DNA of 64,000 bases, taken from assembly GCF_002806995.1 (NCBI RefSeq), contig NZ_NIHE01000002.1:186001-250000 (forward strand), read 5' to 3'. This DNA comes from Confluentibacter lentus. GTDB taxonomy: Bacteria; Bacteroidota; Bacteroidia; Flavobacteriales; Flavobacteriaceae. Below, one piece after another: positions 1 to 64,000 of the stretch. The number at the start of each line of letters is the position of its first letter. The first letter of the stretch is position 1. The notes beneath the pieces were generated by a model. The model worked only from the letters and a program-made list of their open reading frames with translations, was not told where the DNA came from and did no database searches. Position numbers and translations under genes: made by a program.

Positions 1-133
1 ACGACAGGCAAACGTTAAAGATAGTGGCGCCATTATGCCGGGGCATGGCGGATTGCTAGACCGTTTAGATAGCATCATTTTTGCTGCGCCAATTATATAT
101 TTATTTTTAAGAATTTTACTGTATGTTTCATAA
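1..133 (+). CDS. cdsA: Phosphatidate cytidylyltransferase, C-terminal end (partial)
   Basis: Only the last 43 codons lie in the window, read in the frame starting at base 2 and ending in TAA at 131-133. They contain the CDP-diglyceride synthetase signature: [18 protein letters not shown], then a hydrophobic terminal segment that fits the last membrane helix. The enzyme makes CDP-diacylglycerol from phosphatidate and CTP in the inner membrane. The stop overlaps the psd start by 11 bases, so the two genes are co-transcribed and probably translationally coupled. This is a coherent pair, because psd acts further down the phosphatidylethanolamine branch. The start is outside the window. Confidence 0.9.
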
Positions 134-773
134 AGAAGGATATAAAATTATATTAGCTACTTTCGCTTTTGTTATTATATCAATTTTACTCATAGATAAA
201 TTAATTACAATCCATTGGCTTAAAACCGTCCTTACGATTGTTTTATTATGTTTTTTAGTACTAATACTTCAATTCTTTAGAAACCCAAAACGGCACACAA
301 CTTTAAATGATAAACAAGTGGTTTCTCCAGTAGATGGCAAAGTAGTTGTTATTGAAGAAGTATTTGAAAATGAATTTTTTAAAGATAAACGCCTACAAGT
401 TAGTGTTTTCATGTCTCCTATAAATGTACATGTAACTAGGCATCCTATAAGTGGAACTGTTATTTTTAGTAAATACCATCCCGGAAAATATCTAGTAGCA
501 TGGCATCCTAAAGCCAGCGAAGAAAATGAACGTACCACAGTTGTTGTCGAAAACAATACCTATGGTAAAGTATTATATAGGCAAATAGCGGGAGCTTTGG
601 CCAAGCGCATCGTTAACTATTGCAAAATAGATGATATGGTGATACAAGGTTCGGACTCAGGTTTTATTAAATTTGGATCTAGAGTTGATTTGTTCCTACC
701 TATAGACACTAAAGTAAAAGTAACATTAAATCAAAAAGTTCGCGGAGGCGAAAGCATTATTGCTGAATTATGA
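123..773 (+). CDS. psd: Phosphatidylserine decarboxylase proenzyme (short type)
   Basis: A 216-residue protein of the short (PSD-A) class, which converts phosphatidylserine to phosphatidylethanolamine at the membrane. Two hydrophobic segments lie near the N-terminus (about 8-24 and 33-50), followed by the family motif SPVDGKVV near residue 68. The C-terminal motif [12 protein letters not shown] carries the Gly185-Ser186 self-cleavage site that generates the pyruvoyl group. Length is normal for the short class. It overlaps the cdsA end by 11 bases and the following gene by 4 bases (ATGA), so it sits inside a tightly packed lipid operon. Function is secure from the motif and context. Confidence 0.93.
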
Positions 774-1036
774 GTAATAAAGATTTAGACATATTATTTC
801 AAGAAGCTGTTGAAAGGGTAAATGCACACACAGAGCCATTCCCTGCTGATACTTTGCTTAAGCTTTATGCTTATTATAAAAAAGCGACTAATAATTTTAG
901 CCAGCCCAAAAGCAAAAAGCCAATTATAAATGCATTTAAAATCAATGCTTTGTTTCAAGCTAAAGACATCAGTGAAGATGAAGCTAAACAAAGCTATATT
1001 GACTTGGTTAATAATTACTTTCTGTACAGAAAGTAA
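770..1036 (+). CDS. Acyl-CoA-binding protein
   Basis: An 88-residue helical protein matching the acyl-CoA-binding protein family: LDILFQEAVERV at the N-terminus, LLKLYAYYKKAT near residue 27, and INAFKINALFQAKDIS in the second half. It is expected to bind long-chain acyl-CoA in the cytoplasm and buffer or deliver it to lipid synthesis. The usual KAKWDAW core is replaced by AFKINALF, which I believe is normal for the Bacteroidota branch. It overlaps psd by 4 bases and is the third gene of the lipid operon. Its last codons and stop lie inside a perfect 34-base palindrome (1009-1042). Confidence 0.82.
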   Translation: MSNKDLDILFQEAVERVNAHTEPFPADTLLKLYAYYKKATNNFSQPKSKKPIINAFKINALFQAKDISEDEAKQSYIDLVNNYFLYRK

Positions 1037-1042
1037 TTATTA
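1009..1042. repeat. Perfect 34-bp palindrome at the end of the acyl-CoA-binding protein gene
   Basis: Reading outward from the centre between 1025 and 1026 (core ACTTTCTGTACAGAAAGT), every base pairs with its partner out to 1009 and 1042. The TAA stop of the upstream gene (1034-1036) is inside the right arm and the next start is 14 bases beyond. As RNA it would form a long stem capped by a few bases. There is no T-run, so it is not a classical terminator. It may be a processing or attenuation hairpin, or a dimer-binding operator. Confidence 0.8.
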
Positions 1043-1056
1043 GAAAGCAACTTTAC

Positions 1057-1746
1057 ATGACCAAAATAGCAGTTATCATTCCAGCTTATAACGAGGCAGG
1101 CTCCATAGCAAACGTTATTAATGACATTCCTACTACGGTTAAAAACATTATTGTTGTAAATAATAACTCGACAGATGATACTGAAAATAATGCAAAAAAA
1201 GCAGGTGCCATAGTTTTAACCGAAAGTAAAAAAGGCTATGGATACGCTTGTTTAAAAGGAATTGATTATCTTGTAAATCAACAAGAAAAACCTGATGTTG
1301 TTGTGTTTCTTGATGGTGATTACAGTGATTATCCCGAAGAACTAACCAAAATTATAGAGCCTATTTTAAATAATAACATAGATTTTGTTATCGGGGCTAG
1401 AGTTAAGGAATTAAGAGAACAAGGTTCCATGGAACCTCAACAAATTTTCGGAAATTGGTTGGCGACTTTTTTAATGAAGTATATGTTTGGGTCCAAATTC
1501 ACAGATCTTGGTCCGTTTAGAGCTATTAAATATGATGTTTTACTAGGGCTTGATATGCAAGACAAAACATATGGATGGACTGTAGAGATGCAATTAAAGG
1601 TCTTAAAACAAAAATTGAGTTATGCAGAGGTTCCTATAAAATATAGACGCAGAATTGGTGTGTCAAAAGTTTCAGGAACCATAAAAGGTAGTATATTTGC
1701 AGGCATAAAAATACTAAGTTGGATTTTTAAATACAGTTTTAAATAA
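1057..1746 (+). CDS. Family 2 glycosyltransferase, polyprenyl-phosphate sugar transferase type
   Basis: A 229-residue GT-A fold transferase. It opens with IAVIIPAYNEAGSI, has the nucleotide-sugar region NNNSTDDT (36-42), the metal-binding DGD at 86-88 and the FTDLGPFRA motif at 148-156, as in dolichol-phosphate mannosyltransferase and related enzymes. It lacks C-terminal membrane helices, so it is a soluble or peripheral enzyme likely charging a polyprenyl phosphate. Its stop overlaps the next glycosyltransferase start by one base (TAATG), suggesting the two act in one glycan or glycolipid pathway. The sugar cannot be read from sequence. Confidence 0.85.
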   Translation: MTKIAVIIPAYNEAGSIANVINDIPTTVKNIIVVNNNSTDDTENNAKKAGAIVLTESKKGYGYACLKGIDYLVNQQEKPDVVVFLDGDYSDYPEELTKIIEPILNNNIDFVIGARVKELREQGSMEPQQIFGNWLATFLMKYMFGSKFTDLGPFRAIKYDVLLGLDMQDKTYGWTVEMQLKVLKQKLSYAEVPIKYRRRIGVSKVSGTIKGSIFAGIKILSWIFKYSFK

Positions 1747-3236
1747 TGATTGTCGAAACCATAATTATTGTTGTTTACACCATATCGCTTTTGCTTATTT
1801 TCATGTATGCGGTAGCACAATTAAATTTATTATTCAACTACTTAAGATCAAAAAGGAAAAAGACGGATTGTGAGTCTTTTGATTTTTCAAATCCAGATGA
1901 AATCCCATTCATAACCATACAACTTCCTGTTTATAATGAAATGTATGTTATGGAAAGATTGTTGGATAACATTGCTAAAATTGATTATCCCCACGATAAA
2001 TTAGAGATTCAAGTATTGGATGATTCTACCGACGAAACTGTAGAAACAACTCGGAAACACGTTGAAAGTTTAAGCGCAACCGGTTTAGACATCAAACATA
2101 TTACCAGAACCGACAGAAGTGGCTTTAAAGCTGGGGCCTTAAAAGAAGGACTTAAAATTGCCAAAGGTGAGTTTATTGCCATTTTTGATGCCGACTTTCT
2201 TCCTCAAGAAAACTGGTTAAAACGTACCATCCCCTATTTTAAAGACAAAAGCATAGGCGTTGTTCAAACACGTTGGTCACATATCAACAGAGACTATTCC
2301 ATACTTACTAAAATACAAGCATTTGCTTTAGATGCCCATTTCACTTTAGAACAAGTTGGCAGAAATAGTAAAGGGCATTTTATAAATTTCAATGGAACTG
2401 CCGGGGTTTGGAGAAAAACATGTATCATCGATGCTGGAAATTGGGAAGGTGATACGCTTACTGAAGACTTAGACTTAAGCTACAGAGCCCAATTAAAAAA
2501 TTGGAAATTTAAATACTTGGAAGATGTTGAAACGCCTGCTGAATTACCAGTAGTTATTAGCGCCGCAAGATCTCAACAATTTCGATGGAATAAAGGAGGT
2601 GCTGAAAATTTCAAAAAAATGCTCGGCCGCGTTTTGAGAAGTAAAAACATTTCACCAAAAACAAAATTACATGGTGTTCTGCATTTATTAAATAGTACCA
2701 TGTTTTTAAATATTCTTACGGTTGCCATATTAAGTATTCCTATGCTTTATATTAAAAATCAATACGCTCATTTAAAACCCTACTTTTATGTGATGAGCTT
2801 TTTTGTTTTAAGTACAGTGATATTTTTTATATGCTATTGGATTATGTACAAAAGGATACATGGCGCAGGTATAAAAAATTTCATTAGCTACATAGGCATG
2901 TTCTTTGTGTTTTTTACCATTGCTATGGGATTTTCCCTTCATAACTCCATAGCTGTTTTAGAAGGTCATTTTGGTAAAAAGAGTGAATTTGTGCGCACTC
3001 CTAAATTTAATATCAGCTCCATTAAAGACAGTTGGAAAAATAATAAATACATTAAAAAAACAGTATCACTTCACGTTATTTTTGAAGGTTTATTAATGCT
3101 CTATTTTGCTTTTGGTATGTATAGTGCCTTTATTGTAGGTAATCAAGGAGGCGATTTTGGATTGTTCCCATTTCATCTAATGCTATTCTTAGGCTTTGGA
3201 TATGTATTTATCCAATCATTAACCTCTAAAGTCTAA
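1746..3236 (+). CDS. Membrane family 2 glycosyltransferase, cellulose-synthase-like
   Basis: A 496-residue processive-type GT2. There is one N-terminal membrane helix (about 4-28), then the catalytic domain with DDS at 92-94, DAD at 148-150, the TED catalytic base at 239-241 and the QQFRW motif at 277-281. At least four hydrophobic segments follow residue 310. The D, DxD, TED, QxxRW set is diagnostic of the cellulose synthase/glucomannan synthase superfamily in the inner membrane. It overlaps the preceding transferase by one base. Substrate and product are unknown. A strong bidirectional terminator follows directly. Confidence 0.88.
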   Translation: MIVETIIIVVYTISLLLIFMYAVAQLNLLFNYLRSKRKKTDCESFDFSNPDEIPFITIQLPVYNEMYVMERLLDNIAKIDYPHDKLEIQVLDDSTDETVETTRKHVESLSATGLDIKHITRTDRSGFKAGALKEGLKIAKGEFIAIFDADFLPQENWLKRTIPYFKDKSIGVVQTRWSHINRDYSILTKIQAFALDAHFTLEQVGRNSKGHFINFNGTAGVWRKTCIIDAGNWEGDTLTEDLDLSYRAQLKNWKFKYLEDVETPAELPVVISAARSQQFRWNKGGAENFKKMLGRVLRSKNISPKTKLHGVLHLLNSTMFLNILTVAILSIPMLYIKNQYAHLKPYFYVMSFFVLSTVIFFICYWIMYKRIHGAGIKNFISYIGMFFVFFTIAMGFSLHNSIAVLEGHFGKKSEFVRTPKFNISSIKDSWKNNKYIKKTVSLHVIFEGLLMLYFAFGMYSAFIVGNQGGDFGLFPFHLMLFLGFGYVFIQSLTSKV

Positions 3237-3240
3237 CACA

Positions 3241-3283
3241 AAAAAAGCATTCATGGTTTTAATCAAACCATGAATGCTTTTTT
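3241..3283. terminator. Bidirectional rho-independent terminator
   Basis: A perfect 19-bp stem (arms 3241-3259 and 3265-3283, core GCATTCATGGTTT) with a 5-base loop, flanked by A-run and T-run. It lies between the convergent glycosyltransferase operon and the haloperoxidase operon and can stop transcription from both. Confidence 0.92.
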
Positions 3284-3304
3284 ATGATTCTTCAATAGTA
3301 GTTT

Positions 3305-4447
3305 TTAATGAACCACATTAAAATCTACAGCTTTATTTTTATTGTTTCTAAATCTGTAAGTCAGGTTGAAATTTATAAGATAATCAGCGAAAGCTGCATC
3401 TCCTTGTGTAAAAACCCCCGTTTCTGCCGTGCGTTTTTTATCTAAAAAACTTTGGGTTCTATTTCTTTCCAGAGCAATAGGAACATTAAGATTTAACGAT
3501 AAATTGTTTGTGTTGTAACTTATTCCTGGGTCAACAGAAATAGCATACCCTGGTCTTCTATACCCCTCGCTACTTCCTATTAAATCTGATGACGGAACAC
3601 CTTCAATTCTTCCTCCTAAATAAAAATTAACACCTTTAATATTTGGTGAATATAAAGTTCCCAATTGTACTGCAAATTGATCGGGTACGGAAAACTCGTT
3701 AGTTGTACTTCCTCTGGCTAATACTCCATTAGTCACTTCAGGATTAAATAAATAGAAGAGTGATGTTGTAAGGGTAAAACTGTGTGACAGCATATAATAC
3801 CCTTGAAAATCAAGATTAAACCCAACACCACCGTCTCCCAATTGAATGGATTGATCTACCACACTTTCAATATCTTGGTCTCTATTAGGTCCTTGGTTAT
3901 AAAATGTATCCATATAACTATAATCCCCAGTAGGCAATTTTATACCAGCACCTAGAGCAAAATTATAACCCCTTTTATCATGTTTAAATAGCCAATAGCC
4001 TAAACCTAATCTCATGTCCGATAATCCACTTGAACGTGTAATATGTCTTTCACCTAGACCGTTTGGAGGATTCCCGCCATGTTCATACATAGAAGACCTA
4101 ACATGAGATGCAAAAGGAAGCAATACTGTAGCATATAATCTATCTGAAATGGCATAATTAAACACAATATCCACAAAATAAGAATCGTTTATAACTTGCG
4201 TGCCATTTTCAACCCTATGAGTTTCTTCATGAGTTCCTCTAAAATGTCTGAAAGACTGAAAATATCTAAAGTTTGTTCCCACAGAAAAATCACCTTTCAT
4301 GATCATTCCACCCTGTTCCATAAAACCATTACATGAAGAAAAACCACGAATAGCCACACAGCCTTGGGCATTTACCTTGTATTTTCCAAATAGGAAAAAA
4401 AGAATTCCTATTATATATAAGTTTTTATATAGTTTAAATGTTTTCAA
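3305..4447 (-). CDS. Predicted outer-membrane beta-barrel of the haloperoxidase operon
   Basis: A 380-residue secreted protein. It has a signal peptide of about 27 residues ending in VNAQ, then many alternating-hydrophobicity strands ending in YLINFNLTYRFRN, typical of an outer-membrane barrel. Conserved-looking features are paired cysteines just after the signal peptide (GCVAIRGFSSCNG). The start codon is TTG at 4447-4445: there is no in-frame ATG before an upstream stop, and the signal peptide begins there. It is the last gene of a three-gene operon, starting 4 bases after the DoxX-like gene. Annotated relatives are usually called transporter; I infer a porin or export role linked to the haloperoxidase, without direct proof. 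Confidence 0.65.
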   Translation of the reverse strand: MKTFKLYKNLYIIGILFFLFGKYKVNAQGCVAIRGFSSCNGFMEQGGMIMKGDFSVGTNFRYFQSFRHFRGTHEETHRVENGTQVINDSYFVDIVFNYAISDRLYATVLLPFASHVRSSMYEHGGNPPNGLGERHITRSSGLSDMRLGLGYWLFKHDKRGYNFALGAGIKLPTGDYSYMDTFYNQGPNRDQDIESVVDQSIQLGDGGVGFNLDFQGYYMLSHSFTLTTSLFYLFNPEVTNGVLARGSTTNEFSVPDQFAVQLGTLYSPNIKGVNFYLGGRIEGVPSSDLIGSSEGYRRPGYAISVDPGISYNTNNLSLNLNVPIALERNRTQSFLDKKRTAETGVFTQGDAAFADYLINFNLTYRFRNNKNKAVDFNVVH

Positions 4448-4451
4448 AGTT

Positions 4452-4898
4452 TTAGATGTTTTTATTTAATGGAATGTTTTTAGTGTAATCATTAATAGGG
4501 TAAACAAAAAGCAAGGCACTTATAATCACAATATTTTTAATGATATATTGCCCAACCAATGTTAGTACAAAAGGTGCTTTGGCAAAAGACACTTCAGGAA
4601 AAAACAATACAGGAATAAAAGTTAATATTAGATGAATGATGGCGACACTAACTACTGTTTTAAGCTGAAAATTACATATCAAACACAATCCAATACCAAC
4701 TTCGATAACAGCAAGCATTACAATGCTGATGCTCTCGGGAATCAATCCAAAAGTCAAAAAAGTTATGGTATGTTTTGCAAGACCATCAGCTGGACTTAAT
4801 TCTGGGAAAAATTTCAATAATCCAAACCACAGATATATAATACCGATACTAATAGCAAGCAATCTGCCCCTATTAATGCTTAATAAAATACGTGCCAT
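4452..4898 (-). CDS. DoxX-like small integral membrane protein
   Basis: A 148-residue protein with about four hydrophobic helices (roughly 13-30, 43-75, 80-100, 115-132). The first helix carries the GIIYLWFGLLKF pattern seen in DoxX/DUF417-type proteins, followed by the LSPADGLAKHT loop. The family includes subunits or partners of redox enzymes, but the function of this branch is not established. It lies 9 bases downstream of the haloperoxidase gene and 4 bases upstream of the barrel gene, so it belongs to that operon. Confidence 0.7.
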   Translation of the reverse strand: MARILLSINRGRLLAISIGIIYLWFGLLKFFPELSPADGLAKHTITFLTFGLIPESISIVMLAVIEVGIGLCLICNFQLKTVVSVAIIHLILTFIPVLFFPEVSFAKAPFVLTLVGQYIIKNIVIISALLFVYPINDYTKNIPLNKNI

Positions 4899-4907
4899 TT
4901 TAATATC

Positions 4908-6428
4908 CTATTGGTTTAATTGGGCTAGATTTTCATTTTTTTCGCCTATTAGCTCAAGATATTTTTTATAATTATTACGGGCCACTTTTCTACCTAATTC
5001 CAAACCTTCAATATTATCAGCTTGGATATGATATCCACCCATCACTCTAGATATTCCAGCCATTTCAGCAGTTTTGGTAAATGTTGGAAATTTAAGGGTA
5101 ATTGGGGCACCCAAATTATTTGGTTCGGTTAAGGCTCCTGGGATTAATTCTACTTCAGACCCAAACGTATCATCGCCTTTAAAAAGTTTTAATGCTTCAG
5201 CACATCCACCACTTATAGTACTGTGACCAGATACATAACTTGGAAATGGTGGGCATAAAAACACATCTGGAGAATATGGACGCCAATCTTGACCTTTCAT
5301 TGTTCCTATGCCTTTATCTGGACCTCCCCAACCTGTAATATCTTCATCTTTATAATAATGATGCACTAAAGCATAAGGTCTTGCAGAGTCATAAAACATT
5401 TTAGCATCCCAACACGCTATAAAACCATCCATCGCTACTGATTCTACCAAAAAATACATTTTAACATCATCATCAATGGTATGATTATCCCTTTTTGAAA
5501 CTTCTTGCGAAAATTTAAGCCAGTGCCCAGCTTGTTGAACAGACTTTGGTCCATCTCGCATAAATTCAACCAATGCTTTATTTTCAGGGGTTAAATTTGA
5601 CTGCAATTCAACAACCTCTTTTACTTCTAATGCCATTTGTTTTGAACCAACCATTGGTGGGGGACCTGGTCGAAATTGATCGGACGTATTTAATAAAAGA
5701 GGTTTTACTTTTTGCCAAAATGGGGTTAAACACCCAGGAGCAAATTTTCCACCTTTACCATCAGAAAAATATTTTGGTTGCCATCTATCAATATCAACAT
5801 TGGTATCAGCATCATTTACAGGTTTATAGCCCGTATAATCAGAATAAGGTTTGCCATTAGAACCTTCCATGTCACCTATTTGATTAGAGCCGTCGTGCAT
5901 TCTTGCCTCAATAACCGTTTTTGCAGCCAAATTTCCAATCCCTTCTGGAGTATTGGGGTCTAAAGATTTATTATTGGGGTCTAAGCCTAGTTCTTTCATT
6001 TTATTAATGAACATCAAGCTGTCTGAATAATAGTATTCTCTTAAGGCTCTGTAAGCAGCATAGCTAACGGCAATTTCTTTATTTTTTAGAGTTCTTTCGT
6101 TTTCAGGACGACGTTCAACATTCTTTAAATATAGCGGTGTAGCTTTATCATCAAATCGTGTCCAAGCATCAAAAATAGACGTAAATATTAAGCCTAAAAA
6201 CCTAGATGAAACGGTAGGCCTTGGTTTAAACATTTCGGTATCATTCGCAGTACCTTCAATGACCATAAATGCCCATTGATACGCAATATTATCTTCTCCT
6301 TTTGGTTCGCCATGAATAGCTTTTTGATTTTCTACAAGAGATAAAGATTCTTTTTGTGGAGTTTTACAGCTTATAACTGCCAATAAGAAAACAGCAGTAA
6401 TAACTGAAAATGTTAGTTTTAATTTCAT
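4908..6428 (-). CDS. Vanadium-dependent haloperoxidase, predicted lipoprotein
   Basis: A 506-residue PAP2-superfamily enzyme. The N-terminus is a lipoprotein signal with lipidation at Cys21 (LAVISC). The vanadate pocket is complete: Lys343 and Arg350 in KMFYDSARP, the PFPSYVSGHSTISGG segment with Ser400-Gly401-His402 (acid-base His), and Arg461 plus His467 in SRVMGGYHIQADN, where the His ligates vanadium. It should oxidise halide with hydrogen peroxide to hypohalous acid at or outside the envelope. Halide preference (iodide, bromide, chloride) cannot be decided by eye. It is the first gene of an operon with a DoxX-like protein and an outer-membrane barrel, and is divergent from a LytTR response regulator. 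Confidence 0.9.
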   Translation of the reverse strand: MKLKLTFSVITAVFLLAVISCKTPQKESLSLVENQKAIHGEPKGEDNIAYQWAFMVIEGTANDTEMFKPRPTVSSRFLGLIFTSIFDAWTRFDDKATPLYLKNVERRPENERTLKNKEIAVSYAAYRALREYYYSDSLMFINKMKELGLDPNNKSLDPNTPEGIGNLAAKTVIEARMHDGSNQIGDMEGSNGKPYSDYTGYKPVNDADTNVDIDRWQPKYFSDGKGGKFAPGCLTPFWQKVKPLLLNTSDQFRPGPPPMVGSKQMALEVKEVVELQSNLTPENKALVEFMRDGPKSVQQAGHWLKFSQEVSKRDNHTIDDDVKMYFLVESVAMDGFIACWDAKMFYDSARPYALVHHYYKDEDITGWGGPDKGIGTMKGQDWRPYSPDVFLCPPFPSYVSGHSTISGGCAEALKLFKGDDTFGSEVELIPGALTEPNNLGAPITLKFPTFTKTAEMAGISRVMGGYHIQADNIEGLELGRKVARNNYKKYLELIGEKNENLAQLNQ

Positions 6429-6537
6429 TTTAGTTTTAGTTTAGTAATCAATATTAAACTTTAATTAAGAACGAAACCTATTTTTTATACGAATTAAGTA
6501 TATTGCTTGACGAAATATGTATTTTACTGGATGAATT

Positions 6538-7218
6538 ATGAAATGCCTAATTGTTGATGACGACCCTTTAATTTGTGATTTGATTGAACATTTTTGTAGT
6601 AAAATTGATGATATAACAAGTGTTACGACAACTACTTCTGGTTTTGAATGTATCAATCTTATTAATAGGCATGCTTTTGATTTGATTTTTTTGGACTTTA
6701 ATTTACCCGATATAACTGGTAAAGACATATTAGACATTATTGGCGTAAATTCGGCTGTCATCATGATAACCTCATATCAAGCTTTTGGGGCCGAATCTTA
6801 TAATTACAACCAAATTGTAGATTTTTTGGTAAAACCTGTAGATTTTCCTCGCTTCTTTAAAGCTTTTCAAAAAGCTAAAAATTATGTTTCCAAGCAAAAG
6901 GAAAAGGAATCCAGATTATTTATAAAAGATGGAAATAAACTAGTGAAAATTGAATTGAGTGAAGTCATTTATTTTAAGTCTGAAGCAAATTATATCTCGG
7001 TTGTTCTTCAAGATAAAAAAATATTGACATTAATGACCCTAAAAGATCTGGAGTCTAAACTTCCAGAATTTTTCCTGCGTGTTCACCGTTCTTACATTGT
7101 GAATTTAAACAAGATAGATTTTATAAATAATAACGTTATTGAAATGGGTAAAGATTACATTCCTGTTAGCCAGAGTTATGAAAAAGAATTGCTAACAAAA
7201 ATCAATCTTTTAAATTAA
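6538..7218 (+). CDS. LytTR-family response regulator
   Basis: A 226-residue two-domain regulator. The receiver domain (1-120) has acidic residues Asp8-Asp9, phospho-acceptor Asp53 in FLDFNLPD, Thr78 and Lys99-Pro100. The LytTR DNA-binding domain (about 126-226) has FLRVHRSYIVNLNKI at 179-193 and IPVSQSYEKEL near 208. It should bind DNA as a phosphorylation-dependent transcription factor. It is divergent from the haloperoxidase operon (109 bp between starts), so that operon is a possible target. It converges on and overlaps by 17 bases the hybrid kinase gene, a possible partner. Confidence 0.9.
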   Translation: MKCLIVDDDPLICDLIEHFCSKIDDITSVTTTTSGFECINLINRHAFDLIFLDFNLPDITGKDILDIIGVNSAVIMITSYQAFGAESYNYNQIVDFLVKPVDFPRFFKAFQKAKNYVSKQKEKESRLFIKDGNKLVKIELSEVIYFKSEANYISVVLQDKKILTLMTLKDLESKLPEFFLRVHRSYIVNLNKIDFINNNVIEMGKDYIPVSQSYEKELLTKINLLN

Positions 7219-9826
7219 TTTGAATTTCAACCCGAATACAGCACAAATAGTAAGCAAACGCATTGCGGATATTTTCTAAATCTTCAGTTGATACCGCCTT
7301 AACTTTTTTCGGTAAAGCATCAGAAAGCGACAGTAACTTTAAATTATTAATGTGGGCTATCAGTTTGTGCAAAATAGCTTCCCATTCATGTTCATCCTTG
7401 CTTTTAAAAACCGCATCCATTCGTTTTATATAGGTTTCAAACTCTTCTTCAAGAAGTTTCAATACTTTAATGATTTTAGTGGAATTATGATCATAATTAC
7501 TGTAAATACTTGAAAAGTCGGGAGCCGAATATTCATGGCTTGCTAATAATTTAAATACGGTATCTTTTAAGTAATCAATGTTAAATGGTTTTTGAAAGTA
7601 TAAGGTACTTATTGCGGACATCATTTCTGGCTCGGTAGCTGAAACCAATAAAATAGGGCATGTTACTTTTTTAGTTGAAATCCAATCAAGAAGCTTAGGC
7701 GATAGATTTTCGTTTTCGAGCATTAAATCACTGATGATAATATCTGGTCTATTTTGATTTATACTTTCAATAACCAAATGCCATTTATTTAGTTGAATTA
7801 GCTGGATATTATCCTCATCAAAAATGTATGATATTAATTCTAAAGTCGATAAGTCGTCCTCAACATGGAGCATCTTATATTGCTTATTTAGTTTTGGATA
7901 CACTATAGGTTTATCAACTACTTTTGTTTCTGTTTTTAAAGCAGAAATTACAGGAACTTTAACGCAGAATTCTGAGCCCTTTCCTTTTTCTGATACCGCT
8001 TTTAAAGTACCACCAAACAAGATAGTTAACTGTTTCACTATCGATAAGCCTAATCCATAACTACCGTATCTTCCAGACAAATCATCTTTTTCCCTAAAAA
8101 AACGATCGTTTATTTTTTCAATATTCTCAGGGAGTATACCGATGCCCGTATCTGTTACTTTTATTTCCAACAGTGGCGCTTTTTCATCAATCAATTTGGC
8201 AGAAAGACGAATCGTGCCTTCTTGGGTATATTTAATGGCATTTACTACCAAGTTTATAACAATTTGCGACAATCTTAAAGGGTCTGTTAAAAAAGATTGT
8301 CTCTTAAGCTTTTCATCAATATTCAAAGTAAATGTTAATCCTTTCTGAATGGCTTCATATTGATAAGTTGCGTAAATATCTTTTAAAAGATCCTCAATAT
8401 TGGTCGGTTCGTGGGTAATATGCACTTTACCTTCAGTAAGTTTTTTATGGTCTAATACATCATAAACCAATCCAGCCAAACTATTTGAAGTTCTTTCCAA
8501 GGTATTTATAATAGGTAATTGTGCATCCGTGGGAGCGTTTTTATGCAATAATTTGGTGAGTCCTAAAATAGCATTCAGCGGTGTACGCATTTCATGACTC
8601 ATGTTTTGCAAAAATTCATCACGTTCGTTTCTCGCTTCCTTTTCTTTTTTAAGTGATGTTTGCAAGGCATGAACTTGCGAGTCTATCTTAGTTTTCATTT
8701 TATAAAAAGTCAATGCCAAAGCACCAATTTCATCTTTTCTATTTATAGGAAGTTCTATGGAATTATCAATTCCTTTATCATAATTGCTAATGGCTTCTGT
8801 GATTTTATTGATTTTTTTAGAGAAGAATCTAACAAAAAACCATGAAATAAGAATTGAAAGCAAACAAACACCAAGCAATGTTTGTATACTATTTTTGCGA
8901 ACAAGGGATGCACTTTCCATAAGCACATTATCTTCAATTGTAGAAACCAAATACAATGTTCTTAAACCTTTAAAATGGGTTAATTCTTTAATATAACTTA
9001 GCAACTCACCTTTAGTTTTTTCGTTTAATTGGCTAAACCCATCATTTAAAGCAAGGTTTGGATTTAAATTAAAATCGTCATAAAAATTAAAGTTGGTTTT
9101 TGTTTGAACTCCAAATTGTTGTGTTTTTACGGGTGAATATAAATATTGTCCGTTGTGGTCTATTAAGTAAAGCTTAAATTCGTTACCAGATATATTATTT
9201 AATGTTGCAAACAGTTTTGTTAAATCTACATTGATGATAACAATTCCTATAACGGCATTTTTGGTATCAAAAATGGGACTTGCCGCTCTTAAAGTGGGTA
9301 TGTAAGGCTCGCTAATAAGACCATATTCTTCATTCAAATTTATTTCAGAGAAATAAAAATCCCCTTTGTTCATTTTTATGGCTTCCTTAAAATACTCTTG
9401 GCTACCCTTTTCCTGAAGGTTATTGGAGATAATAACTTGCTGATTTATTTTATCCAATCGGATGATTTCCCTGCCGTTATTTTCACTACCAATCAATCGA
9501 ATTTGAAAATATGACGCTTTATTTTTGAGTGTGACCTCAAACAGCTCATGAACATCATCGGTTGTCTTATTGGAATTTTCAGCGATGTAGTTTTTAAGAG
9601 TTGGACTATTGGATATTACGGCAATATCGTTGGAAACCTCATTCAACAAGGCATAAAACGATTGCTCTGCCAATTCGGATGTGTGCATAATACGCTCCTT
9701 AGAATAGTCAACAATAACCCTAGAAGCATTCGTGAAAACCAAATATCCAGAAAGTAATATGGAAAATATAATTAACCCCGTAAAAAATAAGGCGAAACGG
9801 GTCACTATGGAATGCCTGATTTTCAT
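7202..9826 (-). CDS. Hybrid sensor histidine kinase with Cache-like sensor and C-terminal HPt-like domain
   Basis: An 874-residue membrane kinase. TM1 is at about 11-32 and TM2 about 314-335, enclosing a 280-residue extracytoplasmic Cache-like sensor. Then come a HAMP-like linker (335-390), HisKA with phospho-His411 in NMSHEMRTPLN, and an HATPase with Asn529 in NLVVNAIKYT, DTGIG (558-562) and YGLGLS (590-595). A receiver domain follows (about 651-760) with Asp700 and Lys746. The tail contains LHKLIAHI, where His820 sits at the HPt position although the usual glycine is missing, so the HPt call is tentative. It converges on the LytTR gene with a 17-base overlap. A His-Asp-His-Asp phosphorelay to that regulator is plausible but unproven. 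Confidence 0.9.
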   Translation of the reverse strand: MKIRHSIVTRFALFFTGLIIFSILLSGYLVFTNASRVIVDYSKERIMHTSELAEQSFYALLNEVSNDIAVISNSPTLKNYIAENSNKTTDDVHELFEVTLKNKASYFQIRLIGSENNGREIIRLDKINQQVIISNNLQEKGSQEYFKEAIKMNKGDFYFSEINLNEEYGLISEPYIPTLRAASPIFDTKNAVIGIVIINVDLTKLFATLNNISGNEFKLYLIDHNGQYLYSPVKTQQFGVQTKTNFNFYDDFNLNPNLALNDGFSQLNEKTKGELLSYIKELTHFKGLRTLYLVSTIEDNVLMESASLVRKNSIQTLLGVCLLSILISWFFVRFFSKKINKITEAISNYDKGIDNSIELPINRKDEIGALALTFYKMKTKIDSQVHALQTSLKKEKEARNERDEFLQNMSHEMRTPLNAILGLTKLLHKNAPTDAQLPIINTLERTSNSLAGLVYDVLDHKKLTEGKVHITHEPTNIEDLLKDIYATYQYEAIQKGLTFTLNIDEKLKRQSFLTDPLRLSQIVINLVVNAIKYTQEGTIRLSAKLIDEKAPLLEIKVTDTGIGILPENIEKINDRFFREKDDLSGRYGSYGLGLSIVKQLTILFGGTLKAVSEKGKGSEFCVKVPVISALKTETKVVDKPIVYPKLNKQYKMLHVEDDLSTLELISYIFDEDNIQLIQLNKWHLVIESINQNRPDIIISDLMLENENLSPKLLDWISTKKVTCPILLVSATEPEMMSAISTLYFQKPFNIDYLKDTVFKLLASHEYSAPDFSSIYSNYDHNSTKIIKVLKLLEEEFETYIKRMDAVFKSKDEHEWEAILHKLIAHINNLKLLSLSDALPKKVKAVSTEDLENIRNAFAYYLCCIRVEIQINLKD

Positions 9827-9955
9827 TTAAATATATTTAAGCTATTTGTATTGCAAATTTTAAAAATCATGTTAAAGTAAAGATTTTTCAGGAAACTTTG
9901 TCAAGCAAACCAATAATTGACTAACAAACCTATTTTCATACCTTATTTATAGTTT

Positions 9956-10021
9956 TTATCAGTATCATATTGATTAAAAAATACCCTTTTTTACATGACA
10001 TTTTTTTACTTTATCAGTATC
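9956..10021. promoter_or_regulatory. 11-bp direct repeat in the divergent kinase/meaB spacer
   Basis: TTATCAGTATC occurs at 9956-9966 and again, exactly, at 10011-10021, 55 bases apart, in the 221-bp spacer between the kinase start (9826) and the meaB start (10048). The second copy is directly before TATCTTTATATCTG, close to a Bacteroidota -7 element. It may be a pair of regulator sites; I have no other evidence. Confidence 0.3.
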
Positions 10022-10047
10022 TTTATATCTGTAATTTTTTTCACTAA

Positions 10048-11055
10048 ATGAAACACTACAGAGCCAAAAACAGACTCACCGCGCAAGCCTATATTGATGG
10101 TGTTTTAAGTGGTGATCGGGTTATTCTGTCTAGAGCTATTACCATTGTAGAAAGCAATTTAGAGAGCGATAAACTGCTTGCAAAAGACATCATTCAAGCT
10201 ATTTTACCTGCCTCTGGGAATTCTGTTCGCATTGGAGTAACAGGTGTTCCTGGCGTGGGCAAAAGCACATTTATTGAAGTTTTTGGGAAACACATTATTA
10301 ATCAGGGACATAAAGTTGCAATTCTTTCCATCGACCCAAGCAGCCAACGTTCTAAAGGCAGTATTTTGGGTGATAAAACCCGTATGGAAGCATTGAGCAA
10401 TTTAGAGAGTGCCTATATACGTCCGTCAGCTTCAGGCGATACACTTGGCGGCGTTGCCAACAAAACGGCCGAAAGCATGTTGCTTTGCGAAGCGGCAGGT
10501 TATGATGTTGTTTTAATTGAAACCGTTGGTGTGGGACAATCTGAAACCGCCGTTCATGGTATGACCGATTTTTTCCTTCTTTTAATGTTGGCAGGTGCGG
10601 GTGACGAACTTCAAGGGATTAAAAAAGGCATCATGGAAATGGCTGACATGGTGGTGATTAATAAAGCTGATGGCGATAATATTAAAAAAAGTGAGTTGGC
10701 ACGTTTACAATACCAAAATGCGTTGCATATTTTTCCACAATCGGAATCAGGTTGGATGCCAGTAGTCACCACAGCGTCTTCCACAAAAAATATTGGGGTT
10801 GATATTGTTTGGGATGAAATTACAAAATATAAAGAATTGGTTACCAAAAATGGGTATTTCGATAAAAACAGAAACCATCAAAAAATTCGTTGGATGTATA
10901 ACAATATCAACGAAGCATTAAAACAGCTTTTTTATGGCTCAAAAGATATTGCACTCCAACTTTCTACTTTAGAAAAACAAATCATTTCTTCGGAAATATC
11001 GCCCGTAAAAGCGGCACAAGACATTATTGAAACATTTAAAAAATCTTTTGAATAA
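10048..11055 (+). CDS. meaB: Methylmalonyl-CoA mutase chaperone GTPase MeaB
   Basis: A 335-residue G3E GTPase of the MeaB/ArgK type. The P-loop GVPGVGKST is at 66-74, the DPSSQRSKGSILGDKTRM motif follows, then the switch region ETVGVGQSE and the guanine-specificity motif NKAD near residue 204. MeaB guards the B12 cofactor of methylmalonyl-CoA mutase and gates its replacement. The context agrees: the mutase genes lie 950 bases away, transcribed toward it. The old LAO/AO transport kinase label for this family is misleading. Confidence 0.93.
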   Translation: MKHYRAKNRLTAQAYIDGVLSGDRVILSRAITIVESNLESDKLLAKDIIQAILPASGNSVRIGVTGVPGVGKSTFIEVFGKHIINQGHKVAILSIDPSSQRSKGSILGDKTRMEALSNLESAYIRPSASGDTLGGVANKTAESMLLCEAAGYDVVLIETVGVGQSETAVHGMTDFFLLLMLAGAGDELQGIKKGIMEMADMVVINKADGDNIKKSELARLQYQNALHIFPQSESGWMPVVTTASSTKNIGVDIVWDEITKYKELVTKNGYFDKNRNHQKIRWMYNNINEALKQLFYGSKDIALQLSTLEKQIISSEISPVKAAQDIIETFKKSFE

Positions 11056-11087
11056 AAGAACATTCTCTCGTTTGAAAGTATATAAAA

Positions 11088-11837
11088 ATGATGTTTGAAC
11101 ATTATTTTGACAAACAATTTGAGCTAAGATATTTTGAAATGAATTCATTGGGCTTGGCAACGCCTACCATCATTTTAGCATTATTAGAAGAAACAGCCGC
11201 AGACCATTGTTACTGCATAAATCATAGTTTATTTGACCTTAATAAAAAAAATGTTGGATGGGTATTGGTATCTGGTATTTTACAAATAGACCGTTATCCT
11301 TACTACAAAGAAAAAATCACTATTCGAACCTGGTTATCAAGCTATTCTTCTATTAAAGGTTATCGAGAGAATATTATTTTTGATGAGCAGCGCAACATCA
11401 TTGGTCGTGCCAAAGGTTTATGGATTTTCTTCGATATTGAAAAAAGAAAACCAATTCCTATTTTTAATGACATTAAAGAAAAATGGTCCTATTACAGCGA
11501 AGAATCCATTGTAAAAAACATCAAGAAAAAAATAGAAACGATACACACAGCAAGCTATATAAAAAAATTTAAAGTCAATAGTTATGATACCGACATGAAC
11601 AAACATGTGAACAACATTCGGTATTTACAATGGGTCATTGAATCCATGCCTGAAGATATTGTTGATGATTATTCCTTACATATTATAGATGGTCGGTTTA
11701 TTGCTGAAGCGAAATATGGTGACAGTATTATCTCTTTAACAAATGATATGAAGGATCATTCTTTTATGCATACCATAAAAATTGAAGGGAGCGATAGAAT
11801 TTGTGGCAATGCCAAAACATATTGGAGAAAAAATTAA
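11088..11837 (+). CDS. Acyl-ACP thioesterase (double hotdog fold)
   Basis: A 249-residue protein similar to bacterial acyl-ACP thioesterases (FatA/FatB-type). It opens with YFDKQFELRYFEMNSLGLAT and has two hotdog halves; the second has SYDTDMNKHVNNIRYLQW (165-182) with the conserved Asp/Asn/His set (Asn171, His173). It should release free fatty acids from acyl-ACP in the cytoplasm. Two consecutive ATG codons begin the gene; either may be used. It lies 32 bases after meaB, probably co-transcribed, but I see no direct metabolic link. Confidence 0.8.
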   Translation: MMFEHYFDKQFELRYFEMNSLGLATPTIILALLEETAADHCYCINHSLFDLNKKNVGWVLVSGILQIDRYPYYKEKITIRTWLSSYSSIKGYRENIIFDEQRNIIGRAKGLWIFFDIEKRKPIPIFNDIKEKWSYYSEESIVKNIKKKIETIHTASYIKKFKVNSYDTDMNKHVNNIRYLQWVIESMPEDIVDDYSLHIIDGRFIAEAKYGDSIISLTNDMKDHSFMHTIKIEGSDRICGNAKTYWRKN

Positions 11838-11879
11838 AAAAACCTTTTAATTATGAACATGTTTTGGAACAAGCTTCAT

Positions 11880-11906
11880 GAGATGGCTTCGTTCCTCGTC
11901 ATGACG
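11880..11906. repeat. Degenerate dispersed repeat
   Basis: The stretch ATGGCTTCGTTCCTCGTCAT (from 11883) and its flanks resemble the dispersed intergenic repeat whose other copy in this window is at 22552-22585 (TTGCTTCGTCGTTGCCTCCT). It sits in the 3' spacer after the thioesterase gene. The match is imperfect, so this would be a decayed copy. Confidence 0.4.
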
Positions 11907-11944
11907 TTAACAATGCTTTTAACTTAGCCATATTACAAACAATA

Positions 11945-11980
11945 AAAAGCCCTGTTATGAAAATACACAACAGGGCTTTT
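11945..11980. terminator. Bidirectional terminator between convergent operons
   Basis: A perfect 12-bp stem (AAAAGCCCTGTT at 11945-11956 with AACAGGGCTTTT at 11969-11980) and a 12-base loop. It serves the meaB-thioesterase transcript and the mutase operon, which converge here. Confidence 0.88.
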
Positions 11981-12000
11981 AAGTTGAACGTGTTAAGCTA

Positions 12001-14133
12001 TTAATCTTGTTCTAAGTATTTTTCCATGATGGATATAGCAGCTTTGGAGATAACAGTTCCAGGGCCAAAAATGGCAGCCACTTTACGTTCAAATAAATAA
12101 TTATAATCCTGTTCTGGTATCACGCCACCTGCAAATACCATAATATCTGGTCTGCCCAATTTTGCTAATTCGTCTATTAATTGCGGGATCAAGGTTTTAT
12201 GTCCGGCAGCCAAACTAGAAGCTCCCACAAAATGCACATCGTTTTCAATGGCTTGTTTTGCGACTTCCTCAGGTGTTTGAAATAAGGGCCCCATATCGAC
12301 ATCAAAGCCTAAATCCGCAAAACTGGAAGCAACTACTTTGGCACCTCTATCGTGCCCATCTTGTCCCATTTTTGCAATCATGACCCTTGGACGACGCCCT
12401 TCGATCTCTGCAAATTTATCGGCCATTTGTTGTGCTTTCACAAATGTTTGATCGTTGTTTACTTCTTTACTATACACGCCACTTATTAATTTAGTATCTG
12501 CTTTATGACGACCAAAATGAACCTCTAAAGCATCGGATATTTCCCCTAAAGTTGCAAAATTTTCGGCAGCTTCAACAGCTAATTCCAATAAATTACCCTT
12601 GCCTGTTTCGGCACAAGTCGATAAAGCCTTTAAATTAGCATCAACTACATCCTGATTTCTATTGGCTTTCAATTTTTTTAAACGTTCTATTTGGGACAAT
12701 CTCACTGAAGAATTATCAACTTCTAAAATCTCGATATTCGATTTTTCGTTAGTTCTGAATTTATTAACCCCGACTAAAATATCATGTCCGGAATCCAGTC
12801 GTGCTTGTTTACGAGCCGAAGCTTCTTCAATACGCATTTTAGGAACACCGGTTTCAATGGCTTTTGCCATACCTCCCAACGCTTCAACTTCTTCAATTAA
12901 TGTCCAAGCTTTTTTGGCAATTTCCTGGGTGAGGTATTCCACATAATAAGACCCAGCCCAAGGATCAACGGACTTCGTAATCTGTGTTTCTTCCTGAATA
13001 TAAATTTGGGTATTACGTGCAATCCTTGCAGAAAAATCCGTTGGTAATGCAATGGCTTCATCCAACGCATTGGTGTGTAACGATTGCGTGCCTCCCAAAC
13101 CTGCGGCCATTGCTTCAATACAGGTTCTGGCTACATTATTAAAAGGATCTTGCTCACTCAAACTCCAACCGGAGGTTTGACTATGCGTACGCAATGCCAT
13201 GGATTTTGGGTTTTGGGGATTGAACTGTTTAATGATTTTTGCCCAAAGCATACGTGCTGCACGCATTTTTGCAATTTCCATAAAATGGTTCATGCCTACA
13301 GCCCAGAAAAAGGACAATCTAGGGGCGAATTCATCAATTTTTAAACCTGATGCCAATCCCGTTCTAATATATTCCATGCCATCTGCCAAGGTGTATGCCA
13401 ACTCAATATCGGCCGTCGCCCCAGCTTCTTGCATGTGGTAGCCACTAATGGAAATAGAGTTGAACTTAGGCATATATTTGGTGGTGTATTCAAAAATATC
13501 GCCTATAATTTTCATGGATGGTAATGGTGGATAAATATACGTATTACGAACCATAAATTCCTTTAGAATATCATTTTGAATGGTACCGCTCAAATGGTCT
13601 ATTGCAACTCCCTGTTTTTTTGCTGCTGCAATGTAAAACGCCATGATGGGCAAAACGGCACCGTTCATGGTCATGGAAACGGACATTTTATCTAACGGAA
13701 TTTGGTCGAATAAAATCTCCATATCCAAAATAGAATCGATGGCAACACCTGCTTTTCCAACATCGCCGGTCACACGTGGATGGTCGGAATCATAACCTCT
13801 ATGCGTCGCTAAATCAAATGCAACGGATAATCCTTTTTGACCCGCAGCCAAGTTTCTTCTATAAAATGCATTGGACTCTTCGGCTGTTGAAAAACCTGCA
13901 TACTGACGAATCGTCCAAGGCTGAGATACATACATGGTGCTATAAGGTCCTCGTGTGAATGGGGGCAAGCCAGCAACAAAATTTAAATGTTCCGCATCTT
14001 GAATATCTTCTTTTGAAAAATGTTTTTTTACAGGAATGCCTTCTGGTGTATTCCATATATCTTGATGATCTGAAAATGTTGACTGTTGTTTTGTAACAGT
14101 ATGTAATTTTAGATCTGAAAAATCACGTCTCAT
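12001..14133 (-). CDS. mutB: Methylmalonyl-CoA mutase, large (catalytic, B12-binding) subunit
   Basis: A 710-residue subunit of full length. The TIM-barrel domain has the substrate-tunnel motifs [16 protein letters not shown] and HSQTSGWSL. The C-terminal Rossmann-like B12 domain (about 580-710) has GQDGHDRGA with axial His594, then [11 protein letters not shown] and FAGGVIP. It isomerises succinyl-CoA and methylmalonyl-CoA. It overlaps the small-subunit gene by 4 bases and is the last gene of the propionate/succinate operon. The MeaB chaperone gene is nearby on the other strand. Confidence 0.96.
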
Positions 14134-15947
14134 AACTGTAATGATTTAATGTTTTTTTGAACTTTCTCCTGAACACCTGAAATGGTGTGTATCACATCCG
14201 ATTTTAAATGAATGCATCCATCTAAACCGGCAGCGGTTAATGCACTCATGATATCCACAGGATTTCCTGCTAATAAAAGTACTTTATCTGTATTAATATC
14301 CCTAAATGTTTCTACAAATAATAAAGCACTTTCTGTATAATCGGGGTCTGAGCTACAAATAACAACCACATCGGATTCGGATAAAGCACTCCGCTCTGCA
14401 GCTAGTTCAAAATCCTCATAGCTTTGCTCTTGCCAAACTTGAAACCCAGAAACGCCCATAAAATCATAAGAAAAAGCAGCCCTGGCTTTACGCATGGTTA
14501 AATTACCGAAACTTACGAGTTCAACGGTAGGCCTTTTGCCTGTTTCTTCAACGATTTGTTCCGTAACCTTTCTTATGGCTTCAATTTCTAAAGAAGCCCT
14601 TCTAGGAATCAACACTTTAGAACTAACGTTGAATCCAGCCGAAAGTACTTTGGACAGCACTGTTTCCATAAGGTTTGGGTATTTATTAACCCCAACCATG
14701 GGCAAGCGTCTTTGGCTAATTAATTTTATTTTTTCTTGACGTATTTCGGCAATTTGCTGTTGAATCAATTCCGCTTCAAAAGCTTTATAAAATCCACCCT
14801 GTGCTTCAATAAATTTGAATAGCTCTAAAGACTTTTCTGCTATTTTTGTGCTGACTTCTTCAATATAATACGATCCATCCACAGGATTTGCCACTTTACC
14901 AAAATAAGATTCCTCTTTTAAAATGGTTATAATATTTCCAGCTATTCTAGTTGAAAAATCAGATGGATTATTAAACTCCTTATCGTAAGCATCAATTAAA
15001 ACGCCATCAACATTCCCTAAGATGGCTGACATGGCTTCGGTAGTGGCGCGCAATAAATTAGTATGTGCATCGGTAACCGATTTAGTCCAAACTGATGTTT
15101 TAGCTGTTAAGGTATGTTTAAAATTTGAAACCCCATAGGTTTTAGCGATCTCGTGCAACAAGCTATTAAAAGCTCTAAACTTGCCTATTTCAATAAAATA
15201 TTCTGAACCTATCGCTAATTCTACATGAAGATTATTAAAAACGCTTTCTATATCAATATCCCTTTCCAAACAGTGTTCTATCACATAAATTAAGGAATTC
15301 AACGTGTAAGCCACTTCTTGAACCTGATTAGACCCCGAATCTAAATACGCCGTACCCGAAATAGTGATGGCCTTAAAATTAGGGTACTCTTTCGACAAGT
15401 TTACCAAATGCTTCAGCGTTTCGAAGTGAAGTATATTGTAATGTCCCGTTGTTATATAATTAGAGATTATTCCCAAATCAAAATACCCTCTAAGGTTTTT
15501 ATTATTGGTGATGTTCTGATCGGAAAAATCAAAGAAATCTTTCACAAAACCAATAGCGTTCTCTGTTAAAATAAAAGACACCCCTACCTCATTGATATTA
15601 ATCTTATTTAAAAGTTTGGTTACGGACACATTTTCTTTTAAATCGAAAATAAGCCCAGTAACACCTTCACAAATAGCTTTTAAAGCTTGTTTGTTTCCGC
15701 TTTCAGCTGATATTACTTGAATGGTTCTATAATTAATTAAACTTCCAGCATTCTCACCTGTGTTGGTAAGATGTTTTGATGCATCTTCCGCACAATAAAA
15801 TGGTTGAAAATCGATTCCTTTTATGGGCTTCCAAACCAATTTTCTATTGAAATCCTCTCCCTTTAAATCTATATTCACTTTATCCATCCATTCCTGCTTG
15901 GAAACAGGTGTGAAATCGGAAAAAAGGATGTTATTTTTAGTTTCCAT
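14130..15947 (-). CDS. mutA: Methylmalonyl-CoA mutase, small (non-catalytic) subunit
   Basis: A 605-residue homologue of the large subunit. It starts [13 protein letters not shown] and keeps the barrel fold ([19 protein letters not shown]), but its C-terminal cobalamin-like domain lacks the DxHxxG motif, as expected of the structural alpha subunit of the heterodimeric bacterial mutase. It overlaps the large subunit by 4 bases and follows the CoA-transferase gene by 31 bases. Confidence 0.93.
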
Positions 15948-15978
15948 AACTATTTATATTAAGTTATATGCTATATTT

Positions 15979-17265
15979 TCAGACGATGACGCTACTTCCA
16001 AATCTTTCGAAAATAGCGATGTCCAATGATTCCCTATGATCGGGATGTGCAATATCCCTCAAAGATTCTGCTCGTTGTTTTAAGGTTTTTCCAAATAATT
16101 CGGCTACGCCGTATTCCGTTACCACAAATCTGGCATGGGCACGGGTTGTCACAACGCCGGCACCGACTTTTAATGTTGGTACAATTTTAGAGACGCCTTT
16201 CAATGTTGTGGAAGTCACTGCTATGATGGGTTTTCCGCCTTTAGATAAGGCCGCCCCACGCATAAAATCCATTTGCCCTCCTACGCCTGAGAACATTTTT
16301 GTACCAATGGAATCGGCGCAAACTTGCCCAGTAACATCAATTTCTATAGCGGAATTAATGGCTGTTACTTTCGGATTTTGACGAATGATGGAGGTGTCGT
16401 TCACATAAGCAATATCCAACATTTCAATTTCCGGATTGTCATCCATAAAATCATATAAGCGTCTGGTTCCCATAGCAAATCCTGATACTATTTTATAGGG
16501 GTTTACTTTTTTTTGAGAACCATTTACGATACCTTTTTCAACTAAATCTACAATGCCTTCGGAAAACATTTCGGTATGAACCCCTAAATTTTTGTGATTC
16601 ATTAAATATGATAAAACGGCATTGGGAATACCACCAATACCCATTTGTAATGTGGCGCCATCATCAATAATCCCAGCAATGTGCTTACCAATCGCTCTTT
16701 CTTCTTCAGAAGGAGCTGCCAATTTCATTTCATAAATATCGTCATCAACCTCAACGCAAGCATCAAAATTTTTAATATGCACAATGGCATCACCAAACGT
16801 GCGTGGCATTTTAGGATTAATTTGCGCGATTACTTTTTTCCCCTGTTCAATCCCGGATATGACAATATCGACAGAAACCCCTAAAGAGCAAAACCCGTGT
16901 TTATCTGGTGGTGACACATTTACTAAAACCACATCCAAATTCATATATCCTTCACGGAATAAACTGGGAATATCACTTAAAAAAATAGGAATATAATCGG
17001 CTGTATCACCAATCATTTTTCTGATATTGCCTCCTATAAAAAAGGCACTGGTATTAAAACTATCCCTTAATTCTGGAGCTGTATACCCACATTCACCTTC
17101 GGTATGCAGATGTACAATTTTTACACCTCTCAACTCTGAAGCTCTTGCAACCATCGCTCTAATAAGCGTTTGTGGTGTTGCAGAACCGCCTTGAATTAAT
17201 ACCCTATTTCCTGACTTTATCAATTTTACAGCATCTTCGGCTGTCATTTTATTTGGTAAGTTCAT
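15979..17265 (-). CDS. Acetyl-CoA hydrolase/CoA-transferase family protein, probably succinyl/propionyl-CoA transferase
   Basis: A 428-residue enzyme of the cat1/4-hydroxybutyrate CoA-transferase family. The active-site glutamate is predicted at Glu232 in HTEMFSEG, preceded by the oxyanion glycine loop GIGGIPN (209-215), and SGVGGQMDF lies further on. It moves CoA between acyl-CoA and a free acid in the cytoplasm. Between the mutase and decarboxylase genes, a propionyl-CoA:succinate (or acetate) transferase is the most economical role, as in the E. coli scpABC pathway, but the donor-acceptor pair cannot be read from sequence. Confidence 0.85.
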   Translation of the reverse strand: MNLPNKMTAEDAVKLIKSGNRVLIQGGSATPQTLIRAMVARASELRGVKIVHLHTEGECGYTAPELRDSFNTSAFFIGGNIRKMIGDTADYIPIFLSDIPSLFREGYMNLDVVLVNVSPPDKHGFCSLGVSVDIVISGIEQGKKVIAQINPKMPRTFGDAIVHIKNFDACVEVDDDIYEMKLAAPSEEERAIGKHIAGIIDDGATLQMGIGGIPNAVLSYLMNHKNLGVHTEMFSEGIVDLVEKGIVNGSQKKVNPYKIVSGFAMGTRRLYDFMDDNPEIEMLDIAYVNDTSIIRQNPKVTAINSAIEIDVTGQVCADSIGTKMFSGVGGQMDFMRGAALSKGGKPIIAVTSTTLKGVSKIVPTLKVGAGVVTTRAHARFVVTEYGVAELFGKTLKQRAESLRDIAHPDHRESLDIAIFERFGSSVIV

Positions 17266-17310
17266 TATTTCTAAACTTTAAAATTTTCTTTTTTAACCCA
17301 ATATTTTTAA

Positions 17311-18648
17311 CTATCCTAAAAAGCTTAAAATAATACCCGCAGCAATTGCTGAACCAATAACGCCAGCAACATTTGGTGCCATAGCGTGCATAAGTAAGTA
17401 ATTATGAGGATCTGATTTAAGACCTTCCGCATGAACAACCCTGGCACTATCTGGAACGGCAGAAACACCTGCTGCACCAATAAGTGGGTTTATTTTATCA
17501 TCGCCTTTAAGGAATAGATTCATAAATTTCGCAAAAAGCAATCCACCTGCCGTTGCGATTACAAATGATAGCGCACCCAAACCAAATATCATCATGGAAT
17601 CCTTAGTAATAAAAATATCAGCTTGTGTTGATGCGCCAACGGTAACACCCAAAATAATAGTAACAATATCAATGAGTTTAGTACGTGCAGTTTCTGCAAG
17701 ACGTTCGGTTCTACCAGATTCTTTTAATAAGTTTCCAAAGAATAACATTCCTAATAAAGGCAAAGCACTTGGTGATATAAAAGTGGTTAATAGCAAAGCA
17801 ACTATTGGGAAAATCATTTTTTCTTTTTGCGACACGGCTCTAGGAGGCTTCATGCGTATTAATCGCTCTTTTTTTGAAACTAACAATTTCATGATTGGCG
17901 GTTGAATCACAGGCACTAATGCCATGTATGAATAGGCCGCTATGGCTATGGGTCCGATTAAATTTTTAACCGTTGTTCCATCTGCCAACACATTAATACC
18001 ATTTGCTAATTTGGAAGATAGGAAAATAGCCGTTGGTCCATCGGCTCCTCCAATAATTCCAATCGCACCAGCTTCTGGAAGGTTGAAACCTAAGTAAAGT
18101 GCGCCTAAAAATGTTGCAAATACGCCGATTTGTGCCGCAGCCCCTAGAAGCATTAATTTGGGATTAGCAATAAGCGATGAGAAATCGGTCATGGCACCGA
18201 TACCTAAGAAAATAAGTGGTGGATAAATCCCTTTAACTACTCCAAAATATAGGTAGTTTAACACAGATCCTTCTTCATAAATGCCTGTTTGATATCCGGC
18301 AACAAAAGGGATATTACCAAGCATAACGCCAGTACCTATGGGGATTAAAAGCAAAGGTTCATAATCAAATTTGATTCCGAGATATATAAAAACAATACCT
18401 ATTAAAATCATTATTAAATTCCCAGATTGTGCATTTGCAAAGCCCGTGAAATGATAAAACTGTTTCATGCCATCAAATGCCTCATCAACAAATGTTTTTT
18501 CAACGATGCTATCTGTTTGGGAAATTAAAGTTGATTCTGTTGCGCTTGCAGTATTTGCACTAAATCCTAAAAGAGGTTTTATAAAAATCAGCAGTGATAG
18601 AACTCCAAATATTAATATTACTTTTTTCATTGTCTTTTGTTTAGTCAT
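17311..18648 (-). CDS. Na+-translocating decarboxylase, beta (membrane pump) subunit
   Basis: A 445-residue polytopic membrane protein of the OadB/MmdB/GcdB family. It has GGADGPTAIFLSSKLA with the Na+-site Asp203, AAGVSAVPDSARVVHAEG and HAMAPNVAGVIGSAIAAG near the C-terminus. It couples decarboxylation of carboxybiotin to Na+ export. There is an extra hydrophobic N-terminus (1-30) followed by about 40 polar residues; a start at Met7 (18630) is possible. It is flanked by the biotin carrier and CoA-transferase genes. Confidence 0.92.
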   Translation of the reverse strand: MTKQKTMKKVILIFGVLSLLIFIKPLLGFSANTASATESTLISQTDSIVEKTFVDEAFDGMKQFYHFTGFANAQSGNLIMILIGIVFIYLGIKFDYEPLLLIPIGTGVMLGNIPFVAGYQTGIYEEGSVLNYLYFGVVKGIYPPLIFLGIGAMTDFSSLIANPKLMLLGAAAQIGVFATFLGALYLGFNLPEAGAIGIIGGADGPTAIFLSSKLANGINVLADGTTVKNLIGPIAIAAYSYMALVPVIQPPIMKLLVSKKERLIRMKPPRAVSQKEKMIFPIVALLLTTFISPSALPLLGMLFFGNLLKESGRTERLAETARTKLIDIVTIILGVTVGASTQADIFITKDSMMIFGLGALSFVIATAGGLLFAKFMNLFLKGDDKINPLIGAAGVSAVPDSARVVHAEGLKSDPHNYLLMHAMAPNVAGVIGSAIAAGIILSFLG

Positions 18649-18717
18649 TTCGAAGTATAAAAATGAATTGATAATCCTTTAGAGCATCTTCATTTTATTC
18701 GAAATGATATTACTGTT

Positions 18718-19137
18718 TTACTCCAATTCTATCATTACTTCACCTTGTAACACTTGCTGCCCGACGGCCACATTGATAGCAGTAACTACTCCAGATTTTT
18801 CTGAAGCAATACTATTCTCCATTTTCATGGCTTCAAGAACCAATAATAAATCGTTCTCTTGAACCGTATCGCCTACTTTTACATTAATGGACAATATCGT
18901 ACCTGGAATAGGTGCTATTATTTTAGCCCGTGATGACACAGGATTTATTTTTACTGGTTCAATAGCAGCATTCACTGGCTTACGAACCAATGTTGGTGTT
19001 TTTATCTTTTTTATTTCTTCCTTCATTTTTACAGAATAGGAAGTTCCGTTAACTTCCAACTCTATCGTACTATTTTCGTGCGAAAGAATCTTAACTCCGT
19101 AATTATTTTCGTTTATCCTGAATGTGAAATTTTTCAT
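18718..19137 (-). CDS. Biotin carboxyl carrier subunit of the Na+-translocating decarboxylase
   Basis: A 139-residue protein: an N-terminal beta region, a Pro/Lys-rich linker (about 45-70) and a biotinyl domain (70-139) with VLEAMKMEN, biotinylated at Lys105. It shuttles carboxybiotin from the carboxyltransferase (alpha) to the membrane pump (beta). It lies 32 bases after the gamma-subunit gene. Confidence 0.92.
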   Translation of the reverse strand: MKNFTFRINENNYGVKILSHENSTIELEVNGTSYSVKMKEEIKKIKTPTLVRKPVNAAIEPVKINPVSSRAKIIAPIPGTILSINVKVGDTVQENDLLLVLEAMKMENSIASEKSGVVTAINVAVGQQVLQGEVMIELE

Positions 19138-19169
19138 GGTTTTATTTATAAAATTTAAAAATTCTTGAG

Positions 19170-19532
19170 CTAAAGTCTATTTCTATAAGCACTGTATATC
19201 TTAGAACTCCAAGGAGAATATAATTTTCTGGCTTGCTTAATGGTTAAAATGGCATTTTCTTCATCGTGTTGTTCGTCTAGGTACAAATGAATAGCCACAG
19301 AAATGGCTGCCGCTATTTCTCCTGTAAAATCCTGATTAACTTTTGGTGAAATATCCTTAACTTTTTTGTCCCTTCCCCTAGTAATTATTTTATAGATGTA
19401 GAGCATAATTGGCAAACCGTATTTAAAAAATACGGTTAAAAGAATTAACCCTCCAAAAACAATTAATAAACCTGTTATTAGGATGATGTATCCTTCAACT
19501 AATGTATCTGTATATAATAGTACGCGTATCAT
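19170..19532 (-). CDS. OadG-family gamma subunit of the Na+-translocating decarboxylase
   Basis: A 120-residue protein with one N-terminal membrane helix (about 14-38) and a charged cytoplasmic part ending in ARKLYSPWSSKIYSAYRNRL. Gamma subunits of this family anchor the alpha subunit to the beta pump. Its start shares one base with the stop of the alpha-subunit gene (TAATG). Its presence, with the beta subunit, argues for a decarboxylase pump and not a propionyl-CoA carboxylase. Confidence 0.78.
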   Translation of the reverse strand: MIRVLLYTDTLVEGYIILITGLLIVFGGLILLTVFFKYGLPIMLYIYKIITRGRDKKVKDISPKVNQDFTGEIAAAISVAIHLYLDEQHDEENAILTIKQARKLYSPWSSKIYSAYRNRL

Positions 19533-21091
19533 TATAATGGGATATTTGAGTGTTTTTTAGGTGGATTTACCTCTTTTTTATTAGCCAATAATTCTAAAGC
19601 TCTAACAATTCTGAAACGTGTGTTTCTTGGTTCTATAACATCATCAATAAATCCATATTTAGCAGCCACATAAGGATTGGCGAACTTGGCATTATATTCA
19701 TTTTCTTTTTCCTCGATGTAATGAAGTTTTTCAACTTCATCCTCAATTTTACTAATATTAGAACCTTCTAAAACTTCTACGGCTCCTTTGGCTCCCATAA
19801 CAGCTATTTCCGCCGTTGGCCAAGCATAATTTAAGTCACCGCGTAATTGTTTACAGCTCATAACATCATGGGCTCCACCATACGATTTACGAAGTGTGAT
19901 GGTTACTTTTGGAACGGTTGCTTCACCATAAGCGAACAATAATTTGGCACCATGTAAAATAATACCACCGTATTCTTGTCCAGTACCCGGCAAGAATCCT
20001 GGAACATCTACCAAGGTTACGATGGGAATATTAAAAGCATCACAAAAACGAACAAATCTGGCCGCTTTTCTAGACGATTCACTATCTAATACACCAGCAT
20101 AATATTTTGGTTGATTGGCAACAATACCAACCGAACGTCCATTAAAGCGCGCAAATCCTACAACAATATTTCGAGCATAATTTCTATGGACTTCTAAAAA
20201 TTCGCCATTATCTGTAATAGTTGAAATGACATCAATCATATCATACGCCTGATTTGAATTTTCTGGAATGATGGCATTCAACGAATCTTCCAATCTGTCA
20301 ATAGGATCTGAAGTTGCGATGATAGGTGGCTCTTCCAGATTATTTGATGGTAGATAGCTTAGTAATTTTCTAATAAGCAATAAATTTTCTTCATCGTTTT
20401 CCGCCAAAAAATGGGATACTCCCGATTTAGTTGAATGAATATGAGCCCCTCCCAATTGTTCTGCAGTTACTACTTCGCCCGTTACAGCTTGCACGACTTT
20501 TGGTCCCGTAACAAACATATAGCTTGTTTTATCGGTCATAATTGTGAAATCCGTTAAGGCTGGAGAATATACAGCACCACCGGCACAAGGCCCTAAAATG
20601 GAAGATATTTGTGGAATAACTCCAGAAGCCATGATGTTTCTTTGGAAAATTTCAGCATAACCAGCAAGCGAACGAACGCCTTCCTGAATTCTTGCTCCAC
20701 CACTATCGTTGAGTCCGATTACAGGCACACCAATTTTCATGGCCATATCCATAACCTTACAAATTTTTAAAGCATAGGTTTCTGAAAGTGATCCTCCAAA
20801 TACAGTAAAATCTTGGGAGAATACATAAACAATTCTACCATCAATAGTACCATGCCCTGTGACCACACCATCAGATAGATAGATTTCTTTATCCAATCCA
20901 AAAGACTTTGTTCTGTGCGTCACAAACATGTCAAACTCTTCAAAACTATCATCGTCTAAAAGAATATTGATTCTTTCACGGGCAGTTAGTTTTCCTTTAG
21001 CATGTTGGGAGTCTATACGTTTTATACCTCCACCCAACTTTGCTTTTACTCGTTTTTCAATGAGCTCATTAATTTTATCTTGATTTGCCAT
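19532..21091 (-). CDS. mmdA: Methylmalonyl-CoA decarboxylase alpha subunit (carboxyltransferase)
   Basis: A 519-residue carboxyltransferase of the MmdA/PccB family. Crotonase-like halves carry [17 protein letters not shown] and [18 protein letters not shown] in the first, and [18 protein letters not shown] in the second. It transfers the carboxyl group of (S)-methylmalonyl-CoA to biotin. No biotin carboxylase gene is in the window, and beta and gamma pump subunits follow, so methylmalonyl-CoA decarboxylation is preferred over propionyl-CoA carboxylation. The methylmalonyl-CoA epimerase gene is 37 bases upstream. Confidence 0.9.
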
Positions 21092-21128
21092 TTGTATATT
21101 ATTTTCTTAGCTATTTTGTTATTCTATT

Positions 21129-21533
21129 TTACTCTTTTGAACATAATTCCGTTAGTACGCCCAATGTAGATTTAGGATGTAAAAACCCGATATCTAATCC
21201 CTCTGCGCCTTTTCTGGATGTCTTGTCAATAAGCGTTACACCTTTTTCCTCGGCAAGTTTTAATGCATCAGTGGCATTTTTAACGGCAAAAGCGATGTGA
21301 TGGATACCCGGTCCCTTTTTCTCTATAAATTTTCCAATGGGTCCATCGGGCGAAGTACTTTCAAGCAATTCAATTTTTGTAGTACCTACCAAAAAAAAGG
21401 CTGTCTTCACTTTTTGATCGACAACCTCTTCAACTGCATAGCATCTCATGCCTAAGACATCTTCATAATATGTAATGGCTTGTTCTAAATTTTCAACGGC
21501 GATTCCTATATGTTCTATGTGGGAAATATTCAT
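21129..21533 (-). CDS. mce: Methylmalonyl-CoA epimerase
   Basis: A 134-residue VOC-fold enzyme with the family markers IEHIGIAVENLEQA at the start, KGPGIHHIAFAVKN in the middle and GFLHPKSTLGVLTELC at the end, containing the His/His/Glu metal ligands. It interconverts (R)- and (S)-methylmalonyl-CoA, linking mutase and decarboxylase. It is the first gene of the eight-gene operon. The upstream spacer has TAATTTTG on the minus strand (21577-21584), a weak -7 element without a clear -33. Confidence 0.93.
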   Translation of the reverse strand: MNISHIEHIGIAVENLEQAITYYEDVLGMRCYAVEEVVDQKVKTAFFLVGTTKIELLESTSPDGPIGKFIEKKGPGIHHIAFAVKNATDALKLAEEKGVTLIDKTSRKGAEGLDIGFLHPKSTLGVLTELCSKE

Positions 21534-21714
21534 GATTTATAATTTTTTATTGAATATTATCATTAATAAAGTATGTCAAAATTAAAGTAAGGGTACTTCC
21601 TAAATTATGACAGAAGTCATGTAATACTGAATATTTCCAATAAATTTAAACTACAACGTTTTAGTAGCATTTATTTTAAATATTAATCCCAAACAAATAA
21701 TCTTATATTTGAAA

Positions 21715-23169
21715 ATGGCATTAAATAGTTCCTTTTTTAAGTCTTACAAAATACCTTCATTGTTGGTATTATCGAGTTTTTTATTCTATGTTTCTTTTGC
21801 TTACGATTTAAAAAGGACAGATTTCACAAAGCTCATCATGCTTTACACAGCATTATTTTTTCTGTTTTACAAATTTGTCAATATATTTAAAAATGATATA
21901 AGGGTTCTAACTTTGATGGCGTTTGGATTTAGAGCCATTTTTATATTGGCTATTCCCAATTTATCACAAGATTTTTATAGATTTATTTGGGATGGCAGAT
22001 TGCTTGTTGAAGGCATTAATCCGTATGCAGACACCGTAGAATTCTTTATTCAAAAAGGGGAATTTCCTGTAGCACATGCTCAAGAATTATATCTTGGGAT
22101 GGGTGAATTAAATGGAAATCATTTTTCTAATTATCCTCCAGTCAATCAACTTTGCTTTGCCTTGGCGGCTTTATTTGCAGGAAAAAGCATTTTAGGTTCG
22201 ACTATTATTTTACGATTGATTATTATTTGTGCCGATTTTGGAACTCTTTATTTTGGAAAAAAACTACTTAAAAGGTTAGAGCTACCGGTTTACAATATTT
22301 TCTGGTATATTTTAAATCCATTTATTATTATTGAATTAACTGGCAATCTTCATTTTGAAGGCGTTATGATTTTCTTTTTGGTTTGGAGTTTGTATTTACT
22401 GCAGTCAGGAAAATGGCTATTGTCTGCTTTTGTTTTAGCCCTTTCAGTTTCCGTAAAATTGATTCCTTTAATGTTCTTGCCTTTGTTTTATCAGTGGTTC
22501 ACCAAACAAAATATCATTGCAAATATAACTAAGCAAACTGTTTTTAATAGTGCGTTTGCTTCGTCGTTGCCTCCTCGCAATGACGATAAAAAATGGATTC
22601 CTGATTTTAAAAAATTGACAAAACTGATTTCCTTTTATTTAGTTATTGGCTTTACAACACTCCTGTTTTTTATCCCATTTTATTTTTCAGGATTTATAAA
22701 TAACTATACAAAAACAATTGGTCTGTGGTTCCATCAATTTGAATTTAATGCTAGTTTGTATTATATAGCCAGAGAGATTGGCTATACATTTAGAGGCTAT
22801 AATGAAATTGATGCCATTGGAAAAATAACACCAATTATTGTTATTCTATTTGTTATAATTTTGACTTTTTTCAGAAAAAACAGGACAACAATCGACCTTA
22901 TTACGTCGATGTTGTTAGTATTATCTTTCTACTATTTCACGGCAACAACCGTACATCCCTGGTACGTTGCTACGCTTTTAATATTATCCATTTTCACAAC
23001 ATATAAATTTCCTTTGGTTTGGAGTTTTGCTATTATTCTTAGTTATTTAGCTTACAGCAATCCAAATGAGACAGAGAATTTATGGATAATAGCTTTAGAA
23101 TATATAATCGTTTATAGTGTATTTATTTGGGAAATATTCATAAAAAAAGCCACCATAAAGGCAGCTTGA
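21715..23169 (+). CDS. Polytopic membrane glycosyltransferase (GT87/mannosyltransferase-like)
   Basis: A 484-residue protein with about ten hydrophobic segments. The early loop SQDFYRFIWDGRLLVEGINPYAD resembles the catalytic periplasmic loop of GT-C enzymes, and FSNYPPVNQL and NLHFEGVMIFFLVW follow. It probably moves a sugar from a polyprenyl-phosphate donor. I start it at ATG 21715; a TTG two codons earlier is less likely. A dispersed repeat at 22552-22585 is translated in frame in a predicted cytoplasmic loop (SAFASSLPPRNDD). Acceptor and sugar are unknown. Confidence 0.75.
   Translation: MALNSSFFKSYKIPSLLVLSSFLFYVSFAYDLKRTDFTKLIMLYTALFFLFYKFVNIFKNDIRVLTLMAFGFRAIFILAIPNLSQDFYRFIWDGRLLVEGINPYADTVEFFIQKGEFPVAHAQELYLGMGELNGNHFSNYPPVNQLCFALAALFAGKSILGSTIILRLIIICADFGTLYFGKKLLKRLELPVYNIFWYILNPFIIIELTGNLHFEGVMIFFLVWSLYLLQSGKWLLSAFVLALSVSVKLIPLMFLPLFYQWFTKQNIIANITKQTVFNSAFASSLPPRNDDKKWIPDFKKLTKLISFYLVIGFTTLLFFIPFYFSGFINNYTKTIGLWFHQFEFNASLYYIAREIGYTFRGYNEIDAIGKITPIIVILFVIILTFFRKNRTTIDLITSMLLVLSFYYFTATTVHPWYVATLLILSIFTTYKFPLVWSFAIILSYLAYSNPNETENLWIIALEYIIVYSVFIWEIFIKKATIKAA
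22552..22585. repeat. Dispersed repeat inserted in frame inside a gene
   Basis: TTGCTTCGTCGTTGCCTCCT followed by CGCAATGACG is a dispersed repeat type I know from Flavobacteriales intergenic regions. Here it is translated as part of the glycosyltransferase (residues near 280-293) and does not break the frame. Confidence 0.6.
23142..23165 (-). terminator. Terminator of the 23.2-24.3 kb small-gene operon
   Basis: On the minus strand GCTGCC-TTTAT-GGTGGC forms a 6-bp stem with two G-U pairs, followed by seven T. It overlaps the 3' end of the convergent glycosyltransferase gene. Confidence 0.5.
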
Positions 23170-23191
23170 TTTATAACAAATAACCTATTTG

Positions 23192-23602
23192 CTAGGATTT
23201 AAAGACATCTGATGGATTTTTAAAACTTTTAAATTCCAGCATATAATCGTTAGGATCGTTTACAAAAAAGGACGTGTGTTCCCCAAGATTATCTTTTAAA
23301 AATGTGGTTTTGTCCACCAATTCCAAATCTTGCTCTTTAAGTTTTGCGTAAACCTCATTCCATGCATCTAAACCAATAACAACACCAAAGTGAAATGATG
23401 GCAAAATTTTACCTTCAAACACATAGTTAGGACTATTAAAGTTGAATTTCCCAGCTTTTATAAACGTTATTTGGTGACCAAATAAATTAATATCTACCCA
23501 ACTTTGGGTTGATCTTCCTATGGAAGCCCCTATACTCGTATAAAATTTTTTGGTATCTCTTACGCTCAGGCAAGGCAATGACATGTGAAATAGTGTAACC
23601 AT
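23192..23602 (-). CDS. VOC-superfamily protein
   Basis: A 136-residue glyoxalase/dioxygenase-fold protein: FHMSLPCLSVRDTKKFYTSIG at the start, SFHFGVVIGLDAWNEVYAKL in the middle and FFVNDPNDYMLEFKSF at the end, the usual beta-alpha-beta-beta-beta repeats with likely His and Glu metal ligands. The substrate is not predictable. It lies 12 bases after the 76-residue gene in a run of minus-strand small genes. Confidence 0.75.
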   Translation of the reverse strand: MVTLFHMSLPCLSVRDTKKFYTSIGASIGRSTQSWVDINLFGHQITFIKAGKFNFNSPNYVFEGKILPSFHFGVVIGLDAWNEVYAKLKEQDLELVDKTTFLKDNLGEHTSFFVNDPNDYMLEFKSFKNPSDVFKS

Positions 23603-23614
23603 AAATCTTAATAT

Positions 23615-23845
23615 TTAAAGTGGTTTTAAACTTTCTATTCTGTAAATTAAAAAATCTTCGTCCCCATCATCAAAAACCTCTACAAAAGATACTCTAAATT
23701 CCTTCCCAACTAGAGATGAATCATTTTTTAAATCAAATTGTTTTAAAACACGAGGATGAACTTCTTCAAAAACCATATCCTCACCATTATCAAACAAAAA
23801 CGTATAATAACCGTTTTCGTAAGACTTAAAAACAGCTGTTTCCAT
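23615..23845 (-). CDS. Conserved small protein of unknown function
   Basis: A 76-residue acidic protein without signal peptide or membrane helix. Its strand-rich pattern (GYYTFLFDNGEDMVFEEV, EFRVSFVEVFDDGDEDFLIYRI) suggests a small beta-barrel domain. I do not recognise a functional family. It lies between, and close to, the acidic-tail protein (14 bases) and the VOC gene (12 bases). Confidence 0.6.
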   Translation of the reverse strand: METAVFKSYENGYYTFLFDNGEDMVFEEVHPRVLKQFDLKNDSSLVGKEFRVSFVEVFDDGDEDFLIYRIESLKPL

Positions 23846-23859
23846 TTTACTGAAAAAAA

Positions 23860-24297
23860 TTAATCTAAATCCTCATCGTCATCATCATCTTCATCAATGG
23901 GCTCATCTTCATAGTCTTCATCATCATCTTCACCATCTGAATCATCAACATCGTCTGCTTTTTTAACTACTTCATCATCATCGTCGTCTTCTACTTCGAT
24001 ACCAATTTCAGGGTCTTGAATAGCATCTGGATCATCAGTCGCAAAATCGCCATAATCATCTTCATCATAATTTTCCATGGTAATGGCTAGTTTCTTACTA
24101 ACTTTTACTAAATACTTGGTATCTTTGGTAGTTACTTCTACGGCTTCAATTATTTCATTATTGGCATTTCTGAATGATATAATTTGGTCTTCATCATACC
24201 CATCAGGATATTTTTCAACCAATAAAGCCAAGATTTCTGGGGTTAGCTTTTTAAAGTCTACGATAACTCGTTTTAAATTGTCGTTTTTATTTTTCAT
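23860..24297 (-). CDS. Conserved protein with a very acidic C-terminal tail
   Basis: A 145-residue protein. The N-terminal 75 residues form a compact basic/mixed domain (VIVDFKKLTPEILALLVEKY). From about residue 78 it is almost only Asp and Glu (EVEDDDDDEV and DEDDDDDEDLD), a disordered polyanionic tail that can mimic nucleic acid. Relatives are sometimes labelled DNA primase in databases; no primase motif is present, so I do not use that name. Confidence 0.7.
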   Translation of the reverse strand: MKNKNDNLKRVIVDFKKLTPEILALLVEKYPDGYDEDQIISFRNANNEIIEAVEVTTKDTKYLVKVSKKLAITMENYDEDDYGDFATDDPDAIQDPEIGIEVEDDDDDEVVKKADDVDDSDGEDDDEDYEDEPIDEDDDDDEDLD

Positions 24298-24343
24298 TTA
24301 TTCAAAAGTTTCAATTTTTTCAAAAGTTCCAATATAGCATTTT

Positions 24344-25321
24344 TTACATACCCAAAAGGTAAGCAAATATTAAAGGTGCCACAATAGTGGCATCACTTTC
24401 TATTATAAATTTTGGGGTATTAATATCAAGTTTTCCCCATGTGATTTTTTCATTTGGTACTGCTCCAGAATAAGATCCATAACTTGTTGTAGAGTCACTA
24501 ATTTGGCAAAAATAACTCCAAAAAGGGATGTCGTGCATTTCCATATCTTGATAAAGCATGGGCACCACACATATTGGAAAATCACCAGCGATACCACCAC
24601 CAATTTGAAAGAAACCAACTCCTTTTCCTGTTGATTTTTTTGGATACCAATCTGCTAACCACATCATATACTCTATTCCACCTTTGGTTGTTGTTGCCTT
24701 AAACTCACCTTTGATGCAGTATGAAGCAAAAATATTTCCCATGGTACTATCTTCCCATCCCGGAACTATAATAGGCAGGTTTTTTTCAGCAGCGGCAATC
24801 ATCCAAGAATCTTTTGGATCGATTTCATAATATTGCTCTAAAACACCAGAATTTAACATTTGGTACATGAACTCATGCGGAAAATAACGCTCGCCTGACT
24901 TATCTGCCTTATTCCAAACATCATATAAATGTGACTGTAATCTTCTAAACGCTTCTTCCTCTGGGATACAAGTATCTGTAACACGATTGTAATGGTTTTC
25001 CAATAAATCCCATTCCTCCTGTGGTGATAAATCCCTGTAATTAGGCACGCGTTTGTAGGAGTTGTGTGCCACTAAATTCATAATATCTTCTTCAAGATTT
25101 GCACCAGTACAAGATATGATATGAATTTTATTTTGACGAATCATTTCTGCCAACGACTTCCCTAACTCAGCCGTACTCATAGCACCTGCCAAGGTTACCA
25201 TCATTTTTCCACCTTCTAGCAAATGCGTTTCATAACCCTTTGCTGCATCAACCAAAGCGGCTGCATTAAAATGCAAATAATGATGTTCTATGAATTGTGA
25301 TATAGGGCCTTTAGTAGTCAT
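24344..25321 (-). CDS. Deoxyhypusine-synthase-like enzyme of the polyamine operon
   Basis: A 325-residue protein of the deoxyhypusine/homospermidine synthase family: MVTLAGAMSTAELG, ISCTGANLEEDIMNL, VPGWEDSTMGNIFASY, GFFQIGGGIAGDFPI and SYSGAVPNEKITWGKL, with the catalytic lysine at 297 in the WGK motif intact. Bacteria lack eIF5A, so a polyamine-forming (homospermidine-type) or spermidine-dependent reaction is more likely than deoxyhypusine formation. I use the ATG at 25321; the TTG at 25333 is in frame but less likely. Its start overlaps the end of the agmatinase-like gene by 11 bases. Third gene of the polyamine operon. Confidence 0.82.
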   Translation of the reverse strand: MTTKGPISQFIEHHYLHFNAAALVDAAKGYETHLLEGGKMMVTLAGAMSTAELGKSLAEMIRQNKIHIISCTGANLEEDIMNLVAHNSYKRVPNYRDLSPQEEWDLLENHYNRVTDTCIPEEEAFRRLQSHLYDVWNKADKSGERYFPHEFMYQMLNSGVLEQYYEIDPKDSWMIAAAEKNLPIIVPGWEDSTMGNIFASYCIKGEFKATTTKGGIEYMMWLADWYPKKSTGKGVGFFQIGGGIAGDFPICVVPMLYQDMEMHDIPFWSYFCQISDSTTSYGSYSGAVPNEKITWGKLDINTPKFIIESDATIVAPLIFAYLLGM

Positions 25322-26249
25322 CGTCTTCTTCAAATTTAGAATTGCTGTTTTTATTTACAAATGTATTATCAAAGGAATTATCATAACTATCTCCTGCATC
25401 TTCATCTTGAAATTTGTAACTAATCATTTTACTATAAAGTCTAGCCACTAAAGCATTGGATGCTTTGTTATTCTCATTCGGACAAAACTCCATAATATCG
25501 AACCCTACCACATTTTTTTCAGCAAAAACCTGTTTCAAAAAATCCAATGTTTCATACCAAAACAAGCCACCAGGTTCTGGATTTCCACTATTTGGCATGA
25601 TGGAAATATCCAATGCAGATAAATCAAAAGTAATAAAAACATTCTCGGTCATTTGGTCGATAGCACTATCCATCCACGTATCATCTACTGCCATTTCATG
25701 TGCGAAATATGTTTTTTCCTCATCAATAACCGTTTTTTCCATGGCATCCATAGAACGAATACCAACTTGGATTAAATTGGTTGTTTGACTAGCTTCGTAA
25801 GCGGCACAAGCACTGCTGAATGAAGAACCTTTGTATGATTTACTTAAATTGGCGTGGGCATCTAAATGCAAAACCGTCAAATTATTGAAGGTTTCATTAA
25901 AGGCACGAATGGTTCCTATAGATACAGCATGACTACCACCAAAAATAGTAACAAACTTGTTTCTTTTGATATATTTTTTAGTGGTTTCGTGTACGGTTTT
26001 TACCATAGCTTCTGCTGAACTATTTTCAGTAATGGCATCAGCTAAATATATTCCTTGCTTATAAACTTCGGTAGCAGTCTCAATATCATAAAGACCCATA
26101 TTTTCTGAAGCTTCCAAAAATGCTTCTGGCCCTTGTTTTGTTCCTTGCCCTGTACTTGTTCCCTCATAAGGAACTGGAATAAGCACCACTTTTGCGCTTT
26201 CTAATTTTGAGAATTCTTCTGGAATTCCAGCGTAGGTTCTGATTTTCAT
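25311..26249 (-). CDS. Agmatinase/arginase-family protein with substituted metal ligands
   Basis: A 312-residue ureohydrolase-fold protein. The overall family pattern is well kept (TIFGGSHAVSIG, LDAHANL, ITFDLSALD, NPEPGGLFWYETL, VGFDIMEFCP). However, two of the six Mn2+ ligands expected by family are changed: the second Asp of DAHxD is Asn134, and the second Asp of FDxD is Ser211. His107, Asp130, His132 and Asp209 remain. It follows arginine decarboxylase by 13 bases, where SpeB would make putrescine from agmatine, but activity is doubtful. The last 30 residues are acidic and low in complexity. Confidence 0.85.
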   Translation of the reverse strand: MKIRTYAGIPEEFSKLESAKVVLIPVPYEGTSTGQGTKQGPEAFLEASENMGLYDIETATEVYKQGIYLADAITENSSAEAMVKTVHETTKKYIKRNKFVTIFGGSHAVSIGTIRAFNETFNNLTVLHLDAHANLSKSYKGSSFSSACAAYEASQTTNLIQVGIRSMDAMEKTVIDEEKTYFAHEMAVDDTWMDSAIDQMTENVFITFDLSALDISIMPNSGNPEPGGLFWYETLDFLKQVFAEKNVVGFDIMEFCPNENNKASNALVARLYSKMISYKFQDEDAGDSYDNSFDNTFVNKNSNSKFEEDDDY

Positions 26250-26262
26250 TTTTTAATAATTA

Positions 26263-27726
26263 TTATTTTTTGGTCAGTTGCATTTCACCATTAACCGGTG
26301 TAGTTGATACGTCAACTACACTATTTTGATTTGTCTCGTAACCTAATATCTTAAGTAAGTCTTCACTTTTTTGTTGTTCACTAAATAATTGCGTCGTAAT
26401 ATTTCCTTCTTCATCTCTATCAATTAAAATATGCTTTGGTGATGGAATTAAGCAGTGTTGCAATCCTCCAAAACCTCCAATGGTTTCTTGATAAGCTCCA
26501 GTATTAAAAAAACCTATGTACAACGGTTTATCTTTATTGTACTTGGGTAAATAAATCGCGTTCATGTGTTGCTCGCTATTGTAATAATCATCACTATCAC
26601 AGGTTAATCCGCCCAATAAAACACGTTCATAACTATCATTCCATCTATTAACCGGTAGCATAACAAAACGTTTGTTAATAGCCCAAGTATCAGGCAAAGT
26701 TGTTATGAAAGAAGAATTGATCATATTCCATTTCTCCCTATCATTTTGCTGCTTTTGGTAAAGCACTTCATATATGGCACCACCACTTTCACCTACCGTA
26801 AAACTACCAAACTCTGTGAAAATATTTGGCACATCTACTTCTTCCTCTTCACACATCAATTTTATCTGGTTAATAATTTCATTAACCATATATTCATAAT
26901 CAAAATCAAAAGCCAAAGAATTTTTTATTGGGAATCCCCCACCAATATTCAAACTATCTAAAGATGGACAAATGCGTTTCAAACTGGTATAAACCTTCAA
27001 ACATTTTATAAGCTCATTCCAATAATAGGCATTATCTCTAATACCTGTATTTATAAAAAAATGAAGCATTTTAAGTTTTACTTTTTTGTTGTCTTTTATT
27101 TGAGCTCTATAAAATGGCACTATGTTTTTATAGCCAATACCTAAACGCGAAGTATAAAACTCGAATTTTGGCTCTTCTTCAGAAGCTATTCTGATACCTA
27201 TATTAAATTTTCCTTTTATTTCTTTTGATAACAAGTCAATTTCTTCATAATTATCAATAATAGGAATGCAGTTTTTATGGCCGCCGTTTATTAAATTGGC
27301 AATATTTGTGATGTACTGCTCTCTTTTAAAACCATTACTGATAACGTAAGTTTTATCTGTTATTTTGCCTTCTTTCTTTAAATTCTGAACAATATCAATA
27401 TCAAAAGCCGATGATGTTTCAATATGAATATCATTTTTAAGAGCTTCATTCAAAACATGTTTAAAATGCGAACTTTTTGTACAGTAGCAATAATTGTACT
27501 TGCCTTTATAATGATGCTTTTTAATGGCAGAGGCAAACCACTTTTTTGCTCTATTTATATTATTTGAAATTTGCGGCAAATAGGTAAACTTCAATGGCGT
27601 TCCGTACTCTTCTACCAACTGCATTAAGTCAATGCCATGAAATTGTAAATTCTTATCATCAAGCGTAAATTCTTCTTGCGGAAAATAAAATGATTGATTT
27701 ATTAAATCGAAATATTTAGTATTCAT
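26263..27726 (-). CDS. speA: Biosynthetic arginine decarboxylase (PLP, fold III)
   Basis: A 487-residue protein of the Bacteroidota SpeA type, shorter than the proteobacterial enzyme. The PLP lysine is Lys84 in CYCTKSSHF. The barrel carries IGIRIASEEEPKFEF, NIGGGFPIKNSL and EFGSFTVGESGGA, and the C-terminal beta domain GGLTCDSDDYY and FNTGAYQETIGGFGG. It converts arginine to agmatine, the first step of the polyamine operon (SpeA, agmatinase-like, DHS-like). It is the first gene of the run and has a 332-bp upstream spacer. Confidence 0.93.
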   Translation of the reverse strand: MNTKYFDLINQSFYFPQEEFTLDDKNLQFHGIDLMQLVEEYGTPLKFTYLPQISNNINRAKKWFASAIKKHHYKGKYNYCYCTKSSHFKHVLNEALKNDIHIETSSAFDIDIVQNLKKEGKITDKTYVISNGFKREQYITNIANLINGGHKNCIPIIDNYEEIDLLSKEIKGKFNIGIRIASEEEPKFEFYTSRLGIGYKNIVPFYRAQIKDNKKVKLKMLHFFINTGIRDNAYYWNELIKCLKVYTSLKRICPSLDSLNIGGGFPIKNSLAFDFDYEYMVNEIINQIKLMCEEEEVDVPNIFTEFGSFTVGESGGAIYEVLYQKQQNDREKWNMINSSFITTLPDTWAINKRFVMLPVNRWNDSYERVLLGGLTCDSDDYYNSEQHMNAIYLPKYNKDKPLYIGFFNTGAYQETIGGFGGLQHCLIPSPKHILIDRDEEGNITTQLFSEQQKSEDLLKILGYETNQNSVVDVSTTPVNGEMQLTKK

Positions 27727-28058
27727 TCTCTATTTGGATATCATAGATTAATATTAATTTTTTTAAAGTTATGAAACATATGTTTCTAATCAAATAATAT
27801 TTTCTATTTATCAAATCTGAATCTGACTTTGGGTCGTAGGAATAAAGGCGTATATATGTTGGCTACCAACAATAGTATACACAGAAGTTAGCTTTAAATT
27901 TCGGTTACTTTTCCTGTAAGCAGCCTTTGAAAACAACTTCTTAATTTCCAAAAGCCCGAACATACAAACACGTTTCAATTTGTTCAGCATTTACTTTACA
28001 AATGAAATACATTTTTTTTATTTTTTTTTAAAAAAATGTTATTTTTTATCATCATTAT
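27727..28058. other. 332-bp spacer upstream of the polyamine operon
   Basis: No ORF with coding character. The outer parts are AT-rich and the last 50 bases have long A/T runs. The middle (about 27830-27980) is less AT-rich and contains a small perfect hairpin, TGTTGG-CTA-CCAACA (27857-27871). I could not find a clean TAnnTTTG promoter. The central part looks like a structured leader or a decayed repeat. Confidence 0.4.
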
Positions 28059-28931
28059 TTAAAGCATTTTGAGTGTGTTCAACTCTTGCTCGGTTAGGTG
28101 TTTCCAATGTCCACGGGGAAGGTCTTTTTTGGTAAGATGCCCTATGGCAACACAATCTAAACTCACAATCTCATATTTTAAGTAATCAAATATGGATCGT
28201 ATAATGGTATTACCAGTGTTTTTTATTTTTAAGCCGATTTCATTTTTTGAAGCACCATCTATATAACTGATTTCCTCAACCGCTATCAGTTTTCCTTCAA
28301 TTTTAAAACCGGTTTGAATCTTTTTCAAGTCCTCCAACTTCAAATTTTTATCAAGCTCTATATGAAATAATCTAGCAATCCCATTTTTGGAGTTTGTAAA
28401 TTTTTCCACAATAGCGTCATCATTGGTGAACAATATCAAGCCTAATGAGTTTCTACCCAAACGCCCTATAGGTTTTATACGCGATGTAGTGGCATTGGCA
28501 ACCAAATCCATAACGGTTCTTCCTTTGCCTTCGCTGGTTGTTGTGGCAAAGCCTTTAGGCTTATTAAGCAACACATAGGCTTTTTTTTCTGGATTTACAC
28601 GTGCCCCATCATATCTAACTTCATCATCAAGTTTCACTTTATAACCCATTTCGGTTACTACCTTGCCATTTACAGACACCAAACCCGTAGCTATGTGCAC
28701 ATCGGCTTCCCTTCTAGAACAAATACCGGAATTCGCAATGTATTTATTTAAACGGATTTCATTCGGGTTGGATTTATGGACCGATGTCGCCTTTGTTGAG
28801 CTAGATGGTTTTGTGAATCCACCTTGATTTTTTAAAGGGGCATTGCCTCTTGAATAACTATTTTTGCGACTAGTTTCACCTCCTCTTCCTGAACTCTTTT
28901 CATTGCCTTTATCTCCTTGATGCCTACTCAT
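28059..28931 (-). CDS. RsuA/RluB-family pseudouridine-synthase-like protein lacking the catalytic Asp
   Basis: A 290-residue protein. It has an N-terminal Ser/Gly/Lys-rich tail (1-57), an S4 RNA-binding domain (58-105, IRLNKYIANSGICSRREAD), motif I YVLLNKPKGF (119-128) and the family end LPRGHWKHLTEQELNTLKML. The catalytic motif, normally GRLD, reads GRLG: position 159 is Gly (codon GGT where GAT encodes Asp). The later RRxF region is also altered (TIIRSIFDYL). It probably binds rRNA but may not isomerise uridine. It is last in the mvaD-MVK-UbiA run. A TATCTTTGC -7-like element lies at 28948-28956. Confidence 0.88.
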   Translation of the reverse strand: MSRHQGDKGNEKSSGRGGETSRKNSYSRGNAPLKNQGGFTKPSSSTKATSVHKSNPNEIRLNKYIANSGICSRREADVHIATGLVSVNGKVVTEMGYKVKLDDEVRYDGARVNPEKKAYVLLNKPKGFATTTSEGKGRTVMDLVANATTSRIKPIGRLGRNSLGLILFTNDDAIVEKFTNSKNGIARLFHIELDKNLKLEDLKKIQTGFKIEGKLIAVEEISYIDGASKNEIGLKIKNTGNTIIRSIFDYLKYEIVSLDCVAIGHLTKKDLPRGHWKHLTEQELNTLKML

Positions 28932-28947
28932 AACGTAATTATTTTTT

Positions 28948-28956
28948 GCAAAGATA
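28948..28956 (-). promoter_or_regulatory. Possible -7 promoter element of the RluB-like gene
   Basis: TATCTTTGC on the minus strand matches the Bacteroidota TAnnTTTGC consensus, 17 bases before the start codon. No clear TTTG -33 element is found at normal distance, so confidence is low. Confidence 0.35.
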
Positions 28957-29018
28957 TGCTTAAATTTATGATTGACGATTTTTGAATTGATGATTTGTTA
29001 ATTGAAAAAAAATACATC

Positions 29019-29921
29019 TTATATATGTTTTAAAATCAAATTAACATCTATCAATAAAATACTAAAAACACCTGAAAGAATAATAAGTTTTAAAATATTG
29101 TGAAGTATTAAATAATGTATTTTCGTTTTAGATTTCCATACCAATAGCATAAAAAACAACAATAAAATAAAGCTTAAATAAAAGTAAATGTACATACGCC
29201 CTACTTCAAATTTATACACTAAAAGATATATTGGAACTAAGGTCAAGCAGGTCAAAATAGTGAGCATTATTTTTGATGCCTTTTCACCATACACAATGGG
29301 AATTGTTTTATAATCGAGTGCCAAATCTCCTTTTAGGTTTTCTAAATCCTTAGTTAACTCTCTCATGGAAATGATTAAAAACAAGAACATGGCATGCACG
29401 AAAATAACAGTCTCAAAATTTTTGTAATAAATAAATATGACGAAAAAAGGCGTAATCGTTAAAATAGCTGAAGTGATGTTACCAATAAAAGGCATTTTTT
29501 TTAATTTGTGAGAGTAAAACCAAATACCAAAAATATACGCCGAAAAGAAAATAACAGCATTAAAGGATACATAACTTGCCATGACCACAGCCACAAAATT
29601 TAAAACAAAATAGAGCGATAATTTTGTGTTTTGACTCACCAACCTGTCAATCATTGATTTTTGCGGTCTATTAATCAAATCCTTTTCCGAATCATAAAAA
29701 TTATTAATAATATAACCACCAGCTATAGTAGCTGCCGATGCTAAAACCAACATTAATAAATTAACATCGAAAACAACTTGGCGTACGGACTTATCGTGTG
29801 CAAAAATGTAAATAGATGTGATGTATTGGGCCACAACAACCACAAGTATATTATAGCCTCTTACCACAGAAAACATACTAAAAAATTTAAGTAGAATATG
29901 TTTCTGTCTTCGGTTTAACAT
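29019..29921 (-). CDS. UbiA-family prenyltransferase
   Basis: A 300-residue integral membrane enzyme with about nine helices. The first metal/diphosphate motif is NNFYDSEKDLINRPQK (73-88); the second is in TKDLENLKGDLALDYKTIP. It joins a prenyl diphosphate to an acceptor in the membrane. The family includes geranylgeranylglycerol-phosphate and quinone prenyltransferases. Next to mevalonate-pathway genes it belongs to isoprenoid metabolism, but the acceptor is open. Confidence 0.85.
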   Translation of the reverse strand: MLNRRQKHILLKFFSMFSVVRGYNILVVVVAQYITSIYIFAHDKSVRQVVFDVNLLMLVLASAATIAGGYIINNFYDSEKDLINRPQKSMIDRLVSQNTKLSLYFVLNFVAVVMASYVSFNAVIFFSAYIFGIWFYSHKLKKMPFIGNITSAILTITPFFVIFIYYKNFETVIFVHAMFLFLIISMRELTKDLENLKGDLALDYKTIPIVYGEKASKIMLTILTCLTLVPIYLLVYKFEVGRMYIYFYLSFILLLFFMLLVWKSKTKIHYLILHNILKLIILSGVFSILLIDVNLILKHI

Positions 29922-29967
29922 AAAAATATATAATGAAATTCTGAAACGTGTTCAGGGCGATAGGCCT

Positions 29968-30897
29968 TTAGAAGTTGTAAACTACTTCTAATTTATAATC
30001 TTTAAGGGCTTGTTTTGCTTTATCGATATCTTCAGTAAAGCCAAGTATATAACCGCCACCGCCAGAACCGCAAAGCTTTAAATAGTAGTCATTGGTCTTA
30101 ATGCCTTTTTCCCAAAGTTCATGAAATTCTTGTGGAATCATGGGTTTAAAATTATTAAGAACCACTTTTGATAATCGTTTGGTATTTTTAAATAAGGATT
30201 TGATGTCGCCATTTAAAAAATCATCCACACAAGCATCCGTATGCTTTATAAATTGGTCTTTCAGCATATTACGGAAACCTTCCTGTTTCATGTTTTCCAT
30301 AAAAATACTCACCATTGGGGCAGTTTCCCCAATAATACCACTATCTAATAAAAACACGGCATTTTTACCTTCACTTTTTTGCGAAGGAATACCAGTTGCT
30401 TCAATATTATCTTGGGAATTAATAAGTATAGGAATGCTTAAATAACTGTTTAAAGGATCCAAACCAGAAGATTTTCCGTGGAAAAAAGATTCCATGGCCG
30501 AAAAAATAGCTTTCAGTGTTAACAGTTTTTCTCGCGTTAGATTCTCTAAAACCGTAATCTTATTTTGGGCATATTTATCATAAATAGCAGCAACCAAAGC
30601 ACCACTACTCCCAACGCCATACCCTTGCGGAATGGAAGAATCAAAATACATGCCTTTACTAACATCCTGTTTGAGCTGCTCCATATCGAATTGCACTAAC
30701 TCAGAATCCAAGTTCTCTAAATAGGCAACAAAACGTTTTAAACTTTCATTGGATTTTATAGCAATTTCTGAAGGATGCTCATCTACTTTTAAGGCTCCAT
30801 TATAAAAATTATAAGGAATTGATAAACCTTTGGAATCTTTAATGATTCCATATTCTCCAAAGAGTAAAATTTTTGAGTAAAATAAAGGTCCCTTCAT
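29968..30897 (-). CDS. mvk: Mevalonate kinase (GHMP kinase)
   Basis: A 309-residue GHMP kinase. It begins LFYSKILLFGEYGIIKDSKG, has the ATP loop PQGYGVGSSGALVAA (90-104), SSGLDPLNSYLSIPIL, and the C-terminal GHMP motif LKLCGSGGGGYILGF. It phosphorylates mevalonate; in Bacteroidota the same family may also act on phosphomevalonate. It sits between mvaD and UbiA. A -7-like element TATCTTTGC lies 133 bases upstream (31030-31038). Confidence 0.85.
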   Translation of the reverse strand: MKGPLFYSKILLFGEYGIIKDSKGLSIPYNFYNGALKVDEHPSEIAIKSNESLKRFVAYLENLDSELVQFDMEQLKQDVSKGMYFDSSIPQGYGVGSSGALVAAIYDKYAQNKITVLENLTREKLLTLKAIFSAMESFFHGKSSGLDPLNSYLSIPILINSQDNIEATGIPSQKSEGKNAVFLLDSGIIGETAPMVSIFMENMKQEGFRNMLKDQFIKHTDACVDDFLNGDIKSLFKNTKRLSKVVLNNFKPMIPQEFHELWEKGIKTNDYYLKLCGSGGGGYILGFTEDIDKAKQALKDYKLEVVYNF

Positions 30898-31029
30898 AAA
30901 TTAATTAGTAATGAGCGATTAACGATTATTTTTTTGACACTTTCAGTTTTAACAATGCTCTAATATCTATCTGAATACTAAGATACTCCGAATTATTTAA
31001 ACAACCTGTTTCTTTAAATAAATTTGATT

Positions 31030-31038
31030 GCAAAGATA
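31030..31038 (-). promoter_or_regulatory. Possible -7 promoter element upstream of mevalonate kinase
   Basis: TATCTTTGC on the minus strand in the 203-bp mvaD-MVK spacer. The motif is exact but no -33 TTTG is seen at 17-23 bases. Confidence 0.35.
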
Positions 31039-31100
31039 TAACATTTGGTTTGGCTCTATTATCTTTCTTAATTAACAATTAACAATTATTAATAATTCGC

Positions 31101-32186
31101 CTAAATTATTATTTGGCTAGCTCCTAAACCAATTTTATCGACAATATAATGCGCATTCTCGATATATGCAACTAACTCATTATTAATAAATTCCAGAATC
31201 GGTTTCATTTCTTTTTCTGGATAGAGCATATGTACATTCGCTCCAGCGTCTAAAGTAAACCCAACGTGTAGACCTGTTTCTTTTCTAAACGCCCAAATTT
31301 TATTAATAATTTCGAGTGTATTGGGTTTCATTAAGATAAAGTACGGCATGCTGGTCATCATCATGGCGTGCAATGTTAAGGCTTCACTTTCTACAATCTC
31401 TATAAATGAATTTAAGTCACCAGACTCTATAATACCCATCAATGTACTTAAATTTTGTTGCGCTTGCTTAAATCGTTCTTCAGCAAATGGATGGTTGTGC
31501 ATTAAATTATGACCAACAGTGCTACTAACCTGCTTTTCTCCTTTATCAACCAGCAAAATGGTATCTTGGTAATTCCTGAAATTCCCATGGACTTTATACG
31601 GATATTTTATTCCGAATAAATCACTACTTCCCTCAATGTTTTCGTGTTTGCCCCAAACAACCAAATCGCCTTCAACACTTCTACACGCACTTCCTGAACC
31701 TAATCTTGCCAGGAAAGATGCTTTTTTATTGAAGTAATTTTCATCCATGTTGTCAATCAGCTGCTTTTCTAAACTCATTAAGCACAAAGCCAAGGCACTC
31801 ATCCCGGAAGCAGAGGATGCAATTCCTGAACTATGTGGAAACGTATTAGTGGTTTCAATTTTAAAATGATACTCCTTTAAAAAGGGCAAATAAACCTCTA
31901 TTCTTTTGAAAAAGGTTTCAATTTTTGGTTTAAAATCGCCTTTCTTTTCATTATCTAAAAACACCTCAAAAGAAAATTCATCATTATTTTCCTTTTTAGA
32001 ATAATACAAAGTAGTAATGGTTTTACAATCCGTCAGCGTAAAACTGATGGATGGATTTTCAGGGATTTGGTCATTCTTTTTTCCCCAATATTTTACCAAG
32101 GCAATGTTGCTGGGAGATTCCCAAGTAATTTTACCTGTTTCAACAGTTTTAGTGTACAGATTCGGAATGAATTGTTGTTCGGTCAT
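31101..32186 (-). CDS. mvaD: Diphosphomevalonate decarboxylase
   Basis: A 361-residue GHMP-superfamily enzyme. SPSNIALVKYWGKK at 24-37 carries the signature Lys, TFPHSSGIASSASGMSALAL (115-134) is the phosphate loop, RLGSGSACRS follows, and VGFTLDAGANVHMLYP holds the catalytic Asp. It converts mevalonate diphosphate to isopentenyl diphosphate. It abuts the DUF1697 gene without a gap and precedes mevalonate kinase. Confidence 0.94.
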   Translation of the reverse strand: MTEQQFIPNLYTKTVETGKITWESPSNIALVKYWGKKNDQIPENPSISFTLTDCKTITTLYYSKKENNDEFSFEVFLDNEKKGDFKPKIETFFKRIEVYLPFLKEYHFKIETTNTFPHSSGIASSASGMSALALCLMSLEKQLIDNMDENYFNKKASFLARLGSGSACRSVEGDLVVWGKHENIEGSSDLFGIKYPYKVHGNFRNYQDTILLVDKGEKQVSSTVGHNLMHNHPFAEERFKQAQQNLSTLMGIIESGDLNSFIEIVESEALTLHAMMMTSMPYFILMKPNTLEIINKIWAFRKETGLHVGFTLDAGANVHMLYPEKEMKPILEFINNELVAYIENAHYIVDKIGLGASQIII

Positions 32187-32723
32187 TTAATCAATTTCAG
32201 CTGACAAAGATAATAACTTTATCATGGTGTTGTAATTTCTAGCGGTTCCTATCACTTTTAATTTTCGTTCAAAGGTATTCATGCTGAATTTTGATTTTCC
32301 ATAACCTGTTGAACAATAAAAATACAGCGCATCATTTTTGATAATAATTTCCTCATTTTCATAAGATATTTGTTGAACTTCGGCAACTAATTCCGCATCG
32401 GGGATTTTATTTAAAATAATAAAAAAACTATGCTCCTTTTCATTTTGTTGAAACGGACAATCGTCCAAAATGGTTTGTAATTCTGATGGTGTTTTTACTA
32501 TTATCGAAACTTCAAATCCGAAATAATCCTGAATATTTTTTTTAATGATTTCTTCTAATTCGGTAGCTTCTTTTGAAGATTGAAAAATAACATTACCACT
32601 TTGTATGTAGGTTTGAACGCTTTTAAGTCCACATTTAGTGAGCAATTCACGTAATGTCTCCATGGGCACTTTTTTGTGTCCGCCCACATTAATACCTCTT
32701 AAAAGTGCGATATATGTTTTCAT
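32187..32723 (-). CDS. DUF1697 protein
   Basis: A 178-residue cytosolic protein of the DUF1697 family: YIALLRGINVGGHKKVPMET at the start, QTYIQSGNVIFQS, then IIVKTPSELQTILDDCPF, and the end GTARNYNTMIKLLSL. The function of this family is not known. Its stop is directly followed by the mvaD start codon, so it is probably in the isoprenoid transcript. Confidence 0.88.
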   Translation of the reverse strand: MKTYIALLRGINVGGHKKVPMETLRELLTKCGLKSVQTYIQSGNVIFQSSKEATELEEIIKKNIQDYFGFEVSIIVKTPSELQTILDDCPFQQNEKEHSFFIILNKIPDAELVAEVQQISYENEEIIIKNDALYFYCSTGYGKSKFSMNTFERKLKVIGTARNYNTMIKLLSLSAEID

Positions 32724-32732
32724 TTTTTTGCT

Positions 32733-32802
32733 TCCCTCCTAAAAAATGAGGGATTGAGGGAGGTGTAAAATCATTCTCCTCAAATCTAAAAATATAATCT
32801 TT
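32733..32802. repeat. Partial duplicate of the DUF559 3' end (copy A)
   Basis: About 70 bases nearly identical to 32828-32895. Both contain CTCCTCAAATCTAAA, a CCCTCC/GGAGGG hairpin and ATATAATCTT. Copy A has an extra base that breaks the reading frame kept in copy B. Confidence 0.75.
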
Positions 32803-32820
32803 ACATGAACATATCCATAT

Positions 32821-33230
32821 TTAGGCATCCCTCCTAACAAGGAGGGACTGAGGGAGGTGTACCACCATTCTCCTCAAATCTAAAATATAATCTTCAATCG
32901 CCCTTAAAACATTGTCCATATCATTCATTATTTGATAACCAGAAAATCTCAAAACATGAATTCCTAACTCGTTTAAGCGATTGGTTTTCTTAACATCTTT
33001 CTCAAAAACTTCTAGAATTTCATGAGAATACCCATCACATTCAATAGCTAATTGCAGTTGGTTACAAAAAAAATCCACAATATATTCATAATAGGTTTTT
33101 GTCAGTGAAAATCATAACCATGCATTTGATTTCTTCTCAAAAAGGTCCATAATTTAATTTCAGACTTTGTTGCATTATTACGAAGTTGTCTTGCTAACTC
33201 TTTAAGTTTTGGATTATAGTATATTTTCAT
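32821..33230 (-). pseudogene. DUF559 endonuclease-like gene, broken by a stop and a frameshift
   Basis: From ATG at 33230-33228 the minus strand reads MKIYYNPKLKELARQLRNN and the start of a DUF559 (very short patch repair-like nuclease) domain. Codon 43 is TGA (33104-33102) where a Trp codon is expected. A one-base deletion near 33083 then shifts the frame. The remainder, IVDFFCNQLQLAIECDGYSH and KTNRLNELGIHVLRFSGYQI, is the clear C-terminal half of the domain. The open 85-codon part (32821-33078) starts only at GTG. Two lesions in one short gene make a pseudogene more likely than programmed recoding. Confidence 0.82.
32828..32895. repeat. DUF559 3'-end repeat (copy B)
   Basis: The copy that still encodes the C-terminus of the DUF559 remnant (ILDLRRMVVHLPQSLLVRRD). 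It includes an imperfect palindrome TCCCTCCTAACAAGGAGGGA. Nearly identical to copy A, 95 bases away in the same orientation. Confidence 0.75.
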
Positions 33231-33255
33231 TTTTAAACAAATAATTTATAAGAAC

Positions 33256-33290
33256 ACACCCCTTAATCCCCTCTTATTAGAGGGGAAAAC
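33256..33290. repeat. CCCCTCT-AGAGGGG repeat hairpin
   Basis: ACACCCCTTAATCCCCTCTT followed by ATTAGAGGGG forms an 8-bp stem (33267-33274 with 33279-33286). It resembles the GAGGG hairpins of copies A and B nearby. It lies 5 bases past the stop of the oxidoreductase gene; without a T-run I do not call it a terminator. Confidence 0.5.
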
Positions 33291-34502
33291 TTAGCGTGAT
33301 ATATTTTGAGCGGCAAGGTAAGCACTCGTCCATGCATGTTGAAAATTAAAACCTCCCGTAACGGCATCAATATTTAATACTTCGCCAGCAAAATACAAAT
33401 TGGGAATAAGTTTACTTTCAAAGGTTTTAAAATTAACTTCTTTCAGTTCAACACCGCCTGCCGTTACAAACTCTTCTTTAAATGTGCTTTTGCCTTCTAC
33501 AGTAAAAATGGCTTGCGTTAATTGAGATGCTAACATGTCCAATTGTTCTTTATTCAAATCTGCCCAACGGGTTTCTTGGTTCATTTTAGAAGCCAAAATC
33601 AAGTTCTGCCAAAGACGTTTAGGGACATCAAATTGCGTGGATTTATAAACTGTTTTTTTAGCCAAGGTTTGTTTTAATTCCTTTAAAACATCCAAAACAT
33701 CTTCAAAAGATTTATTTATAAAATTGATTTTAATATCAAATTTATAATTCCGTTTTGCCAATTCCAAAGCACCAAAAGCCGATAATTTTAAAATCGCTGG
33801 TGCACTCATGCCCCAATGTGTTATTAATAATGGCCCGCTACTTTCTAAATGACTATCTACAACATTTACCAAAACATTATTAACCACTACTCCTGGGATG
33901 TCTTGAATACGTTCATCTTTAATGTTGAAAGTGAATAATGATGGTACTGGATTGGAAATGGAATGCCCTAAATCTTCCAAAAGCTTCCATATTTTTGGAT
34001 TGCTTCCAGTGGCTATCAATACTTTTTTTGATGAAAAAATACCTTCTGTTGTTTCAATTTCAAATGAATCCGCTTTTTTTTGAATGGATTTTACGGAATG
34101 ATTAATTAATACCTCAACCTTATGTTTATTGGCTTCCTTTAAAAAACAATCAATAATCGTTTGTGAAGAATCGGTTGTGGGAAACATGCGTCCGTCGGCT
34201 TCGATTTTTAAAGGAACGCCTCGTTTTTCGAACCAGTCTATGGTATCGCCCGTCATGAATTGATGAAACGGTCCTAGTAATTCTTTTTCGCCTCTGGGAT
34301 AATTCAATACCAATTCTTGTGGAATAAATTCTGAATGTGTCACGTTGCACCTGCCACCACCAGACACTTTTACTTTAGTCAACACCTCTTTTCCGCGCTC
34401 TAAAATAGCCACTTTTAGCTTTGGGTTTTGTTCTGCTACATTAATGGCAGCAAAAAAACCGGCAGCACCTCCGCCAATGACAAGCACGTCTTTTTCAATC
34501 AT
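33291..34502 (-). CDS. BaiN/HI0933-family FAD-dependent oxidoreductase
   Basis: A 403-residue flavoprotein. The dinucleotide-binding loop is VIGGGAAGFFAA (8-19), then VKVSGGGRCNVTHSE, VLIATGSNPKIWKLLEDLGH, THWGMSAPAILKLSAFGA and the C-terminal GEVLNIDAVTGGFNFQHAWT. Members include aminoacetone oxidase-like and bile-acid reductase-like proteins; the physiological substrate of this one is unknown. It overlaps the phosphodiesterase gene by 4 bases. Confidence 0.88.
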   Translation of the reverse strand: MIEKDVLVIGGGAAGFFAAINVAEQNPKLKVAILERGKEVLTKVKVSGGGRCNVTHSEFIPQELVLNYPRGEKELLGPFHQFMTGDTIDWFEKRGVPLKIEADGRMFPTTDSSQTIIDCFLKEANKHKVEVLINHSVKSIQKKADSFEIETTEGIFSSKKVLIATGSNPKIWKLLEDLGHSISNPVPSLFTFNIKDERIQDIPGVVVNNVLVNVVDSHLESSGPLLITHWGMSAPAILKLSAFGALELAKRNYKFDIKINFINKSFEDVLDVLKELKQTLAKKTVYKSTQFDVPKRLWQNLILASKMNQETRWADLNKEQLDMLASQLTQAIFTVEGKSTFKEEFVTAGGVELKEVNFKTFESKLIPNLYFAGEVLNIDAVTGGFNFQHAWTSAYLAAQNISR

Positions 34503-35173
34503 AACCTATCGGGAAAATCGGAAATAATACCATCAACCCCATACGATTTGATGCGTTTTATGGGCTTCAAGTTGTTCACCGTCCATGTAAACACTTTAAA
34601 TTGTTCCTTTAAATTGGCAACAATCTCTTCGGTTAACATGGTATAATCTGGGTGTATGGAATAGGCATTTATGGTTTTGGCGAAATTAACCGCTTCTTCC
34701 AGATTGGTATCGGTAAGCACACCTAATTGGATTTTTTTATTGACGCTATAAACCGTTTGTAATAAATTGTATTGAAAACTGGACACAATGATATTGCTAT
34801 AATCCCACCCTTTTTTCTCAACATAAAAATCGATGAGTCTGCTTGCTTCTTTGGGTGTGTCTTGACCTTTTAACTCGATGTTCAACAAGCATTTATTGTT
34901 TACAAACGCCATCACTTCCGATAAGGTGGGGATTTGGCAATGCCCCTTCACTTCTACTTTTTTCAACTGTTTTAAAGTGAATTTTGAAACTTCACCAGAG
35001 GTATTGGTCATTCTATCTAAGGTAAAATCATGAAAAACCACCAACTCACCAGACGCACATCGGTGCACATCAATCTCAATACCATCCACTCCTAATTGCA
35101 ATGCCTTTTTAATGGATTCTAAGGTATTCTCTGATAGATGCCCTTTGGCGCCGCGATGTCCTATTTTTTTCAT
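34499..35173 (-). CDS. Glycerophosphodiester phosphodiesterase
   Basis: A 224-residue GDPD. Using ATG at 35173 the protein starts MKKIGHRGAKGHLSENT with catalytic residues His6, Glu33 and Asp35 (GIEIDVH) and His48 (VFHD); the end is GVDGIISDFPDRL. It hydrolyses glycerophosphodiesters to glycerol-3-phosphate and an alcohol in the cytoplasm (no signal peptide). An in-frame ATG 20 codons upstream (35233) gives an extension that does not fit the family. It overlaps the oxidoreductase by 4 bases. Confidence 0.9.
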   Translation of the reverse strand: MKKIGHRGAKGHLSENTLESIKKALQLGVDGIEIDVHRCASGELVVFHDFTLDRMTNTSGEVSKFTLKQLKKVEVKGHCQIPTLSEVMAFVNNKCLLNIELKGQDTPKEASRLIDFYVEKKGWDYSNIIVSSFQYNLLQTVYSVNKKIQLGVLTDTNLEEAVNFAKTINAYSIHPDYTMLTEEIVANLKEQFKVFTWTVNNLKPIKRIKSYGVDGIISDFPDRL

Positions 35174-35299
35174 GTTGTAAAAATACGAATATCGCCAGAG
35201 GTTTTGAGCAGCATTTTTTAATACGCACTGCATTATTTTTAATTTGTTTAAAAATATGCTAGATTTGATGTAATAGTAAACGTATGATAAAGAACAAAA

Positions 35300-35351
35300 A
35301 TTCCTATATTATCTTCAAAAAGATCTAGGAATAAAGAGGGATTTATTCCTA
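35300..35351. promoter_or_regulatory. Overlapping alternative hairpins before the accessory island
   Basis: TAGGAATAAA (35326-35335) pairs perfectly with TTTATTCCTA (35342-35351) over a 6-base loop. The same TAGGAAT can instead pair with ATTCCTA at 35300-35306. The two structures exclude each other, as in an attenuator or a structured element boundary. It lies 40 bases before the first island gene. Confidence 0.45.
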
Positions 35352-35359
35352 ATATAATT

Positions 35360-35381
35360 AGTTGTATGTCATTTGAAAAAC
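35360..35381. repeat. Cassette-like boundary repeat, copy 1
   Basis: AGTTGTATGTCATTTGAAAA, then AC. It is nearly the same as 35948-35969 (AGTTGCGATGCATTTGAAAA, then AC). It is located 9 bases before the VOC start, downstream of a hairpin. Confidence 0.55.
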
Positions 35382-35390
35382 GAAATATAG

Positions 35391-35852
35391 ATGATTAAAG
35401 GACTTTATGAAACACATTTATTTGTAGAAAATCTAGAACGTTCTATTGAGTTTTATTCAAAAAAAATGAAATTAGAGCAATGTCATTATGAAGATGAAAG
35501 ACGAGCTGCATTTTTTTGGATTGGAAAACCTAAACAGTTTATGTTAGGATTATGGGAAAAACCAAAAAAGGAAATTGACATTAGACATTTTGCGTTTGAA
35601 TGCGAACCTGATTGGGTTTTAAATGAGTCTGTCGAATATTTAAAAAAGCGGAATATTAAGTGTCGTAATTTTCTTAATGATGGAACTGAAAAACCAATGG
35701 TTTTTGCTTGGATGCCAGCAATATCAATATATTTTGAAGACCCAGATGGACATTCACTCGAATACATTGGAATTTTAGAAGGAAAATCCAAACCTGAAAA
35801 CGGAATTGTTTCTTATGAGAAATGGAAAGAATTAGAAAAAAATGACAAATAA
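35391..35852 (+). CDS. VOC/glyoxalase-superfamily protein of the accessory island
   Basis: A 153-residue protein: GLYETHLFVENLERSIEFYS, then RRAAFFWIGKPKQFMLGLWE, IDIRHFAFECEPDW, and the end AISIYFEDPDGHSLEYIGIL. The pattern fits metal-dependent VOC enzymes such as fosfomycin-resistance or glyoxalase-type proteins; the His and Glu ligands are present but the substrate is unknown. It is first of seven small plus-strand genes in an otherwise minus-strand region, flanked by two copies of a boundary repeat. Confidence 0.8.
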   Translation: MIKGLYETHLFVENLERSIEFYSKKMKLEQCHYEDERRAAFFWIGKPKQFMLGLWEKPKKEIDIRHFAFECEPDWVLNESVEYLKKRNIKCRNFLNDGTEKPMVFAWMPAISIYFEDPDGHSLEYIGILEGKSKPENGIVSYEKWKELEKNDK

Positions 35853-35906
35853 AAAACGCCATACAACAAGCCGTATTAAATTAATTGCTAGTTCAAGCTT
35901 ACTTAC

Positions 35907-35926
35907 GAAAATCCTCGTGGATTTTC
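35907..35926. repeat. Hairpin in the spacer between island genes
   Basis: GAAAATCC-TCGT-GGATTTTC, an 8-bp perfect stem. It is centred in a 127-bp spacer with TTGCTAGTTCAAGCTTACTT on the left and TATCCAGTTGGTACATA on the right, and is followed by boundary repeat copy 2. It resembles a spacer type I recall from other Flavobacteriaceae accessory islands. Confidence 0.5.
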
Positions 35927-35947
35927 TATCCAGTTGGTACATATAAA

Positions 35948-35969
35948 AGTTGCGATGCATTTGAAAAAC
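35948..35969. repeat. Cassette-like boundary repeat, copy 2
   Basis: AGTTGCGATGCATTTGAAAA, then AC. Nearly identical to 35360-35381 and in the same position relative to a hairpin and the next start codon, giving a direct-repeat unit of about 588 bases around the VOC gene. Confidence 0.55.
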
Positions 35970-35979
35970 CCTCTATGAA

Positions 35980-36489
35980 TTGAAAAAAGTAATTATCATA
36001 GGAAGTTCAAGAAACAATGGCGAAACTAAAAAAGTTGTTGCAGAATTTATACGGATATCCAATTGGGACTTAATTGACTTGTCTGATTTTAAAATTTCTC
36101 ATTTTGATTATGAACATTTAAATCGAAATGATGACTTCATCAATTTATTAAAAAGAATAACTGAAGATTACGACGTATTGATTTTTGCAACGCCAGTTTA
36201 TTGGTATTCAATGAGTGGCATCATGAAAGTTTTTTTCGATAGGATAACAGATTTACTACGTATTGAAAAAGATATTGGTCGAAAATTACGAAATAAACAC
36301 ATGGCCGTTATTAGTTGCTCGAATGGCGACAACTTAGGAGATAATTTTTGGATTCCATTCAAAAAATCAGCAGAGTATTTAGGCTTGAATTATATAACTG
36401 ATTTGCATACTTATGAAGGTAAAAATGAAAACGATAAGATTGCCGAATTTAAACGAATTATAGAATTAAAAACAGCAACCCATAAATGA
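35980..36489 (+). CDS. NADPH-dependent FMN reductase-like flavodoxin-fold protein
   Basis: A 169-residue flavodoxin-fold protein: VIIIGSSRNNGETKKVV at the N-terminus is the FMN phosphate loop, and IFATPVYWYSMSGIMKVFFD near residue 67 the FMN ring loop. It probably reduces quinones or other acceptors with NAD(P)H. The only possible start is TTG at 35980, since an in-frame stop is 5 codons before it and the fold begins at once. It overlaps the GNAT gene by 4 bases. Confidence 0.82.
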   Translation: MKKVIIIGSSRNNGETKKVVAEFIRISNWDLIDLSDFKISHFDYEHLNRNDDFINLLKRITEDYDVLIFATPVYWYSMSGIMKVFFDRITDLLRIEKDIGRKLRNKHMAVISCSNGDNLGDNFWIPFKKSAEYLGLNYITDLHTYEGKNENDKIAEFKRIIELKTATHK

Positions 36490-37067
36490 CCTTAGAAAAA
36501 TTTTTCTCAACTGAATTGATTCTTGAAAACGAGGTAATTTTATTGCGCCCATTATCTATTAATGATATTGACAAAATAGAAAAAATAAGTTATCATAAAG
36601 AATTAGGAGAATTTGGAGCAAGAGTAAAAAACAGAAATGATTTAACTGATTATTTTAACTTCTGTCTAAATTCAAAAAAAGAAAAAGAACTATACCCATT
36701 AATAATCATAAGCAAGGAAACTAACAATCCAATAGGAATAACCATGTTTGGAAATATTAGTTTTCAGAATAGAAGATTGGAAATAGGATGGACATGGATA
36801 GGTGAAAAATTTCAAGGAACCGGTATTAATGCCATTTGCAAAGGGCTTCTTCTAGATTATTGTTTTGATAATTTAAACCTAAGAAGGGTAGAATTTAAAA
36901 TAGATATAAATAACCTCAAATCCCAAAAAGCAGTTGAAAAGATTGGAGCCATTAAAGAAGGACTTTTAAGAAATTATAGTATTCAATCTTACGGAGAAAG
37001 TGAAGGAGCTTACGTTTACAGTATTCTTAAAGAAGAATGGAAAAAATTAGATGATACAAATACATGA
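36486..37067 (+). CDS. GNAT acetyltransferase (RimJ/RimL type)
   Basis: A 193-residue acetyltransferase: VILLRPLSINDIDKIEKISY at the start, IGITMFGNISFQNRRLEIGW in the middle, then GEKFQGTGINAICKGLLLDY holding the acetyl-CoA pyrophosphate loop, and VEKIGAIKEGLLRNY near the end. The target (protein N-terminus, antibiotic or small amine) is not predictable. It overlaps its two neighbours by 4 bases each, so the three genes form one translational unit. Confidence 0.87.
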   Translation: MTLEKFFSTELILENEVILLRPLSINDIDKIEKISYHKELGEFGARVKNRNDLTDYFNFCLNSKKEKELYPLIIISKETNNPIGITMFGNISFQNRRLEIGWTWIGEKFQGTGINAICKGLLLDYCFDNLNLRRVEFKIDINNLKSQKAVEKIGAIKEGLLRNYSIQSYGESEGAYVYSILKEEWKKLDDTNT

Positions 37068-37408
37068 CCAAATTTAATTTCAACAATAAAAGATTTGCAC
37101 TTATTCAAAACTCCGATAGCGGACAAGTAAACTCAGAAACTGTTTTTGAATACAAACAAGATGGAAATTTAGTGACCGCAGATTATTTTGGCGGAACGAT
37201 TCGATATGGAAAAATTATAGCGGCATTGAAAGACGATGAATTAAATATGCTATATCAATGTTTGACGACAGATAACGAATTGAAAGCAGGAAAAGCAACA
37301 GCTAAAATTTCAGTAACAGACACAGGAAAAATGAAAATGAATTTAAATTGGGAATGGCTGACAAACGGAAATGAAAAAGGGGCATCAGAATACATAGAAA
37401 TTGAATAA
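37064..37408 (+). CDS. Small conserved protein of unknown function
   Basis: A 114-residue strand-rich protein: FNNKRFALIQNSDSGQVNSE, VFEYKQDGNLVTADYFGGTI and MKMNLNWEWLTNGNEKGASE. Relatives carry the database name N-acetylglutamate synthase, but no GNAT or kinase motif is present, so I do not adopt it. The ATG overlaps the stop of the GNAT gene by 4 bases. Confidence 0.75.
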   Translation: MTKFNFNNKRFALIQNSDSGQVNSETVFEYKQDGNLVTADYFGGTIRYGKIIAALKDDELNMLYQCLTTDNELKAGKATAKISVTDTGKMKMNLNWEWLTNGNEKGASEYIEIE

Positions 37409-37445
37409 CCTGAATGAATAATAGTGAGCATAATAAGCTGGAAAA

Positions 37446-37898
37446 ATGGAATTAACAACAGAACTAAAGGAATACATAAACAGAAGTGTTTTATGTTGGC
37501 TTGCCACAGCATCGATCGAAAACGTACCCAATGTCTCACCAAAAGAAATTTTCAATTATTATGGAACTGACAAAATAATTGTCGCAAATATAGCTTCACC
37601 ACAAACTGTTCGAAATATTAAGCACAACGCAAATGTTTGTATTAGCTTTATCGACATACTGGTACAAAAAGGATTTCAAGTAAAAGGAAAAGCTAAAATT
37701 ATTGGCAAAATAGATTCAAGATTTTCCGAAATGGAAAAAATATTGACTACTATGACCGGAGTAAATTTTCCTTTTTCAACTATTACAGAAATTACTATAG
37801 AACGCGTTAAACCAATTATTGCACCTAAATATATTCTCTATCCAGAAACAACAGAAGCTGAACAGATTGAAAATGCGAGAAAAACTTATGGAGTTTAA
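37446..37898 (+). CDS. Pyridoxamine-5'-phosphate-oxidase-family flavin-binding protein
   Basis: A 150-residue split-barrel protein: LCWLATASIENVPNVSPKEI, then IIVANIASPQTVRNIKHNAN and FSEMEKILTTMTGVNFPF. The fold binds FMN or F420 and reduces small molecules; its substrate is unknown. It lies 37 bases after the small unknown gene. Confidence 0.82.
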   Translation: MELTTELKEYINRSVLCWLATASIENVPNVSPKEIFNYYGTDKIIVANIASPQTVRNIKHNANVCISFIDILVQKGFQVKGKAKIIGKIDSRFSEMEKILTTMTGVNFPFSTITEITIERVKPIIAPKYILYPETTEAEQIENARKTYGV

Positions 37899-37918
37899 AA
37901 AAAGTAAATTCAAAGAAT

Positions 37919-38209
37919 ATGATTTTAGAAGTAGCAATATTGAACGTAAAAAAAGGTCAAGAAAAGCAATTTGAATTAGATTTTGCAAAAGCTGGACAAT
38001 ACATTAGCTCTATAAAAGGCTATGTGAATCACTCACTTAAAAAATGTATTGAACAAGACAATCAATATATTCTACTTGCTAATTGGGAAAAACTCGAAGA
38101 TCATACTATTGGATTTAGGCAATCTTCACAGTATTTAGGATGGAAAAATTTATTACATCATTACTACGACCCTTTTCCTTTAGTTGAACATTATGAAACC
38201 ATAATTTAA
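37919..38209 (+). CDS. Antibiotic biosynthesis monooxygenase (ABM) domain protein
   Basis: A 96-residue ferredoxin-like ABM protein: MILEVAILNVKKGQEKQFEL, then ISSIKGYVNHSLKKCIEQDN, YILLANWEKLEDHTIGFRQS and WKNLLHHYYDPFPLVEHYET. ABM proteins act on quinones or polycyclics, or are stress proteins. It follows the PPOX-type gene by 20 bases. Confidence 0.82.
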   Translation: MILEVAILNVKKGQEKQFELDFAKAGQYISSIKGYVNHSLKKCIEQDNQYILLANWEKLEDHTIGFRQSSQYLGWKNLLHHYYDPFPLVEHYETII

Positions 38210-38232
38210 AAATTAATAAACTATCTTACCTC

Positions 38233-38256
38233 TGATACTATCAAATGATACTATCA
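38233..38256. promoter_or_regulatory. Two tandem operator-like near-palindromes before the DinB gene
   Basis: TGATACTATCA occurs at 38233-38243 and again at 38246-38256, period 13. Each copy is TGATA and TATCA around a central C. They are 34 bases upstream of the DinB-family start, a typical place for a repressor-binding pair. Confidence 0.45.
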
Positions 38257-38289
38257 TCAAAAATATCTTAGTTTTTAAACCACACAAAA

Positions 38290-38733
38290 ATGAAACCATT
38301 TTTTAATGAATTATTTGAATACAACCATCACTCCAACCAAAAATTATGGACTGTTTTTAATGAACATTCAGATAAAACTTCTGAAAAATCGATTATACTA
38401 TTTAGCCACATGTTGAATGCCCACCATATTTGGAATAGCAGAATTAACCAAATTCAAAATAGGTATGGCGTTTGGGACAAACATCCTATTAAAAACTGTT
38501 TGGAAATTGATAAAACTAACTACGATAACTCATTGCTTATACTTGACAAATTTGACTTAAACACTATCATCAATTATAAAACTAGCAACGGTCTCGCTTT
38601 TAGCAACAGTATTCGCGACACGCTTTTTCATGTTATCAATCATTCTACTTATCATAGAGGACAAATCGCTACTGAATTTAAATCAAATGGAATTGATCCT
38701 TTGGTCACAGATTACATATTTTATAAACGATGA
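38290..38733 (+). CDS. DinB-family (YfiT-like) metal-binding protein
   Basis: A 147-residue four-helix-bundle protein: FFNELFEYNHHSNQKLWTVF at the start, then LFSHMLNAHHIWNSRINQIQ and FHVINHSTYHRGQIATEFKS. The three histidines of the DinB metal site (one in SHMLNAHH, two in HSTYHRG) are present. Family members include thiol transferases and stress-induced proteins; this one's reaction is unknown. Last gene of the accessory island. Confidence 0.88.
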   Translation: MKPFFNELFEYNHHSNQKLWTVFNEHSDKTSEKSIILFSHMLNAHHIWNSRINQIQNRYGVWDKHPIKNCLEIDKTNYDNSLLILDKFDLNTIINYKTSNGLAFSNSIRDTLFHVINHSTYHRGQIATEFKSNGIDPLVTDYIFYKR

Positions 38734-38780
38734 TTATCAAATTGGTTTACTGAAGCAGCAAAATATTATTCCTTTTTAAA

Positions 38781-41700
38781 CTAAAAATTCAATCCAAAAC
38801 CAAACGAAAACCGGAGGCCTTCTGCGCCTTGAAACACATTAAAAGTACCGGATAGCGTCTGTGCTGCCGTTACCCAAAAACCGCCACCATAATCGTTGTG
38901 CCATCTTTTTGAAGTATCGTTTTCCAACCAAACCCTACCAATATCTACACCACCAAAAACACCAAACTGCAAAGGCAAAACGCTAGTTTTGAAAGATGGG
39001 AAACTGTAACGTAAGTCGGCACTACCAGTTAGCGCATTTTTACCTGTAAAACGTTCGGTTCTATACCCTCTCAACCCATTATTACCGCCAATATTGGCTG
39101 CTTGGTAAAAGATGAGATTGTCACCAAACCTAAGCTGACCTCTCACATCTGTTTTAAGAACTAACTTTTTGTTTGTGGTCAACGCGTTATAAAAATCCAA
39201 TTCGGAATTCACAAAACCATAGGTGTTTTTGGTTTCCTTAAACTCTGTTTTTCCACCGACATTTAAAAGGAATGTCATCCCACGAGCCGGATTTATGGCA
39301 TTATCAAAACTTTTATAATGGTATTGTGCTTGAAGTCCACCAAAAAAACGTCTTGTATAAAAATCATTGTTGACAAGAGGCATAAAACTGGAAATATAAC
39401 GATCTGGAGTATCTTCAATCTCAATCCCTTCAAAAAGGGCTTTAAAACCATAATCACTTCCGTAACTTCCTTTTTTAATCATGCCTAAATTCAGTGCATA
39501 AATACCTGTTTTCACTCGGTTATAATCCAATCCGAAATTATCATCATCATTAGCGGTTTCATTTCCAAAGCCAAAGAAATTATTGGTAAAGTTTTCGGAT
39601 GTAAATCGTCCAGAAACTTGCAAATTCCAATCTTGATGGATGTTGGCAAACTCACCTTCATAATTAAGTTCATAACCATTCGTAGCAAAAAAATACCCAC
39701 CTTTAAAATGGTGTTGTTGGGAAAACGGATTCCGTTGAAAGCCTTTTACGGTATGCACATAAGAAGCACCTAATTTAAAACCATCATCGGGGTTAAATCC
39801 GAAACTGGGCGTGATGGTGCCTGTTTTGGTGATGTTTTTTTGAAAATCAAAGAGATTTAAATTATAAACATCGGTGAATTTTATGCTGGCGCCTTGATTT
39901 TTTTCGATGGTATTTTTTTTGGATTTATGGTCATAAACCTTAATGCGTTTACCATTTTCAATGATATAAGTATCTTCTCCTTGCCCACCAATAAGGCGCG
40001 TATAAATCATATTATTTGCTTCACCTTCAACCTTAAAAACATCCTTATCATCCAAGCCATACAACCAAATTTCTTTAGTAATCTCTCTATTAAAAGTCTT
40101 ATCAACTAACACATCGGCTTTTTCACCCGATTTAATACGTGATATTTTTATATGTGTTTCTTTATTGCTTGTTCTAGTAATTTCAATGTAATCATCTTTA
40201 TCTGTTCCCATTAAAATGACCAGTTCATTCAAATGTTTGTAATATCTGGTGGCAATATCCAAAAGATTACTTCGTCTTGCTTTTAGATTTGCTTTAATGG
40301 CATTCAAGGTTTCGTCCTGAACTTCTTTTGGGACTTTTGAAAATGCCTCAACAATCACAGCATCAGTGATATGTTCTTGTAAAAACAGTGCTTGTTTTAA
40401 CCAATCAGATTCATCGGCTTTTTGGATTAATATTCTATCTAATTTAATCCCGGCACTATTCATCCAGTTGATATCCTTTAATTCTGAATCATAGACTTGC
40501 AACTGTTTTGTTGAACCAGATATAATTTTCATGACATCCAATAAAGCACCATCAAAATTTGAAAACGCTTGATCTCTATCTCGCGGTATGGGTCTAAATA
40601 TGTTATCGCCATTCTCCGTTTCAAACTCAGCCCATTTCCACTGGTCTTGATGCCTATCCCAATCGCCCACCAACATATCAAAAAGACGCGCTTTTATAAA
40701 AGCCTGTTCATCTATTTTATATTTCTCATCCTCCTGAACTTTTTTAATGACATCGTAGGTGTTTTTAATATCCTTTGGCGTTTCCAGATTTTGGTCATTA
40801 AACGAAATATCTTCCGGACGTTCTTCAACCATATACAATTCGTCACCGAATTCATCATTATAATTCTCCAAGGCTTTGTGCTTGGGAATGTAAAATAATT
40901 TCGGATTGGTATGCATTATTTTGGCAGCACTTGACAAATCTGGAATTACTGTAAATGCATAAGGATGAGCAGCGGTATAAAAATCGAGAACCAGATTTTC
41001 AACAGCGGTCTTCTCAAATTCATCTACAATATAAGTATCTTTAAACAACACCGTTTGAAGATATTGGGTGGCGCTTTTACGCAGTGCCCTCATGCTTAAT
41101 TCTTTACCATCTTTGGTCTTTAATCGCAAAGAACGTGTTTGGTGGCCTCCTCCTTTTCTAATAACTTCCAAGCCACCATACAATGTATCTAAAGTCGTGA
41201 CTTTAACCTTTATGTTTGTACTATAAACGTCTCTATAATGTCCACCCCAAACCGTTTCAAAAAAACCTGTTTTATCGGTTTCTTCTTTGGCATAAATAGA
41301 TGTTTCAATGTCTTGGGAAAAGCTTTCAGGGAGTTTGGAATAATCAAAAACCTGATTAATTTTTTGCACTTCTTTCTGAAATACCAACTTGGCTTGTCCG
41401 TTTTCCGAAGCAAACATGTTAACCCAGCTGCTTCCGTCTTTGTAAATGACTAACTCAGCAAAACCTTGTTTGCCATAAGAAAACAAGCCATTTTCCCTCA
41501 ATGACACAGCCGATTCTTTAGAACCTGAACCCGATACAATTTGCTTAATCGATTTATTCTCCACGTATTGTAAAGCATGCTCATGTCCAGAAACAAAAAC
41601 AAGATTGTTTTCACCTAATGCCATAGTTTCCAAACGGCTCATCAATTCATGGTAACGCTCATTGTAAAGATCTTGAGGCGAAACACCTCCTTGAGTTCTT

Positions 41701-42488
41701 ATTTGCGTAATTAAAGAGCCTATAATTGGTAATGGAATTTTTTGTTGAAACGGAAATATATGCTTGCTTGCCGCCACATGACCGCCGTGGGAACCATTCG
41801 TGTACATGGGATGGTGCATAGCAAAGACCACGGTTTTATTCTGGGCTTTTTTTATTTCTCCTTCTATTTCTTCAAAAAAACGTTCCCTAGTTTTTATCTC
41901 ACAATCGTCATTAATAGTTGGTGAATGATCCCAATTTTCTAAATACCATTGGGTATCGATGATGATTAATTGGATGGTGTTGCTAATATCAATACTTTCC
42001 AAAGGACAACCATTTTCTGGCAAAAAGGTATTCTTTCCTAAAGCTTCTTCAATATACTGCTCTTCCCGTTTTAAGCCTTTTAATCCGTTAGAATACCAAT
42101 CATGGTTTCCAGGAATAAAAACCGTTTTCCCTTTGAAATCCTTTACTGATTTTATTTGGGCATTTAAACTATTTTCAGCATTTGCCCTGCTATTTTTCCC
42201 AACATCTGGCATACCTGAGGGATAAATATTATCGCCTAAAAAAATGACATAATCGTCTTCTGTATTTTTATTTGAAATATGATTTTGGAATGCTTGTAAG
42301 CCATCGGAGAATCCGATGTCAGGCGACAGACCCGCATCACCTATTAAATAAAATATTTTATCAACTTCTTTGTTTGGGGATTTATTGCCAATTAAGTCTT
42401 CATGGGCATATTGTACTTTGTAGGTTGCACAAGCATCAACAAGCAATAAAACTAAAAAAAGAGGGATTAATCTAAACGGCAACTTCAT
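38781..42488 (-). CDS. Three-part lipoprotein: metallophosphoesterase, kinase-like middle, Omp85-type barrel
   Basis: A 1235-residue protein. The signal ends in LVDAC, lipidated at Cys20. The calcineurin-like phosphoesterase (45-305) is complete: IGDAG (49-53), FLGDNIYP (83-90), GNHD (127-130), HHP (225-227) and GHEH (301-304). The middle (about 410-760) has a Gly loop GGGHQTRSLRL (446-456), an RALRK strand (468-471), VGDWDRHQDQWKW (607-619) and PRDRDQAF (635-642), which resemble the nucleotide loop, DRH and metal motifs of CotH/Fam20-like atypical kinases (my inference). From about 870 to the end is a 16-strand Omp85-like barrel with the NGLRGYRTERF lid motif and final FGFGLNF. The first helix of the signal and the barrel place the phosphatase at the outer membrane. 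Confidence 0.85.
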   Translation of the reverse strand: MKLPFRLIPLFLVLLLVDACATYKVQYAHEDLIGNKSPNKEVDKIFYLIGDAGLSPDIGFSDGLQAFQNHISNKNTEDDYVIFLGDNIYPSGMPDVGKNSRANAENSLNAQIKSVKDFKGKTVFIPGNHDWYSNGLKGLKREEQYIEEALGKNTFLPENGCPLESIDISNTIQLIIIDTQWYLENWDHSPTINDDCEIKTRERFFEEIEGEIKKAQNKTVVFAMHHPMYTNGSHGGHVAASKHIFPFQQKIPLPIIGSLITQIRTQGGVSPQDLYNERYHELMSRLETMALGENNLVFVSGHEHALQYVENKSIKQIVSGSGSKESAVSLRENGLFSYGKQGFAELVIYKDGSSWVNMFASENGQAKLVFQKEVQKINQVFDYSKLPESFSQDIETSIYAKEETDKTGFFETVWGGHYRDVYSTNIKVKVTTLDTLYGGLEVIRKGGGHQTRSLRLKTKDGKELSMRALRKSATQYLQTVLFKDTYIVDEFEKTAVENLVLDFYTAAHPYAFTVIPDLSSAAKIMHTNPKLFYIPKHKALENYNDEFGDELYMVEERPEDISFNDQNLETPKDIKNTYDVIKKVQEDEKYKIDEQAFIKARLFDMLVGDWDRHQDQWKWAEFETENGDNIFRPIPRDRDQAFSNFDGALLDVMKIISGSTKQLQVYDSELKDINWMNSAGIKLDRILIQKADESDWLKQALFLQEHITDAVIVEAFSKVPKEVQDETLNAIKANLKARRSNLLDIATRYYKHLNELVILMGTDKDDYIEITRTSNKETHIKISRIKSGEKADVLVDKTFNREITKEIWLYGLDDKDVFKVEGEANNMIYTRLIGGQGEDTYIIENGKRIKVYDHKSKKNTIEKNQGASIKFTDVYNLNLFDFQKNITKTGTITPSFGFNPDDGFKLGASYVHTVKGFQRNPFSQQHHFKGGYFFATNGYELNYEGEFANIHQDWNLQVSGRFTSENFTNNFFGFGNETANDDDNFGLDYNRVKTGIYALNLGMIKKGSYGSDYGFKALFEGIEIEDTPDRYISSFMPLVNNDFYTRRFFGGLQAQYHYKSFDNAINPARGMTFLLNVGGKTEFKETKNTYGFVNSELDFYNALTTNKKLVLKTDVRGQLRFGDNLIFYQAANIGGNNGLRGYRTERFTGKNALTGSADLRYSFPSFKTSVLPLQFGVFGGVDIGRVWLENDTSKRWHNDYGGGFWVTAAQTLSGTFNVFQGAEGLRFSFGFGLNF

Positions 42489-42578
42489 GTCATGATGCTT
42501 CTATTCTAACATAAATATACAAATTAGCAAATCATCTTTTTTAATAAATTTTTCAGTAATTTGTATTATTATATACAA

Positions 42579-43766
42579 ATGCAAAATATGCCAGATATTT
42601 TAAAAATAACGCAGGAATTCGTTTTTAATTTATTTAAAGAAAAACTTCCAAGTACATTTTTATACCATAATTATAACCATACCGAATGTGTTTGTAATGG
42701 CGTGGACGAAATTATTGAAAATACCAATCTTAACGGTGAAGATCGCTTGGCATTAAAATTAGCAGCGCTATTACATGACACAGGATATACGAAAACCATT
42801 CAAGGGCATGAAGATGAAAGCGTAAAAATAGCGACTGATTTTTTAAAGGGACAGGGTGTTGATGACATAATTATACACAATGTGAACCTTTGTATTTTGG
42901 CAACAAAACTTGATAATAAACCAAATACATTATTAGAAAAAATAATGAGGGATGCGGATACATTCCATTTTGGAAAGGACAATTTTAATGATGTTAGCGA
43001 ATTTTTAAGAAAAGAGCTTGAGATATTGGGCATAAAAAACTACTCAACAAATGAATGGTTGGATGAAAATATACAATTGCTTTCTGAAAAACATCAATTT
43101 TATACGGATTATGCTATAAAAAACTGGCAGCCAAAAAAAGAAATAAACCTAAATAAGCTTATAAAGAAAAAAGAAAAGTTAGCACTAAAGTCAAAAACTG
43201 AAGACCTAAAAAACAAACTGAAAAACGAAAATCCAGACCGTGGTGTTCAAACATTTTTTAGGGTAGCTTTAAAAAACCACATAAAACTTAGTGATATTGC
43301 CGATACTAAAGCCAATATTTTATTATCGGTTAATGCCATCATCATTTCTCTTGTTCTTTCTAACTTGCTTTCAAAATTAGACAGCCCTTCTAATAGTTAT
43401 TTAATAATTCCAACGCTTATTTTTACTGTATCAAGTGTTATATCTATGGTCTTGTCCATTATTGCCACAAGGCCGAACATTACTAGCGGATCATTTACCA
43501 AAGAAGATGTGGAGCAAAAACGGGTTAATTTAACCTTTTTTGGAAATTTCCATAAAATGGAATTAAAAGAATACCAGTGGGCCATTTCAGAGCTTATAAA
43601 AGACAAAGCGTATCTATATGATTCTATGACCAAGGACTTATATTTTTTAGGAAAAGTTTTAGATAGAAAATATAGAATCCTAAGAATTACCTACAACATA
43701 TTTATGACAGGCATGATTATATCTGTTATTGCCTTTGTTGTCGCTTTTAAAATGAGTAAAGGTTAG
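42579..43766 (+). CDS. HD-domain phosphohydrolase fused to a PycTM (Pycsar effector) membrane domain
   Basis: A 395-residue protein from ATG 42579 (an in-frame TTG at 42561 is less likely). The HD domain (1-190) keeps its metal residues: YNH (His34), LLHDTG (His66-Asp67), GHE (His77) and MRDADTF (Asp125). After a Lys/Glu-rich coiled linker (195-235) comes the PycTM-type domain: LSDIADTKANILLSVNAI, two more hydrophobic segments (about 280-303 and 365-387) and the region YQWAISELIKDKAYLYDSMT. PycTM is the membrane effector of Pycsar cyclic-nucleotide immunity. Here it is joined to a possible nucleotide hydrolase and no cyclase gene is next to it. It converges on the GAF gene. Confidence 0.83.
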   Translation: MQNMPDILKITQEFVFNLFKEKLPSTFLYHNYNHTECVCNGVDEIIENTNLNGEDRLALKLAALLHDTGYTKTIQGHEDESVKIATDFLKGQGVDDIIIHNVNLCILATKLDNKPNTLLEKIMRDADTFHFGKDNFNDVSEFLRKELEILGIKNYSTNEWLDENIQLLSEKHQFYTDYAIKNWQPKKEINLNKLIKKKEKLALKSKTEDLKNKLKNENPDRGVQTFFRVALKNHIKLSDIADTKANILLSVNAIIISLVLSNLLSKLDSPSNSYLIIPTLIFTVSSVISMVLSIIATRPNITSGSFTKEDVEQKRVNLTFFGNFHKMELKEYQWAISELIKDKAYLYDSMTKDLYFLGKVLDRKYRILRITYNIFMTGMIISVIAFVVAFKMSKG

Positions 43767-43811
43767 TTTTACTGTTGAAATTGAACAGAAACTCTACCTT
43801 AATCAAAATGC

Positions 43812-46181
43812 TTAAGCTTTAATTTCGTTCATTAAATCATTGTATGTGAAGAAGTCCTTACTATTTTTTCCTTTGTCTTTATAAAGCAAACTTACCCTAA
43901 TAGCCTTTAAGCCAGTAACACCTTGAAGGTTTTCCAACTCTACAATTTCTTCATCTGTATCAAGCATTTTTTTGGATTGCAAAAACTTGATATAACGTAA
44001 ATATTCAATTTCGTCTTCTTTATGTGAGTAAACAATAGCAATTTTACCTTTACCTGTTATACGTTCTTCTGTTCCTTTAATAAAGGCTTTATCAACTCTT
44101 TTTTTAACGACCTCATATCTGGCATTGTAAGTGCCATCCACATCAAATTTTTTCTCATCCATTCTAAATCGTATGGATAGGGGTTGATTAAAAACCAAAA
44201 TCATGGAAACAATATCTAGACTTAATGGGTAGCTATCTTGGTTGCTATAATAGGCATTCTCCATTTCACACATTACCTGAAGTTGCCATAACCTAAGGTT
44301 GTATAGATATATGATGTTAAAACTATCCTCCTTTGTAATAGTTTCTCCTATATACATATTATGTTCTACGCCATCGGTTTTAAAACGTTCAAAAAAATGT
44401 GGGTACATTTTTTGTGCTTCTACTTGCTTTTCATCCAACAGCCTAGCCATATTTTTATTGATTAACGCTACGGTGTCATCATAATTTTTACGGTAATGGT
44501 ATACAAGTCCCAGATTTTCATCTAGTTTACTAAAATAGTCGTTAATAGCTTCCGTAAATGAGCCATCTTGTTTTAAAAGAAACTTGAACAACGGCTCTAT
44601 TTCATTTTTAAAGAACCCAGAAAGCACCAATTCACTATCCACTTTAAAATTAGATTTCAATTCTTCCTTAAAGTTTTCAATTTGAAATCGAATTTGACTG
44701 TAAATAGGCAGCTCTTTTTCTTTTTCTATTTTTTCAAGTATTTTTTCCGTCAAACTCAGCTGCAAGGTTAAATCTCTTTGGGTAGCTTTATTTCTGGCAT
44801 CAGACGATCCTTTAATATCCATTTGACCAAATAAAGGATATACATTTTCGAATACTATTTTGCTGAAGGTTGCACTACCCGCTTGTTTTTGTCTATCAAA
44901 TAAAAATTTTTTTGCGGCTTTTTTAAATTTCCACGATACGCTAGGATGTATTGAAGTACATTCTCGTTGAATGACAGCCTCTATCAAATTATGTTCTTCC
45001 TTTTTAGATCGCTCTACCGTAGATACTATAAATGGCATGATATCTACCAGTTTATTAGCATTAATACTATTTAAAGCTTTGGGTGTGGCAGATACAAGTT
45101 CTAAAATACCCAACAATTCACCATTACTGGAAATGGGCGCTAAAATGGCACTTTTAATACCTTGATCTTTTAAAATTTTAAATTGAGGACTACAATAAAG
45201 TTCTTCAAACTTTTCAACATCGGATATGGAATAGAATTTTTTTTCATTAAGAAGCATATCATACGACTCATGGCATAAAGATGATTCGCAAAGTAAGCCC
45301 TCATTTTTATTGACAAGAAAACTGACCATACCCTCTCCCACAACGCGCTCGAAGCTATCTTCTTCTTTGTTATAAACCGAAAACCCAACTCTTAAATCTT
45401 TTAAACCCAATAGCGATTGAAAAACATTTTGAAACTCTTTGATAAAATTTTCATCTTTTTGTTTTACCTCACCAATTAAACTCGATTTTATGTTTGAAAT
45501 AGATTGATCATCCGTTACATCAAAAATATTGGATATAACAAACCCTTTGAAAATGTAACTATTGGGTGGGAACTTCTTTTTCCATAGTTCTATATTTCCA
45601 AAATTATCTAATAATTCTTCATAATCTTGGTGCGTAATTTTTATAGCCTTGTCTGTTGGCACGATTTCACAAAAATCGGCGTTGTACAATATTTTATAAT
45701 ATCGCTTAATACCATCGGCATCTGGTATCTCGTAAAACATGGGGCGTTTTAAACTTAAATTGTAACCATAGCATAAATTTAAGATGACCGTACAAGCAAT
45801 AATGTAAGTGTCATCCTCCGGCATATTTTTAATTTTAAGCTCAAAATCCTTTCCAGCTGTCTTAATAATATTTTTAAACCTTTCGGAAGCATTGAATATA
45901 ATATTTTGAAAAGGAACCGAAGCCGTTTTAATTTCGTTTCGTGTTAGGAGGGGGCTAAATGAATCTTGTAATATGGTTTCTATTTGTTCTTTATATGCTT
46001 CCAACAATGAAAAATCGGTAAAACCATCCCTTAGTACAGGGTGCTTTTCTTGAAACTCTAAAATATGTTTTGCTTTTGCAATCATAAAATCGTCACTACT
46101 ATCTAACATTGTTTCATACTGCTCTAATAATTTTTTAAAGCTTATTTGCAAGAGCATTGGTGATTCAACAGGTTGATACAT
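43812..46181 (-). CDS. Large GAF-domain protein of unknown function
   Basis: A 789-residue cytosolic protein with no signal peptide. A GAF-like domain lies in the middle (about 255-400: LKDLRVGFSVYNKEEDSFER, KSAILAPISSNGELLGILEL). Flanking regions are helical and have no motif I know (SWKFKKAAKKFLFDRQKQAG, LYNLRLWQLQVMCEMENAYY). It carries no kinase, cyclase or GGDEF motif. It may be a small-molecule or redox sensor. It faces the HD-PycTM gene tail to tail with 45 bases between, an adjacency that may be conserved in relatives. Confidence 0.7.
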   Translation of the reverse strand: MYQPVESPMLLQISFKKLLEQYETMLDSSDDFMIAKAKHILEFQEKHPVLRDGFTDFSLLEAYKEQIETILQDSFSPLLTRNEIKTASVPFQNIIFNASERFKNIIKTAGKDFELKIKNMPEDDTYIIACTVILNLCYGYNLSLKRPMFYEIPDADGIKRYYKILYNADFCEIVPTDKAIKITHQDYEELLDNFGNIELWKKKFPPNSYIFKGFVISNIFDVTDDQSISNIKSSLIGEVKQKDENFIKEFQNVFQSLLGLKDLRVGFSVYNKEEDSFERVVGEGMVSFLVNKNEGLLCESSLCHESYDMLLNEKKFYSISDVEKFEELYCSPQFKILKDQGIKSAILAPISSNGELLGILELVSATPKALNSINANKLVDIMPFIVSTVERSKKEEHNLIEAVIQRECTSIHPSVSWKFKKAAKKFLFDRQKQAGSATFSKIVFENVYPLFGQMDIKGSSDARNKATQRDLTLQLSLTEKILEKIEKEKELPIYSQIRFQIENFKEELKSNFKVDSELVLSGFFKNEIEPLFKFLLKQDGSFTEAINDYFSKLDENLGLVYHYRKNYDDTVALINKNMARLLDEKQVEAQKMYPHFFERFKTDGVEHNMYIGETITKEDSFNIIYLYNLRLWQLQVMCEMENAYYSNQDSYPLSLDIVSMILVFNQPLSIRFRMDEKKFDVDGTYNARYEVVKKRVDKAFIKGTEERITGKGKIAIVYSHKEDEIEYLRYIKFLQSKKMLDTDEEIVELENLQGVTGLKAIRVSLLYKDKGKNSKDFFTYNDLMNEIKA

Positions 46182-46483
46182 AACAGGTAATCGATTTTTT
46201 TATGATTATAAAAATACAAATAATATACAATAGACGACTGTAACTCGTTTTTATTACAGAAAAAGTGAACTTTTTGTGTTTAATTTTGAAAAGCAAACTC
46301 CTCTTGTCTTTAAATATGCGGGGAGAGCAGGATTAAATCTCCTTTGTACTGCTTCATGAAAATGAAAAAGTCACCTTACTATCGCAAACGCTTTTTTAAT
46401 TCAAAATGGAATTATAAATAAATTCGAATAACATTCTGGAATTAAAAAAGTCTGCATTTTCATGCAGACTTTTCGAGTTTAAG
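46182..46483. other. 302-bp spacer between the GAF gene and tRNA-Tyr
   Basis: No ORF. It holds a tRNA-Tyr-like 3' fragment GGGGAGAGCAGGATT (46320-46334, 14 of 15 bases equal to the tRNA end at 46485-46499) and the tRNA terminator (46446-46473). The remainder is AT-rich with no pattern I can name. Confidence 0.5.
46446..46473 (-). terminator. Terminator of tRNA-Tyr
   Basis: A perfect 12-bp stem, AAAAGTCTGCAT (46446-46457) with ATGCAGACTTTT (46462-46473), and a 4-base loop. On the minus strand it is followed by a T-run, 10 bases after the tRNA 3' end. Confidence 0.85.
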
Positions 46484-46565
<82 letters not shown>

Positions 46566-46575
46566 AAAACCGAGG

Positions 46576-46607
46576 GCAAATATATTACTCTTCCCTAATT
46601 ATGCAAA
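46576..46607 (-). promoter_or_regulatory. Promoter of tRNA-Tyr (TTTG-N19-TATATTTGC)
   Basis: On the minus strand TTTG (46607-46604), a 19-base spacer and TATATTTGC (46584-46576) match the Bacteroidota sigma-A consensus completely. Transcription would start a few bases before the mature tRNA 5' end at 46565. Confidence 0.8.
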
Positions 46608-46622
46608 ATAAAAACATGTATT

Positions 46623-49352
46623 TTACAACTGATATATCAATCTAAAAGACACGAATAGTGGTTGTATAAAATACTCTGTGGCACTAATGGAAATATTACT
46701 TGTATTGGTATTACTTTGCGATTTAGTATTAAACAAGTTCGTAGCTCTAACTTCATATTCCAGCTTAGAATCCGCGTCTTTTCTATAAGATAATGACGCG
46801 TTCCAAAACTTAAAATTATTAAGCGTTTTTACGCCATCGCTATAATTGTTATAAGAAAAATCGGTTTTAAAAGTAAATGTCTTTAAAATAAGGGCATCTA
46901 ACTGTATAGATGGCGATTTTGTATAGAATGTGTTATTGTTGTTTTCTTGAATACTGTGACGGTATGCAATTTCAACATTGGGAGCCGTTTTAAAATTGGT
47001 CCTTAACTCACCTCCATAAGTTTGAGTGAAGCTCTCATTTACAGATTGTACACCATTAAAAAATTGATTGAATTTTGAGTAATTAAAAGTACCATTTACA
47101 GACGCTGTAATTTTACCAAATGTTCTTTGATACCTACCATTGGCACTGGCACTTTCATCAGCAAATGGAGAATTAAAGGGCGTATTTACAAATATCACAT
47201 TATTTGAAGCTGTTTGGTCTATTTGGTTTCTTATGTTATCAATGCTTTTGTTATAGTTAAGCCTAGCAGTAACGTTTGTGAAATTAAACATACTGAAACT
47301 ATTATAATTTAAACTTACATTATGGGACAAAGCACTTTCCAAATATGGATTACCAGTAAACAATGAGCTATAACCATTTAAAACCAAACCAGCGGCAAAT
47401 TGGGACACATCGGTAAATTGGGTTTGAACTCCATAATTTAAGGTAATTTGTTCACTGTTTTTTATTTGCATCAGCACATTTACGTCTGGTAGTACCCTAA
47501 AGAAGTTATCGGTAACAGTTGTGCCCAATTGTGTATTTTTAGTACTATAGGCATGTGCCGAAAAACCTGGTGTTAGTGTGAAAATACCAGATTTTAATCT
47601 GTAGTGAAATCCTAAATAAATATCACTAAAATTATACTTAATTATATTATCATCAAGTCCACCATTTATTGTTGGCGTAGGGTTGAACATAGAATCGTTA
47701 TCTAGAAACTGAAAGATATTTGAATTGAATTTTTGTGTGCTCAATATAGTTCCGAAAGTAACATTGATGTTACTTGTATTGTTTAAAATATTCCAATAAT
47801 CTACTTTGGCATCAATTTGATTGCTTTTTACACGTTTATTTTGATTAAGGTTATAACTTAACTGATCTCTATCCAATCCCAGACTTAAAGCTGTATCATC
47901 ATAAGGATCCGCATTATTATCATCGTTATTTGTTGGGTCATTCGCTAAAATGGCATTATAGAATGGGTCTTCATCCTGCAATAAATGCAAAACTTCTAAA
48001 GCAAAAATATTGGTATCGTTAAGCGTATAATAGTATTTTAAGTTTTGGTTAAGACTGTAAGGACTTGAGCCTTCCAACTGAACAATGTCACCATTTATAC
48101 TTGAGAAATACCCTTGGTCTTGAGATTCTTTAGATAAGCGGCCCATAATGTCATAATCTAGTTGATTACTGCCATTGGGTTTATATTTAGCCGACAATTT
48201 TAACATCCCTAAATCACTGCGTTGTACTGTGTTACTCTCCGTACTCTCGTCAGGTATGGCAGAGTCAGGGGCTAAATATTGGACAAATCTATTTTCTTGC
48301 ATTTCGGTTTTATTATTAGAAAAAATGGCGAACCCACTTAAATCCAATGTCTTTTTAGGAGACCAACTAAAATTAGCTGCGGCTAGTTTTGAAACAATAT
48401 TTTTAGCTCTATTATTTTGGGCGGTTAAAAAAGCTAAATTGTTTGATCCCAAATTGATATTGGTACCACTTTGCTGGCTAGGATTGTTAAACCCTCCCGT
48501 GAAGTTAAAATAATCTCGACGTGTAAAAGCAACCTCACCTAAATTGTTCAAATCGGTTATAAGATTGATACTATAAGTTGGACTGTAATAAAATAATTTG
48601 GGTTGTAATAAATATAATCCATCTTGATTTGAATACCCACCACCAGCAGTTACGGTTCCAAACCAGAAATTTGTTTTACCTTCTTTTAATTTAATATTAA
48701 TAGCTACGTTGTCTTGGTTGTTGGTTACGCCACTTAACTGACCAACCTCGGCATAATTTTTAAGTACTTGTACCTTATCAACAACATTGGATGGTATGTT
48801 TTGGGTGGCCAATTTAGTATCACCATCAAAAAACTCTTTACCATCAACCATGATTTTAGAAACCACTTTACCTTCTATCTCTATTTGACCGTCATCATTA
48901 ATCTCTACTCCAGGTAAATTTTTAAGTACATCACCAAGTTTTCTTTCTGTTCCTGTATTAAAAGAATCGGCATTATAAGCAATGGTATCTCCTTTAATGG
49001 TTACCGGCATTTCATAAATCAATTCAATTTCATCCAGACTATTATCGTTTTCTAAATTAAAATCTAAATAAATGTTTTGATCTGTTGTGGTTATGTCCTT
49101 TTGAAAAGTTTTCATACCAATATAACTCACCTGTATTTTGTAACTGGTATTTTTTTCTAGATCCACTCTATAACGACCGTCAGCGCTAGTAATTCCGTAA
49201 GAATCCAACTTTTGGGTTTGTTGGTTAAGGGCAATCACATTTGCCAATTCTAAAGGTGTTCCAATACTATCCTTTACAATCCCTTCTAGTTTTACTTGTG
49301 CATACGTAGAGCATGCAACTAAAACAGTTGCTAAAAAAATTAATTTTTTCAT
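46623..49352 (-). CDS. TonB-dependent-receptor-like outer-membrane barrel with carboxypeptidase-regulatory domain
   Basis: A 909-residue outer-membrane protein. Signal peptide of 18 residues (MKKLIFLATVLVACSTYA), an Ig-like carboxypeptidase-regulatory domain (20-110: KLEGIVKDSIGTPLELANVI), a plug domain (about 120-220: LGDVLKNLPGVEINDDGQIE, NIPSNVVDKVQVLKNYAEV) and a long beta-barrel. It resembles the outer-membrane barrel family that partners with GLPGLI proteins in Bacteroidota. The substrate is unknown. It is 40 bases after the GLPGLI gene in the same transcript. Confidence 0.87.
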   Translation of the reverse strand: MKKLIFLATVLVACSTYAQVKLEGIVKDSIGTPLELANVIALNQQTQKLDSYGITSADGRYRVDLEKNTSYKIQVSYIGMKTFQKDITTTDQNIYLDFNLENDNSLDEIELIYEMPVTIKGDTIAYNADSFNTGTERKLGDVLKNLPGVEINDDGQIEIEGKVVSKIMVDGKEFFDGDTKLATQNIPSNVVDKVQVLKNYAEVGQLSGVTNNQDNVAINIKLKEGKTNFWFGTVTAGGGYSNQDGLYLLQPKLFYYSPTYSINLITDLNNLGEVAFTRRDYFNFTGGFNNPSQQSGTNINLGSNNLAFLTAQNNRAKNIVSKLAAANFSWSPKKTLDLSGFAIFSNNKTEMQENRFVQYLAPDSAIPDESTESNTVQRSDLGMLKLSAKYKPNGSNQLDYDIMGRLSKESQDQGYFSSINGDIVQLEGSSPYSLNQNLKYYYTLNDTNIFALEVLHLLQDEDPFYNAILANDPTNNDDNNADPYDDTALSLGLDRDQLSYNLNQNKRVKSNQIDAKVDYWNILNNTSNINVTFGTILSTQKFNSNIFQFLDNDSMFNPTPTINGGLDDNIIKYNFSDIYLGFHYRLKSGIFTLTPGFSAHAYSTKNTQLGTTVTDNFFRVLPDVNVLMQIKNSEQITLNYGVQTQFTDVSQFAAGLVLNGYSSLFTGNPYLESALSHNVSLNYNSFSMFNFTNVTARLNYNKSIDNIRNQIDQTASNNVIFVNTPFNSPFADESASANGRYQRTFGKITASVNGTFNYSKFNQFFNGVQSVNESFTQTYGGELRTNFKTAPNVEIAYRHSIQENNNNTFYTKSPSIQLDALILKTFTFKTDFSYNNYSDGVKTLNNFKFWNASLSYRKDADSKLEYEVRATNLFNTKSQSNTNTSNISISATEYFIQPLFVSFRLIYQL

Positions 49353-49392
49353 TAAATTATCTTATGATTTGTTAGTTGGTAATATGTTTTTT

Positions 49393-50235
49393 TTAGAAAG
49401 GCCCTCTTCCTCCACCAAATCCGCCACCTCCAGGTCTTCCTCCAGAGCTTTCACGCATTTCCGCTTCTTTTTCTTGAGCTATTTTTTCATACTCAGCAGA
49501 AGTGACTACTTTTCCCTTAGATGGGACTTTTAATTTTTCCTTCTCGGTTGGATTTATAACAATCTTAGAACATAAAATAACCGTGTTGTTATCATGAAGT
49601 TCTAATATCAAACCTGGCAAACCCCAATAATCACTTGGCCCTTGGCTAACAGGTATTTGTGGTGTGTACCAAGCAGTAACAGTATATTCGGTTGGAGCTT
49701 CTACTGGAGTTTCGGTGTTGTTTCTTCCAAAAGGCATAGCTGTTCCACCAATAACTTTTCTAACTGCAGTAGCTTTAAAACATAAATATTGGCCTATCAT
49801 TTTAGATTCTGTCCCCATGTCCCAATTTAATTTTGGCAAACTATCTACTATTAAAAATTGTTTACCATATAAATCCGCTTGTTGGATTAATTTTTCCTCC
49901 TTCACATTTTTATAATATTCACCACCTCCGGCCCCCATCATTCTAAAACGCATATTTCCTCCTCCTTGTGTAGGCGCTTCTAACTTTTCTTCTTCCTTAT
50001 AAAAAGATTCTGATTGGTTAAATGTAAGAATAAAGGTTTTCTCCAATGAACTTCTCATACGTTCCGCGATTTGCTTTTTTTGCTCCTCACTCATTTGTCT
50101 ACCACCAAAATTCATATCGACCGATGTCTTGGTTTGGTAATAAGCCTGTCCTTGAAAATCTTTTTGAGCATAAGATAAAACTGTAGCAAAAACTAATGTG
50201 ACTGCAATAACTATTCTTGAAGATATAATATTCAT
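49393..50235 (-). CDS. GLPGLI-family secreted protein
   Basis: A 280-residue exported protein. The signal peptide ends SYAQ at 21-24, and the family-naming motif WGLPGLILELHD lies at 204-215 (GLPGLI at 205-210). The C-terminus (264-280) is a Gly/Arg/Pro-rich tail, and the middle has a Met/Gly-rich loop (EAPTQGGGNMRFRMMGAGGG). The function of the family is not established; members accompany outer-membrane barrels, as here, and may be periplasmic metal- or peptide-handling partners. Confidence 0.92.
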   Translation of the reverse strand: MNIISSRIVIAVTLVFATVLSYAQKDFQGQAYYQTKTSVDMNFGGRQMSEEQKKQIAERMRSSLEKTFILTFNQSESFYKEEEKLEAPTQGGGNMRFRMMGAGGGEYYKNVKEEKLIQQADLYGKQFLIVDSLPKLNWDMGTESKMIGQYLCFKATAVRKVIGGTAMPFGRNNTETPVEAPTEYTVTAWYTPQIPVSQGPSDYWGLPGLILELHDNNTVILCSKIVINPTEKEKLKVPSKGKVVTSAEYEKIAQEKEAEMRESSGGRPGGGGFGGGRGPF

Positions 50236-50521
50236 AATTTTATTATTTTATGTGATATAACATTTGTTTTAAAATTAAATTTTCAGCGAAATTAATTACG
50301 TTTTTGCTTTATTAAAAATGTGTTATACGAAAAAGGTGTTTCAATATCCCAAAACGATATTTTTCACTACTAAACCGTTTTCCTTTGTATTATACTTTAA
50401 TGACAATTAGACTACTACGAATTCAATTAGTTTAATTACACACCATTAATTTTTTATATTTTTTTTGAACTGAAACTTTTTTTCAAGAATTTGATTAGGT
50501 TTTTGTATTTTCAAACCCACT

Positions 50522-51304
50522 ATGAAACACCTATATTACATTATCGCATTTTTCTCTTTATCAATAGTTCTCCAAGATTCTATGGAGCCAACATTTATAG
50601 AGAAAACGGAATTTACAGCCGATACTTTGGTAAGCGTCAATGACTTTAATACGACGTTTTATATTGTAGAAAATATCCTATTCAAAAAAAGTGAAGACAT
50701 AAAAGGCATTGATATTGGCTATAACAACTTTCAATTAGGGGCTATTACATCGGTAAATACATTTAATCCTTTAAAAATTAATGTTTTTTACAAAGATTTC
50801 AATTCGGTTGTTATTTTGGACAACAGACTTGCCGAAATATTTAAAATTGATTTTAACACGCTTCAGCCATATAAAAACGTAACGCATGTATCTACTGGAT
50901 TTGATAATACCCTTTGGATTTTTAATCAAGACATACAAGATTTAGAGCTTTATGATTATAAAACCAATACTACTCGTGCCAAAACGTTACCAATTAAAGG
51001 CCCTGTTTTAGATTTAAAAAGCAATTATAACACCTGCTGGTTACTTACTAAAGACTACTTATATGTGTATAATTATTTTGGAAGTTTGTTAAAAAAAATA
51101 GATAATGATGGTTATACCCAAATAGTTGAGAACAATGGAAATCTAATTTTAAAAACAGATAAAGAGTTGTTTTATTTGAAAGATGGAACAGAAACACCCA
51201 ACGCTATAAAACTCCCTAATTTGTTAATAAATCAGTTTTTTGTAACCAATGAAACCTTGTATATTTACGATGGTGAATATCTTCATAAATTTAAAATAAA
51301 TTAA
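50522..51304 (+). CDS. Conserved exported or membrane-tethered protein, possible beta-propeller
   Basis: A 260-residue protein with a hydrophobic N-terminus (5-17). Repeating short motifs of a propeller type occur (NSVVILDNRLAEIFKIDF, NTLWIFNQDIQDLELYDY, YLYVYNYFGSLLKKID, LYIYDGEYLHKFKIN). I do not recognise a named family. It ends 3 bases before the deoxynucleoside kinase start, so the two are co-transcribed. Confidence 0.68.
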   Translation: MKHLYYIIAFFSLSIVLQDSMEPTFIEKTEFTADTLVSVNDFNTTFYIVENILFKKSEDIKGIDIGYNNFQLGAITSVNTFNPLKINVFYKDFNSVVILDNRLAEIFKIDFNTLQPYKNVTHVSTGFDNTLWIFNQDIQDLELYDYKTNTTRAKTLPIKGPVLDLKSNYNTCWLLTKDYLYVYNYFGSLLKKIDNDGYTQIVENNGNLILKTDKELFYLKDGTETPNAIKLPNLLINQFFVTNETLYIYDGEYLHKFKIN

Positions 51305-51307
51305 AAC

Positions 51308-51922
51308 ATGCACATTGCAATTGCCGGAAACATAGGTGCCGGAAAAACCACGCTTACTAGATTATTAGCAAAACATTATAAATGGGAAGCACAGCTAGAA
51401 GATGTTGTAGATAATCCTTATTTAGATGATTTTTATAACCAAATGGAACGTTGGAGTTTTAATTTACAAGTTTACTTTTTAAACAGCAGATTCCGGCAGG
51501 TATTGCAAATTAGAAAAAGTGGTAAAGATATTATTCAAGATAGAACTATTTATGAAGATGCCCATATTTTTGCGCCCAATTTGCATGCTATGGGTTTGAT
51601 GACCAATCGTGATTACGAAAATTACAAATCACTTTTTGATTTAATGGAATCACTAGTTCAAGGTCCTGATGTATTGATTTATTTGCGAAGCTCCATCCCT
51701 AACTTGGTAGCTCAAATCCACAAGCGTGGTCGTGATTATGAAAATTCGATTAGCATAGATTATTTAAGCCGATTGAATGAACGGTATGAAGCTTGGATTC
51801 ATGGATACAATAAGGGAAAACTCTTGATTATTGATGTTGACAAACTTGATTTTGTTGACAAACCAGAAGATTTAGGGCATGTCATCAACACCATTGATGC
51901 CGAAATAAATGGGTTGTTTTAG
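51308..51922 (+). CDS. Deoxynucleoside kinase
   Basis: A 204-residue dNK of the dGK/dAK type. The P-loop is AGNIGAGKTTL (6-16), the substrate Glu is in LEDVVDNPYLDDFY, the DR..E motif in IQDRTIYEDAHIFA, and the lid in HKRGRDYEN. It salvages deoxynucleosides with ATP in the cytoplasm. A second dNK, fused to HPPK, is at 62763-63905. Confidence 0.93.
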   Translation: MHIAIAGNIGAGKTTLTRLLAKHYKWEAQLEDVVDNPYLDDFYNQMERWSFNLQVYFLNSRFRQVLQIRKSGKDIIQDRTIYEDAHIFAPNLHAMGLMTNRDYENYKSLFDLMESLVQGPDVLIYLRSSIPNLVAQIHKRGRDYENSISIDYLSRLNERYEAWIHGYNKGKLLIIDVDKLDFVDKPEDLGHVINTIDAEINGLF

Positions 51923-51959
51923 AAGTTTCACAATAAACTTGTTACTTACATTTTAATAC

Positions 51960-52799
51960 ATGCTGAATTTTAAAACTTTAATAGCCCTATTTACTTGTTT
52001 ATTATTTTCAAATATTAGTCTTGCCCAAGGAGACAGCACAGTGACAAAAAATAGCATCTGGAAACAACTTGCCTATGATGGCAAATTCACTTTGCAAAGT
52101 GTTGGTAACGGATTTACGCAACCTTTGCGTTGGCAAAAAGATGATTTTATAACTGCAGGTGTTATTATTGCTGGCACTGGGATTCTTTATCTAGCAGACA
52201 ACGACGCACGAACTTTTTTTCAAAACCATCAAAATGATGTTCCACAAGTCGTAAAAGATATGGGTTGGTATTTTGGAAGTCCGCAAAATTTCTTTATGAT
52301 TACCGCTGGAATTTATGGTTTCGGACTCATAACTGATAACGAAAAAGTACGACATACGGGTGTTTTAATTATTGCGTCGGCAGTGACATCGGGCATTATT
52401 CAATCCATCTCTAAAACCGCGGCAGGACGTGCTCGCCCCATGTCTGGAAACCGAGATGACTTTAAACCTTTTGATGGTACCGCTGAATATCATTCATTCC
52501 CATCAGGTCATGCTATTTTATCATTTTCAATGGCACATGCTATTGCTAAACAGTTCGATAACTTTTGGGTAAAAGCTGGTATTTATACTGTGGGTTCCAT
52601 TGCTCCTATTTCTAGATTATGGGCAGACGCCCATTGGCTGAGTGATGTTGGTCTTGGTATTGCTTTAAGCATTGTGATAGTTGATGGTGTTGATAATTTT
52701 ATGAAGAAGAAAAATGCCTATAATTATTCAAAACCTAAACAAGTAAACTGGCAATTAAAAGCAGGATATGGCACAATTGGCTTTGTTGGCACATTTTAA
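51960..52799 (+). CDS. PAP2-superfamily phosphatase, exported
   Basis: A 279-residue phosphatase. Signal peptide (1-22, ending ISLAQ), then an outer part and a PAP2 core with motif 1 KTAAGRARPMSG, motif 2 FPSGHAILSFSMA and motif 3 SRLWADAHWLSDVGLG (Arg, His and Asp present). It should dephosphorylate lipid phosphates such as undecaprenyl diphosphate or phosphatidate in the periplasm. It follows the kinase gene by 37 bases. Confidence 0.88.
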   Translation: MLNFKTLIALFTCLLFSNISLAQGDSTVTKNSIWKQLAYDGKFTLQSVGNGFTQPLRWQKDDFITAGVIIAGTGILYLADNDARTFFQNHQNDVPQVVKDMGWYFGSPQNFFMITAGIYGFGLITDNEKVRHTGVLIIASAVTSGIIQSISKTAAGRARPMSGNRDDFKPFDGTAEYHSFPSGHAILSFSMAHAIAKQFDNFWVKAGIYTVGSIAPISRLWADAHWLSDVGLGIALSIVIVDGVDNFMKKKNAYNYSKPKQVNWQLKAGYGTIGFVGTF

Positions 52800-52800
52800 A

Positions 52801-52839
52801 AAAACAAAAAACCACGCTAATAGCGTGGTTTTTTGTTTT
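52801..52839. terminator. Bidirectional terminator
   Basis: A perfect 18-bp stem (52801-52818 and 52822-52839, core AACCACGCT) with a 3-base loop between A and T runs. It separates the convergent PAP2 operon and the membrane pyrophosphatase gene. Confidence 0.92.
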
Positions 52840-52852
52840 TAAGGAATATTTT

Positions 52853-55264
52853 TTATTTAATAATGACGTCTTCAGTAATTTGCAAATTTGCTGTTTTAGA
52901 TTTAACGGCGTTATCTTTATTTTTAAAAGTTTCAACATTGGCTTTCACTTCAGCTTCTGTTCCTGTAAAGTTTTCATAACTGGTAGACGTTTCGCCATTT
53001 TTAGTAATAACTGTTGTTACCACGGCTTTATAAGTCCCATCTTCATTTTCCATCATATCCACTTTAATTTCCTTAGAAACCATTTCTGTTTCTATGTCAT
53101 TATTAGAAACATAAGCAGTCATAACCTCATCTGAAGGCAATGCAATACTTGGTGCTATTACTAAGGCTACAACCGACATTAATTTTAATAAGATATTTAA
53201 TGAAGGTCCTGAAGTATCTTTAAATGGATCTCCAACAGTATCGCCTACCACAGCTGCTTTATGTGCATCGGTACCTTTACGTCCGTCAGCCTCAATCATT
53301 TTTTTAGCGTTATCCCAAGCACCCCCAGCATTTGATTGAAAAATAGCCATTAGTACTCCAGAAGCAGTAACACCTGCTAATAAACCTCCTAGCATTTCTG
53401 CACGACCAATAAATCCAACTGCAACAGGAACAGCAATTGCCAATAATCCCGGCAATACCATTTCTCTAATAGATGCTTTGGTTGAAATGGCAACACATTT
53501 TTCATATTCAGCATAACCATCAGCAGCATCAAAAATAGCTCTATCTTCAGGAGTTGCTTTACTCATATCAGAATCATATTTACGCATAACAGCTAAAGCC
53601 GCTTTTAACTGTGGAATATCCCTAAATTGGCGACGAACTTCTTCAATCATGGCCATAGCAGCTCTACCTACAGCATTCATAGATAACGCAGAGAACACAA
53701 AAGGCAACATACTACCAACTAACAACCCGGCCATAACGGTAGGTTTAGACACATCAATAGAAGTCACATTTGCCACTTGCATAAACGCAGCAAACAAAGC
53801 CAAAGCTGTTAATGCGGCAGATGCAATAGCAAAACCTTTACCAATGGCAGCAGTTGTGTTACCAACGGCATCCAATTTATCGGTACGCTCACGAACTTCA
53901 TGAGGCAATTCAGCCATTTCAGCAATCCCACCCGCATTGTCAGAAATTGGACCATATGCATCAACCGCTAATTGAATGCCTGTATTAGCTAACATCCCAA
54001 CGGCAGCAATTGCAATACCATAAAGTCCTGCAAAATGATAAGACACCAAAATAGCCGCAGCAATAAATAATATTGGAAACATGGTGGACATCATACCAAC
54101 GCCTAAACCGGCAATAATATTTGTGGCCGCCCCCGTTTCAGATTGCTTTACAATACTGCTAACTGGTTTCGTTCCTGTTCCTGTGTAATATTCGGTTATT
54201 TTACCAACAGCCAACCCTGCGATTAGCCCTGCAAGGGTCGCTAAAAAAACACCTAATGATGTATATTCAACACCATTATAAACCCATGTTTCAGGAATTA
54301 ATGCATCAATAATAAAATAGGAAGCTATAACCATTAATCCTGCAGAACCAAACTCACCAATATTTAAGGCTGTTTGCGGATTCCCACCATCTTTAACTTT
54401 AACGAAAAATGTCCCAATAATAGACATAACGATACCAATAGCCGATAATACCAGTGGCAAATAAACGGCACCTAGACCAGCAAAATCTGGTGTTATTATA
54501 AAAGCCCCTAATACCATCGTTCCTATAATAGAACCAACATACGATTCAAATAAATCGGCTCCCATACCAGCAACATCACCCACGTTATCGCCCACATTAT
54601 CTGCAATAGTAGCAGGATTTAAAGGGTGGTCTTCTGGAATTCCAGCTTCAACTTTTCCAACTAAATCAGCTCCAACATCGGCTGCTTTCGTATAAATACC
54701 ACCACCAACACGTGCAAATAATGCAATAGATGATGCACCTAAAGAAAATCCAGAAAGTACATTTAAAACCAAACTTAAATTATCTGCTCCAGGCCATATT
54801 ACTTGATAAATAGCAAATAATCCACTTAAGCCTAAAACACCTAAACCAACAACACCTAATCCCATAACGGCACCTCCAGCAAAAGCGACTTCAAGAGCTT
54901 TCCCTAATGAGGTTCTAGCGGCTTGCGTGGTTCTCACGTTGGCCTTGGTTGCCACTTTCATACCAATAAAACCTGCCAGTGCCGAGCAAATGGCACCAAC
55001 TATAAATGATACTGCAACCATACCGTTTGAACCATCTTCATTGCTTCCTTTAAAAAACAACAAAATAGCTACAGCAACTACAAAAACTGCTAAAATTTTA
55101 TACTCTGCTTTAAGAAAGGACATCGCGCCATCGGCTATACTTTTGGCAATCCTAATCATTCTTTCATTACCTTGTTCTTGCTTGGTTACCCATGCGCTTT
55201 TCACAAAAACAAACAAAAGTCCTAAAACACCAAAAAGCGGTAAAAAGTTCACTATTAATTCCAT
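52853..55264 (-). CDS. hppA: Ion-pumping membrane pyrophosphatase (K+-dependent type), with C-terminal tail
   Basis: An 803-residue polytopic enzyme. The core (1 to about 710) carries the pyrophosphate-site motifs [42 protein letters not shown] and [16 protein letters not shown]. The motif [13 protein letters not shown] has Ala where K+-independent enzymes have Lys, so it should be K+-dependent; Na+ or H+ export is likely. The last 90 residues (from [10 protein letters not shown]) form a hydrophilic strand-rich tail outside the core, which I cannot assign. It converges on the PAP2 gene and follows the soluble pyrophosphatase gene on the same strand. Confidence 0.93.
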
Positions 55265-55326
55265 ATTAGTTTAGTTAGTTTATAAATATTTTTTTAATGT
55301 GGCTAAAAATAGTAAAATATAAGTGA

Positions 55327-55357
55327 TAAAAAAAACCACCTTAAATTTAAGATGGTT
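55327..55357 (-). terminator. Terminator after the soluble pyrophosphatase gene
   Basis: On the minus strand AACCATCTTA pairs with TAAGGTGGTT (one G-U) over a 4-base loop, followed by eight T. It separates ppa from the membrane pyrophosphatase gene. Confidence 0.75.
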
Positions 55358-55390
55358 CATTTTTTTGATGATTTATTATTAATCCTTCAT

Positions 55391-55918
55391 TTAGATGGTA
55401 AATGTTCTTTTTTTCTTATGTTCACTCTCATCATATCTCCTTACACACTTATGATAAATTTCTATGGCTTCTTCGGCATTGCCCCATCCACCGGTATCAA
55501 CTTTTTTCTTTTCTAGATCTTTATATACTTGAAAGAAATGCTCTATTTCTTTTAATCTATGCGGATTTAAATCGCTTATATCATGATTTTTACTCCAAAT
55601 AGGGTCTGATACAGGTACACAAATGATTTTTTCATCCGGTCCTTTTTCATCTGTCATATGAAATACGCCAATGGGTCTTACTTCCATAACTACCATAGGA
55701 TAGGTTGGTTGATGCCCTAATACTAAAACATCCAATGGATCTTGATCTAACGCCAATGTCTCTGGTATAAATCCATAATCTCCTGGATACATCATTGACG
55801 AAAACAACATACGGTCAAATCTTATTTTATGTAATGTGAAATCGTATTCATATTTATTTCTACTTCCTTTTGGTATTTCTATTAACACATCAAAAGTTAC
55901 TGTTTTATTTTCGCTCAT
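55391..55918 (-). CDS. ppa: Soluble inorganic pyrophosphatase (family I)
   Basis: A 175-residue enzyme with all family I motifs: IEIPKGSRNKYEYD, PGDYGFIPETLALDQDPLDV with the metal-binding Asp set, DEKGPDEKIICVP and KVDTGGWGNAEEA. It hydrolyses cytosolic pyrophosphate. Soluble and membrane pyrophosphatases thus lie side by side, separated by a terminator. A good promoter match lies 57-92 bases upstream. Confidence 0.95.
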   Translation of the reverse strand: MSENKTVTFDVLIEIPKGSRNKYEYDFTLHKIRFDRMLFSSMMYPGDYGFIPETLALDQDPLDVLVLGHQPTYPMVVMEVRPIGVFHMTDEKGPDEKIICVPVSDPIWSKNHDISDLNPHRLKEIEHFFQVYKDLEKKKVDTGGWGNAEEAIEIYHKCVRRYDESEHKKKRTFTI

Positions 55919-55974
55919 AGCTGATATTTTTTACTTCTTTACTATTAAATTATGGTGACCTATATTTTAAGACT

Positions 55975-56010
55975 GCAAATTTACTGAAGACTTATACGTT
56001 TAACAACAAA
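55975..56010 (-). promoter_or_regulatory. Promoter of ppa
   Basis: TAAATTTGC (55983-55975, minus strand) matches the Bacteroidota -7 element exactly. TTTG/TTG motifs lie 20-23 bases upstream (56004-56010). The leader would be about 50 bases. Confidence 0.6.
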
Positions 56011-56087
56011 AAGAACTTGTTTTCTGTATTATTATTGTTAGTTGACAATGTGTCAATTCTTGTACTACATTATTGACTTATATATAA

Positions 56088-56114
56088 AAAAAACACCCAA
56101 AATGGGTGTTTTTT
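56088..56114. terminator. Terminator in the ppa-GH3 spacer
   Basis: AAAAAACACCCA (56088-56099) pairs with TGGGTGTTTTTT (56103-56114), 12 bp, with a 3-base loop. It can stop the GH3 transcript on the minus strand, 240 bases past the stop, and also works on the plus strand. Confidence 0.85.
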
Positions 56115-56355
56115 CTATTTTTATGGATGTTAATTAATAATAGTCATTATGATAATTATTCATATGGTAATTAAAAACTTTGGTAAAAGTATATTTAATT
56201 AAAATCTACACAAACGATTTTACTGTATTTTAGATTATAAGATGAAATACTCGTTTAAAAACTCAAGGGATTACATTTGGTCGGTAAAATGGAACTTAAC
56301 AAATTCTTGTTAAATTTTTTTGCATACAAATTTATGTAAGATATTTAAGTCTTCT

Positions 56356-57867
56356 TTAATCTAAATGCAACAAAGCTTCTAAATAATCACGATTGTTGGA
56401 AAGCCTAGATATTTTATGCTGGCCTCCCAATTTGTTATTTTGTTTTAACCAATCGTAAAACAAATGTTCTCTTGCTATATGTATAATGGGTTTGTTAAGT
56501 GTTATATTATTATAACGCTTTGCTTCATAATCGGAATTTAATGCCTTCAAAGCATTGTCGAATAACTCATTAAAATAATTAATATCTTCTGGTGGTGTTT
56601 TAAATTCAATGAGCCACTCGTGCCCTCCCTTCTCTTTACCTTCCATAAAAATAGGTGCTGCGGTGTAATCTACAATTTCGGCTTTGGTAAGTTTACAAAC
56701 CTTTTTTAAAGCCTGTTCGGCATTTTCAATAATAAGTTCTTCACCAAACACATTAATATGGCTCCTGGTTCTCCCTGTTATTTTAATTCGGTACGGATTT
56801 AATGATGTAAACCTAACCGTATCGCCCACTTTATAGCGCCAAAGTCCCGCATTGGTTGTAATGATTATGGCGTAATTTTTATGCAACTCCACCTCGCTTA
56901 AGGGTATGGCTTTTTCTTCAGCCGTTCCATATAATTCCATGGGAATAAACTCATAGAAAATACCATAATCCAACATCAATAATAATTCATTGGAATTATT
57001 TTGGTCCTGAATAGCAAAAAATCCTTCCGAAGCATTATAAATCTCATAATATCTAAATCCCTTTTTAGGTAATAGTGTCTTATATTGATTGGCATATGGG
57101 GTAAAGCTTACGCCTCCATGAAAATATACCTCTAGATTCGGCCAAACTTCAAATAAATTTTGCTTTCCTGTAGTTACCAAAACATTGTTAAGCAGTACCA
57201 ACATCCAAGATGGGACGCCAGCTAAACTGGTGACATTCTCAAGAACGGTTTCATCTACAATAGCTTGCATTTTATGCTCCCAATCGCTCATTAAAGATAC
57301 TTTGTTGCTCGGAGTACTGCTAAACTCTGCCCAAAAAGGCATATTATCTATTAAAATAGCGGACAAATCACCAAATACCGTCCCATTTTCTTTATATAAT
57401 TCTTTGCTGCCCCCTAGCCTCAAACTTTTGCCTGTAAATAATTGAGAATTTTCATTGTTATTTAAGTACATGCATAACAAATCCTTGCTGGCTGCATAAT
57501 GACAATCCTCTAAAGATTCGGCACTCACAGGAATAAACTTGCTTTTAGATTTTGTGGTGCCGCTAGATTTCGCAAACCATTTTATAGGTGTTGGCCAAAA
57601 AATATTGTTTTCACCATTTCTGGTGCGTTCAATAATATGTTGGCATTCTTCATAATTGGTTATTGGTATGCGTTCTGCAAATGTTCTGTAGTTATGAATG
57701 GAAGCAAAATCATATTGCTTTCCAAAATAAGTATCCTTAGCAACATCAATTAAACTTAAAAGTAATTCGTTTTGTACTTCATTGGGGTATTTTAAAAACA
57801 ATTCTATTTGATGAAATCGCTTTTTTAAGAACCAAGAAGCAATAGAATTTACTAAAGGATTCGACAT
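56356..57867 (-). CDS. GH3-family acyl-acid amido synthetase
   Basis: A 503-residue enzyme of the GH3 (auxin-conjugating) superfamily within the adenylate-forming fold. The ATP loop is KSSGTTKSKSKFIPVS (100-115), then LAGVPSWMLVLLNNV, YYEIYNASEGFFAIQD and LWRYKVGDTVRFTS, and the hinge ITGRTRSHINVFGEELI. Plant relatives join amino acids to plant hormones; bacterial substrates are mostly unknown. Divergent from DUF2797 (42 bases between starts). Confidence 0.9.
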   Translation of the reverse strand: MSNPLVNSIASWFLKKRFHQIELFLKYPNEVQNELLLSLIDVAKDTYFGKQYDFASIHNYRTFAERIPITNYEECQHIIERTRNGENNIFWPTPIKWFAKSSGTTKSKSKFIPVSAESLEDCHYAASKDLLCMYLNNNENSQLFTGKSLRLGGSKELYKENGTVFGDLSAILIDNMPFWAEFSSTPSNKVSLMSDWEHKMQAIVDETVLENVTSLAGVPSWMLVLLNNVLVTTGKQNLFEVWPNLEVYFHGGVSFTPYANQYKTLLPKKGFRYYEIYNASEGFFAIQDQNNSNELLLMLDYGIFYEFIPMELYGTAEEKAIPLSEVELHKNYAIIITTNAGLWRYKVGDTVRFTSLNPYRIKITGRTRSHINVFGEELIIENAEQALKKVCKLTKAEIVDYTAAPIFMEGKEKGGHEWLIEFKTPPEDINYFNELFDNALKALNSDYEAKRYNNITLNKPIIHIAREHLFYDWLKQNNKLGGQHKISRLSNNRDYLEALLHLD

Positions 57868-57909
57868 ATTTATTTTATCTTTAAGTTTTTAAAAATAATA
57901 CTTTTTTTC

Positions 57910-58704
57910 ATGACTTTTGAAGGTGTTTTAACAAAAATGGAAAGTGAATTTTCGCATCCCATACAATATTATTTGGTTTTTGAATCTGATTTTTTGAGTA
58001 TGAACCAGTTACTTGATAAAACCATAACCATTCAATTTATTAAATACCAATGCTTAAACTGTGGATTAGACAAAGCCATTTACAGACAAGGTTTTTGTAA
58101 AAGTTGTTTTTATGAAATTCCACAAGCAGCAGATTGGGTCATGCGCCCAGAGTTAAGCACCGCCCACTTAAATCAAGAAGACCGCAATTTAGAGTATGAA
58201 AAGAAAGTACAATTACAACCACATATTGTGTATTTGGCAAATTCCAGCAATGTAAAAGTGGGTGTTACCAGAAAGAGCCAAGTGCCCACACGATGGATAG
58301 ACCAAGGCGCACACGAAGCCATTGAAATTGTTGAAGTCCCAAACAGGTATTTAGCGGGCATCACCGAAGTTGCTTTAAAAGACTACGTGAGTGATAAAAC
58401 CAATTGGCGCAGTATGCTTAAAAACGACATAAAAGATGAAGATTTGGTGGCGTGGCGCGAGCGTTTAAAACAATACATCCCTGATGAAGCCAAAGACTAT
58501 TTTATTGCCAGAAACTCTGAAACTAATTTGGAATTCCCGGTTAATAAATATCCAACAAACCCAAAAAGTTTGAACTTAGAAAAAGAACAAAGCTATACAG
58601 GAAAATTAGTCGGCATAAAAGGACAGTACCTCATGTTTGATGACGATACCGTTTTTAATATTCGTGGAAACGAAGGCTTGTTTGTTGGTATTCAGGTAAA
58701 CTAA
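57910..58704 (+). CDS. DUF2797 protein with zinc-finger-like motif
   Basis: A 264-residue cytosolic protein of the DUF2797 family: four cysteines, CLNCGLDKAIYRQGFCKSCF (50-69), likely bind zinc. Then VYLANSSNVKVGVTRKSQVP and RWIDQGAHEAIEIVEVPNRY, and the end GIKGQYLMFDDDTVFNIRGN. The KVGVTRKSQ segment resembles GIY-YIG-like nuclease cores, a suggestion only. The function is unknown. Its stop overlaps the AsmA gene end by 4 bases (convergent). Confidence 0.85.
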   Translation: MTFEGVLTKMESEFSHPIQYYLVFESDFLSMNQLLDKTITIQFIKYQCLNCGLDKAIYRQGFCKSCFYEIPQAADWVMRPELSTAHLNQEDRNLEYEKKVQLQPHIVYLANSSNVKVGVTRKSQVPTRWIDQGAHEAIEIVEVPNRYLAGITEVALKDYVSDKTNWRSMLKNDIKDEDLVAWRERLKQYIPDEAKDYFIARNSETNLEFPVNKYPTNPKSLNLEKEQSYTGKLVGIKGQYLMFDDDTVFNIRGNEGLFVGIQVN

Positions 58705-61397
58705 TTAACCGTATCTTTCTTTTTCTTATTTAAAAATCCGCCCAAGACATTTTTAACAGCATCTTTGGTGGTGGTTTTTGTCTTTGTAGTATCTGTTGGT
58801 GTTGTGGTTTTATTACCTCCAACAATAATACCTCCCAAAACATCTTTAACCGCATTATTTTGTTGCGTTTTAAGAGAATCTGTTTTAGATTTATTACCAT
58901 TTATTAGATTTCCAAGCATGTCCTGTACTTTGTCTTTTCCTTGATTTAACATTTTTTGTTTTTCAATCTCAACCAGTTGCTTGGTTAAATTGCTAACGCC
59001 ACTTGTCAAATCGGTTTTAACTGTTGGCGCAGTAAAAGTCCCACCAATATTAGCCGTCACAGGAATGGTCAAGTTATTTGCTTGTTGGCTATCTATTTTC
59101 CCGATAAGTCGGTTGACATCACTTCCTAAATATTTTGCAGGCACATTAAACACCGCATTGTAGCCTATGGCTTTATCAAAACCATGAGAACCAGACACAT
59201 CAATGGTAATGTCTTGATATTTTACTTGAAAGGGCTTTACGCTTACTTTTCCGTTGGCAAACTCTATTTTAGATTTTAAATCCTTTAAATCTAATTTATT
59301 AAAATCAATAAATGACAATGCCCCATCAAGTTTTGTTAACAATGGACTTTGGTCAGCTTTTACCTCGGCACCAAATAATTCTGCTAAAAGATTTCCAGAA
59401 AGGGTACTTAAATTTGGCGTGAATTCTTTGTTTAAATCTCCCGATAAAGCAATCGTCGTATTTAATTTTCCTTGTAAAAACTTGGCAATGGGCGCTAAAT
59501 TTTGAAGTAAATCCAAACCTTTAAAAGCTTCGGCAATATCAAATCCATTAGCTCCCAAATTAAAGCTAAATGTAGGTGTCGCATTTTTTGTAGATACTGA
59601 ACCGTTCACAGCCAACTTTCCGTTAAACAAACTTGAGGTTACATCTTTTAAAGTGGCTTGTTGGTCTTTTATCAAAAGTGTTCCTGAAACATCTTTTAAA
59701 TTCAAATTATCGTACACAACGGTTTTTGCCACGGCGCTAATAGTACAATCTAAAAACTTTGGGATTTGCAAAGTTTCAGTCGTGGTACTTTTTGAATTTG
59801 AGGTTTTTGTCTCTGTTTTTGTGGTTTCTGCAGGTTCTTCATCTGTCATGAAATCATTCACCACAAAATTGTTTGAATACAAATTAAAATTACCTTGCAA
59901 GGTTTTGTCACTCATGACAAATCCTAATAAATTTTGAATCGTTCCTTTGGCACTGATATCACTTTTGCCTGTTTTTGCATCAAAATCATTAAGCGTTACG
60001 GTTGCCGGATTAAAAGTCATATCCAATTTTGAAATGTTCAAGGGCTGATTCATCGCATCAGAAGTAAACACAAAATTGGTAAGATTCATATTCCCAGAGG
60101 CTTTAATACGCTCAAAGGCATTCGTGTCAATAGCTTCCATATCAAAAGAGGTATTGATATTCGCTCTTAAAATCCCGCTTAAAGGGGTATCTAATTCCAA
60201 CGGATAGGCTTTAGTTAGATTCCCAAGGTTTAAAACACCATCTATCACGGCGTTTACAAACATGTTGCCTGTGATGTTATTAAGAAGTATAGACGATTTA
60301 AAAACATCATTATCAATTTTAAAATTCAATGCTTTAATATCTACATACGTATCATCGGCAATACCAGTGGTGTTTTTTATGGACATATTAATCACAATAT
60401 CTTCCACTTTTTTTGGTAAGTCTGGATATTTAAACGAAGCGTTGTTTGAGGCGATATTGATATCTAAAGTCGGGATGGTTTCCTCAGTGACTTTTCCTTT
60501 AATGATGCCTTTGACTTTAAAATCGCCCGTAGTCTCTACATTTTCAATGTTTTTAGAGTAAGCTTCAGGAATCACCGCCAAAAAGTTTTTAAAAGACGAT
60601 TCTGGGTTTTCAAAAGTGATGTCTATATCCTGCCCTTCTTCTATAAGTTGCACATAGCCTTTAAATTGAATCGGTAATTTATTGATGTAACCGGTGTTAT
60701 CTTTAAAGGTGTATTTACTGTTTGGTAAGTCCATACCAATCAAGGCATCTAACTTTATAAGGTTATTATTGAGGTAATTGGTGCTATCCATAGTTAAGCT
60801 CAAATGACCTTCGGTTTTAGTGTCTAACTCCGATTTATCTCCCGAAAAAACACCTTTTCCTTCATGGTTCAACTCAGTAAGGTGAAATTCTATATTAGAT
60901 TCTTCACTTAAATACGTTAAAGCGCTATTTGTTATTTTATAATCTTTAATATCAAAAGAAAAATTACTACTCTCAGCCTCAGGTTTATTGGCATCTTCTT
61001 TTGTTATGTCATAATTACTAGCGCCGTTTTTATTGGTTTTCAAGGTTAGCAAGGCCTCATCTACATATATAGAATTAATAACAATGGGGTCACCATCCTT
61101 TTTAAACAATTCTTTCACAGACATGGTGAATGAAATACTCTTCACAGTCGTTAACATTTCGTCTTTAAAAGGTTCAAAATTGGTAATTACCAAATCGCTT
61201 ACATTGACATTGGCTTGCGGAAAACTTTTTATAAAACTTAAATCAACATCACTAAACTCCACATGGGCGTTCAAGTTTTCGTTGATGGCACGCTTTATCA
61301 TGTTCTTTATTTGTGATTGAAACACAAAAGGCGCTGCAATTAAAATGGCTATGATGATAAGTAAGGTAATACCGGTAATCTTTAATCCTTTTTTCAT
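58701..61397 (-). CDS. AsmA-family envelope protein
   Basis: An 898-residue protein with one N-terminal membrane helix (about 8-28) and a long periplasmic beta-rich body of AsmA/TamB-like repeats (SFIKSFPQANVNVSDLVITN, ADQSPLLTKLDGALSFIDFN). The last 150 residues are Lys/Thr-rich and low in complexity (TDTTKTKTTTKDAVKN). AsmA-like proteins are implicated in phospholipid transport and outer-membrane integrity. Its length is normal for Bacteroidota. Confidence 0.88.
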   Translation of the reverse strand: MKKGLKITGITLLIIIAILIAAPFVFQSQIKNMIKRAINENLNAHVEFSDVDLSFIKSFPQANVNVSDLVITNFEPFKDEMLTTVKSISFTMSVKELFKKDGDPIVINSIYVDEALLTLKTNKNGASNYDITKEDANKPEAESSNFSFDIKDYKITNSALTYLSEESNIEFHLTELNHEGKGVFSGDKSELDTKTEGHLSLTMDSTNYLNNNLIKLDALIGMDLPNSKYTFKDNTGYINKLPIQFKGYVQLIEEGQDIDITFENPESSFKNFLAVIPEAYSKNIENVETTGDFKVKGIIKGKVTEETIPTLDINIASNNASFKYPDLPKKVEDIVINMSIKNTTGIADDTYVDIKALNFKIDNDVFKSSILLNNITGNMFVNAVIDGVLNLGNLTKAYPLELDTPLSGILRANINTSFDMEAIDTNAFERIKASGNMNLTNFVFTSDAMNQPLNISKLDMTFNPATVTLNDFDAKTGKSDISAKGTIQNLLGFVMSDKTLQGNFNLYSNNFVVNDFMTDEEPAETTKTETKTSNSKSTTTETLQIPKFLDCTISAVAKTVVYDNLNLKDVSGTLLIKDQQATLKDVTSSLFNGKLAVNGSVSTKNATPTFSFNLGANGFDIAEAFKGLDLLQNLAPIAKFLQGKLNTTIALSGDLNKEFTPNLSTLSGNLLAELFGAEVKADQSPLLTKLDGALSFIDFNKLDLKDLKSKIEFANGKVSVKPFQVKYQDITIDVSGSHGFDKAIGYNAVFNVPAKYLGSDVNRLIGKIDSQQANNLTIPVTANIGGTFTAPTVKTDLTSGVSNLTKQLVEIEKQKMLNQGKDKVQDMLGNLINGNKSKTDSLKTQQNNAVKDVLGGIIVGGNKTTTPTDTTKTKTTTKDAVKNVLGGFLNKKKKDTVN

Positions 61398-61495
61398 TTG
61401 AAACTATTTATTGTTTTTTTATTGGGGTCAAGAAAAACATATCTAAGATAATATACGCAAAATTCATATTTAAAGATGAAATCCCATAGCATTTT

Positions 61496-61647
61496 ATGTT
61501 AAGTTTAGTACATGATAAAAATCAAAATATATTCTGATGTCAGTCTGAGCGCAGTCGAAGACATTAGAAATATTAATTTTAATAACATTTCGACTGCGCT
61601 CAATGTGACATTCTTCAATTTTTATCATATGAATGTTAAGTTTAGTA
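61496..61647. mobile_element. MITE-like non-autonomous element with 15-bp direct repeats
   Basis: The 15-base sequence ATGTTAAGTTTAGTA is present at 61496-61510 and again exactly at 61633-61647. Inside are terminal inverted repeats ATGATAAAAAT (61512-61522) and ATTTTTATCAT (61618-61628), and subterminal inverted arms around TGAGCGCAGTCGAA (61546-61559) and TTCGACTGCGCTCA (61589-61602). There is no coding capacity. Inverted-repeat ends within direct repeats fit a small transposed element with a target duplication. Confidence 0.65.
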
Positions 61648-61667
61648 AAAATACTGTATTCTAAATT

Positions 61668-62393
61668 TTACAATAACTCAATTTCTTCGTTCACCTGCAA
61701 TTTAAATCTTTTTCTAAAAAGATAAACGCCCAAATACATAAAAGGCGTATCGCAAAAAGCAATCAACCATTTAAATACCACACCACTTATTAATAAGCCA
61801 TTAAATTGTTCCCACTTAATAATATCAAAAGAACATAATAGTAACACTATAGTGAATGTATCTATAAATTGCGAAAAGAATGTTGATGCATTATTACGTA
61901 ACCACAAGTGTTTCCCTTTAGTTAAATTCTTCCAGAAATGGTAAATTTGAATATCTATAAATTGGGCAAATAGATAAGCGAGCATACTGGCAGTTACGGC
62001 GATGGAAGTACTTCCAAAAACCGTTTTAAACATGCCATCTGTTACGGGCGACCAACTGGTTGCTGGCACGGCATTGGATACCAACACAATGCCCAAAGAA
62101 AAAATAGACGCAAATATACCGGCAATTACTACTTGATTGGCGCGCTTTTTACCATAGATTTCACTTATTAAATCCGTTATTAAAAACGTGATTGGGTAAG
62201 GCAAAATACCAACCGAAATCTCAAAAAGCTTCGTTCCAAAAATCTCTATGTTGAGCGGATACCAATAAAAAAACTTTTGAAATATTAAATTGGAAACCAC
62301 CAGCGAGGTTATAAATAATGCCCCCAAAAGCATGTAAATGCGTTGGGCGGCAAGTTTGTCTTTCAAGGTCATAGCAATATTGTTTTCTGTCAT
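61668..62393 (-). CDS. yhhQ: Queuosine precursor transporter (YhhQ family)
   Basis: A 241-residue inner-membrane protein with six or seven helices: SNLIFQKFFYWYPLN, GILPYPITFLITDLISEIYG, SMLAYLFAQFIDIQIYHFWK and FFSQFIDTFTIVLLLCSF, the conserved core of YhhQ. It imports 7-cyano-7-deazaguanine (preQ0) or a related precursor. I start it at ATG 62393. The longer frame would use GTG at 62450 and gain 19 residues translated from a dispersed repeat, which is unlikely. Confidence 0.9.
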   Translation of the reverse strand: MTENNIAMTLKDKLAAQRIYMLLGALFITSLVVSNLIFQKFFYWYPLNIEIFGTKLFEISVGILPYPITFLITDLISEIYGKKRANQVVIAGIFASIFSLGIVLVSNAVPATSWSPVTDGMFKTVFGSTSIAVTASMLAYLFAQFIDIQIYHFWKNLTKGKHLWLRNNASTFFSQFIDTFTIVLLLCSFDIIKWEQFNGLLISGVVFKWLIAFCDTPFMYLGVYLFRKRFKLQVNEEIELL

Positions 62394-62762
62394 TTTTAAA
62401 AGTTCTTCTCGTGATGCTTCTCGATACAAATTTGTTACGTTGCCCTTCACAAATTCACTCGAAGTGACATTTAGGTTTGCTGTTTATTTATTGTTAGATT
62501 TTCAGTTCGAGTGCTTCAAAACTTTCTTTGAAGTGTATCGAGAACAAATTGTGAATAAATACGCCTTGTAAATATAAAGGAAACCGTTTACTTTTCATTA
62601 TTTTGGTACTGAACTCATTTTAACTTTTTGTTTTTAAACGAAAATGAGATAAAATTTGTTCAGATGAGTTGCTTTTAGAAGTGCATAGCACCGCTACGCA
62701 CAAAAAAAGGAACGATATATGGGCTAATTTTAGCCATTTTTTAGGAAATAGAAAAAGTTAAG
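62394..62762. other. 369-bp spacer holding an inverted pair of dispersed repeats
   Basis: Between the transporter start and the folK fusion. The first part is the repeat pair (62417-62545). From 62550 to 62762 it is AT-rich with no ORF, no clear promoter and no hairpin I trust. Confidence 0.45.
62417..62545. repeat. Inverted pair of TTCTCGATAC/CACTCGAA dispersed repeats
   Basis: Left copy: CTTCTCGATAC (62417-62427) and CACTCGAA (62456-62463). Right copy, inverted: TTCGAGTG (62506-62513) and GTATCGAGAA (62535-62544). Both ends match as inverted repeats over a 42-base middle. The motif pair is a common dispersed palindrome type in Flavobacteriaceae, from memory. Confidence 0.65.
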
Positions 62763-63905
62763 ATGAGTTCAAGACTTATGAATCTACCCACAACATTTTA
62801 TATTGCTTTAGGAAGTAATAAAGGTGATAAATTTAAAAACCTACAGGATGCTGTAAATGCCATTCATGAACGCATTGGGCAAATAAAACACATTTCTAGG
62901 GTTTACAAATCGCCCGCCTTTGGTTTTGAAGGTGACGACTTTTTAAATGCCGTGTTGGTTGTGGAAAGTCAGTTATTGCCAGAAGATTTATTAAAAGACT
63001 TGTTAGCCATTGAAAAAAGCTTGGGGCGCATACGGAACAACAAAGGTGTTTATGAAGCCCGCCCGATAGACTTGGATATTATTTTTGCCGAAAACCACAT
63101 TATAAACACCAAAACATTAAAAGTGCCGCATCCAGAACTTGGGAAACGCCGTTTTGTATTGCAGCCGCTGAATGATGTGGACCCCAAAATGAAGCATCCT
63201 GAAAACGGTCAAGAGATTTCGGAATTGCTTAACAACTGTGACGATAAAACCGTTTTAGAGTTCATTAATATCTGGTTGAAAAACCCCAGTAAGGCCTATA
63301 ATTTTTCTAAATACAATTACATCGCTATTGAAGGGAATATTGGTGTGGGCAAAACCAGTTTATCAACACAAATTGCGCACGATTTTAATGCCAAACTTAT
63401 TTTGGAACGCTTTGCGGACAACCCGTTTTTAGCCAAGTTTTACGAGGAACCCAAACGCTATGCCTTTACTTTGGAAATGAGTTTTTTGGCTGACCGCTAC
63501 CAACAAATCACCGACGATTTATCGCAGCTTGATTTGTTTAAGGACTTTATTATTAGCGATTACGATGTGTTTAAATCGCTTATTTTCTCGAAAATTACGC
63601 TACAAGAAGATGAGTTTAATTTGTATAGAAAACTGTTTTACCTCATGTACAAAGACTTACGGAAACCTGATCTCTATGTGTTTTTGCACCAAAGCACCGA
63701 ACGTTTGCAGGAAAACATTAAAAACCGTGGGCGCGATTACGAACTCAACATTAAAAACGACTACCTAGAAAAAATAAATGCTGGCTATTTAGAGTTTTTA
63801 AAAAGCCAACAAGATTTTAACGTTAAGATTATTGATATCTCCAATAAAGATTTTGTTGAAAATAGAGCGGATTATTTATGGGTTTTGGAGGAGATTTGTG
63901 GGTGA
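62763..63905 (+). CDS. folK: Bifunctional HPPK (FolK) - deoxynucleoside kinase fusion
   Basis: A 380-residue two-domain protein. The HPPK domain (10-165) has YIALGSNKGDK, FEGDDFLNAV, ARPIDLDIIF and VPHPELGKRRFVLQPL, making the pterin diphosphate for folate synthesis. The dNK domain (180-380) has the P-loop GNIGVGKTS (191-199), ERFADNPFLAKFYE and the lid KNRGRDYEL. At the usual DR[ST] position it reads SDYDVFKS. The fusion occurs in other Bacteroidota. A stand-alone dNK is at 51308-51922. Start at ATG 62763; Met6 is an alternative. Confidence 0.92.
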   Translation: MSSRLMNLPTTFYIALGSNKGDKFKNLQDAVNAIHERIGQIKHISRVYKSPAFGFEGDDFLNAVLVVESQLLPEDLLKDLLAIEKSLGRIRNNKGVYEARPIDLDIIFAENHIINTKTLKVPHPELGKRRFVLQPLNDVDPKMKHPENGQEISELLNNCDDKTVLEFINIWLKNPSKAYNFSKYNYIAIEGNIGVGKTSLSTQIAHDFNAKLILERFADNPFLAKFYEEPKRYAFTLEMSFLADRYQQITDDLSQLDLFKDFIISDYDVFKSLIFSKITLQEDEFNLYRKLFYLMYKDLRKPDLYVFLHQSTERLQENIKNRGRDYELNIKNDYLEKINAGYLEFLKSQQDFNVKIIDISNKDFVENRADYLWVLEEICG

Positions 63906-64000
63906 TAAAATTAGTTAAATATACTTGCGTTTAGCTCAGTTCTTTGTTGGGCATAGTATTTTTTATTCCGAAATCCATTCTTCTTTTCTCTTTTCGTGGT

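Follow-up and report, generated by a model that had tools for sequence, protein, structure and literature searches.

Integrons carry small gene cassettes in one-direction arrays that are headed by a tyrosine recombinase and bounded by GTT. The start and end of each cassette pair with one another, the bottom strand folds into a hairpin (R arm, unpaired spacer, L arm, variable end), and ParDE is among the cassettes found; all of these features recur in the system described here. The integron R box has the form GTTRRRY, and cassettes usually lie upstream of the integrase and divergent from it. In the inverted integron of Treponema denticola, integrase and cassettes are instead co-directional and the integrase is classed as IntI. 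Integrons are described as rare in Bacteroidetes in a passage of the IntegronFinder 2.0 survey, which gives Salinibacter ruber as the sole complete case (PMC9024848). An account of integrase evolution, in the portion concerned with the I2 helix, has this helix docking the extrahelical bases and names intermediates as lacking (PMC7790495).

The window analysed here is a stretch of 64,000 nucleotides from Confluentibacter lentus (genome G000; contig NZ_NIHE01000002.1, positions 186,001 to 250,000), and coordinates below are those of the window. At 35391-38733 it holds an island of seven plus-strand ORFs, flanked by one minus-strand gene on each side. The features are:

35293-35360, plus strand: putative attI-like array start, degenerate and without integrase, proposed from resemblance to G001 (Confluentibacter citreus) and G002 sequences
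35361-35948, plus strand: 588-bp VOC gene cassette, running from one GTT up to the following one, delimited by pairing of its own start with its own end
35391-35852, plus strand: VOC/glyoxalase-fold protein, 153 aa, the cargo (Pfam PF00903, 38.9 bits)
35854-35951, plus strand: decayed attC-like site of the VOC cassette, AAC at 35865-35867, hairpin at 35907-35926 (blastn, model R1)
35949-35971, plus strand: start of a second cassette unit (GTTGCGATGCATTTGAAAAACC), fitting the cassette-start rule, its own end lost or unrecognisable
35980-36489, plus strand: NADPH-dependent FMN reductase-like protein with a TTG start at 35980 (Pfam PF03358, 67.4 bits)
36486-37067, plus strand: GNAT acetyltransferase (Pfam PF13302, 69.8 bits)
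37064-37408, plus strand: 114-aa protein, no Pfam family (ORF list, Pfam search)
37446-37898, plus strand: PNPOx-like protein (Pfam), its C-terminal part also detectable in G004
37919-38209, plus strand: ABM-domain protein (Pfam), also in G004
38290-38733, plus strand: DinB-family protein, constant neighbour of the locus (Pfam, sister-genome comparison)
63935-64000, minus strand: terminal part of another, separate array of two cassettes, which extends beyond the window (G000:C12, about 249.9-251.3 kb) and is headed by an orphan attI copy

Pfam assigns six of the seven island ORFs (Glyoxalase/VOC, FMN_red, GNAT, PNPOx, ABM and DinB), with no family matched by the 114-aa ORF at 37064. ORFs and Pfam together agree with the seven small genes listed in an earlier note on this DNA (VOC, FMN reductase, GNAT, unknown, PPOX-type, ABM, DinB), and the FMN-reductase gene does begin with TTG at the second boundary. 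The same note had reported a boundary repeat at two places, each following a hairpin. Both places are correct and both are preceded by inverted repeats (35326-35351 and 35907-35926), but the string as it was spelled there has no occurrence in the genome. Copy 1 is AGTTGTATGTCATTTGAAAAAC (35360-35381) and copy 2 is AGTTGCGATGCATTTGAAAAAC (35948-35969), identical at 17 of 22 positions (AGTTG plus the 12-mer CATTTGAAAAAC) with all five central bases different. Within the window AGTTGNNNNNCATTTGAAAAAC occurs at the two boundary places only, both with 0 mismatches. At up to 3 mismatches shuffled windows gave a mean of 1.05 matches, and the repeat count in the window is weak evidence on its own because 29 of 100 shuffles reach two or more. 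Across the whole genome, the boundary 23-mer at up to 3 mismatches gave 23 matches versus 4 for its reversed control, and the search of this and related genomes that had been advised found related sites in abundance. An Rfam search of 34500-39500 with E up to 1 returned no match.

The decisive observation, overlooked in the earlier note, is that the VOC unit pairs with itself. Under the family rule, its start GTTGTATGTCATTT fits its own end AAACGCCATACAAC at 10 of 11 positions, the top score among 84 candidate AACs, and the bases by which copy 1 differs from copy 2 pair with the far end of the VOC unit itself. The attC-like site of this cassette has blastn matches at 16 other places in G000-G003. 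Its right half is largely gone and it scores 31.6 bits, badly placed, with model R1, most intact sites scoring 90-135. Folded alone as DNA it gives z = 0.00; the solo fold shows nothing, structure being visible only in intact family members. Ahead of the cassette, 35293-35360 is similar to the attI copy that G001 has at this locus and to the 3' ends of the G001 and G002 integrase genes (mean column identity 61%). Its inverted repeat, with 10-bp arms 9 nt ahead of GTT, folds as a hairpin and is not significant alone (8-bp arm in 32 nt; 38 of 300 shuffles). From these comparisons and those with the wider family given below, we consider it highly probable that the VOC unit is a worn cassette and belongs to an integron-like system, run by a recombinase here called FI, on the chromosomes of Flavobacteriaceae and their relatives. 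The earlier idea of cassette-like gain at a structured repeat, integron-like in the absence of a canonical attC consensus, is supported.

The VOC gene is the sole island gene with a cassette start on one side and the end of its own unit on the other. In the next unit the best candidate end scores 6/11, and the suggestion that all seven genes were added stepwise is not supported. GCATCGCAAC is absent downstream of the second start, and no attC was seen between the last six island genes. A possible but doubtful alternative is that all seven genes, or all except DinB, arrived in one or two cassettes of several genes each, with later decay of the attC sites. The FMN-reductase unit begins with a cassette start at 35949, two-gene cassettes (ParDE) are known in this system and the gaps after 35980 are short, whereas an end matching GTTGCGATGC was not found and both G001 and G002 have DinB without the other island genes. 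At the same locus G001 carries ordinary cassettes and G002 a single unrelated 300-aa gene plus DinB, while PPOX, ABM and DinB are common to the island and G004. The seven genes are therefore not always held together behind a unique boundary, and the idea of acquisition survives. DinB is present at the locus in G000, G001, G002 and G004, which on this comparison makes it a fixed neighbour, not cargo; beside GDPD in G003 (L325, 1100-4500 read) there were neither cassettes nor DinB. The sister-genome contigs end inside repeats, which defeated a whole-array empty-site comparison.

Arrays of attC-like sites of about 125 nt occur in 171 of 199 Flavobacteriaceae genomes, sampled at roughly one per genus. 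In 144 distinct sites outside the model-building set, the proposed fold is paired at 99.0% of cells, with 330 double changes versus 84.7 in shuffles. Wobbles read on the bottom strand comprise 355 G.T and 5 A.C pairs, an excess which suggests that it is this strand that folds. By sequence the bottom strand has an R arm, an unpaired spacer (5-6 versus 3 nt) and an L arm. Unlike the integron box, the R arm spans about 14 positions, 7 of them variable, and three fixed G.T pairs stand in place of extrahelical bases, of which the R''-L'' arm has none in the 144 sites as aligned to a bulge-free model; the opposite arm has one extra base in 14 of them. One query site each against plasmid records and phage records gave no match.

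As in integrons, pairing (R'' with R') links the two ends of one cassette and not the end of a cassette to the start of its neighbour. Across seven arrays, pairing of at least 4 nt beyond GTT/AAC was found with the own end in 36 of 40 cassettes and with the next cassette in 5 of 40, and 0 of 10,000 permutations attained the observed mean. The corresponding counts in complete genomes, omitting units below 60 nt or above 4000 nt, were 122/160 versus 7/160. Of 60 similar cassette pairs, 31 with at least 80% identity (80-99.8%) align up to 3 nt or less from either end, 21 of these between different loci, and the flanks of the 31 are unrelated and at background (mean 0.30). By these comparisons cassettes move as exact units, as integron cassettes do. 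Two-gene cassettes also occur, for example ParDE.

FI is a distinct tyrosine recombinase heading the arrays (373 aa in the genome of the window). Counted only above 200 bits, it was found in 23 of 30 single-contig genomes; between FI and Xer scores lie one fragment of 182 bits (G065) and several matches of 148-154 bits. Six of the 29 single-contig genomes with sites (G063, G075, G145, G146, G174 and G201) lack FI at this threshold and therefore contain orphan arrays or use another enzyme, and one or two stop codons interrupt 7 of 32 FI genes. The stretches downstream of 32 FI genes hold 314 sites and those upstream 4, all four adjoining the truncated FI of L281; L252 and L281 had no site among the 300 matches listed. 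An independent pattern count gave 200 sites downstream on the FI strand, 0 on the opposite strand and 0 upstream. The usual integron layout is thus not found, the family attI following the integrase gene at its 3' end and the array running in the same direction as FI, as in the inverted integron of T. denticola, which differs in having IntI. The own start of the first cassette (at least 9/11) is 11-113 bp behind FI at 15 of 29 loci, placing attI by the integrase. Palindromes, often near-perfect and of 22 nt, occur in 10 of 16 attI, and in one lineage a stretch with the FI 3' end has been duplicated along with attI.

All 25 FI proteins have the catalytic R, H, R and Y, and 24 have K (R in one), giving the R-K-H-R-Y set. 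From the catalytic R to the R of HxLRH there are 92-93 residues in FI (25/25), 97-99 in Xer (14/14) and 134 in IntI (18/18; L337, a wrongly extracted ORF, left out), a short spacing that FI shares with XerA, XerC and XerD. It is improbable that these arrays are an ordinary IntI-type integron, or an attC cluster without integrase, whose sites have merely diverged. Full IntI does occur elsewhere in Bacteroidota (105 of 395 genomes above the curated cut-off); in G264, which is among these genomes, IntI and an R1-type site are about 1 kb apart and arranged divergently, as is canonical; and AACG at the R' box is conserved in 36/36 sites, as in most attC according to a passage of PMC2727003. Yet none of the 108 genomes with an IntI search match is from Flavobacteriaceae; the IntI-specific insert (additional domain I2, near patch III) is absent in 25/25 FI; FI has about 80 additional N-terminal residues; and three FI proteins score 178-201 bits with NCBIfam TIGR02249 (cut-off 265). 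These differences stand beside the missing extrahelical bases (0/144) and the shared direction of array and FI. FI also falls outside the IntI rows in a tree of 58 rows, from which L224 (171 aa) and L349 (792 aa) were removed beforehand and in which L337 forces two changes for IntI.

It is very unlikely that real cassettes are moved by chromosomal XerC/XerD with FI a bystander. The nearest solved relatives of FI are archaeal XerA and Xer-like proteins (the VIA-align results being valid among the families listed), sites occur without FI in the six genomes named above, and XerC/XerD-like matches are present in 30/30. However, FI is found in 23/30, carries the extra N-terminal part, heads cassette arrays with the first start at most 113 bp from its end at 15/29 loci, and in one lineage has had its 3' end copied together with attI. 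In the tree a branch of weak support (73-74%) sets FI and Xer rows on separate sides. That the sites are mere transcription terminators or dispersed palindromes, with ordinary recombination building the arrays, has a negligible chance of being correct, since location at gene 3' ends with strong hairpins, and the homologous recombination of such sequences, give no reason for own-end pairing, for fixed orientation behind one recombinase or for end-to-end identity that ends at unit limits, and it was rejected on own-end pairing and array polarity.

For the proposed FI-run system, sequence comparison shows the array structure, the self-pairing ends, the bottom-strand fold, a co-directional FI at the head and precise end-to-end transfer. 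We infer FI to be the acting recombinase, working on a single-stranded substrate, and cassettes to exist as circles. FI would act at attI, directly behind its own gene, and circular cassettes would be inserted at GTT via folded attC, the bottom strand as hairpin. In a circle, the start of the cassette (GTT and about 7 bases) would meet its end (about 7 bases and AAC), restoring the paired R arm. The VOC cassette probably entered an integrase-free attI copy between the GDPD and DinB genes, after which its attC and the following cassette would have decayed; the other island genes could be ordinary neighbours or the remnant of one multi-gene cassette.

We lean slightly towards regarding the system as an integron of a second kind, one that recombines single-stranded cassettes without I2 helix or extrahelical bases, has its strand set by fixed G.T wobbles, is resident in most Flavobacteriaceae genera and represents either a pre-I2 survivor or an independent invention or loss. 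Both I2 and the extrahelical bases are missing in a natural system, and the I2 account is therefore directly testable. A pre-I2 survivor would be the state called missing in the portion of the literature concerned (PMC7790495). Among openly licensed PubMed Central papers, no published description of this system was found, nor any paper with integron and Winogradskyella together, and a large integron-like gene-capture system across most Flavobacteriaceae genera is apparently undescribed. In contrast to the rarity reported in the survey, one family has integron-like arrays in most genera. These arrays would be one of the main ways in which marine Flavobacteria exchange genes, and they can be detected with the covariance model from the present analysis.

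An IS110-type element is inserted after AAC, at one attC end, in Flavobacteria. This resembles the IS1111-attC insertion sequences (Tetu and Holmes 2008; Post and Hall 2009, as cited in a passage of PMC11187229) in having an IS110-type element at one end of attC, and differs in that the Flavobacteria family sites are targeted.

Further copies of the boundary region were sought by blastn with 35853-35980 and found at 17 places, including the query itself, in four of the five genomes of the genus, in keeping with the earlier note's claim of a repeated boundary. Some of the matched contigs consist of arrays alone. Array units are approximately 0.4 to 2.5 kb long, run in a single direction throughout and each close with an attC-like site of ~125 nt; one cassette carries a ParDE toxin-antitoxin pair. 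Sequence comparison supports well the view that these arrays represent an integron-like cassette system, and comparison of arrays and sites partly bears out the earlier proposal that genes were acquired in the manner of integron cassettes.

Cassette starts pair with the end of the same cassette (own end). A paired run of at least 4 bases joins own start and own end in 36 of 40 cassettes, versus 5 of 40 using the next cassette's end, and the own-end pairing mean was matched by none of 10,000 permutations. Among 160 cassettes of complete genomes, positions 1 to 7 pair in 71-90% and positions 9 to 11 in 71-85% of cases, with an A facing a C nearly always at position 8 and pairing at background past position 11. 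The two boundary copies in the window are identical at 17 of 22 places, and their differing middle bases are the informative part. Following the first GTT (35361) is GTATGTCATTT, and towards the close of this unit AAACGCCATAC precedes an AAC (35865); six of the seven variable positions pair, then an A faces a C, followed by three further pairs. This start and end of the VOC cassette score 10/11 under the family pairing rule, the top value among 84 AACs tested; two other AACs across the whole window also reach 9, and of 20,000 trials with shuffled starts, 45 scored at least 9 inside 600 nt. For the second boundary, GTTGCGATGCATTT, no comparable pairing partner was found (top score 6/11), and the cassette start that follows the VOC cassette stands there with no end of its own. 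A stretch of modest likeness to attI precedes the first boundary and the attC of the VOC cassette has lost its right half (31.6 bits); the hairpins reported before the first and second boundaries are therefore probably an attI repeat and an attC core, respectively. A different type of cassette site, AAC..GGTAGCCGTTGCACAAG ... ACAAGTGTTG, occurs in locus L049 (5400-5660, 8530-8790 and 9430-9700), and its ends seem to pair likewise.

Pairing is kept across the attC-like sites. Among 36 sites, 96.9% of cells are paired with 68 double changes versus 19.8 in shuffles, and among 144 distinct sites (150 matches outside model building, but aligned by the model) 99.0% are paired with 330 double changes versus 84.7; sliding partners by 1-3 columns in the latter set lowers pairing to 32-52%. 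Bottom-strand wobble counts are 355 G.T versus 5 A.C, indicating that the bottom strand is kept foldable, since its G.T pairs would be mismatches on the top strand. The bottom strand is likewise the foldable one in canonical attC, for which PMC2727003 describes strand choice via extrahelical bases on the R''-L'' arm. No extrahelical base was found on this arm in any of the 144 distinct sites.

The arrays are headed by a tyrosine recombinase, here FI. In the source genome, the top integron-integrase-like gene lies at the end of contig C31 and encodes a protein of 373 aa. Its relatives in the related genomes G001 and G002 (394 aa) follow sigma/anti-sigma genes that are conserved; the array of G001 opens 33 nt past the integrase stop codon with a cassette that has its own matching end. 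Of 30 single-contig genomes, 29 of which contain sites, 23 carry FI genes above 200 bits, totalling 32. The windows downstream of these genes (up to 20 kb) hold 314 sites, and the 300 listed all lie on the strand giving cassettes co-directional with FI; upstream windows (up to 18 kb) hold four, all adjoining one truncated gene. A model-free pattern count gave 200 on the FI strand downstream, 0 opposite and 0 upstream. FI also occurs outside the window's family, as locus L363 (genome G307), from another family of the same class, has an FI gene (380.7 bits) with co-directional sites.

FI retains the catalytic residues, but its R-to-HxLRH stretch is short (92-93 residues in 25/25), similar to Xer (97-99, n=14) and unlike the longer stretch of the integron integrase IntI (134 in 18/18). 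FI, Xer and IntI stand apart in the tree, with weak support for FI and Xer (73-74%). Over residues 94-375, the predicted FI structure (pLDDT 83, pTM 0.59) matches those of archaeal Xer, XerA, IntI4 and XerH, the N-terminal 80 residues being barely covered. The IntI-specific insert I2 recognises extrahelical bases and impedes second-strand exchange, according to PMC7790495, and both partners of this contact are jointly absent in the FI system. The absence of insert and extrahelical bases, two defining tests, sets the system apart from integrons proper. On the best reading of the sequences, FI would act on folded single-stranded sites. Among 395 Bacteroidota genomes, 105, all from families other than the window's, carry canonical IntI above the curated cut-off, making it commoner there than the surveys consulted suggest; locus L356 (genome G264) has a canonical IntI with an adjoining attC-like site of the R1 model type in a divergent layout.

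At 15 of 29 loci, FI is followed after 11-113 bp by the first cassette's own start (score at least 9). A palindrome (arms 11-13 bp, at most one mismatch) precedes GTT in 10 of 16 attI sites examined (two of the 16 score 7), stopping 3-7 nt short of GTT and equalled by at most 3 of 300 shuffles. Copies of attI without an integrase occur in G001, at a contig end adjoining GDPD, and in the source genome, as follows.

Contig C12, ~250-251.3 kb, continuing in locus L327: second array, an orphan attI copy and two cassettes without integrase
Window 63935-64000, minus strand: tail of this second array, its sole part inside the window

The GDPD-DinB interval is a hot spot. In G001 the attI copy adjoins GDPD and cassettes reach DinB, the two parts lying on separate contigs; G002 has a single cassette start together with a gene of 300 aa that looks BRCT-like by eye, and G004 has PPOX, ABM and DinB. 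Content differs among the sister genomes, which do not always hold the same seven genes.

A set of 548 cassettes yields 60 pairs with 80% identity or more. In 31 of these pairs the match stops no more than 3 nt short of either end; 21 of these 31 are between different loci, and the neighbours up- and downstream match at 0.30, which is background. Examples are a 1164-nt cassette of Psychroserpens mesophilus and genome G178 (99.4% identity) and a 619-nt cassette of Winogradskyella ouciana and Polaribacter marinus (95.2%). IS110-family elements stop exactly after the AAC of attC-like sites, with a common end, AAAGAACTGAG, paralleling the IS1111-attC group.

Locus L266, 9233-10230: IS110-family element, transposase with Pfam Transposase_20 and DEDD_Tnp_IS110

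The same end is also present in L247, L253, L260, L117, L157, L164, L180, L263 and L327, and some loci seem to hold just the IS110 end as a scar.

Within the window's family, the covariance model of the sites (R1) has matches in 171 of 199 genomes, representing 170 of 198 genera (E up to 0.001); no more than 17 candidates were scored in each, making per-genome counts lower bounds. Phylum-wide, 59 of 395 genomes have a match (E up to 1e-4). Among the matches listed, the exact pattern occurs in Winogradskyella, Polaribacter, Olleya, Lacinutrix, Psychroserpens, Tenacibaculum, Maribacter and Formosa, and in one Saprospiraceae assembly. These names point to Flavobacteriaceae as the family concerned. 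A large genus of the family, g127, which we guess to be Flavobacterium, is mostly without the sites. Six single-contig genomes (G063, G075, G145, G146, G174 and G201) have attC-like sites without FI above 200 bits, and their arrays may be orphans or served by another recombinase.

Follow-up and report, generated by a model that had tools for sequence, protein, structure and literature searches.

The N-terminal domains of Omp85 proteins are periplasmic, and PF00149 is a family of phosphoesterases. Heinz and Lithgow (2014) catalogued PF00149-Omp85 fusions as the 'Metallo' subfamily, called PF00149 a metalloprotease, and discussed a role in envelope quality control for this group (PMC4104836). 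With their PF00149 domain and Omp85 barrel, these are most likely the same proteins as the family described here. The 2014 report contains neither the kinase-fold domain, nor the kinase-barrel form without a phosphatase, nor the gene neighbourhood (PMC4104836). A second described system is PlpD, a patatin-Omp85 protein (type Vd) whose enzyme domain remains periplasmic (PMC11116518). Our protein likewise carries an enzyme domain on an Omp85 barrel, but it differs from PlpD in its enzymes, its lipid anchor, its two predicted catalytic domains and the lack of a visible POTRA domain; Pfam finds no patatin domain in it.

The window is a 64,000-nucleotide stretch of the Confluentibacter lentus genome, in which the main gene is present in single copy. 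The open reading frame reported in the original prediction is confirmed as a 1235-aa protein on the minus strand. Full-length orthologues occur throughout the Flavobacteriaceae, the nearest being in Confluentibacter, so the gene is both real and old. The features of the locus are as follows.

38781..42488, minus strand: whole gene, MPE-kinase-fold-Omp85 lipoprotein, 1235 aa; full-length orthologues 38-92% identical
42429..42488, minus strand: signal peptide and lipobox, residues 1-20 (VDAC, Cys20); C20 invariant in 34 homologues
41373..42383, minus strand: TRAP/purple-acid-phosphatase-like metallophosphoesterase, residues ~36-372 (Pfam PF00149, GAP50 fold match, ligand table)
40203..41336, minus strand: kinase-fold domain, residues 385-762 as modelled, core ~395-755 (AF2, Foldseek, conservation)
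39876..40223, minus strand: beta-rich module at the POTRA place, residues ~756-871 (DSSP of the full-length model)
38784..39827, minus strand: 16-strand Omp85 beta-barrel, residues ~888-1235, LRGY lid motif with R1140 (model, BamA/TamA match)
42489..42578, no strand: 90-bp intergenic region common to the two divergent genes, between the main gene and the HD-PycTM gene
42579..43766 including the stop, plus strand: HD-PycTM gene, divergent partner, 395 aa from the ATG (Pfam HD, PycTM)
43812..46181, minus strand: 789-aa GAF-type protein, recurrent third member of the neighbourhood (homologue L196 has GAF_2)

A Pfam search of the 1235-aa protein returned PF00149 at residues 47-241 (2.9e-11, above the cut-off) and no other family above threshold. 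The phosphoesterase motifs GDAG, GDNIY, GNHD, HHP and GHEH are found in order, and the metal ligands are D51, D86, N128, H226, H302 and H304, the DDNHHH set. Foldseek matched the N-terminal domain to the PAP-like GAP50 (3tgh, 3.6e-10), and its best PDB sequence match, though weak, is TRAP. All five motifs that had been read as those of a calcineurin phosphoesterase are present, but the pattern (GDxG as first motif, GDxxY) and the modelled fold mark the domain as a predicted phosphatase of the purple-acid-phosphatase/TRAP kind. Its motif pattern and fold are those of the tartrate-resistant/purple acid phosphatases (ACP5) and GAP50; unlike these, the phosphatase here is bacterial, lipidated and fused, and its ligands have been lost in several paralogues.

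At the other end of the protein, an AlphaFold model of residues 36-1235 (pLDDT 85.7, pTM 0.81) closes with 16 long strands that match the folds of BamA (4k3c, 1.9e-11) and TamA (9.3e-10), while the NCBIfam Omp85_fam match is weak (1.1e-15, below its cut-off). The L6 lid motif, (V/L)RG(F/Y), is present as LRGY, and its arginine, R1140, is invariant in 34 homologues. Both the lipobox at Cys20 and the C-terminal Omp85 barrel with LRGY had been predicted from the sequence, and both hold. The kinase-like domain is separated from the barrel by a beta-rich module of ~115 residues at the usual POTRA place, with ~11 short strands (DSSP), the turns GTDKDD, GLDDKD and GGQGED, and four residues (D816, G834, G835, D839) that are invariant in the 34 homologues. 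Pfam found no POTRA in the 1235-aa protein at E up to 10, which is no bar to Omp85 membership since members without POTRA are recognised as 'noNterm' (PMC4104836).

The middle domain, which the original prediction had described as kinase-like, was modelled alone (residues 385-762) by AlphaFold (AF2) from an alignment of 47 sequences, with a pLDDT of 82.9 and a pTM of 0.84. The best matches of this model in a Foldseek search against the PDB are all kinases, with probability near 1: CtkA (7.1e-6), HipA, COQ8A, a Ser/Thr kinase, PI4KIIalpha and Fam20. The TM-scores are of modest size (0.3-0.5), in keeping with a remote relative. The model thus supports a kinase-like fold for the middle domain, of the type seen in HipA, CtkA, PI4K and Fam20; a fold unrelated to kinases had been named as a result that would count against the prediction.

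The order of elements in the full model (DSSP) is also that of a kinase. The Gly-rich loop at 446-450 is flanked by strands 440-446 and 451-458, and K471 ends strand 463-471, after which a helix follows. Strand 550-556 occupies the hinge position and is followed by helix 594-607, then by the catalytic loop D609-W617 with D609-D611-R612, and then by strands 617-623 and 629-635, with D637/D639 directly after. None of the residues K471, D609, D611, R612, D615, W617 and D639 varies among 34 homologues. K471, D609, D611, R612 and D639 rank 4-14 among 378 positions by conservation in 67 diverse sequences, so these motifs are not there by chance. The stretches GGGHQTRSLRL (446-456), RALRK (467-471), VGDWDRHQDQWKW (607-619) and PRDRDQAF (635-642), which had been assigned as nucleotide loop, lysine strand, DRH motif and metal aspartate, all lie where they had been placed, with the right topology and almost invariant residues. 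Loss of the catalytic residues from most homologues had been named as a result that would speak against the assignment; instead, K471, D611 and D639 are kept in 66 of the 67 sequences (99%), a set that includes kinase-only and kinase-barrel forms and distant families. The one clear exception is L119, in which the motifs are lost.

Kinase family profiles do not recognise the middle domain, either in our protein (Pfam, to E 10) or in 34 homologues (to E 1). This is true of the CotH profile PF08757 over the same ranges, and the HipA profile PF07804 likewise has no Pfam match in the protein or the 34 homologues. NCBIfam gave no match to the domain either, nor did a PDB sequence search with its profile. 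Scattered weak Pfam matches (DUF2718, PAN2_N, EnY2 etc.) are near chance and were rejected. PADLOC gave a weak match to PDC-M03A (1e-4) at residues 563-746.

When the profile of the middle domain was compared with that of 25 CotH domains from Bacteroidota, the score was 33.5, against at most 21.4 in 20 column shuffles, and GDWDRH...PRDRDQAF fell in register with the CotH catalytic loop and metal-aspartate region (DRH/DRD). CotH, too, acts outside the ordinary cytoplasmic setting, in the spore coat (PMC12189002). Our domain differs from it in not being caught by PF08757, and no CotH is among the 50 Foldseek matches listed. The best alignment with the HipA_C profile sets D611 on the HipA catalytic Asp, but its score (22.9, against 22.2 for the best shuffle) is at shuffle level, and this comparison was dropped as evidence. 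Because no kinase profile matches and the HipA comparison does not rise above shuffles, we use its predicted fold and topology, not profiles, to place the domain as a separate family within the HipA/CtkA/PI4K/CotH/Fam20 supergroup. It has in common with HipA, CtkA, PI4KIIalpha and Fam20 the fold, a DRH-type catalytic loop, the strand pair, the metal Asp and the Gly-rich loop. It differs from them in lacking a match to HipA_C or any other kinase profile, in its catalytic loop (DRHxDQW versus DxHxKN), and in being exported and fused to a phosphatase and a barrel.

In a survey of 296 Bacteroidota genomes, relatives were found in 174, a count that includes weak matches, some of them barrel-only proteins. 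Riemerella OMP76 was rejected as a relative, as it is a siderophore receptor. Besides the fusion, the family contains kinase-barrel proteins (~860-900 aa), phosphatase-only proteins and kinase-only proteins. In L211 and L212, two genomes from one family, the kinase, phosphatase and barrel are encoded by three consecutive co-directional genes, which indicates that the three parts are one unit. Some species carry two or three tandem copies. The phosphatase ligands have been lost in at least three separate groups, namely one clade of copies and, independently, Myroides and the second copies of Winogradskyella (NNNHAK instead of DDNHHH, for example), while the kinase triad remains intact. Another, fully supported clade has kept the phosphatase and carries the kinase site DRE..H with N637. 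Judged from these sequences, selection acts separately on the two predicted active sites, and the kinase-type site is the more strictly kept, which argues against a decorative pseudokinase.

The kinase-fold domain appears to be exported in its own right, since the free-standing kinase-domain protein of L211 has its own lipobox (LAGC) and the kinase-barrel proteins have signal peptides. Several phosphatase-only proteins are lipoproteins; all of these N-termini, including those of L211 and the kinase-barrel proteins, were read by eye. Bacteroidota display many surface lipoproteins, which are sent to the surface by an acidic signal after the Cys. No such signal follows Cys20 here (ATYKVQY) or in the homologues. 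From this, from the periplasmic position of Omp85 N-terminal domains and from the PlpD case, we consider it likelier that the enzyme domains face the periplasm than the surface.

The divergent neighbour of the main gene, separated from it by 90 bp, encodes an HD-PycTM protein (Pfam HD, 5e-8; PycTM, 2.7e-37). It neighbours the main gene in 62 of 81 loci. Among the 93 genomes in which both genes were listed, the distance is at most 10 kb in 76 and at most 20 kb in 81, covering 19 of 22 families; by chance, a single pair of genes in a genome of 4 Mb would lie this close in ~1% of cases. Its orientation relative to the main gene varies across the phylum, and it also accompanies kinase-barrel forms that have no phosphatase (L198-L200). 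The 789-aa GAF-type protein is a neighbour in 52 of 81 loci; it has no Pfam match itself, its homologue L196 has GAF_2 (2.9e-6), and it is adjacent or near in the L186, L194, L196 and L218 loci.

The polyphosphate kinase PPK1 is encoded at most 20 kb away in 24 of the 54 genomes listed, from eight families; nine of these genomes have it within 10 kb, and the cases at 10-19 kb come largely from one family (f23). L186 and L218, which belong to two families, have a run of five genes encoding HD-PycTM, PPK1, an SdiA-regulated/phytase-like propeller, the phosphatase-kinase-barrel protein and the GAF protein. In other loci a SixA-like histidine phosphatase or a nucleotide cyclase of class III is present as well. 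In the window genome PPK1 is on another contig, so the PPK1 link belongs to the family rather than to this locus. Many families have PPK1 without linkage. This distribution of neighbours suggests phosphate handling in the cell envelope.

Sequence and models supply the domain make-up, fold class, residue conservation, export signals, modular splitting and gene linkage. As to function, we think it probable that these proteins are exported, lipidated outer-membrane enzymes that combine a phosphatase with a kinase-fold phosphotransferase on the periplasmic face, tied to phosphate or polyphosphate management. A 16-strand Omp85 barrel, apparently POTRA-less, would hold the TRAP-like phosphatase and the kinase-fold domain on the periplasmic face. 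There the predicted phosphotransferase would phosphorylate a lipid, glycan or protein of the envelope, and the phosphatase would act on the same substrate to remove the phosphate. Partners in the cytoplasm and inner membrane would be HD-PycTM, PPK1 and the SixA-like phosphatase, together with the exported SdiA-regulated/phytase-like propeller, and may couple the system to polyphosphate.

To our knowledge, no ATP is to be expected in the periplasm, and a kinase located there therefore needs another donor or another location. A non-ATP donor such as polyphosphate may resolve the missing ATP and would fit the PPK1 linkage. In its fullest form, an envelope kinase working without ATP would take phosphate from polyphosphate, or from another exported donor of the PPK1 system, to mark an envelope substrate, and the TRAP-like phosphatase would reverse the mark. 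We regard this version as a long shot, in which the gene linkage is observed and the donor, polyphosphate export and substrate are speculative.

Other explanations have to be weighed against an envelope phosphatase-phosphotransferase. The kinase-fold domain might not be a classical kinase, but instead transfer AMP or another group, or act as a sensor, binding a nucleotide or a ligand of the inositol type and so gating the phosphatase or the barrel. The relatives CotH, SelO and HipA show how versatile the kinase fold is, with SelO transferring AMP, and active-site variants in tandem paralogues (H613E, Q616H, D637N) suggest altered chemistry. K471, D611 and D639 nevertheless stay invariant, as for phosphotransfer, and nothing in this analysis indicates another chemistry, so that we consider this explanation unlikely while still giving it some weight. 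That the kinase resemblance is coincidental and the fold unrelated is extremely improbable: the domain indeed has no Pfam, NCBIfam or PDB sequence match, but the model is confident, its best Foldseek matches are kinases only, and topology and register are correct.

The remaining explanations concern the barrel. The protein could be mainly an Omp85 assembly or translocation factor, with the phosphatase and kinase-like domains regulating outer-membrane protein insertion. A true Omp85 barrel with an invariant LRGY arginine and the quality-control role discussed for the 'Metallo' group (PMC4104836) would fit this, but no POTRA domain is seen in the Pfam search, the barrel and the enzymes are encoded by separate genes in some genomes, and the neighbours are phosphate-related rather than Bam or Tam genes, which makes it quite unlikely. 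The original prediction favoured a surface signalling or effector machine, and in a type Vd-like version the enzyme domains would cross the outer membrane or be displayed on its outer side. A lipoprotein on an Omp85 pore, in a phylum with many surface lipoproteins, is compatible with this. It is made very unlikely by the lack of an acidic signal after Cys20, the periplasmic enzyme domain of PlpD (PMC11116518), the gene context of phosphate metabolism and a cargo of ~85 kDa of folded protein.

The protein had also been put forward as a possible new kind of machine. The phosphoesterase-Omp85 fusion was already catalogued in 2014, whereas the kinase-fold domain was not (PMC4104836). Our literature search found no published recognition of this domain, which is no proof of novelty as subscription papers and preprints fell outside it. 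The family therefore consists of enzyme-bearing Omp85 proteins of a known sort with a new kinase-fold family inside. It is spread over much of the Bacteroidota and held at the outer membrane, with genetic links to a PycTM protein and, in numerous families, also to polyphosphate kinase. Since there is no ATP in the periplasm, phosphorylation beyond the cytoplasm of bacteria is little understood. It has long been asked whether bacteria phosphorylate the components of their envelope, and by what means; this family makes the question testable with one domain and one gene deletion in a laboratory strain.

Tandem copies with divided labour are formed by the lipoprotein gene and the next gene downstream in several loci of relatives in other genomes (L044, L046, L049 and L060). 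One type of copy retains the DRH kinase site and has decayed phosphatase ligands, and the other has an intact phosphatase and a kinase site reading DRE/N637. A partial third copy is present in L046, L049 and L060. The relative in genome G238 (L119 / L197), which has a kinase-fold domain and barrel without the phosphatase, has lost the catalytic motifs (GDWNETTENW, MDRSHAF) and is probably a pseudokinase; the HD-PycTM gene was not detected in that genome.

In L199 a true CotH kinase gene (L199:3502-4629) and a kinase-barrel gene are separated by about 1 kb. In L007 the immediate upstream neighbour of the main gene (L007:4369-5928) encodes a SelO adenylyltransferase, another enzyme of kinase fold; the SelO family is seen in 25 loci (L007 and 24 others).

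In the window protein, PADLOC matched residues 563-746, which overlap the C-lobe of the kinase-fold domain, weakly (1e-4) to the candidate defence family PDC-M03A. Two features of gene neighbourhoods are as follows:

Window 52853-55264: membrane H+-pyrophosphatase gene, about 10 kb from the main gene
L186 and L218: gene run of HD-PycTM, PPK1, SdiA-regulated propeller, phosphatase-kinase-barrel and GAF protein

This five-gene run is on a single strand throughout in both loci, which represent two different families. The main gene is adjoined by a class III nucleotide cyclase with TPRs in L189, L190, L200 and L201; in L190 a PycTM protein comes next after the cyclase, an order reminiscent of Pycsar cyclase-effector pairs.
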